A stretch of 35,071 nucleotides of DNA, from positions 1 to 35,071 of the forward strand of contig JAHEII010000010.1 of the NCBI GenBank assembly GCA_024639485.1. Direction: 5' to 3'. The notes under the pieces were generated by a model that was not told where the DNA came from, did not search any database, and saw only the letters and a list, made by a program, of their open reading frames with translations. This document shows positions 1 to 35,071 of the stretch, one piece after another. Numbering within the stretch: position 1 is the first letter of the stretch; every line of letters starts with the position of its first letter. The position numbers were made by a program, and so were the translations under genes. This stretch comes from Alphaproteobacteria bacterium. Lineage in GTDB: Bacteria > Pseudomonadota > Alphaproteobacteria > Puniceispirillales > UBA1172.

Positions 1-339
1 TGCCTAAGATTGCGACTAAGTTATTGGTGATATCATGCCGTAGCACCTCTTTTTTCTGCTCATGATTTCTAACTAGAACAAAATCCAGCCGGATAAAGCC
101 TAACCGTGGCAGAGTGACGCGTTAAAAAACATCAAAAGTAATTAAATATATTCAAGCACAACAATAAGAGAAATTTTATTATCATTTTATCGATCTAAAG
201 ATAACGAGATTGCTATTGGGCATTACCCCTAACAATTTATGATTTTTTATTGTTTTTCGGTCACTTAACAAGTGATGCCAAGAGGTATATATGAATAATT
301 AATTCCTCCTCCAATAACCTCTTTTTGTGGACAAATACA

Positions 340-555
340 ATGACTATTCAATCAATCTTCAAGACAGCAAATGATGAGTTCTGCCGGTTTTCAGGCATTA
401 CTGCAATGAGTCGCAAAATGCGGATAAACCGGATTGTTTCATCACTGGAACAGCTGGATAACCGCACGCTTGACGATATCGGCATTAGCCGGTGGCAGAT
501 CAAAGATCGCGCCCAGCAGATCGTTGATAACGACAACACACGCACCGCCGCGTAA
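340..555 (+). CDS. DUF1127 (YjiS-like) small protein
   Basis: C-terminal LEQLDNRTLDDIGISRWQI matches the DUF1127 'L..L.d..L.DIGisR..I' signature; ORF track gives 325, but the internal ATG at 340 (MTIQSIF) is equally plausible. Confidence 0.75.
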   Translation: MTIQSIFKTANDEFCRFSGITAMSRKMRINRIVSSLEQLDNRTLDDIGISRWQIKDRAQQIVDNDNTRTAA

Positions 556-617
556 TTCGGCGTTAAACCTTATTACCAGAACCTTTGACAATGCGTCAGG
601 TTCTGGCATATGCGGGA

Positions 618-1145
618 CTAGCTGGCTTCACCCGCAGGCATCGGGGCTGATACCGCCGCCGTCATCCAGCAACCCACTTCATCCCCCTCAGTAACCATCT
701 TTACGACCCAGACAAAACGGTAGAGCTGATTTTCAGGGGTTTCCATCTCAATCAGAAACTGCACCTGATCTGTTTCTTCTTTTTTATCAATGATTTCAAA
801 GTTGCGGTGATTAATAATCGGCGCATAAGACGGATTGCGAAGCATCTGTGCAAACCGGTCATAAGGCCCTGTTACCGCTTTGTTGTTCGGATGGGCAAAA
901 ACCCATGTCTGGCGTAGCCCCAGATCATCACCAACAATATCATTATTCTGTAACGCCATCATCTGTATCGAAACAACATCGGCGGGGGCAATGGATGGAG
1001 CGGGCATGATCAGACCATCATGATTATCAGCATATGCAGATACCGGCATCAACACCATCATTACCATCAGCATCATCATGCCAGCTATACACCGGCGAAT
1101 ATGTATCTTCTGTGGCAACAATAACATAACTGATCCTCTATCCAT
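618..1145 (-). CDS. DUF4864-like exported protein
   Basis: N-terminal hydrophobic signal peptide; 'Q..AL..ND....' start and a C-terminal 'FVWVVKM....GCWMTAAV' pattern typical of DUF4864 proteins. Confidence 0.6.
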   Translation of the reverse strand: MDRGSVMLLLPQKIHIRRCIAGMMMLMVMMVLMPVSAYADNHDGLIMPAPSIAPADVVSIQMMALQNNDIVGDDLGLRQTWVFAHPNNKAVTGPYDRFAQMLRNPSYAPIINHRNFEIIDKKEETDQVQFLIEMETPENQLYRFVWVVKMVTEGDEVGCWMTAAVSAPMPAGEAS

Positions 1146-1263
1146 TTGAATGGGGCATTTGAATTGGGGAATTCGTTCTATGAATTAATGATGGAGTTTT
1201 GATGCAAAAAATCAAGCGGTGATCATATAAGGATCACATTTGGAATCCGGTCTGGTATCCGGT

Positions 1264-1638
1264 TCAGCCGCCAAATCCGCGACAGAGGAAATAGGCCTTA
1301 ACGCCGTTTTCTTCGAACTGAATTCGATTGATATAAGGCGTGATATAGCCTGTGTCTTTGCATGTTTTCATCATTAATGCCCGCAAATGATCTGGCGGTG
1401 AGATGATAAACCGTTCTTCGAGAGGCCATCTGATTTCATAGCCCAATCCATCCGTAAAGGTCAGATCACTGCTGGCTTGCTGATATGAGGTGTCTGAGAT
1501 GGCACTATTCCCATTATCCGGATCATTAGTAGCGGCAGCATCAGATGAGGCAGATACCGAGGGTTCCATGCCACTATATTGAGTCTGGCAACCGGAAAAC
1601 ATCAGAAGAAACACGAACAGAAAAGCCGTTAAAACCAT
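1264..1638 (-). CDS. hypothetical lipoprotein
   Basis: Probable start MVLTAFLFVFLLMFSGC with a lipobox-like FSGC; no recognised domain (ORF track gives a longer form to 1734). Confidence 0.5.
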   Translation of the reverse strand: MVLTAFLFVFLLMFSGCQTQYSGMEPSVSASSDAAATNDPDNGNSAISDTSYQQASSDLTFTDGLGYEIRWPLEERFIISPPDHLRALMMKTCKDTGYITPYINRIQFEENGVKAYFLCRGFGG

Positions 1639-1810
1639 GCCTTGAGAATATCCGGAATTTCGGATAGGTTTTGTTGGGTTAACTTTTAAGCTACCATGTA
1701 GATTGTTATATGGCGAAATTGTCATAAACTGCAATTTACCTCAGTAATTTCGGTTAGTATTTTAATCATAACACTAATCTCTTTGTCAAGAGGACATGCT
1801 TTAGAATCAA

Positions 1811-2146
1811 ATGGATACACATTTTTTTATTGCTCTGATACGGCTTGTTGATGTTATTCTTGGCATATATGTATGGACATTGCTTGCCTATATCATTTCC
1901 AGCTGGTTAATCATGTTCCGCATTATTAATCCATATCAGCCTGCTGTGCGGGCTATTTTGGGTGGGCTATCGGCACTTCATGACCCTATACTGATGCCAT
2001 TTCGGCGGATTCAGTATCGGTTATTGCCCAATTTGGGCGGGCTTGATCTGTCGCCGATTATCACCTTGATACTGGCGCAATATTTTATCGCCCCGCTACT
2101 GAAAGATATTATAATTTTTATTGCCCGATTAATCACACCATCATGA
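1811..2146 (+). CDS. YggT family integral membrane protein
   Basis: Two hydrophobic segments with 'NPYQPAVRAI...L.DPIL.PFRRI.....GGLDLSPII' characteristic of YggT. Confidence 0.88.
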   Translation: MDTHFFIALIRLVDVILGIYVWTLLAYIISSWLIMFRIINPYQPAVRAILGGLSALHDPILMPFRRIQYRLLPNLGGLDLSPIITLILAQYFIAPLLKDIIIFIARLITPS

Positions 2147-2258
2147 GGGGAAACATGATGTCGGCAAATGGGTATAATCAGGCGATATGATCACATTATT
2201 TTTACTATGACTGAGGCAGTTTGCGTTTAGCAAATACTCCTGATAGGCGGGGATAATT

Positions 2259-3158
2259 ATGAGTGCAGATATTATTGATGGTAAGGCATTTGCCGCCAAA
2301 TTAACACAAACAATTGGCGTTGCTGTGGCCAGTGTCATGGGATCAGGCGCGCCACAACCGGCATTAGCTGTTGTTCTGGTGGGCGAAGACCCGGCCAGCG
2401 AAGTTTATGTTCGCAATAAAATCAAAACCACCGAAGCCAGTGGCATGCTGTCCATTGAACATCGCCTGCCTGATACCACTAGCCAGACTGAATTGCTGGC
2501 TCTGATTGATCAGCTGAATCATGATAACGCCATTGACGGTATTCTGGTGCAACTGCCCCTACCGGATCAGATTAATGCAGATGCGGTGATTGATGCCATC
2601 ACTCCGGATAAAGACGTTGATGGATTTCATATTGTCAATGTGGGGCGGCTCTGGGCAGGACTGCCTTCGCTGGTGCCTTGCACGCCTTTTGGCAGTTTGC
2701 TTTTACTCAAAGACACGCTTGGTGATCTCAGCGGTAAAAATGCCGTTATCGTTGGCCGTTCAAATATTGTGGGTAAACCAATGGCACAGCTGTTACTTGC
2801 AGAAAACTGCACCATTACTGTTGCTCATTCCCGTAGCAAGGATTTGCCTGCCATCTGTCGGGAAGCGGATATCCTCGTTGCCGCTGTTGGTCGTCCGGAA
2901 ATGATCCGTGGCGACTGGGTCAAACCGGGTGCTGTTGTTATTGATGTAGGGATTAACCGTATTCCTGCCCCTGAACGTGGTGAGGGCAAAACCCGCATTA
3001 CTGGTGATGTTCATTTTGAAGAAGCCAGTCAGGTTGCATCGGCCATCACTCCAGTCCCCGGCGGCGTTGGGCCAATGACCATTGCGTGTCTGTTGCGCAA
3101 CACATTAGTCGCGGCATCACGGCGGCACGGATACGCATTACCAGCAGATTTTGTATGA
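2259..3158 (+). CDS. folD: bifunctional methylenetetrahydrofolate dehydrogenase / methenyl-THF cyclohydrolase
   Basis: [50 protein letters not shown] and [13 protein letters not shown] motifs. Confidence 0.97.
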
Positions 3159-3264
3159 ACAAAAACTAATCCCCTCTAATATCCCCCCTGCGACAAGATA
3201 GATATTTACGGGCAGGTCGGTTTCGGGTCAGAATAAGGAACATAACAAAGGATAACATAATAAC

Positions 3265-3459
3265 ATGACCAGTTTTTCATATATATTATTGATTATCACC
3301 ATGGCGGCGGTGGCCGGTGTTCTGTTCTGGGGCATTCTGACCATGGCCAGAGGTGGTGAATATAATGTGAACTGGTCAAATACAATCATGCGCTGGCGGA
3401 TTATCCTGCAAGCGCTGGCATTAGTCATTTTTGTGCTTATTCTGCTATTTAGCCGATAA
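3265..3459 (+). CDS. HIG1-like twin transmembrane small protein
   Basis: 64 aa, two TM segments, 'MRWRIILQALALVIFVLIL' typical of the HIG1-domain proteins found next to alphaproteobacterial ATP:cob(I)alamin adenosyltransferase. Confidence 0.7.
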   Translation: MTSFSYILLIITMAAVAGVLFWGILTMARGGEYNVNWSNTIMRWRIILQALALVIFVLILLFSR

Positions 3460-3500
3460 TTGCATATGTAATTGAAAACCACAGTTTTGGACGAATAATT

Positions 3501-4076
3501 ATGGTTAAATTAAATAAAATCTACACACGGACAGGCGATAAAGGTGAAACCAGTCTTGTCAATGGTCATCGTGTGTCAAAACATTCTATCCGGCCAACCG
3601 CTTTTGGCACCGTGGATGAAGTGAACTCCGCCATTGGGATATGCCGTCTGCATACGGCAAAAATTGCGGATAAGGCTTTTGATGCCATGCTGGCGCGAAT
3701 TCAGAATGATCTGTTTGATCTGGGCGCTGATCTGGCCACCCCGATTGGCGAGGAACGCGCGGGTGAGGCATTGCGTGTTACCGATAAACAGGTGGAACGA
3801 CTCGAAGTTGAAATTGACGCGATGAACAGCTCGCTTCAACCATTGAACTCATTTGTTCTGCCCGGTGGCCAAGAAGCCGCAGCACATGTCCATCTGGCTA
3901 GAGCGATGACAAGACGTGCCGAACGTGATATGACGCGGTTATCTGTCGAAGAACCAGTAGGTGAAGCCGCGATGCAATATATTAATCGCCTATCCGATCA
4001 TCTGTTTGTTATGGCGCGTTCCATCAACCAGCAACATGATGGTGATGTGTTGTGGAAACCTGCGGCAAACGCATGA
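3501..4076 (+). CDS. cob(I)yrinic acid a,c-diamide (PduO-type) adenosyltransferase
   Basis: MVKLNKIYTRTGDKGETSLVNG, DLFDLGADLATP, FVLPGG, HLARAMTRRAERD, YINRLSDHLFVMAR motifs. Confidence 0.93.
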   Translation: MVKLNKIYTRTGDKGETSLVNGHRVSKHSIRPTAFGTVDEVNSAIGICRLHTAKIADKAFDAMLARIQNDLFDLGADLATPIGEERAGEALRVTDKQVERLEVEIDAMNSSLQPLNSFVLPGGQEAAAHVHLARAMTRRAERDMTRLSVEEPVGEAAMQYINRLSDHLFVMARSINQQHDGDVLWKPAANA

Positions 4077-4142
4077 TGCCATTGTCGGGAATGTTAAGAT
4101 TGTTTGAATAAATTCGATGAATACATATGGAGAACCAACAAA

Positions 4143-4892
4143 ATGAAAATACTCGTACCAGTGAAAAGAGTGATTGATTATAACGTCAAGGTGCGCGTCA
4201 AGGCTGATCAGTCTGGCGTCGAGCTGGCTAATGTTAAAATGGCCATGAATCCTTTTGATGAAATCGCAGTGGAACAGGCTATCCGTTTCAAAGAAGCCGG
4301 TGCCGCTTCCGAAGTAGTTGCTATTTCAATCGGCCCTGAACAATCACAGGAAACCATCCGGACTGCACTGGCTATGGGTGCTGATCGCGGCATCCATGTG
4401 CTTGCATCACATGACACGGAACCGCTGGCTATTGCCAAAATCCTCAAGGCCGTTATTGCCAAGGAAGAACCGGGTCTGGTCGTCATGGGTAAGCAATCCA
4501 TTGATGATGATAGCAACCAGACAGGCCAGATGCTGGCAACATTGCTGGGTTGGCCACAAGCTACCTTTGCGTCCGGTGTTGAATTGAACGGTGATAGCTT
4601 GAACATTATCCGCGAAGTCGATAGCGGGCTGGAACATATCACCTGCCCGATGCCTGCGGTTATCACTGTTGATCTGCGCTTGAATGAGCCGCGTTATGCG
4701 TCACTGCCAAATATCATGAAAGCAAAGAAAAAGCCGATTGATCAGGTCAGCCTTGATGATCTGGGTGTTGATGCTAGCCAGCGTCTGAAAACCATTAAGG
4801 TAGAAGAACCACCAGCCCGCGAAGCCGGAATCATGGTTGATTCTGTGCCAAATCTTGTTGAAAAACTCAGAAACGAAGCAAAAGTCATCTAA
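4143..4892 (+). CDS. etfB: electron transfer flavoprotein beta subunit
   Basis: [50 protein letters not shown]; start moved to ATG 4143 after a GGAG-type RBS. Confidence 0.95.
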
Positions 4893-4904
4893 TCGGAGAG
4901 TGAA

Positions 4905-5834
4905 ATGTCTATTCTAGTTATTGCTGAACATAATAATACTGAACTGAACCCATCCACGCTTCACACAGTTACCGCGGCTAGTCAGGCTGGCGGCGATGTA
5001 ACCGTACTTGTTGCTGGTCATAATGCTGGTGATGTGGCGAAAGAAGCAGCAAACGTTGCTGGTGTTAGCGGTGTTCTTCACGCTGATGGTGCCGAATACG
5101 CCAATGGCATTGCCGAAAATCTGGTGCCACTGATTGTCGGGCTTGCCGATCAGTACAGCCATATTTTTGCGCCAGCCACAACATATGGCAAAAATATCAT
5201 GCCCGGTGTTGCCGCGCTTAAGGATGTTGCCCAGATTTCGGATATTATCCGCGTTGAAAGCGCTGACACATTCCAGCGTCCGATTTATGCTGGTAATGCG
5301 CTTGCCACGGTTCAATCAGACGAACCATTAAAAGTCATCACCGTGCGTTCTACCGCGTTTGAACCAGCCGCTACATCTGGCGGCAGCGGTTCTGTTAGCG
5401 CTGTTGATGGTACCGGCGATGCTGGCAAGTCCAACTTTGTTAAGTCTGAGATGTCTTCGTCCGACCGTCCTGAACTTACCTCAGCCAAGATTGTTGTATC
5501 TGGTGGTCGCGGCATGCAGGATGGTGCAAATTTTGCCATGCTCGAAGGCGTAGCCGATAAGCTAAACGCAGCGGTTGGTGCATCACGCGCAGCAGTAGAT
5601 GCCGGATTTGTCCCGAATGATTATCAGGTTGGTCAAACCGGTAAAGTGGTTGCCCCTGATCTGTATATTGCTGTTGGCATTTCCGGTGCTATTCAGCATC
5701 TGGCCGGCATGAAAGACAGTAAAGTCATTGTGGCGATTAACAAAGACGAAGAAGCCCCTATTTTTCAGGTCGCTGATTATGGGCTGGTTTCTGATCTGTT
5801 TAACGCCGTTCCAGAACTGGACAGCCAGCTGTAA
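4905..5834 (+). CDS. etfA: electron transfer flavoprotein alpha subunit
   Basis: MSILVIAEH..., [59 protein letters not shown]. Confidence 0.97.
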
Positions 5835-5865
5835 TCAAGCCGGATACTGACCTAGTTAACATGAT

Positions 5866-5897
5866 AAAAACGTCCTCATGATTGAGGGCGTTTTTTA
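5866..5897. terminator. bidirectional intrinsic terminator between convergent etfA and tlpA-like gene
   Basis: aaaaa-cgtcctca-tgat..tgagggcg-tttttt: GC-containing stem (one G-T wobble) with A-tract and T-tract on either side. Confidence 0.7.
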
Positions 5898-6509
5898 TGC
5901 GCTCAGATAAGGCAGGATGGTTTCGATAACCGCCGGTTGATCCCATTCAACATCACCAACAATCTGTGCCGTCATGATGCCATCTGCGTTGATACAGAAA
6001 CTGGTCGGCAAGGCTTTGATACCAACAGCTTTCGCCAGATCACCACGTGGATCAAACCCCAGCTCAGTGCCAGCAATACCCAGTTTTTCAAGAAATGGTC
6101 GCGCTTTGTCAATACCGGCGCGATCAACACTGATCAACATAACCGCCATATTCTGTTGGCGTAAACGCTGATCAAGGCGCATCAGGGATGGCAGTTCATG
6201 AATACATGGCGGGCACCATGTCGCCCAGAAATTAACTAATAGCGGTGTCCCGCGCCAATCCGCAAGCCGGATATTCTGACCATCCGCGCCAAGAAAACCC
6301 GTTTTCGGGCTTGGCATGGCAAGGGGTTTCAGTGTATCCAGAACGGCATAAGCAGATGACGGCATAGCCGATGATACAAATATGCCGCCAACACCTGCCG
6401 CCATGCTTAACGCAAAACGGCGCCTTGACCAGTGACCGGATGCACGTATCGGCTGATGAGTTGACGGATATACCGTCTGGAAGCATATGGTTTTATCAAG
6501 ATCATGCAT
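5895..6509 (-). CDS. TlpA/ResA-type thioredoxin with probable Tat signal
   Basis: NFWATWCPPCIHELPSL active site; N-terminal SRRRFALSMAAGVGGIF...AYA; start chosen at internal Met (ORF extends to 6548 and overlaps argH). Confidence 0.85.
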   Translation of the reverse strand: MHDLDKTICFQTVYPSTHQPIRASGHWSRRRFALSMAAGVGGIFVSSAMPSSAYAVLDTLKPLAMPSPKTGFLGADGQNIRLADWRGTPLLVNFWATWCPPCIHELPSLMRLDQRLRQQNMAVMLISVDRAGIDKARPFLEKLGIAGTELGFDPRGDLAKAVGIKALPTSFCINADGIMTAQIVGDVEWDQPAVIETILPYLSA

Positions 6510-6523
6510 AAGGAAGCTATAAC

Positions 6524-7930
6524 ATGACCAAACAGGGAAACAAGTCAAATTCCACCAGCACCATATGGGGCGGCCGGTTTTCCGGCAATCAGGATGATCT
6601 GATGGTGGCGGTCAATGCGTCTATTGATTTTGATCAGCGGCTATATGAACAGGATATTGCCGGATCAGAGGCGCATGCCAGAATGCTGGCCGCGCAAGGT
6701 ATTATCAACTCTGCCGATGCCGAGACTATTTTATCGGGATTAAGCACTATTCGGGATGAAATCAGAAACGGTGAATTTACCTTTTCGCACGCGCTCGAAG
6801 ATATTCACATGAATATAGAAGCACGGCTAAAAACGCTGATCGGGGATGCCGCTGGCCGCTTGCATACCGCACGGTCACGCAATGATCAGGTGGCAACAGA
6901 TTTAAGGCTATGGGTACGCCAGCAATGTGATGATATTGATGGCGCATTAGCCGATTTACAACATGCATTAATGGCACAGGCCGAACAACATGCGGACACG
7001 CTGATGCCCGGATATACCCATATGCAGACGGCACAGCCTGTTACCTTTGGTCATCATCTGATGGCCTATGTCGAAATGATTGGTCGTGATCGCGGGCGAT
7101 TTGCTGATGCGCGGCGGCGGTTGAATGTATCACCGCTTGGCGCGGCGGCATTAGCTGGAACGTCTTTTCCTATTGATCGTCATATGACAGCTTCTGCATT
7201 GGGATTTGATGCACCAATGGCCAATTCCATGGATGCGGTATCAGCCCGTGATTTTGCGATGGAATATCTGGCCGCCGCCGCCATTGCCGCTACGCATCTG
7301 TCACGACTGGCCGAAGAAATTGTATTCTGGTCTTCGGATCGGTTCGGGTTTATTCAGCTTTCTGATGCGTTTTCTACTGGCTCATCCATCATGCCACAAA
7401 AACGCAATCCGGATGCGGCTGAGCTGGTGCGGGCAAAACCGGGGCGGATTACTGGCGCGTTTATTACCTTATTGACCGTTATCAAAGGCCTGCCAATGAC
7501 CTATGGCAAGGATATGCAAGAAGACAAAGAACCGGTATTTGATGCCAGTGATCATCTGGGGCTGGCGATTGCCGTCATGGAGGGCATGATCCGTGATATG
7601 ACCGTCAATAGCTCCGCCATGCGGTCAGCACTTGATGCCGGTTACGCAACAGCAACGGATCTGGCCGACTGGATCGTGCTAGAACTGGGGCTTCCTTTCC
7701 GCGATGCCCATCACATCACCGGCCAGGTTGTAGCGCTGGCTGAGAAAAAACAGCTTCGGCTGGATCAGCTCACCGTGGATGATTTACAGTCTGTTCATAG
7801 CGGTCTTAATGCAGATTGCCTTAAGTCGCTGGACCCACTGGCATCTGTTGAATCCAGAAACAGTTTCGGCGGCACAGCCCCACAACAGGTGCGTGACGCT
7901 ATCGCCGCCGCCAGAAAACGGTTTTCATGA
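6524..7930 (+). CDS. argH: argininosuccinate lyase
   Basis: [53 protein letters not shown] motifs. Confidence 0.98.
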
Positions 7931-7994
7931 TCCGACACATGCGCTATGTGTGAACAGGAACTGTTACCGTAAAGGCATTGGCAGAAAGATATAG

Positions 7995-8144
7995 ATGATG
8001 ACAACCGAATATACATCCATGATAAAATTTCTGGCCGCCGGATTGTTGATTGCATCTGTATTGTTATCAGCAACAGCATGTGGCAAGCGCGGCGACCCTT
8101 ATCGCCCCTCTGAAATACCTGCCAGCACCACATCTGATCAGTGA
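7995..8144 (+). CDS. lptM: LptM/YifL-like small lipoprotein (49 aa), missing from the ORF track
   Basis: Read directly: MMTTEYTSMIKFLAAGLLIASVLLSATACGKRGDPYRPSEIPASTTSDQ*; signal peptide plus lipobox (S)ATAC followed by GKRGDPYRP, between argH and lysA as in conserved synteny. Confidence 0.85.
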   Translation: MMTTEYTSMIKFLAAGLLIASVLLSATACGKRGDPYRPSEIPASTTSDQ

Positions 8145-8148
8145 TCTG

Positions 8149-9417
8149 ATGACTATGGCGGGATTTTATCGTGAAAATGATCAGTTATGCGTAGACGGGC
8201 TTCGGCTTGATGCTATTGCTGATCAATTCGGCACGCCGCTTTATGTGTATTCGGCGGCGGCTATAACCGCAAATTACCACGCGATGACGGCGGTATTTTC
8301 CGGCAAGAACAGGCGCATCCATTATGCCATGAAAGCCAATTCAAACCTTGCTGTTCTGCGGCTGATGCAGAATCTGGGCGCTGGTGTTGATATTGTATCC
8401 ATGGGTGAGTTTGCGCGCGCTATCGCCGCCGGCTTTGCCCCCGAACAGATGGTGTTTTCCGGCGTTGGCAAAACCCCGGATGAACTTCGCGCAGCGATAT
8501 CAGCAAAAATCGGACAGATTAACGCGGAATCCCAAGCCGAGATTGATACGATTATTGCTCTGGCCAAGGCCAGTGGCGAACAGCCAGCGGTGGCGCTACG
8601 CATTAATCCTGACATTCAGGCAGGCGGTCATGCCAAAATCTCAACCGGTAGTAGCGATACGAAATTCGGGATTCCCGGCCATCTAGCCAGAGATATCTAT
8701 ATCCATATGGCTGAAAGCGGTGTCATACGTCCAGCTGGATTAGCTGTTCATATTGGCTCACAGATTATGGATTGCACCGGATTTATTGCGGCATGGCAAT
8801 ATATGCGGCAATGTGCTGATGATCTGGTCAATGATGGATATTCTGTTCCATGCCTTGATCTGGGCGGTGGAATTGGCGTTGATTATATGACGGGCCAGAC
8901 CGCTGATCTGCTTGCTTTTGGTGATGCCGTCAATCAGGTGTTTGGCCAGTCTGATTATCATCTGGCGATTGAACCCGGGCGGTCAATGGTAGCCGAAGCC
9001 GGATGCCTTATCACTCAGGTAATCAATGTCAAAACCAATGAAGATAAACGGTTTGTTGTCGTTGATGGAGCAATGAATGATCTGATCCGTCCAACGTTAT
9101 ATGAGGCGCATCACCGAATTGAACCGCTTGCTGTGCATCCATCGCATGATCTGCCTGCTGATATTGTCGGGCCTGTTTGTGAAACCGGTGATTATCTGGG
9201 GCTTGGGCGTGATTTGCCTGCCCTTGCCGCCAATGATTTGCTTGCCGTGATGTCAGCAGGTGCATATGGCGCCGTCATGCGATCAAATTACAACACGCGG
9301 CCAATGGCGGCAGAGGTCATGGTAATTGATGGGACAGCGCATCGCATATCAAAACCGCAACAGGTAAGCGATTTGCTCGCAATGGATATTATTCCGGCTT
9401 CCCTTGATACGATTTAG
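8149..9417 (+). CDS. lysA: diaminopimelate decarboxylase
   Basis: GTPLYVYS, HYAMKANSNLAVL, GVGKT, LAVHIGSQI, LDLGGGIGVDY, EPGRSMVAEAG, CETGDYLG motifs; start set after the upstream lipoprotein. Confidence 0.96.
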   Translation: MTMAGFYRENDQLCVDGLRLDAIADQFGTPLYVYSAAAITANYHAMTAVFSGKNRRIHYAMKANSNLAVLRLMQNLGAGVDIVSMGEFARAIAAGFAPEQMVFSGVGKTPDELRAAISAKIGQINAESQAEIDTIIALAKASGEQPAVALRINPDIQAGGHAKISTGSSDTKFGIPGHLARDIYIHMAESGVIRPAGLAVHIGSQIMDCTGFIAAWQYMRQCADDLVNDGYSVPCLDLGGGIGVDYMTGQTADLLAFGDAVNQVFGQSDYHLAIEPGRSMVAEAGCLITQVINVKTNEDKRFVVVDGAMNDLIRPTLYEAHHRIEPLAVHPSHDLPADIVGPVCETGDYLGLGRDLPALAANDLLAVMSAGAYGAVMRSNYNTRPMAAEVMVIDGTAHRISKPQQVSDLLAMDIIPASLDTI

Positions 9418-10015
9418 GCATACGGTTAACCGCGATAGCCACAATTTCTGTTTCAACATCGGCGCGTAATTCTTCATCCAGAGTTAATTGAACATTAAGC
9501 GGTAAGGCGCTTCCTGCCGAAATAATCGGCGCATCCGGCTCAACCTCTTTGACAGCCAGAATCGCACCAGCCATGTTCTGCACCGAAACAAATATGGGCG
9601 GTGCATGGGTTGGCCACATGCTTGTATTCACAACCTCGCCCCGAATACGAACGGTATCGCCCTGTCTTTCGCCCCGGATATTCCTTATCTCTACCACTGA
9701 CACATCTGGCATAACGGACAGATCAAATGCTGAATAAATGCCGATAACCGATGGGAACATAGCTGATACAATATTGCGCCATATCACAGCACCGCCAAGC
9801 ACCAATCCAGCCAATATTATCAATATAATCAGCCATTTGCGTTTACTATGCTTTAAACCAGATGCTGCTACAGACTTGCTCGCCAGCGCATCGGCACGGG
9901 TAACTGTCCAGATATGATCACAGATGGAACATCTGACCTGCCTGCCTTTATCGACGGAAATCTCATCATTTTCGACCGCAAATACCGTCTGACAAGATGG
10001 ACACTGAATATGCAT
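9389..10015 (-). CDS. zinc-ribbon (MJ0042-type) single-pass membrane protein, DUF3426-like
   Basis: MHIQCPSCQTVFAV...VRCSICDHIW zinc ribbon, one TM helix, C-terminal domain; convergent 29-bp overlap with lysA. Confidence 0.8.
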   Translation of the reverse strand: MHIQCPSCQTVFAVENDEISVDKGRQVRCSICDHIWTVTRADALASKSVAASGLKHSKRKWLIILIILAGLVLGGAVIWRNIVSAMFPSVIGIYSAFDLSVMPDVSVVEIRNIRGERQGDTVRIRGEVVNTSMWPTHAPPIFVSVQNMAGAILAVKEVEPDAPIISAGSALPLNVQLTLDEELRADVETEIVAIAVNRMPKSYQGKPE

Positions 10016-10098
10016 CTTGAAAATCCCTCACTATTATCCACCAAGTCGCTTGATAGTTATATCATAGCCCGATAATTTAATCAGAGAAAGAGCATGTT

Positions 10099-10719
10099 AT
10101 GATACTGGTTAAAAGAATTCTGATGATACTGGCTTTGCTTTGTGCTGTTTTCCTGACCGGATTGCAGCATTTTGTGCATGAAGTTCGTACGAGCTATCAT
10201 AAATGGCCTGATCTTTCTGCCGTGCAAGGCACATTAACCGGTATTGTCGTTGCCACTGGCGGCGGCCGGCGTGTATCCACCGGCATAGATTTATTGAATG
10301 ATAATATTGGCGCCCGTCTATTAATTTCTGGCACCGGTTCCGGAGTATCCAAATCTGATCTGATACTTCTGATGGCAGATGGCAAGATTGAAACCAGTCG
10401 GCTTCAGACATTAATGTCATGTTGTGTTGATCTGGGGCAAACCGCCATGAACACCCGCGGCAATGCCAAAGAAGCCGCGATATGGTTCAAACAGAATGAG
10501 TTCAGCCATATCATCGTAGTCACAGCCGATTATCACATGCCGCGTAGTCTGATCCATTTTGCACAAGCTTTGCCGGATGCTGATATTATCCCCTATGCTG
10601 TTCCCAGCTATGCTCTGATGCAGACAGATCAATCACGTTCTGCTTGGTGGGCTCACCCATCAACGGTTATTATGTTGTCCAGAGAATATGGAAAATATCT
10701 GATCAGCTGGATCGGGTGA
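10099..10719 (+). CDS. YdcF/SanA/ElyC family (DUF218) membrane protein
   Basis: VVATGGGRRVSTGIDLL, ARLLISG, TRGNAKEAAIW, IIVVTADYHMPRSLIHF. Confidence 0.85.
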   Translation: MILVKRILMILALLCAVFLTGLQHFVHEVRTSYHKWPDLSAVQGTLTGIVVATGGGRRVSTGIDLLNDNIGARLLISGTGSGVSKSDLILLMADGKIETSRLQTLMSCCVDLGQTAMNTRGNAKEAAIWFKQNEFSHIIVVTADYHMPRSLIHFAQALPDADIIPYAVPSYALMQTDQSRSAWWAHPSTVIMLSREYGKYLISWIG

Positions 10720-10735
10720 TGTTAGCATATTCAGG

Positions 10736-11617
10736 TTAGCTATCTAACTGGCCAGCATCCTTGATGCGCTTGCGGATATCCCGTGTTCGGGTAAATAATT
10801 CTTCCAGCTTATCGGCTTCCTGCCATCTGATCGCGCGTTGAAGATAGGATAAATCTTCGTTAAACCGTTGCAGCATTTCCAGCACAGCATCCGAATTTTT
10901 CATAAAAACATCGCGCCACATAATCGGGTCTGATGAGGCAATGCGCGTAAAATCCCGAAACCCCGATGCCGAAAACCGGATCACATCATTCTGTAAATCC
11001 TGTTCCAGATCAAACGCTGTTCCAACAATCGTATAGGCAATGAGATGCGGCAAATGGGACGTAATGGCCAGCACTTTATCATGATAGGCGCTATCCATGC
11101 TTTCCACAATCGCGCCTGTTCCGCGCAGAAAACCAATTAATCTGTCGACATCCGCCGCCGGCGCATCATTAGGCGTGACAATCCAGTACCTATCTTTGAA
11201 CAGACTTTCAAATCCGGCTTCGGGGCCTGAATATTCTGTTCCGGCAATCGGGTGGGACGGAATGAAAACGGCATGCGGCGGAACATGCGGTGCCATATCA
11301 TTAATGACAGATACTTTCGTTGAACCGGTATCTGTTATGACTGCACCATCTTTGAGCGCTGATGCTATCTGGGCGGTGACGGCTGCCATAGCGCCAACCG
11401 GAACCGCCATAACAACCAGATCAGCATGTTCAACCGCGCGGCTGACATCATGTTCAATATGATCGCCCAGCCCTAATGTTCTGGCTTTCGCTAATACATC
11501 GGGGTTTTTATCTGTCAGGATAAGTCGTTCGGCCAGACTCGCGCTTTTGATGATGCGCGCCAGTGATGAGCCGATAAGCCCAAGCCCGATAATGGTGACA
11601 GTGGAATAATGGCTCAC
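10736..11617 (-). CDS. tyrA: prephenate/arogenate dehydrogenase
   Basis: IIGLGLIGSSLAR, DLVVMAVPVGA, DTGSTK, PSHPIAGTEYSGPEA, TSHLPHLIAY, SGFRDFTRIASSDPIMWRDVF. Confidence 0.93.
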   Translation of the reverse strand: MSHYSTVTIIGLGLIGSSLARIIKSASLAERLILTDKNPDVLAKARTLGLGDHIEHDVSRAVEHADLVVMAVPVGAMAAVTAQIASALKDGAVITDTGSTKVSVINDMAPHVPPHAVFIPSHPIAGTEYSGPEAGFESLFKDRYWIVTPNDAPAADVDRLIGFLRGTGAIVESMDSAYHDKVLAITSHLPHLIAYTIVGTAFDLEQDLQNDVIRFSASGFRDFTRIASSDPIMWRDVFMKNSDAVLEMLQRFNEDLSYLQRAIRWQEADKLEELFTRTRDIRKRIKDAGQLDS

Positions 11618-12717
11618 GGATGAATATCCTTCATATGTGCCATATCCTTAAACGCGGCGGCCAGCTGTTCCATCTCGGCATCTGTCCCAATCGACATACG
11701 CAGGCAATCCGGTAAGCCATAAGGCACCATTTTACGAAGCAGAATATTCCGTTCGGCCAGATAGGTATGGGCATGGCTTGCCGCATCCGGACTTGCAAAC
11801 CGGATCAGAAAGAAATTGGCCTGACTGGGCAGAGGGTTAAAACCGGCTTGCCGGATCGAATCCTGTATCAGCGGCATCCATTTGTTATTATGGGCAATGG
11901 ATTGCTGATAAAACGCTTTATCAGATATCGCCGCCGCGCCAGCAATTGCCGCCGCCGCATTGACACTAAACGCCCCACGGATAGTGGCCAGCGTAGCATA
12001 AATCGCATCCGGAAAATATCCCCATCCCAGCCGCAAAGCCCCTAGACCAAAGATTTTTGAAAACGTCCGCAGCATAACCACATTATCGTGCTTATCCACA
12101 TATTCCGCGCCATCGGTATAATCCACATCCGCCCCATCCAGATATTCGGCATAAGCCGAATCCAGAACAATCACGACATGGTCAGGCACTTGTGCAATCA
12201 GTTTTTCAATATCACCACGCGGGATCATCGTTCCTGTAGGATTGTTGGGATTGGCCAGAAAAATCAACTTGGTGCGCGGTGACAGACATTCCAGAATAGC
12301 ATCAACCGAAACCGTCAAATCGCTATCCGGAGCAATAACAGGAACACCGCCCGCAATAGTTACCGCTTGCCGGAAAACCAGAAAACCATATTGCGTAATG
12401 ATCGCTTCATCACCGTCATTACAATAGGCCGTGGCCAGCAAACCAATCAGCTCATCCGAGCCATTAGATGGTAAAATACGCGCCGGATTACAACCGGAAT
12501 AGGCCGCAATCGCCGCCACCAGATTCTGATCAATCTGTTCCGGATAACGATGCAACCGCTCACCCATCTGACGCAAAGCCGAAACCGCCATAGGTGATGG
12601 CCCCAACGCGCCTTCGTTCACAGAAAGCCGGATCGGGTCAGCCGATACCGCCCCTGATGTATCCGGGCGATAAATATCCATATGCGCAAGCGCCGTTTTG
12701 GGAGTCACGTTACTCAT
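11614..12717 (-). CDS. hisC: histidinol-phosphate/aromatic aminotransferase
   Basis: PLP aminotransferase class I/II: NGSDELIGLL, FLANPNNPTGT, DSAYAEYL, RTFSKIFGLGALRLGWG; ATGA overlap with tyrA. Confidence 0.93.
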   Translation of the reverse strand: MSNVTPKTALAHMDIYRPDTSGAVSADPIRLSVNEGALGPSPMAVSALRQMGERLHRYPEQIDQNLVAAIAAYSGCNPARILPSNGSDELIGLLATAYCNDGDEAIITQYGFLVFRQAVTIAGGVPVIAPDSDLTVSVDAILECLSPRTKLIFLANPNNPTGTMIPRGDIEKLIAQVPDHVVIVLDSAYAEYLDGADVDYTDGAEYVDKHDNVVMLRTFSKIFGLGALRLGWGYFPDAIYATLATIRGAFSVNAAAAIAGAAAISDKAFYQQSIAHNNKWMPLIQDSIRQAGFNPLPSQANFFLIRFASPDAASHAHTYLAERNILLRKMVPYGLPDCLRMSIGTDAEMEQLAAAFKDMAHMKDIHP

Positions 12718-12737
12718 AAGCGAGTTATGCCAGAAAA

Positions 12738-13427
12738 TTAGGGGATTTGAAAGACCCCGACCACATGTGATGCGGTTTCATCACGGCCGGATATTTCTGC
12801 ATATGCGCCATCTTGCCAGATGACCGTGACATCCTGAGCTGACGGGTCAGCCGGATGACGGGCAAAAAGTGCGAGTGGCGCAAAATCAGCCACATTAAAA
12901 AATGGCGCAACCGCAACCAGCCATGCCCGATTTTCGCCTTCTAGAGCATCGGACCACCGCCAGCGCTGTTCGCGCCAATGTGGTAACAGTGCCACATCCG
13001 CGTTATCCGATTTCACCGCTTGCAAGGCAGCATCCGCCGACATAGCCACCATAGGCGTGATCCCGGCACCAAATCGCCATGCCAGTATCGGATGATTGAT
13101 CATATCCGGATCAGCCAGAATCAAGCGCAGTGGTTTTTGACGCGCCAGATTAGCGGCCATTATCTGCCGCCAGATGGCTTCTATAAATGTTGGTGACAGG
13201 CTAGTATCCGATGCCAGCGAACGAAGGATATCCGCCTCCCGTCCGGGGCGGAATAACGGCGCATCACCTTTGCTAGTTGCCACCCGATCAGCAATCGCCA
13301 GCCGGGCTTCTATCATGCGGAGCAAATCCTGATCCAGCTGATCAATTTCCTGCCGGATATCATTCAACTGGCCATCATTCAGCCGGGCATGGTTTGGATT
13401 GTTATCGGTGCTTTTGCTCATCGTCAT
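12738..13427 (-). CDS. AroQ-type chorismate mutase with about 130-aa C-terminal extension
   Basis: LNDIRQEIDQLDQDLLRMIEARLAIADRVATSKG...FRPGREADILRSL...IEAIWRQIMAANLARQ chorismate mutase domain; C-terminus resembles a periplasmic-binding/PDT-like fold. Confidence 0.85.
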   Translation of the reverse strand: MTMSKSTDNNPNHARLNDGQLNDIRQEIDQLDQDLLRMIEARLAIADRVATSKGDAPLFRPGREADILRSLASDTSLSPTFIEAIWRQIMAANLARQKPLRLILADPDMINHPILAWRFGAGITPMVAMSADAALQAVKSDNADVALLPHWREQRWRWSDALEGENRAWLVAVAPFFNVADFAPLALFARHPADPSAQDVTVIWQDGAYAEISGRDETASHVVGVFQIP

Positions 13428-13556
13428 CCTGTTAGGCGGTTTATCGTCAAACCCTGATCATATATGACTTCTGCTATCCGAATAGAGTATTTTTTCCATT
13501 TCGACAACATCAACTCACGGCAATATATTTCCTGTTTTAATAAAATATCGCTATTT

Positions 13557-14300
13557 TCATGTCTGTCTAGTCGTTGGCTTGGCCATAGTTGGAACCGCCC
13601 TTGGTTTAAGCCGCCATGATTTTCGCAAAATCGGGCGGGCAGAAAATACCTGTTTTTCGGCTGTGACCACCAGCACTCCGCCATAGGCATGGGGCAGACG
13701 TTCAACAACCGGTGCCAGACGTGTGTAAATAGCACTGGTGATTGGCGGCAAAATAAGCGCCGATGACAGACGGTGAATCGAAAATCCATGCCCTGCCAGC
13801 ACATCACGAAGCTGACGCTGGCTAAAAGGCTGGCCATGGCCAAACGGCGTGTGATCCTGACTGGCCCATAGCCCCCGACGATACGGCACAACCAGCGTGA
13901 ACTTACCGCCACCTTTGAGCAATCGCCATGTTTCATCCAGCAATTCATCTGGCCGGTTCGTGGCTTCCAGCCCATGCACCATTAACACATGATCAAGCGT
14001 TGCCGGCAATAATGGCAGGCTGGTTTCATCCACTTCGGCTAAACGTGATGGCTTTGCTTTTGGCCATGACCGCATATGATAGCCACTAAGCTGGAGCATG
14101 ATCTGATGCCCCGGTGAGCGCGAGATCAGGTTCATATATGGCCGCGCATAACCAACCCCTGCGGTGAGCCAGTCGTCTTTAATCGAACTTGGCTGAGGCG
14201 GCAAAGCCTTTTGCAATTGACGGGATAACAACCGCCGCACCACTTTGCCCATGGGCGAGCGATAAAAATCAAACAATGTATCCGGTTTGGCTTTGTCCAT
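13557..14300 (-). CDS. class I SAM-dependent methyltransferase
   Basis: LTAGVGYARPY..., LDHVLMVHGLE, ETWRLLKGGGKFTLVVPYRRGLWA; adjacent to and divergent from gloB. Confidence 0.8.
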   Translation of the reverse strand: MDKAKPDTLFDFYRSPMGKVVRRLLSRQLQKALPPQPSSIKDDWLTAGVGYARPYMNLISRSPGHQIMLQLSGYHMRSWPKAKPSRLAEVDETSLPLLPATLDHVLMVHGLEATNRPDELLDETWRLLKGGGKFTLVVPYRRGLWASQDHTPFGHGQPFSQRQLRDVLAGHGFSIHRLSSALILPPITSAIYTRLAPVVERLPHAYGGVLVVTAEKQVFSARPILRKSWRLKPRAVPTMAKPTTRQT

Positions 14301-14366
14301 TTTCTTTTCCGCCAGATAAGGCTAGGATAATCAGACAGACTATATCAGATATAACAGGATTTACAC

Positions 14367-15176
14367 ATGACTGATGCCAATTCCCATCCGGCGGAGCTGA
14401 TCCGGCTTCCAGCTCTTGATGACAACTATATCTGGCTGTTGCGTAATCCAGATACAAACGCCATTGCTGTGATTGATCCGGGCGAAGCCGCACCAGTGCA
14501 GAAATGGCTTGATGAAAATGATGCCCAGCTGACCGAAGTCGTCAATACTCATCATCATGGCGATCATATCAATGGCAATGCCGCGTTAATGGATCAATTT
14601 GGCATTGCTCTTACCGGCCCCGCAAGTGAAACCGCCCGCATCGCCAATATGTCACATATGGTGGCGGATGGTGATACTGTCACCATTGCCGGATATACCG
14701 CCCATGTGATGAAAACTCCCGGCCATACGACCGGCCATGTGGTATTTTATCTGCCTGACTGTTTTGGGGATCATGGTCTGTTGCTAGCCGGTGATACGCT
14801 GTTTTCCATGGGTTGCGGCCGCGTGTTTGAGGGAAGCATGCAGGATATGTGGACATCACTAGCCAGATTGCGTGATTTGCCAGACAATACGCTGGTCTGT
14901 TGCGGTCATGAATATACCGCCAGCAATGCCCGATATGTGGCGCATCTGAACTGGAATCCGCCAGCATTGGCATCACATTTAGCAGAAATTACCGCCGCGA
15001 CCAGCAAGGCTGTGCCAACCGTACCGTTCCAGCTAGGTCGGGAAAAGGAAACTAATCCGTTTCTGAATGCTGATGATCCGGCATTGGCGGATGCATTGGC
15101 GGCCAGCATAACCGGTGATCCCGCTGATCCGGTGGCGGTTTTTACCGCGCTCCGGCAAGGCAAGGATTCCTTTTAA
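14367..15176 (+). CDS. gloB: hydroxyacylglutathione hydrolase (glyoxalase II)
   Basis: DNYIWLLRN, THHHGDHINGN, TPGHTTGHVVFYLP, GDTLFSMGCGRVFEG, CCGHEYTASNARYV, LGREKETNPFL. Confidence 0.96.
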   Translation: MTDANSHPAELIRLPALDDNYIWLLRNPDTNAIAVIDPGEAAPVQKWLDENDAQLTEVVNTHHHGDHINGNAALMDQFGIALTGPASETARIANMSHMVADGDTVTIAGYTAHVMKTPGHTTGHVVFYLPDCFGDHGLLLAGDTLFSMGCGRVFEGSMQDMWTSLARLRDLPDNTLVCCGHEYTASNARYVAHLNWNPPALASHLAEITAATSKAVPTVPFQLGREKETNPFLNADDPALADALAASITGDPADPVAVFTALRQGKDSF

Positions 15177-15186
15177 ACAGACCCCG

Positions 15187-15597
15187 TTAAGCGGTATCAC
15201 CAGCGGAAATACGGTATGACACGGATTTGCAATCCGGATAAACATCCGGCTTTGACGTTGTCACCGTTACCCCGACCACATGACGCATGGTCATAATATG
15301 ATCAAGAATCCGGCGTGCCAGCGTTTCCTGCAAGTCATGATGGCGATCTGTTGCAATGGCAATCACGCCTTCTCTGATCAGGTCATAATCAAGAGTATCC
15401 GCAACATTATCTGATGATGGTTCTTCTGACGGATCAAGCGATACGTCCAGATCAACCAGCACCCGTTGTTTGGCTTTACGTTCAAAATCATGCAACCCAA
15501 TAGAACATTGTACCGCGATTTCCGACAAGATAACCGATCTGCGATTAATCCCGGATGCAGAATGTAATGCAGGGTTTTGTTGATTATGTGCTGTCAT
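15187..15597 (-). CDS. folB: dihydroneopterin aldolase
   Basis: IAVQCSIGLHDFERKAKQRVLVDLDVSLD, DTLDYDLIREGV, LARRILD, VTVTTSKPDV. Confidence 0.88.
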   Translation of the reverse strand: MTAHNQQNPALHSASGINRRSVILSEIAVQCSIGLHDFERKAKQRVLVDLDVSLDPSEEPSSDNVADTLDYDLIREGVIAIATDRHHDLQETLARRILDHIMTMRHVVGVTVTTSKPDVYPDCKSVSYRISAGDTA

Positions 15598-15626
15598 TTT
15601 ATATCCTTATTTATCACTACTTATCG

Positions 15627-16445
15627 CTACTTATCCAGAAATGCTACGTCACGGTTAGGTGGCCGCAAATGCAACCCCCCATCAACGACAATGGTATGAC
15701 CTGTCATGGATGGCGTGTCCAGTATCATTTTTGCGATCCGGATAATATCATCACATGTAGCACCGGTTCCAAGCGGATTAAACGCATGGGCAATGCGATA
15801 TTCCTGTTCTGTCTGATCACCTGACCGCAAGGTAATACCCGGGGCAATTGCATTAACCCGAAGCCATGGGGCATAGGCCTGTGCAGCCATCTTGGTCAAC
15901 CCATCCAGTGCCATTTTTGATACGGTATAGGTATAGTAATCGGGATTAAGCCCCACCAGTTTAGCATCCGTAATATTAATAACTGTGGCGGTTTTCTGGC
16001 GGGCAAGCATAGCGGCGGCCAGATCACGCATGACTATAGCCGGTGCAATCGCATTCACCGCCATATGTTTATGAAAACCGGATGCTGAAAAATCACCACT
16101 ATCATCATAGGAAAACACAGACGCATTGTTAATAACACCGGCCAGATAGTCATCTTTTAGACAATCCGCGATCAGCTTTTCGCACGCCTCCGCATCCGCC
16201 AAATCAGCTTGATGTAAGGTGACTTTTCTATGCATACCCGAAATCATCTCGGCTAACGCGATAGCATCTTTTTCGGAATCGCGGTAATGCAGATGAATAT
16301 CCCATCCCCCAGCGGCTAAAGCAATGGCCAGTGCTTTACCAACACGTTTGGCCGCACCGGTGATCAGTACACTGCGTTGACCGGTCGGGCTTTGCCCCGA
16401 TGGATATTGCCCCGATGGATATTGGTTTACCTGTGTATTCGTCAA
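15627..16445 (-). CDS. PTR1/FolM-like short-chain dehydrogenase (pteridine reductase-like)
   Basis: ITGAAKRVG fits the TGxxxRxG coenzyme motif of pteridine reductase-type SDRs; YTVSK active site; adjacent to folB. Confidence 0.78.
   Translation of the reverse strand: MTNTQVNQYPSGQYPSGQSPTGQRSVLITGAAKRVGKALAIALAAGGWDIHLHYRDSEKDAIALAEMISGMHRKVTLHQADLADAEACEKLIADCLKDDYLAGVINNASVFSYDDSGDFSASGFHKHMAVNAIAPAIVMRDLAAAMLARQKTATVINITDAKLVGLNPDYYTYTVSKMALDGLTKMAAQAYAPWLRVNAIAPGITLRSGDQTEQEYRIAHAFNPLGTGATCDDIIRIAKMILDTPSMTGHTIVVDGGLHLRPPNRDVAFLDK
16381..16425. repeat. 15-bp tandem repeat (two near-perfect units plus one degenerate) in the 5' end of the SDR gene
   Basis: cccgatggatattgc (16396-16410) then cccgatggatattgg (16411-16425), degenerate ccggtcgggctttgc upstream; encodes QYPSG-QYPSG-QSPTG. 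Confidence 0.9.
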
Positions 16446-16460
16446 AGCATCTGCTTTCTG

Positions 16461-17468
16461 TTATATGGTATCAACAACAAAATCTGGCGTGATGCCGGTT
16501 CTGGCCATCGCTGTATCAGCACCACCATCACGGAATAATCCATGACCGGTGATCAGCACGGTCGTCAAGCCAGCTGCCGCACCACCCAGAATATCCGTGT
16601 GCAAGGTATCACCAACCATGGCAATACGCTTACGATTCCAATTATAGCTATCGGTGATATGTTCAAGCCGCATCATGGATAGATCAAAATGCGTTTGATG
16701 CGGTTTTCCAAACCACCGGATATCCGTTGCACCAGCGGTGATCAATTGCCATGCAAAATACCCCGGCTCAAAGCTGAACCGGCCAGGATGCGGCGCGGCA
16801 ACATCCGGATTTGCAATCAAAACAGGGCATCCGCGCATGGCGGTTTCGGTCAGACGGGCTTGCCATGCCTCATTCCACATGGTCGCCCCCATGACAGCGA
16901 TAGCATCACAATCCGCCCAGCCATCAGCATTCTTATCATCCAGACGGATTAATGTAACATCATCCACGGCCAGATCAGCCGCCATATGATCAACCACCCC
17001 AATGCGCCGCCACTCCGCAGGTCGGTCATGTATCAACCAGTGGGTGACAGCGGCACGGCTAGATACAACTTGCGGCGATAGAACAGGCAATCCCATATCG
17101 GCATATTTCTGGCCAATCATCTGCTCATTCTGTGTCGCGCCATTAGTCACCACCAGAACCGGTTTATTCTGATCAGCCGCCATAGACAGCAATTCTATGG
17201 CACCGGGGATAATATCCTTGCCAATGTTCAGCACCCCGAACCCATCCAGCATCAGGGCATCAAAGTGATCAAGCAGATCACGCATCCGTTCAGCTTTATG
17301 ACCACGCCCCGGGGTATGTGCTGGCATGATAGGGCGTAAATCTTCGTATACATGGAGGATTTTATCAATATCCAGCAAAGACCGGCCAGAAGTGTTATTC
17401 ATATTTAGGCTTTCGTGATGTATAGGTAATAAAGGTTTAACATAAACAGCATACATATTAATTGTCAT
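16461..17468 (-). CDS. HAD-superfamily class IIA (NagD/TIGR01459-like) hydrolase
   Basis: FDALMLDGFGVL, LVVTNGATQN, IANPDVAAPH, WFGKPHQTHFDLSM, IAMVGDTLHTDILGGAAAGLTTVLITGHG; start may be an internal Met (MNNTSGRS). Confidence 0.88.
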   Translation of the reverse strand: MTINMYAVYVKPLLPIHHESLNMNNTSGRSLLDIDKILHVYEDLRPIMPAHTPGRGHKAERMRDLLDHFDALMLDGFGVLNIGKDIIPGAIELLSMAADQNKPVLVVTNGATQNEQMIGQKYADMGLPVLSPQVVSSRAAVTHWLIHDRPAEWRRIGVVDHMAADLAVDDVTLIRLDDKNADGWADCDAIAVMGATMWNEAWQARLTETAMRGCPVLIANPDVAAPHPGRFSFEPGYFAWQLITAGATDIRWFGKPHQTHFDLSMMRLEHITDSYNWNRKRIAMVGDTLHTDILGGAAAGLTTVLITGHGLFRDGGADTAMARTGITPDFVVDTI

Positions 17469-17493
17469 ATTGAGTACTTAAAAGGAATTTTAA

Positions 17494-18354
17494 ATGGCCA
17501 GTAAAAATCATCAGTCTGATCATCCGTCACCTGTTATTCTGATTACAGGTAGTTCATCAGGGATAGGGCTTGATACCGCCAGATATTTTGCCAAAAAAGG
17601 CTGGCATGTTATTGCCACCTGCCGCAAAGCCGCTGATGTAAAACGCATGCAGAAAGAAGGCTTAAGCAGTTTCCAGCTGGATTACGAAGATCAGGCCAGT
17701 CTGGATGCCGTTGTGCCAAGATTGCAAAAACTAACCGGTGGCCGCATTGATGTGCTGTTCAATAATGGGGCTTATGCTGTTCCCTGTCTGACCGAAGATT
17801 TGCCAACACCGGCACTAAGACAGATTTTTGAAGCGAATTTTTTTGGCTGGCACGATCTGACCAGACAGATTCTGCCGCTCATGTTCGCCGCTGGCAAAGG
17901 CCGGATTATCCATAACTCATCGGTGTTGGGATTTGCCGCCATGCGTGCCAGAGGCGCCTATAACGCGACTAAATTTGCGCTGGAAGGGCTGACAGATACC
18001 ATGCGGCAGGAAATTGCCGGCACTAATATTGATCTGATTCTGGTGCAACCGGGCCCTATTCGGACACGCATTCGGCAAAATGCCCATATCCAGTTCAAAA
18101 AATGGATATCCTGGAAAGATTCCCGCAATCCGGATTTTTATACCAAAGGCCTGATCCCGCGATTAAGTGCTGAAAACCCGGAAAAAGATTTGTTTGAGCT
18201 TATGCCGGATGCCGTGACCCGCGCCGTCTGGCACGCGGCAACCGCGCGCCGCCCGAAATTGCGTTATCGCATCACATGGGCAACAAAAATCATGGCTGTT
18301 GCCAAACGGATTCTTAGCACGCGGATGATGGACAGATTCGCTAGCCGTTTCTAG
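17494..18354 (+). CDS. SDR family oxidoreductase
   Basis: ITGSSSGIGLDTAR, DVLFNNGAY, IIHNSSVLG, YNATKFALEGL. Confidence 0.92.
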   Translation: MASKNHQSDHPSPVILITGSSSGIGLDTARYFAKKGWHVIATCRKAADVKRMQKEGLSSFQLDYEDQASLDAVVPRLQKLTGGRIDVLFNNGAYAVPCLTEDLPTPALRQIFEANFFGWHDLTRQILPLMFAAGKGRIIHNSSVLGFAAMRARGAYNATKFALEGLTDTMRQEIAGTNIDLILVQPGPIRTRIRQNAHIQFKKWISWKDSRNPDFYTKGLIPRLSAENPEKDLFELMPDAVTRAVWHAATARRPKLRYRITWATKIMAVAKRILSTRMMDRFASRF

Positions 18355-19115
18355 TTTTTATAATCTGACTTTTCATCATCCAGAATAGCTTTGAGCTCAT
18401 TAAAATGGCTGTCGGATTGCCCCGGATAGCCCTCTAGCTCATCTGCTGTTTTGCGGGCAATATCATCTGAAAGCACGCGCAATGGCTGACCGGTTTGTAG
18501 CGCCTTGATATAGGTTTCTGCCGACCGTTCAAAATAATATAGCCGGTTAAACGCATCTGCCACGCTATCCCCCATCACCAAAACGCCGTGATTACCCATA
18601 ATCAGGACTTTTTTCTTGGGGTCGCTCAGCATGGACGCGCATCGTTCGCCTTCTTCTTCAAACGCCAGACCACCGTAATTATTATCAATGATATAGCGGT
18701 CAAAAAATGTTGCCGTATTCTGATCAATCGGCGGCAAGGTACTGTCAGCCAGTGATGCCAATACCGTGGCATAAACAGAATGAACATGCAGAACGCATCT
18801 GGCATGTTTGCAATGCCGGTGAATAGAACCATGCAGCCCCCACGCCGTTGGATCAGGCGCATCAGGATCATCAGCCGCCGGTGGATTATTGCTATCTAGC
18901 AGTATCATATCGCTGGCTTTAATACGGGCAAAATGCCGTTGATTCGGATTCATCAGAAACCGGGTTCCGTCTTCATTGACGGCCAGAGAAAAATGATTAG
19001 CCACCCCTTCGTGCCAGTTCAGCTTAACTGCCCAGCGAAAGGCCGCCGCCAGATCAACGCGATCTTCGTAAAACTCAATATTTGCGCGATTGGGTTTCAG
19101 CTCAGCTATAGCCAT
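18351..19115 (-). CDS. class II aldolase/adducin family protein
   Basis: FRWAVKLNWHEGVANHFSLAVNEDGTRFLMNP, LHGSIHRHCKHARCVLHVHSVYATVLAS, LIMGNHGVLVMGDSVADAFNRLYYFERSAE. Confidence 0.9.
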   Translation of the reverse strand: MAIAELKPNRANIEFYEDRVDLAAAFRWAVKLNWHEGVANHFSLAVNEDGTRFLMNPNQRHFARIKASDMILLDSNNPPAADDPDAPDPTAWGLHGSIHRHCKHARCVLHVHSVYATVLASLADSTLPPIDQNTATFFDRYIIDNNYGGLAFEEEGERCASMLSDPKKKVLIMGNHGVLVMGDSVADAFNRLYYFERSAETYIKALQTGQPLRVLSDDIARKTADELEGYPGQSDSHFNELKAILDDEKSDYKN

Positions 19116-19261
19116 GTTTTCCTCCTGTTTTGGTTTTCACATCCATATCAAAAATAGTGATGTTGCATTGCATATAGCCATGTTTCCCTATTCTTCGGAA
19201 AATGACAATAGGTATCATGTGACTACCATTGAAGTTTTTATGTCGCATGAAGAAAAATGAC

Positions 19262-19289
19262 TTGGAAAACTATTCTATTTTATTAATAT
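19262..19289 (+). promoter_or_regulatory. possible sigma70-type promoter upstream of soxB
   Basis: TTGGAA - 16 bp - TAATAT in the AT-rich divergent intergenic region; only a consensus-like match. Confidence 0.25.
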
Positions 19290-19317
19290 AAGCTTATTCT
19301 TATCCTGAGTGTACATC

Positions 19318-20568
19318 ATGCGATATTCTATTTGGTCTGTTCTTAAACAAGGGTTACGTTCAAACCGTGACTGGAAACCGGCATGGCGCGACCCAGAACC
19401 GAAAGCGTCTTATGATGCTATTATTGTTGGTGGTGGTGGTCATGGACTGGCCACGGCATATTATCTGGCATCCGAACATGGCATGACAAATATCGCCGTT
19501 ATCGAAAAAGGCTGGATTGGTGGCGGTAATGTTGGCCGGAATACAACGATTATCCGTTCAAATTATTTGCTTCCCGGTAACGAAGCGTTCTATGAATTAT
19601 CGCTCAAATTATGGGAAGGGCTGGAACAGAGCATCAATTACAATGCCATGGTATCCCAGCGCGGTATTATCAATCTGTTTCATTCTGATGCGCAACGGGA
19701 TGCGGCGGTCAGACGCGGCAACAGCATGATCATGCATGGTGCAGATGCGACTTTGCTAGATGAACATGATCTGCGCCAGATATGTCCGTTTCTGGATTTT
19801 GAAAATGCCCGTTTCCCGATTAAGGGTGGATTAATGCAAAAACGTGGCGGCAGTGTCCGTCATGATGCGGTGGCTTGGGGATATGCCCGCGCCGCTGATT
19901 TGCTTGGCGTTGATATCATCCAGAATTGCGAAGTAACCGGTTTCATCATGGAATCTGGTAAATGTGTTGGGGTTGATACCTCTCGCGGCAAGATCAGAGC
20001 CAAAAAGACAGGCGTTGCTGTTGCTGGTTCAACCAGCCGTGTCATGGGCAAGGCTGGCATGCGGTTACCTATCGAAAGCCATGTTTTACAGGCCTTTGTA
20101 TCCGAAGGATTGAAGCCTATTATTCCAGGTGTTGTGACTTACGGTGCCGGACATTTCTATATCAGCCAGTCCGATAAGGGCGGATTAGTATTTGGCGGTG
20201 ATATTGACGGCTATAACAGCTATGCCCAGCGCGGCAATCTGCCTGTGGTCGAAGACGTGTGCGAGGGCGGCATGGCGGTCATGCCAATGATAGGCAAAGC
20301 CAGATTATTACGCATGTGGGGCGGCATCATGGATATGTCCATGGATGGCTCACCCTTTATTGATAAAACCGATATCCCCGGGCTGTATCTAAATGCTGGC
20401 TGGTGTTACGGCGGGTTTAAGGCAACGCCGGGGTCAGGATGGTGCTTTGCCCATCTCTTGGCAACAGATCAATCACATGACGTAGCCAAAGCATATCGCA
20501 TTGACCGATTCCAGAGCGGTGCCGCGCTGGATGAAAAAGGGGCTGGTGCCCAACCAAACCTGCATTAG
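19318..20568 (+). CDS. soxB: heterotetrameric sarcosine oxidase-type beta subunit
   Basis: IIVGGGGHGLATAYYLASEHG, EKGWIGGGNVGRNTTIIRSNYL, RGGSVRHDAVAWGYARAAD (flavin-His region); ATG 19318 preferred over GTG 19309. Confidence 0.93.
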   Translation: MRYSIWSVLKQGLRSNRDWKPAWRDPEPKASYDAIIVGGGGHGLATAYYLASEHGMTNIAVIEKGWIGGGNVGRNTTIIRSNYLLPGNEAFYELSLKLWEGLEQSINYNAMVSQRGIINLFHSDAQRDAAVRRGNSMIMHGADATLLDEHDLRQICPFLDFENARFPIKGGLMQKRGGSVRHDAVAWGYARAADLLGVDIIQNCEVTGFIMESGKCVGVDTSRGKIRAKKTGVAVAGSTSRVMGKAGMRLPIESHVLQAFVSEGLKPIIPGVVTYGAGHFYISQSDKGGLVFGGDIDGYNSYAQRGNLPVVEDVCEGGMAVMPMIGKARLLRMWGGIMDMSMDGSPFIDKTDIPGLYLNAGWCYGGFKATPGSGWCFAHLLATDQSHDVAKAYRIDRFQSGAALDEKGAGAQPNLH

Positions 20569-20578
20569 AGAGAATAGC

Positions 20579-20881
20579 ATGATTATTCAACATCCATTGC
20601 TTGGCGCCCGTGATGCGGCAGAGTTCACCTATCTGGGTGATGCGGCCATGTTGATGCGGCCTGATCCGGCTAACGCGTCACATCCGGATAAGCTCATGAC
20701 TGCGTTTCATGATTATGTGCATCTGCGGGATAATCCAGCTGGTATTCACAAAGAATTATGGTTCCATGAACAGGGCGACCGATCATGGCTGGTAGTAACA
20801 AGAAACGTATCTACGCATGAAATTATTTCTGTTGAGTTGGCTAGTGATGTCAAAAAAGCATCGAAGAGGAAAAGCAAATGA
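20579..20881 (+). CDS. soxD: sarcosine oxidase-type delta subunit (variant without Zn cysteines)
   Basis: Between soxB and soxA; HPLLGARDAAEFTYLGDA...YVHLRDNPAGIHKELWFHEQGDRSWLVVTRN; ORF track start 20501 overlaps soxB, ATG 20579 follows a GAGAG RBS. Confidence 0.88.
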   Translation: MIIQHPLLGARDAAEFTYLGDAAMLMRPDPANASHPDKLMTAFHDYVHLRDNPAGIHKELWFHEQGDRSWLVVTRNVSTHEIISVELASDVKKASKRKSK

Positions 20882-23838
20882 GCCGTTCGATGCGTATCAA
20901 AGGCGGATTAATTGACCGGTCTGCCCCGCTGAACTTTAGCTTTAATGGCCATGATTATCATGGATATGCCGGCGATACCGTTGCATCTGCGTTGCTGGCC
21001 AATGATGTTCATCTGGTGGCCAGATCATTTAAATACCACCGGCCACGCGGAATTTTAACATCCGGTGCCGAAGAACCCAACGCGTTAATGACCATTGGCG
21101 CCGGTGATGATGCCGACCCTAACACCCGTGCCACCATAGCCGAGCTTTATGATAACATGATTGTCAAAAGCCAGAATCACGTGGGCTCTCTTAACTTTGA
21201 TCTGATGGCTATTAACGACTGGCTATCACCATTTCTGAGCGCTGGATTCTATTACAAAACATTCATGTGGCCAGCCGCGTTCTGGGAAAAATTATATGAA
21301 CCGGTGATCCGCCGCGCCGCTGGACTGGGCGCATTATCCGGCAACGAAGACCCAAGCCTTTATGACAAAGGCTTTCGCCATGCTGATCTGCTGGTCATTG
21401 GCGGCGGAGTGTCCGGATTAATGTCGGCTTTACTGGCTGGCCGTGCTGGATTGCGCGTAATTCTTGCTGATGAAGATTTCCGTTTTGGCGGCAATGCTCT
21501 TGCGATGAATGGGGATATTGACGGCAAATCATATGCTGACTGGATCAGTGACACGCTTGATGAGCTAGCCAGTTTTCCGCATGTGACATTAATGCCGCGC
21601 AGCACAGTATTTGGCGTGTTTGATCACGGAACTTATGGCGTGCTTGAAAATCTGTCTGATCATCTGCCGAAACAGGATAAACCTCCATATCGGCAGATCA
21701 TGTGGAAAATCATGGCCAAACGCGCCATTCTGGCATCAGGCGCGCTGGAACGTCCGGTTGCCTTTGCTGATAATGACCGACCCGGCATCATGCTGTCCGG
21801 TGCTGTACGCGAATATGCCACCCGCTATGCGGTGGCGACCGGCAATAATGTTGCTATCATGACCAATAACGATAGCGGCATTGATACGGCTATTGATCTA
21901 ACAAAGGCTGGCGTCAATGTGACCGCTTTAATCGATAGCAGAGCGTCTGCGGAAAGCCATCAGAATCTGCCCAAGGATATCCGGCTTATTGCCGGTGATA
22001 CAATAGCCCGCACATCTGGTCGCAAGCGTATTCGGTCGGTGACGCTGGAAAGTGGAGCAAAAATATCTGCAGATTGTCTGGCGGTGTCTGGCGGTTGGTC
22101 ACCAGCATTACATCTGACATGCCATCATCGCGGTCGTCCGGTCTGGAATGATGACATTGTCGGGTTTGTTCCCGGTGAGGATTTGCCGCCCGGATTATTA
22201 CTGGCTGGTTCTGTTACCGGTGCCATGTCTACCAAAGCCTGTCTTGATCAGGCCGTTATCGCCGTTAACACCGCGCTGAAGGATTTGGGCAAAAAAACCA
22301 TATCCAAGCCAAAGATTTCTGCCGAAGATAAAGCCTATCATATCACACCCTTATGGCAGATGGGGAGCAACCCCAAGGCACGGAAATTTGTTGATTTGCA
22401 AAATGACGTGTCCAGTAAAGATATCAAGCTTGCCCATCAGGAAGGCTATCGATCTGTTGAGCATCTGAAACGCTATACCACTATGGGCATGGCAACGGAT
22501 CAGGGCAAAACGTCAAATGTGCTGGGGCTGGCTATTATGGCGGAACAATCCGGCCATAGCATTGCCGATACCGGCACAACTATTTTCCGCCCGCCATATA
22601 CCCCTGTTCCTATTGGTGCTTTTGCTGGCAGAAGCCGTGGCAAGGCATTTCGTCCAATACGGCTAGCCCCCTCGCATCAATGGGCGAAAGAACATAACGC
22701 CGATTTTGTTGAAGCCGGCGCATGGCTGCGGGCGCAATGGTTCACCCGCAAAGGCGAAACCAATTGGCGGCAATCCGTTGATCGTGAGGTATTGGCCACA
22801 CGCTCAGCGGTCGGGATATGTGATGTATCCACCCTTGGTAAAATTGATATTCAGGGGCGTGATGCCACTGCTTTTGTTAATCTGGTCTATGCCAATGGCT
22901 TTGCCAAATTACCTGTTGGGAAAACCCGCTATGGATTGATGTTGCGCGAAGACGGATTTGTTATGGATGATGGCACAACCGCCAGACTTGGTGACAATCA
23001 TTATGTCATGACAACAACAACCGCAAATGCCGTGCTTGTCTATCGGCATCTGGAATTTTGCCGTCAGGGGATATGGCCTGATCTGGACGTTCAGCTGATT
23101 TCCACCACCGAACAATATGCACAATATGCGATAGCAGGCCCCGAAGCGCGGCAATTGCTTAATAAGATTGTGGATAATGGCGTTGATATCAGTGACGCTG
23201 CGTTCCCGTTCATGGCATGTGGTGAGATTTCTATCTGTAATGGCATAAAGGCAAGGCTGTTCCGGATTTCGTTTTCTGGCGAACTGGCGTATGAGCTTGC
23301 CGTGCCAGCCCGTTATGGTGATGCGCTGATCCGTCTGCTGATGGATATTGGCCAGCCATTGGGCATCACGCCTTATGGCACCGAGGCGCTTGGCGTGATG
23401 CGTATTGAAAAAGGCCATCCTGCTGGTAATGAGCTAAACGGCCAGACTTCAGCCCATCATCTGGGCATGGGCAGAATGCTAAACCCTAATAAGGATTTCA
23501 TCGGCAAGGTTATGGCCATGCGGCCAGAATTAACCCGCGAAGATGGCGTGCGTCTGGTTGGATTAAAACCTGTTGATCCCAATCACACGATTAGCGCCGG
23601 CGCACATATTGTAGCCATTGGTGCAGCAACAACCAGCGCCAATGATCAAGGCTGGGTGAGTTCTGTTGCATGGTCGCCCATGATGCAGACCTCAATCGCG
23701 CTTGGATTTGTGGCTAGCGGCAACACCCGATACGGTGAGGTCGTTCGCGCCGCCGATCCATTACGCGGCAACGATGTCGAGGTTGAAATTGTAAGCCCGC
23801 ATTTCTTTGACCCAGAAGGGAGACGGCTTCATGGCTAG
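20878..23838 (+). CDS. soxA: sarcosine oxidase-type alpha subunit
   Basis: 986 aa: N-terminal 2Fe-2S-like fold KYHRPRGILTSGAEEPNALM, FAD/NAD domains, C-terminal GcvT-like folate domain (GICDVSTLGKIDIQGRDATAFVN...). Confidence 0.95.
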   Translation: MSRSMRIKGGLIDRSAPLNFSFNGHDYHGYAGDTVASALLANDVHLVARSFKYHRPRGILTSGAEEPNALMTIGAGDDADPNTRATIAELYDNMIVKSQNHVGSLNFDLMAINDWLSPFLSAGFYYKTFMWPAAFWEKLYEPVIRRAAGLGALSGNEDPSLYDKGFRHADLLVIGGGVSGLMSALLAGRAGLRVILADEDFRFGGNALAMNGDIDGKSYADWISDTLDELASFPHVTLMPRSTVFGVFDHGTYGVLENLSDHLPKQDKPPYRQIMWKIMAKRAILASGALERPVAFADNDRPGIMLSGAVREYATRYAVATGNNVAIMTNNDSGIDTAIDLTKAGVNVTALIDSRASAESHQNLPKDIRLIAGDTIARTSGRKRIRSVTLESGAKISADCLAVSGGWSPALHLTCHHRGRPVWNDDIVGFVPGEDLPPGLLLAGSVTGAMSTKACLDQAVIAVNTALKDLGKKTISKPKISAEDKAYHITPLWQMGSNPKARKFVDLQNDVSSKDIKLAHQEGYRSVEHLKRYTTMGMATDQGKTSNVLGLAIMAEQSGHSIADTGTTIFRPPYTPVPIGAFAGRSRGKAFRPIRLAPSHQWAKEHNADFVEAGAWLRAQWFTRKGETNWRQSVDREVLATRSAVGICDVSTLGKIDIQGRDATAFVNLVYANGFAKLPVGKTRYGLMLREDGFVMDDGTTARLGDNHYVMTTTTANAVLVYRHLEFCRQGIWPDLDVQLISTTEQYAQYAIAGPEARQLLNKIVDNGVDISDAAFPFMACGEISICNGIKARLFRISFSGELAYELAVPARYGDALIRLLMDIGQPLGITPYGTEALGVMRIEKGHPAGNELNGQTSAHHLGMGRMLNPNKDFIGKVMAMRPELTREDGVRLVGLKPVDPNHTISAGAHIVAIGAATTSANDQGWVSSVAWSPMMQTSIALGFVASGNTRYGEVVRAADPLRGNDVEVEIVSPHFFDPEGRRLHG

Positions 23839-24409
23839 TCAATTAACCCCAACATCCCCCCTGTCGGGTTTTGCATTAAAAGTCCCGCAAGCGGAATGCG
23901 CGGAACAGACCGGCATGGCTATTATTTCGGTAAGCATGGCCAAAAGCGGTGCTAAAAAGCTGGCCAGTGCGGTAAAGGCCGCATATGGCGTAGCGCTTCC
24001 TAAACCCGGCCAGTATGTTGCCATTAAGGACGGGATGATTGTTTCGTCAGCGCGGGATCAGTTTTTTGTCTGCCAGAAAACACATCCGGACAAATTGCTG
24101 AAAACGCTGTTAGATTGTTGTTCTGGGGCGGCCACCATGACAGATCAAAGTGATGCATGGGCGCAAATCATGTTGTCAGGGGCGGCATGTAGCGCAATCA
24201 TGGAACGGTTATGTCATATTGATACAACCTCTGCCGCTTTTCCGGTTGGGTCAGCGGCCAGAACATCCATTGAGCATATGGGGGCTATCATTGCCAGAAT
24301 AAAACCCACCGCCAAGCAGACCGATGCGTTTATAATATTAACGCCGCGATCATCAGCTAAAGATATGGCACATGCGCTGGCACATACCCCACCCTTTTTT
24401 AGCATTTAA
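23831..24409 (+). CDS. soxG: sarcosine oxidase-type gamma subunit
   Basis: Last gene of soxBDAG order; GcvT/SoxG-like; ATG 23831 overlaps soxA end by 8 bp. Confidence 0.82.
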   Translation: MASQLTPTSPLSGFALKVPQAECAEQTGMAIISVSMAKSGAKKLASAVKAAYGVALPKPGQYVAIKDGMIVSSARDQFFVCQKTHPDKLLKTLLDCCSGAATMTDQSDAWAQIMLSGAACSAIMERLCHIDTTSAAFPVGSAARTSIEHMGAIIARIKPTAKQTDAFIILTPRSSAKDMAHALAHTPPFFSI

Positions 24410-24425
24410 ACATATGCTGACTGCC

Positions 24426-25010
24426 TCAGCTTTGATCCGGCAAAATAGCTTCTATGGCTTGCCGCATTTTTTTAGAATCCGGTGACGTAGTAGACGCATG
24501 CCAGCTATTCAGTTCACCATCAGGGCTGATCAGATATTTATGGAAATTCCAGCGCGGTTTACCCATGATGCCAGCCTTGCCAGACACCCATTGATAAAAC
24601 GGATGCGCATTTTTGCCTTTGACCACCTGTTTGCTGGTCATGGGAAAACTGATATCAAAATTCACTTCGCAAAAGGATTTGATTTCGTCATCTGCGCCCG
24701 GTTCCTGCCCACCAAAATCATTGCTCGGCACGCCTAATACGACTAGCCCCTTATCCTGATATTCGCGCCATATGGTTTCCAGCCCGCTATATTGTCTGGT
24801 AAATCCACAGCGTGATGCCGTGTTGACTACCAGCACGGCCTTGCCTTTAAAATCCGATAAATTAATTTTGCCGCCATCAATGGCATCAAAGCTGAACCCA
24901 TGGGCTGTCATTGGCAAACCATTTCCTATTTCTGATAAAGCCGGCGTTGCTACTCCGCTGGCGCCAGCCATGATCATTGCCGTTGATACTACCTGAACCA
25001 ATCGCCGCAT
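24426..25010 (-). CDS. glutathione peroxidase (Cys type) with signal peptide
   Basis: VLVVNTASRCGFTRQYSGLE, VLGVPSNDFGGQEPG, FPMTSK, KPRWNFHKYLISPDG; start MRRLVQVVSTAMIMAGASGVATPALS. Confidence 0.93.
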   Translation of the reverse strand: MRRLVQVVSTAMIMAGASGVATPALSEIGNGLPMTAHGFSFDAIDGGKINLSDFKGKAVLVVNTASRCGFTRQYSGLETIWREYQDKGLVVLGVPSNDFGGQEPGADDEIKSFCEVNFDISFPMTSKQVVKGKNAHPFYQWVSGKAGIMGKPRWNFHKYLISPDGELNSWHASTTSPDSKKMRQAIEAILPDQS

Positions 25011-25041
25011 CCGCCTTGCTCCGTTTTTTAGTGTGTATTTC

Positions 25042-25734
25042 CTAAATAGGGTCAAGGTGATCAGATTCAAGGCGATACATTTCATCTAGCCAGCCAAGAC
25101 CTATCGCCGCGTCATTGAGATTTTCAGAAACCATAACCGCATGTTGCCGGGTAAACGCATCGGCCGCAACCAGATCAGGAATATGAATAACTGGTACGCC
25201 TGCCGCATACGCCGCCATGATCCCCTGATGCGAATCTTCAAAAGCAATGGCATGTTCCGGCGCACATGATATAGCGGCGGCGGCGGCAATATACAGATCA
25301 GGTGCCGGTTTTCCGGATTGCACCTGATCGCCGCCAATCACCTGTTTCATAAACCCGTATAATCCCGCCCGATCAAGCAAGGTTTCTGCCTTGTCTGTCT
25401 GGGTTGATGTCGCCACCGCCATCGGCACACCTGCCGCATTCAGCCATTGGCAAAGCGACCGTGCATAGGGTTTTAACGGAACCACATGGCGAAGCTGATC
25501 AAGAAACAGATCACGCCAATCTTTATCAAAGCGCAATAAATCAACATGATCAGGCAACAGATCAGCAAAAATAGCACGTTGTTCTTGCTGATTACGTCCA
25601 ATCAGCTGGCCATATTGATTTGCTACCTGGCCAGCGTTATGCGCATGGCAGGTATGTTGAAACGTTGCCGCAGATACTTTTTCGGTATCAATCAGCAATC
25701 CATCCATATCAAAAATAACCGCTTGCGGAAGCAT
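25042..25734 (-). CDS. HAD-IA hydrolase (beta-phosphoglucomutase/YcjU-like)
   Basis: VIFDMDGLLIDTE, VATSTQTDKAETLLD, SGKPAPDLYIAAA, AFEDSHQGIMAAYAAG. Confidence 0.9.
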   Translation of the reverse strand: MLPQAVIFDMDGLLIDTEKVSAATFQHTCHAHNAGQVANQYGQLIGRNQQEQRAIFADLLPDHVDLLRFDKDWRDLFLDQLRHVVPLKPYARSLCQWLNAAGVPMAVATSTQTDKAETLLDRAGLYGFMKQVIGGDQVQSGKPAPDLYIAAAAAISCAPEHAIAFEDSHQGIMAAYAAGVPVIHIPDLVAADAFTRQHAVMVSENLNDAAIGLGWLDEMYRLESDHLDPI

Positions 25735-25821
25735 GAGTTTTCAAACCACATCATAGACAGGATTGCGAAAGACCCCCATGTTAGGCTAGTATTTTTGCTA
25801 TTGCAATAAAGGGTGCTGATT

Positions 25822-26226
25822 ATGCTTCAAGCTTCTGATATCCGCTATCTGGTGGTGCATTGTTCTGACACCGATGATGACTTAACCGCATCTGACATTC
25901 ACGCTATGCATCTGGGGTTTGGCTGGGACGGGATAGGATATCACGCTGTTATTATCAAGGATGGCACCATTGAACAGGGTCGCCCGCATTTCTGGGCAGG
26001 CGCGCATGTTTACGGGCATAACGAAGAAAGCCTTGGCGTCTGTCTGATCGGCCGGAATGATTTTACCCCCGAACAGATGACCGCACTGGACGAATTGCTT
26101 CGTGACTGGATATCCCGCTATCCGCAAGCCCGCATTTGTGGCCATCGTGATTTTCCCAACACTCAGAAAACATGCCCTAATTTTGATGTGGCCGCATGGG
26201 TAAAAGATCGCGGATTAACCGGATGA
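25822..26226 (+). CDS. N-acetylmuramoyl-L-alanine amidase, T7-lysozyme/PGRP-like (Amidase_2), no signal peptide
   Basis: YLVVHCSDT, GIGYHAVIIKDGTIEQGRP, CGHRDFPNTQKTCPNFDV (H...K-x-C ligand/catalytic pattern of T7 lysozyme type); ORF track start 25813. Confidence 0.9.
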   Translation: MLQASDIRYLVVHCSDTDDDLTASDIHAMHLGFGWDGIGYHAVIIKDGTIEQGRPHFWAGAHVYGHNEESLGVCLIGRNDFTPEQMTALDELLRDWISRYPQARICGHRDFPNTQKTCPNFDVAAWVKDRGLTG

Positions 26227-26978
26227 AACAGATCACCTCCCCCTCTGCCCCCATGGTTAATTCTGCTGATCTGTCTAGCGGACTGGAAACCGAAGCGCTG
26301 TTTGGTGAAGACATCACCATTTGTGATGATAGCCGCGCGGACTGGGTTCACATCCGGCTGGAAACAGATCAGTATCTGGCATGGATAGAGCGTCGGCATC
26401 TGGGCGTATTGCCAACACCGACACATCGCATATGCACTATCCGCGCGCTGATCACCAGTGGCCGCAACATCAAAACCCCGACCATGGGATATCTGCCGCT
26501 GGCCGCCCGCGTTCATGTGATTGAACAATCGGAACACGTGGCAAAAATTGCTCTGGGGCAAGACCGGACAGGATATATTCCTTCAGATCATATCAAGCCG
26601 CTGGATGATTTTTGTGCTGACTGGGTTGCCACCGCCGAACAATTGATCGGGGTGCCGTATCGATGGGGTGGTCGTGACAGCATGGGGATGGATTGCTCCG
26701 CGCTGGTTCAACTGGCCATGGCTAGCGGCGGAATGGCAAGCCCGCGCAATAGCGGTGATCAGGAAAAAACTCTAGGGTCAACATTGCCGCCAGATGCTGA
26801 TCTGATGCGCGGTGATCTAATATTCTGGCGTGGCCATATCGGTATTATGCAGGATCACCGCCGTTTAATTCATGCAAATGCATGGCATCATATGGTCATG
26901 AGCGAAAATCTGGATACGGCAATCCAACGCATCAAAGCCAATAATGGTGGTGATGTCACCCGACTCGTTCGACTTTGA
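26223..26978 (+). CDS. NlpC/P60 family peptidase with N-terminal SH3-like region (YkfC/dipeptidyl-peptidase VI-like)
   Basis: GVPYRWGGRDSMGMDCSALVQLA, RGDLIFWRGHIGIMQD, LIHANAWHHMV; ATGA overlap with the upstream amidase; no signal peptide. Confidence 0.92.
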   Translation: MKQITSPSAPMVNSADLSSGLETEALFGEDITICDDSRADWVHIRLETDQYLAWIERRHLGVLPTPTHRICTIRALITSGRNIKTPTMGYLPLAARVHVIEQSEHVAKIALGQDRTGYIPSDHIKPLDDFCADWVATAEQLIGVPYRWGGRDSMGMDCSALVQLAMASGGMASPRNSGDQEKTLGSTLPPDADLMRGDLIFWRGHIGIMQDHRRLIHANAWHHMVMSENLDTAIQRIKANNGGDVTRLVRL

Positions 26979-26986
26979 TCCGGGTT

Positions 26987-28327
26987 TTAATCCGCACTGG
27001 CGCGCGTGCCTAATTCACGTCTTAATATGACCAATAAAATCAAGGATGGAATGACCATCACAGCGGTAATGATAAAGAACACACCCCAATCGCCATCCAG
27101 ACTATCCACCATCCAGCCAGATGATGACGCCAGAAGCGTCTTACCAGCAGTCCCGATTGATGCCAGCAAAGCATATTGCGTGGCGGTATAGCGGCGATCA
27201 ACCAAGAGCGATATAAAGGTTACAAACGCAACTGTGGCAAACGCGGCGGCCAGATCATCCAGCATAACCGCCAGCGCAAATAACCAGTCCACCTTACCAA
27301 CCCAATACAATAAACTGAACATGATATTAGTGCTAGCCATGGCTATTCCGGCAATAAACAGCGCCCTAACCGTACCCATCCGCATGGCAAACCAACCACC
27401 AATCAATGTGAAAATAATGGTAACAACCCAGCCAAGGCCTTTGGAATAAATCCCAATCTCGGATTTGCTGAAGCCAATTTCCCGATAAAACACAATGGAC
27501 ATTTTGCCCATAAATGCCTCACCAATTTTGAATAGAAAGACAAAGCCAAGAATAGCCAGCCCAATACGGACACCATTATTGCGGAAAAAAGACGCCAGCG
27601 GATCAATAACGGTTTCAATCAGCCATGTGAATAGCCGCGTGATTAACCCGGTCGGCGAAAGCTGCTGATGATTATCATGGGATGCCATGCTTCGTTGTTG
27701 TTCGGGGATCAGCAATAACCCCAGATTCATCAATGCAATCATGAACAGAACAGATATGAATGTCATCTGCCAGTAATTAGCCACACCCATCGCCTGAATA
27801 TAATCAGCAATAAAAAATGTGATCATGCCGCCTAGCTTAAAGCCACTCCACCAGCCAATGACCGACATAGCCGCCCCTGCCGCCATCACTTGCCGTTCAT
27901 CCTGACCAGCCTGTTCTATCCGCAACGCATCTATCACAATATCCTGTGATGCCGAAGCAATGGCAATAATCAAACCGAACCCGATAACAAGCACCAGATG
28001 TTCTGTTGCGTCTAGCTGTATCCAGAAAAGAAGTGAGATGAAAATACAAATCTGGAACAGGATTATCCATGCTTTGCGATGCCCCAGTTTCCGGCTAATC
28101 CATGGCAAGGATAGCCGGTCAATCAAAGGCGCCCAGAGAAAATTAAACGCATAAACCCCAAAAATTAATCCGGCAAAACCAACGGTTGTCCGGCTTAATC
28201 CGTCTTCTTTGAGCCATAAGGTCAGCGCGCTGCCGATCAGCACCCAGGGAAAACCACTCATCATCCCAAGCAGAAAAATCCTAATCATCCGCTTGTCCAT
28301 ATATCCATTAAAATATGATGCTAACAT
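26987..28327 (-). CDS. ampG: AmpG-type muropeptide permease (MFS)
   Basis: About 12 TM; LLGMMSGFPWVLIGSALTLWLKEDG, KFLWAPL-like FNFLWAPLIDRL, GHRKAWI, ASASQDIVIDALRIE. Confidence 0.9.
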   Translation of the reverse strand: MLASYFNGYMDKRMIRIFLLGMMSGFPWVLIGSALTLWLKEDGLSRTTVGFAGLIFGVYAFNFLWAPLIDRLSLPWISRKLGHRKAWIILFQICIFISLLFWIQLDATEHLVLVIGFGLIIAIASASQDIVIDALRIEQAGQDERQVMAAGAAMSVIGWWSGFKLGGMITFFIADYIQAMGVANYWQMTFISVLFMIALMNLGLLLIPEQQRSMASHDNHQQLSPTGLITRLFTWLIETVIDPLASFFRNNGVRIGLAILGFVFLFKIGEAFMGKMSIVFYREIGFSKSEIGIYSKGLGWVVTIIFTLIGGWFAMRMGTVRALFIAGIAMASTNIMFSLLYWVGKVDWLFALAVMLDDLAAAFATVAFVTFISLLVDRRYTATQYALLASIGTAGKTLLASSSGWMVDSLDGDWGVFFIITAVMVIPSLILLVILRRELGTRASAD

Positions 28328-28352
28328 GAACTATATCTCTTTTTTCAATGGT

Positions 28353-29120
28353 TTAATTCGTCATATGATCTGTTACTTTTGCCAGATATTCATCCATCTG
28401 TTCTTTGCGGCGAACAAGCTTGGCATTAGTGGGTTTCATGGCAACCATTAATCCGTTTTTGATACGTCCCAGCCTTGCCATTACTAATGTTGAGATTGTA
28501 TTGAGGCATATTTTCTGTGCTGTACCTGCTTTTAGCCGGGTTGATCCGGCCAACACCTCACCACCAGTTTCCAGTAGAATAGGATATTCGGCCGCATCAA
28601 GCAATGGCGTTTGCCGGTTATTGGAAATGCCGATAGTCAACGCCCCTTGCTGGCGGGCGGCGGCCAGTACTGAAATAGTAAACGCGGTGGTGCCACTAGC
28701 GGCCAGACCAATAACCACGTCTTTATCATTTATGGCGGCATTGGTGACCGCTGTCTGTCCTGCATCGGTATGATCTTCGGCGCCTTCTACGGATTGCATC
28801 AACGCGCCCATGCCTCCGGCAATCACATATTCCAGCCGTTCTTGTGGCCAGTTGAATGTTGGCGTTAATTCTACCCCGTCCTGCACCCCTATTCGTGCTG
28901 ATGTTCCGGCACCGGCATAAATAATGCGGCCGCTGGATGATGCGCCTAACCGTTCTGCCATCGCCGTAATAGCGGCATCAAGCGTGGCACTAGCCTGTTT
29001 TAAAGCCGAAATAGCACCGGCCTGATTATCCAACATGACGGTAATCGCATCTGCGTTTTCCAGCTGATCCAGCCATTGTGACTGATCCGGATAATCCTCA
29101 GTAGTAAGATACATGCTCAT
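28353..29120 (-). CDS. murQ: N-acetylmuramic acid 6-phosphate etherase-like SIS protein (short form)
   Basis: GRIIYAGAGTSARIGVQDGVELTPTF, VIAGG..A...VEGAEDH, VIGLAASGTTAF, GSTRLKAGTAQKICLNTIST; 255 aa. Confidence 0.88.
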   Translation of the reverse strand: MSMYLTTEDYPDQSQWLDQLENADAITVMLDNQAGAISALKQASATLDAAITAMAERLGASSSGRIIYAGAGTSARIGVQDGVELTPTFNWPQERLEYVIAGGMGALMQSVEGAEDHTDAGQTAVTNAAINDKDVVIGLAASGTTAFTISVLAAARQQGALTIGISNNRQTPLLDAAEYPILLETGGEVLAGSTRLKAGTAQKICLNTISTLVMARLGRIKNGLMVAMKPTNAKLVRRKEQMDEYLAKVTDHMTN

Positions 29121-29180
29121 TGTGATATCCTGACAGAATTATACCCATACAACAAGCCTCAACAAAAAACGGCACGCTAG

Positions 29181-30326
29181 ATGACAACAACATTAATTCC
29201 CGAATTAATTCCTGTTATTGGGCTGATGTCCGGCACCAGTATTGATGCCGTAGACGCGGCGTTGATCATGACTGATGGGCAAAGCTTTACCCGAACCGGC
29301 ATCACCGCCAACTTGCCATGGCCAGATCATATTCGGGCGGCCATATTTGCCGTTGTTGATGATCCATCGCGGCTAGAAAATCGGGATGACATTAGCGCAT
29401 TGGAACATGATATTGCCCAGCATCACGCGCTTGCCGTGGGCGCTATTCATGATCAGATGAAATCGCCAGCCGCGTTAATCGGATTCCATGGCCAGACCGT
29501 GTTGCATAAACCGGAACAAGGCTATTCGGTGCAATTGGGATCAGGCGAAACACTGGCACATATCACCGGATGTCCGGTGATCTATCAATTCCGGCAAAAT
29601 GATCTGCATCATGGTGGTCAGGGCGCGCCATTAGCGCCTGTTTATCACGCGGCTTTGCTAAAACAGATGCAGATCAGCGCACCGGCCGCGATTGTAAATA
29701 TTGGCGGCATTGCCAATATCACCGCCATAACAGACAAGCAAATGATCAGCATGGATACAGGCCCCGGCAATGCCATGATGGACAGGATGATGCAAACATA
29801 CCGCCAACAGCCATTTGATCATGATGGTCAAACCGCCGCCGCAGGACAATGTGATGGTGATTATGTAAACACAGTTCTGGCACATGACTGGTTTCATCTG
29901 CCGCCACCCAAATCACTTGATCGCGTGATCACCGAACAGATGCTTAGCTCTGGTCAGCTTGATACATGGTTGAATACCATGCCACTTGCCGATGCCATGG
30001 CCAGCCTTGCTGAGATCACGGCACGGTCAATTTATATGAGCTGTCTGCATTTGCCGCAATTACCTGAACAGATGATTCTGGCCGGTGGGGGGGCGCGTAA
30101 TCGCTATCTGGTTGACCGGATCAGCCATCACATGAATAGCACGGCAAATATTGATGTTCATATTATGGACGACTATCATATCAACGGCGATTTTATTGAA
30201 GCCGAGTTAATGGCATTTCTTGCTGCGCGAAGCCAGAACGGATATCCGATAAGCTTTCCGGATACAACCGGCGTTGATATCCCGCGATCAGGCGGGGTGC
30301 GCATTGATCCGGTAAATCCGGTTTAA
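29181..30326 (+). CDS. anmK: anhydro-N-acetylmuramic acid kinase
   Basis: IGLMSGTSIDAVDAALI, IGFHGQTVLHKP, DLHHGGQGAPLAPVYH, VNIGGIANIT, DTGPGNAMMD, LAGGGARN. Confidence 0.96.
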   Translation: MTTTLIPELIPVIGLMSGTSIDAVDAALIMTDGQSFTRTGITANLPWPDHIRAAIFAVVDDPSRLENRDDISALEHDIAQHHALAVGAIHDQMKSPAALIGFHGQTVLHKPEQGYSVQLGSGETLAHITGCPVIYQFRQNDLHHGGQGAPLAPVYHAALLKQMQISAPAAIVNIGGIANITAITDKQMISMDTGPGNAMMDRMMQTYRQQPFDHDGQTAAAGQCDGDYVNTVLAHDWFHLPPPKSLDRVITEQMLSSGQLDTWLNTMPLADAMASLAEITARSIYMSCLHLPQLPEQMILAGGGARNRYLVDRISHHMNSTANIDVHIMDDYHINGDFIEAELMAFLAARSQNGYPISFPDTTGVDIPRSGGVRIDPVNPV

Positions 30327-30342
30327 TCTGTTTTGCTGATGG

Positions 30343-31035
30343 CTAGATCAACGCATCCGAGCCGCGAATATAAAACGGTCTAATGGGCGGCGGCGGCGGC
30401 AAAATAGCTCTAATATCGGCAAAAGGAAAACGCTTATCGTGTCGATATGTTTCCATGTAATGGCCATCCGGGGCATTCATTTGTGCGGCACGAAACCGGT
30501 TATGAATACGTGTTGCCGCAACAAACCGCTCTGGTTCCTGACTTTCATGTGCCATGATTGCGGCTTCTTTTGCCGCCATATATGATGTGATATCAACATA
30601 ATATTCTGGAATAAATCCTGTCCCCATCAAACTATCCGCATATAAAAGCGGACAACGAAATCCGGCGGCATCCGCAATATATCGGGATAACGCCCGATGA
30701 TCCGGATGATAATCTTCGGGTGCGTGAGTGATCACCAGATCAGGTTGCTGATCAAGCACAGCGTCACGAATAATCGCCGCCGCCCCATCATGAGTAGCCA
30801 GTTTTCCATCTGGCAGGTTCAGCATCACCGGTTGCCCCAGTGCGGCAAGCCCTGTCTTTGTTTCAACCGCTCGTTTCGCGGCAAGTTCAGCCCCCGGTTG
30901 ATCACCGCCTGCCGCCCCGTCTGTCGCTACAATCAGCGATAGCGTATCCCCACGCGCCTGACAGACAGACAACATCCCAAACATGAATATTTCCAGATCA
31001 TCCGGATGCGCCCCGATAGCCGTAATATGCGGCAT
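30343..31035 (-). CDS. PIG-L (LmbE-like) N-acetylglucosaminyl deacetylase family
   Basis: IGAHPDDLEIFMFG, VATDGAAGG, DLVITHAPEDYHPDHRALS. Confidence 0.92.
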   Translation of the reverse strand: MPHITAIGAHPDDLEIFMFGMLSVCQARGDTLSLIVATDGAAGGDQPGAELAAKRAVETKTGLAALGQPVMLNLPDGKLATHDGAAAIIRDAVLDQQPDLVITHAPEDYHPDHRALSRYIADAAGFRCPLLYADSLMGTGFIPEYYVDITSYMAAKEAAIMAHESQEPERFVAATRIHNRFRAAQMNAPDGHYMETYRHDKRFPFADIRAILPPPPPIRPFYIRGSDALI

Positions 31036-31135
31036 CTTTTCAATCCCCTATCTTTGCTGTAGCTGTCTTTCCCATCCCCGTCTTTCCAATCTGATCGGAT
31101 CGGTTTACAATGCAATCATAACGAAAGGTGGCATA

Positions 31136-32329
31136 ATGACCAAGACTAATCCGCTCACATATGACGGATATATTGAGGGCTATTACGGACGGCTTTTGTC
31201 TTTTGCTGATCGCCGGCGTGTGCTTAAACAGCTCAACGCACTTGGTATGACCAGCTATTTTTACGCGCCAAAGGATGATCCTTTTCACCGGCTAGATTGG
31301 CGTATGCCCTATCCCGAACAATGGCTGGCAGAATGGCGGCAATTTATTGCTGATGCAAAAGACATGGGCATCACCGTCATTGCCGGATGCGCCCCCGGCC
31401 TTGATTTGAATATCACGGCCGAAACGGATATCGCTATCATAGCTGATAAGCTAACCAGCTTATGCGGATATTCCGCTGAACAATCGGCTATACCCTGTCT
31501 TTTGATGGATGATATTCCGCCAGCTATGGCTGATGCCAATGGCCAGCACCATCAGGAAGGACAGGCGCATGCCCGACTGGTCGGGCAACTGGCTGACCGG
31601 CTGGCTGCAACTGGCCATCCTAATATCATGGTAACGCCGCGAGTTTACGCTGATGAACTGGATAAAGACACCCCCGGTTATCTGAACGGATTTGTGCCGG
31701 AATTGCCAGCTGGTATTCCTGTTTTTTATTGTGGAAAGCATATTGTTGCCCATGATCTGAACATGTCGGGAACCGCCATTTGTGATGCCGGCATGGAGAC
31801 CAGCAATATTGTTATCTGGGATAATATTTATGCCAATGATTACTGCCCAAGACGGCTTTTTCTTGGAGCAAGATATGGGGAATCCAAGCATGGGGTATCT
31901 AAGCATGGGTGGGCTGAGGCGCGGCACCATACTGGCGGCGTTATGCTGAACCCTACCGGAATGATTGAAACCGATATTCTGCTTCTGGATATAATGGCCG
32001 CCGATCATGATAAGGATAGCTGGCAGGCGATATTCCGGAAGCATCATGTCCCGGATGCTTTTTTTGAAATCGCGCATGCCTTTGACCGGCCTGTTGATCC
32101 CGACGCATCTGAACACCCATTACCGGATCAAAATATTCCGGTTATGCTATCCGCCCTTGATGAATTGTTATGGCGCTGGAAATCCCCATTAGCACGGGAA
32201 TGGTATCCGTTTTTGATGGGGCTGCGCGGTGATTTGCTCATGCTATCAGGCGCGGCAGATGATTTACGGCAAGCCAAGATTATGCCGCCTTATTTGCGGC
32301 AATATTATCAAAGAAAGACGTCAGAATGA
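31136..32329 (+). CDS. GH84 family beta-N-acetylglucosaminidase (O-GlcNAcase-like)
   Basis: DGYIEGYYGRLLSFADRRRVLKQLNALGMTSYFYAPKDDPFHRLDWR; tandem Asp LLMDDIPP (codons 31508-31513); VIWDNIYANDYCPRRLFLG; GVMLNP. Start at ATG 31136, after AAAGGTGG. Confidence 0.93.
   Translation: MTKTNPLTYDGYIEGYYGRLLSFADRRRVLKQLNALGMTSYFYAPKDDPFHRLDWRMPYPEQWLAEWRQFIADAKDMGITVIAGCAPGLDLNITAETDIAIIADKLTSLCGYSAEQSAIPCLLMDDIPPAMADANGQHHQEGQAHARLVGQLADRLAATGHPNIMVTPRVYADELDKDTPGYLNGFVPELPAGIPVFYCGKHIVAHDLNMSGTAICDAGMETSNIVIWDNIYANDYCPRRLFLGARYGESKHGVSKHGWAEARHHTGGVMLNPTGMIETDILLLDIMAADHDKDSWQAIFRKHHVPDAFFEIAHAFDRPVDPDASEHPLPDQNIPVMLSALDELLWRWKSPLAREWYPFLMGLRGDLLMLSGAADDLRQAKIMPPYLRQYYQRKTSE
31877..31906. repeat. 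15-bp in-frame tandem duplication within the GH84 gene
   Basis: ggggaatccaagcat / ggggtatctaagcat (13 of 15 identical) encoding G-E-S-K-H / G-V-S-K-H. Confidence 0.85.
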
Positions 32330-33420
32330 CAAATATATTTGATGGCCATAATGATGCGTTATTGCGATTATGGCGCCAAAACCAGCACCCTAATCAGCAA
32401 GTTGGCGATATTGGCGGCCAGAGCTTTATCACCGGCGATAGTCCGGCTCAGCTTGATCTGCCTAAAGCACGGCAAGGCCAGATGGTTGGCGGTTTTTTTG
32501 CCATGTTCACCCCTGCCCCTGATAAAGTAGCAAATGATAAACTATCAATTCATAAAACACAGAATTCGAACCGGCAAATGGCCGGTGATATCCTAAACCT
32601 TGATCCAGTTGATCATCATGATGCGCTTCATGCGACCAATGCCATGTTTGATATTGCTGATCATCTGGCCGCACATTATCCCGACCATATGCGTATCTGC
32701 CGGACAGCGCATGATATTCGCGCCGCTATCAGCAATCAGCAAATGGCGATGGTCATGCATATTGAGGGCGCGGAGGCCATTGCCCCTGACCTGTCTAATC
32801 TGGATGCGTTTTATGATCGCGGCTTGCGGTCAATCGGGCCTGTCTGGTCACGGCCCAATGATTTCGCCTATGGCGTGCCATTTGAATATCCATCTTCGCC
32901 TGATATTGGGGACGGATTAACCGATGCTGGGCGCGCCCTGATCATGGCTTGCAATCAGAAACATATCATGATTGATCTGTCCCATATGAACGAAGCCGGA
33001 TTCTGGGATATCGCGAGGTTAAGCACCGCCCCATTGGTGGCCACACATTCCAACGCCCATAGCATTTGTCCGGCATCACGCAATCTGACCAATCGCCAGC
33101 TGGATGCCATTGCCGAAAGCGGCGGACTGGTCGGGGTTAATTTTGCTATTGGCTTCTTGCGTCCTGATGGCCAGAAAAATCCTGATATGCCGGTTGAGGT
33201 CATCATCCGGCATCTGGATCATCTGCTAACGCATCTGGGGGAAAATGGTGTCGCGCTGGGGTCTGATTTTGATGGTGCAGAAATGGCCAATGATTTAAAC
33301 ACGGCGGCCAATTTGCCCGTGCTAGTCGCGGCAATGCGGCAGGCCGGATATGGCGAAGCGCTGATCACCCGCATCTGTCACCAGAACTGGATTGATATGA
33401 TTGAAACCGTAATAGGATAA
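32326..33420 (+). CDS. M19 (renal/membrane-type) dipeptidase, no signal peptide
   Basis: FDGHNDALLRLW, VMHIEGAEAI, LRSIGPVWSRPNDFAYG, IDLSHMNEAGFWDIA, ATHSNAHSICPASRNLT, LGSDFDG; ATGA overlap with GH84 gene. Confidence 0.94.
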   Translation: MTNIFDGHNDALLRLWRQNQHPNQQVGDIGGQSFITGDSPAQLDLPKARQGQMVGGFFAMFTPAPDKVANDKLSIHKTQNSNRQMAGDILNLDPVDHHDALHATNAMFDIADHLAAHYPDHMRICRTAHDIRAAISNQQMAMVMHIEGAEAIAPDLSNLDAFYDRGLRSIGPVWSRPNDFAYGVPFEYPSSPDIGDGLTDAGRALIMACNQKHIMIDLSHMNEAGFWDIARLSTAPLVATHSNAHSICPASRNLTNRQLDAIAESGGLVGVNFAIGFLRPDGQKNPDMPVEVIIRHLDHLLTHLGENGVALGSDFDGAEMANDLNTAANLPVLVAAMRQAGYGEALITRICHQNWIDMIETVIG

Positions 33421-33433
33421 GAATCCGGGGGCG

Positions 33434-34453
33434 TTAAATATGCCCAGCGCTGAATTGCCAGAACAGATAGATCACATATGCGGCCAGCATGATCACCCCG
33501 AAAAACCGTGGCAGGCGCGATAGAAAAACTAACCCCGCCCCAATCATCACGGTAATCATCACCGATATCGGGATATCCACAACAATAATCTGTTGCGCCA
33601 CCGCCAGCGGTGCAATCAGCGCCGTGATCCCCAGAATGCTGAGGATATTGAACAGCGTTGAGCCTATGATATTGCCCACAATAACATCATCATGACGTTT
33701 CAATGCCGCCGCTATCATAGCCGCCAATTCAGGCAGGGATGTTCCCACCGCCACCAGTGTCAATCCGATAACCGCCTCACTAATGGCGAATGACCGTGCC
33801 ACGGCTGACGCGCCGTCAACCAGCAAATCCGCACCGGAAACCAGCATGATAATGCCCACAACGCACAGCATCACACATGATGCCACGCTTCGTTCGCTGT
33901 CATATTCATCGGCTTCGTTGGAATAGGTGGAATCCCCGTCTTGATCTTGTACAGCATCTTGTGTGAATTCTGGCGTGATGCTGGCCGTGGTTTGCCATGA
34001 TGCCATAATGCTTGCCCCCAGATAGGTTAGCAAAATGGCCAGCATAATACCGCCTTCCATGGCGATAATCTGACCGTCACGGGCAAAAAACATCAATATG
34101 CCGCCAGCACCGATCACCGCCAGCGCGTCACGTTTGATCACCGGGTCCTTACAGAAAACCGGCGTTATCAATAAAGCCAGCCCCAGAATCAGCAGAAAAT
34201 TGGCAATGTTACTGCCAACCACATTACCAACCGCGATATCCGGACTGCCGCTTAATGTGGCGCTGATAGACACCAGCAATTCTGGTGCCGATGTGCCAAA
34301 GCCAACAACAATCATACCTACCAGCACCTTTGAGATGCCCAGTTTTATGGCAAGCGTCACGCTGCCGCGAACAACCAGATCACCGCCAAAGGTCAGCAAG
34401 GCGATGCCGGATATAATATAAATCAGATGCCAGACCAGATCAGGTAAAACCAT
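33434..34453 (-). CDS. calcium/sodium (CaCA) antiporter, YrbG-like
   Basis: Two repeats: VGFGTSAPELLVSISATLSGSPDIAVGNVVGSNIANFLLILGL and VAVGTSLPELAAMIAAALKRHDDVIVGNIIGSTLFNILSILG. Confidence 0.95.
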   Translation of the reverse strand: MVLPDLVWHLIYIISGIALLTFGGDLVVRGSVTLAIKLGISKVLVGMIVVGFGTSAPELLVSISATLSGSPDIAVGNVVGSNIANFLLILGLALLITPVFCKDPVIKRDALAVIGAGGILMFFARDGQIIAMEGGIMLAILLTYLGASIMASWQTTASITPEFTQDAVQDQDGDSTYSNEADEYDSERSVASCVMLCVVGIIMLVSGADLLVDGASAVARSFAISEAVIGLTLVAVGTSLPELAAMIAAALKRHDDVIVGNIIGSTLFNILSILGITALIAPLAVAQQIIVVDIPISVMITVMIGAGLVFLSRLPRFFGVIMLAAYVIYLFWQFSAGHI

Positions 34454-34529
34454 TTAAGCCCACGCTCCCCAACGTTCCGTTATCCCCAACGTCCGTTTAT
34501 ATGAGTTATTTATCATATTCATATCTATA

Positions 34530-35071
34530 TTATATCTGAAATTGTGCTTCCATGGTTTTTATGCCGGATGCGGTGATTACCATGCCGGTAAATTGATCCG
34601 GTGTATGTTTGGCATCCGTATCAGAAATCAACGCAACGGTGGCCGGCTCGCCTTCTATATAGGCAGCTGTTCCACGATAATGCATCACCGATGGCAATTG
34701 CCCCAGATGTTGCGCCGCCAGTGATAACAGCCATGTGGCCTGCATCGGGCCATGCACCACCAGCCCCGGATGGCCTTCTTCGGTCATGCTGTATGGTTTG
34801 TCGTAATGGATACGGTGGCCGTTGAATGTCAGCGCCGAATAGCGGAACATCATCACCGGATCAGGTTTAACCGACCAGCTGGCCAGTGTCGCGGATGGGG
34901 CAGGAATAGCCGTGATTTCGGACGCGGCGGCAACCGGCGTGATTTCTGCGCGATAGACAATGTTCTGGTCTTCTTCCAGAATCAGCTGATCATTGGCCAG
35001 ATAATGGTGGGTCACGGTGACAAAACACAAATCCCCACTACGGCCGGATTTAAAGGCAATATTGGCGATGG
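34530..35071 (-). CDS. MaoC/HTD2-like acyl dehydratase (N-terminus truncated by the window edge)
   Basis: FRYSALTFNGHRIHYDKPYSMTEEGHPGLVVHGPMQA; the reading frame stays open upstream of the TTG at 35030 to the window edge (IANIAFKSGRSGDLCFVTVTHHY). Confidence 0.88.
   Translation of the reverse strand, partial: IANIAFKSGRSGDLCFVTVTHHYLANDQLILEEDQNIVYRAEITPVAAASEITAIPAPSATLASWSVKPDPVMMFRYSALTFNGHRIHYDKPYSMTEEGHPGLVVHGPMQATWLLSLAAQHLGQLPSVMHYRGTAAYIEGEPATVALISDTDAKHTPDQFTGMVITASGIKTMEAQFQI

Follow-up and report, generated by a model that had tools for sequence, protein, structure and literature searches.

The peptidoglycan recycling pathway of Escherichia coli comprises AmpG, AmpD, NagZ, LdcA, AnmK, MurQ and NagA. 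In Gram-negative recycling, NagZ is regarded as the usual cytosolic glucosaminidase; it is also a drug target with a link to beta-lactam resistance. The locus described here has AmpG import, AnmK, MurQ and the logical steps in common with the E. coli pathway, whereas it has no NagZ, NagA, LdcA or AmpD proper and carries instead a GH84 glycosidase, a PIG-L deacetylase, a YkfC-like NlpC/P60 peptidase with an M19 dipeptidase, and a T7-lysozyme-type amidase. Caulobacter crescentus has AmpG, an Amidase_2 enzyme, AnmK, a GH3 NagZ, NagA and a MurU shunt, and lacks LdcA, Mpl and MurQ (PMC13046382). This alphaproteobacterium resembles the present locus in AmpG, Amidase_2, AnmK and the lack of LdcA, but it uses GH3 NagZ, NagA and the MurU shunt where we find GH84, PIG-L and MurQ (PMC13046382). 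Among enzymes acting on peptides, leaderless proteobacterial members of the YkfC type have already been noted (PMC2954226), and ElsL is a cytosolic LD-carboxypeptidase of the YkuD type from Acinetobacter (PMC8649774). GH84 O-GlcNAcases (human OGA, OgOGA, NagJ and BtGH84) share their fold, catalytic Asp pair and GlcNAc-pocket residues with the GH84 protein of our locus; in contrast to them, it belongs to a clade of its own, whose leaderless members are about 390 aa long and linked to AnmK, AmpG and the amidase, and its proposed substrate is a muropeptide. In the open-licence literature we found no report that links GH84 to AnmK or proposes GH84 as a recycling enzyme; the one paper dealing with GH84 and peptidoglycan recycling jointly concerned NagZ inhibitors, and none of the 15 listed on SAR116 and peptidoglycan dealt with recycling by title or abstract.

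The window, that is, the whole 35,071-nucleotide stretch of DNA analysed, corresponds to contig 18 in an assembly of 1.88 Mb, which is 97% complete. The relatives of this genome are SAR116 bacteria, e.g., MED595, MED880 and Candidatus Puniceispirillum. The original prediction was that eight consecutive genes form a non-canonical cytosolic recycling locus, and comparative genomics supports it. All eight open reading frames were found in the order and on the strands first noted, and Pfam and NCBIfam confirmed their families. The two ATGA overlaps noted are also there, between the amidase and NlpC genes at 26223-26226 and between the GH84 and M19 genes at 32326-32329. The gene starts stand except for two, which were moved downstream. 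NlpC starts at 26223, not 26196, and GH84 most likely starts at the ATG at 31136, just behind the Shine-Dalgarno-like AAAGGTGG. A longer GH84 frame from 30983 would add a leader-like stretch, but it runs antisense over the start of the PIG-L gene and does not stay open in close relatives; an exported lipoprotein made from that start was rejected on the ribosome-binding site and this lack of conservation. By inspection, no soluble enzyme has a hydrophobic leader when the corrected starts are used, as had been noted, and all soluble products of the locus look cytosolic from their sequences. The locus very likely serves cytosolic peptidoglycan recycling, with several canonical enzymes replaced by unrelated or divergent ones. 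Overall, the pathway is the known one, with two probable new replacements of enzymes.

AmpG, AnmK and MurQ are shared with the E. coli pathway. The AmpG-family muropeptide permease (26987..28327, minus strand) reaches the subfamily model TIGR00901 (365 bits, cut-off 350). A match in one relative, AmpG(160) in G004, was considered as a different transporter and is instead a divergent AmpG (TIGR00901, 483 bits). The 1,6-anhydro-MurNAc kinase AnmK (29181..30326, plus strand; PF03702, 1e-76) exceeds the cut-off of the curated equivalog PRK09585.1-5 (386 bits, cut-off 352). The MurNAc-6-P etherase MurQ (28353..29120, minus strand; PDB 4s12, 3e-44) is a short form of 255 aa, found order-wide, which ends about 55 residues before the C-terminus typical of the family. 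It reaches the subfamily model PRK05441 (281 bits, cut-off 168), and falls below the equivalog TIGR00274 (199 bits, cut-off 302) because the C-terminal part is missing.

The amidase (25813..26226, plus strand, GTG start; PF01510, 1e-18) has T7 lysozyme as its best PDB match (2.5e-21) and retains, at aligned positions, the Zn ligands His, His and Cys and the catalytic Tyr/Lys of that enzyme. It was proposed for the AmpD role as a member of a non-standard family. It is indeed not of the AmpD type, with 24 bits against a cut-off of 143 for the AmpD equivalog model, but the replacement is a modest swap because AmpD itself is an Amidase_2 enzyme. The next gene (26223..26978, plus strand; PF00877 and PF18348) encodes a cytosolic NlpC/P60 peptidase with an SH3b domain, whose best PDB matches are YkfC (3h41) and dipeptidyl-peptidase VI. 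C158, H205, H217, Y146, D157, S159 and R175 are invariant in the alignment and W148 nearly so, and the SH3 tyrosine, Y51 as assigned from sequence only, is conserved. The protein thus has the SH3b and NlpC/P60 domains, the SH3 Tyr, the catalytic triad and most S1/S2 residues of YkfC/dipeptidyl-peptidase VI (PMC2954226). In contrast to YkfC, the Asp256 position is Asn in the window's genus (Asn176 in the window protein) and lacks the acidic residue, which is present as Asp in several relatives. In several genomes of family f3, the amidase and NlpC/P60 form one open reading frame of 394-459 codons, and this fusion ties the two activities together. The M19 dipeptidase (32326..33420, plus strand; PF01244, 2e-91) follows GH84 in several families of the order; its nearest structure (PDB 3ly0/3fdg, 6e-98) is a Rhodobacter dipeptidase. 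NlpC/P60 and M19 were predicted to process the peptide, and YkfC-like enzymes such as this NlpC/P60 are a known recycling type. A YkuD protein without a leader, about 180 aa long and resembling ElsL (PMC8649774), lies beside ampG in 70 loci of relatives; it was not found in the window or in any locus of the window's genus. Most relatives outside that genus have this gene, and we propose that its product may fill the LdcA role.

The canonical genes had not been seen in the window, and for NagZ, LdcA and NagA this holds for the whole genome (97% complete) too. Searches for GH3 (NagZ), GH20 and Peptidase_S66 (LdcA), which do give matches in control genomes, found none in the window genome and 60 relatives, i.e., in 61 genomes of the SAR116 order. 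GH20 as an alternative to NagZ was thereby discarded (0/61). No NagA above the cut-off was found in the window genome or its family; weak fragments in the window genome (G000) reached about 19 bits. The only Amidase_2 protein of the genome is the window amidase. Neither nagZ nor an ampD-type gene was found elsewhere in this genome, and conservation of the GH84 and amidase genes goes strongly with that of anmK, murQ and ampG, so that the outcome set to refute the prediction did not arise.

The PIG-L family de-N-acetylase (30343..31035, minus strand; PF02585, 5e-23) contains AHPDD and HPDH motifs, and diacetylchitobiose deacetylase is its nearest PDB structure. Its assignment to the amino sugar could be sharpened to that of a NagA stand-in by comparison with NagA. 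Among 40 genomes with both GH84 and AnmK, the PIG-L gene of the locus is present in 30 and NagA in 7; the two never occur together, and 3 genomes (G003, G004 and G007) lack both. The Fisher value for this exclusion takes no account of how the genomes are related. In 4 of the 7 NagA genomes, the nagA gene is close to anmK. At least three switches from one state to the other are required by well-supported branches of a tree, which is one of GH84 rather than of species, with a few tips (e.g., L119) examined at the locus only. Because PIG-L and NagA are mutually exclusive and were switched at least three times, PIG-L is likely to be a GlcNAc-6-P deacetylase. The pattern is likely to reflect one reaction carried out by two unrelated enzymes, for which deacetylation of GlcNAc-6-P is the obvious candidate. 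It is possible, though we doubt it, that PIG-L acts on another compound of the pathway (for example free GlcNAc, GlcNAc-anhMurNAc or anhMurNAc), in which case the route would pass through GlcN and PIG-L would not stand in for NagA. The nearest PDB entries, diacetylchitobiose deacetylase and BshB, act on GlcNAc glycosides and disaccharides, and the locus shows no GlcNAc kinase, both of which would fit such a route; the exclusion with NagA and the repeated switching are, however, best explained by a shared reaction.

From these data, we infer the following substrates and order of steps. AmpG would import GlcNAc-1,6-anhydroMurNAc-peptides, and the T7-type amidase would free the stem peptide in the AmpD role. 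The YkfC-like NlpC/P60 peptidase would cut the freed peptide at gamma-D-Glu|mDAP to give L-Ala-D-Glu and mDAP(-D-Ala), and M19 would hydrolyse the L,D-dipeptides L-Ala-D-Glu and/or mDAP-D-Ala. GH84 would take GlcNAc off anhydroMurNAc in the NagZ role, and AnmK and MurQ would convert anhydroMurNAc to GlcNAc-6-P. PIG-L, in the NagA role, would deacetylate GlcNAc-6-P (or, less likely, free GlcNAc) to give GlcN-6-P for GlmM. The same enzymes could in principle serve a catabolic pathway that scavenges environmental muropeptides, as MurQ and the dipeptidases, by the established roles of their families, yield amino acids and amino-sugar phosphate, which can serve as nutrients. We consider this unlikely, compared with recycling of the cell's own wall, because AmpG takes up periplasmic turnover products and the organisms are small-genome plankton, although scavenging and recycling overlap and sequence cannot separate the two uses.

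The gene proposed to replace nagZ encodes a leaderless GH84 beta-N-acetylglucosaminidase (31136..32329, plus strand; PF07555, 5e-42, 144.6 bits against a cut-off of 25). It is not a member of GH3, the family of NagZ. The catalytic pair D125-D126 and K46, Y171, W228, N230, D235 and N272 are invariant in 29 aligned sequences; they correspond to D174/D175, K98, Y219, W278, N280, D285 and N313 of human OGA. An AlphaFold model (pLDDT 88, pTM 0.90) has the TIM-barrel OGA fold, with OgOGA and human OGA as its best PDB matches (prob 1.00, TMq ~0.7). In the tree, the GH84 proteins of SAR116, of Granulosicoccaceae and of one Chitinivibrionales genome form one group, split from the other alphaproteobacterial GH84 proteins with support of 100/100.

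The gene order HAD, amidase, NlpC, AmpG, MurQ, AnmK, PIG-L, GH84, M19 recurs, with losses and rearrangements, in about 40 regions that were compared, and GH84 adjoins AnmK across the SAR116 order. The cluster also recurs in Gammaproteobacteria. Among GH84 relatives taken from GTDB genomes, 17 loci of Granulosicoccaceae carry the same GH84 subfamily near at least one of amidase, AmpG, AnmK and NlpC, and in 5 of the 17, AnmK immediately precedes GH84 within a compact row of genes. GH3 is absent from 10 of these 17 genomes; in 6, the GH3 proteins are long (>800 aa) or have leader-like N-termini, and the remaining one has a fragment of 156 aa.

GH84 and AnmK also come and go together. Within the order, both occur in 40 of the 61 genomes, neither in 17 and only one in 4, and in the 37 good assemblies the numbers are 27, 9 and 1; like our other co-occurrence counts except that of PIG-L/NagA switches, these ignore phylogeny. 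Amidase_2 is also missing from all nine good assemblies lacking GH84 and AnmK, so the pathway is lost as one unit. Eleven genomes, several of them incomplete, have GH84 and no detected Amidase_2, and G015 (86% complete) has AnmK without GH84 or GH3. Of 318 evenly sampled Alphaproteobacteria, 263 have GH3 and 245 have AnmK. Outside the SAR116 order, GH3 occurs in 226 of 241 AnmK genomes (~94%; both lists combined), and GH84 in only four genomes, all of which have GH3. Therefore, within Alphaproteobacteria, the exchange of GH3 for GH84 is a property of the SAR116 order.

The prediction that GH84 takes the NagZ role is thus well supported by the absence of GH3 from the order, the co-occurrence and adjacency with AnmK and the recurrence in Granulosicoccaceae. 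The gene context points to GlcNAc-anhMurNAc as its substrate; GH84 may function like NagZ, but it is not a NagZ. That GH84 is instead a bystander, an O-GlcNAcase or scavenging glucosaminidase for protein O-GlcNAc or marine glycans beside an unrecognised enzyme that cuts GlcNAc-anhMurNAc, is very improbable: the nearest solved structures are O-GlcNAcases and GH84 is mostly unlinked to anmK in other Alphaproteobacteria, but the protein has no leader, is lost together with AnmK and stays adjacent to it in two classes, and the order has neither GH3 nor GH20. We lean towards the wider view that this GH84 subfamily is a dedicated recycling glucosaminidase that has taken over from NagZ throughout one alphaproteobacterial order as well as in Granulosicoccaceae, and that PIG-L proteins form another class of GlcNAc-6-P deacetylase, not homologous to NagA, which has changed places with NagA on three or more occasions. 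If so, a different enzyme family can carry out the NagZ step, and one clade of the family that includes human O-GlcNAcase would have a natural function. Surveys that look for nagZ, nagA or ldcA would then miss wall recycling in abundant marine bacteria and class them, in error, as lacking it.

In another alphaproteobacterial locus, L184, a GH84 of a separate clade is clustered with AmpG, a GntR-like gene, MurQ, AnmK and a NagK-like kinase; its genome also has GH3. This suggests a second recruitment of GH84. Next to the window locus, a HAD-IA sugar-phosphatase-like gene (25042..25734, minus strand; HAD_2, 1e-29) is divergent from the amidase gene. It was considered as MupP and rejected (33 bits, cut-off 359), and it stays beside the amidase in two families.

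Outside the order, GH84 was also found next to recycling genes. At L184:607-7402, a gene region from an alphaproteobacterium, a GH84 of another clade adjoins AmpG, a GntR-like gene, MurQ, AnmK and a NagK-like kinase. There, GH84 was probably recruited independently. The genome of L184 has GH3.

Most relatives of the window have a leaderless ElsL-like YkuD gene adjoining ampG (70 loci, e.g., L077:7440-7979 and L082:1511-2053); it is absent from the loci of the window's genus. In regions L065, L066 and L068 (genomes G003, G004 and G005, respectively), a divergent AmpG in reverse orientation stands in for the usual ampG, and neither PIG-L nor NagA is present there to account for the deacetylation step. 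MurQ of the order, including the window copy (28353-29120), is about 250 aa long and ends 50-odd residues short of the family's usual C-terminus. MurQ was not found within the fetched regions L085, L097 and L100 (G025, G045 and G059), in which AnmK and NagA adjoin each other.

The HAD-IA phosphatase gene divergent from the amidase (window 25042-25734) is retained in two families; its identification as MupP was ruled out. In L074, a single open frame of 692 codons (10977-13052) spans GH84 and M19, to be explained by a gene fusion or else by an error in sequencing.
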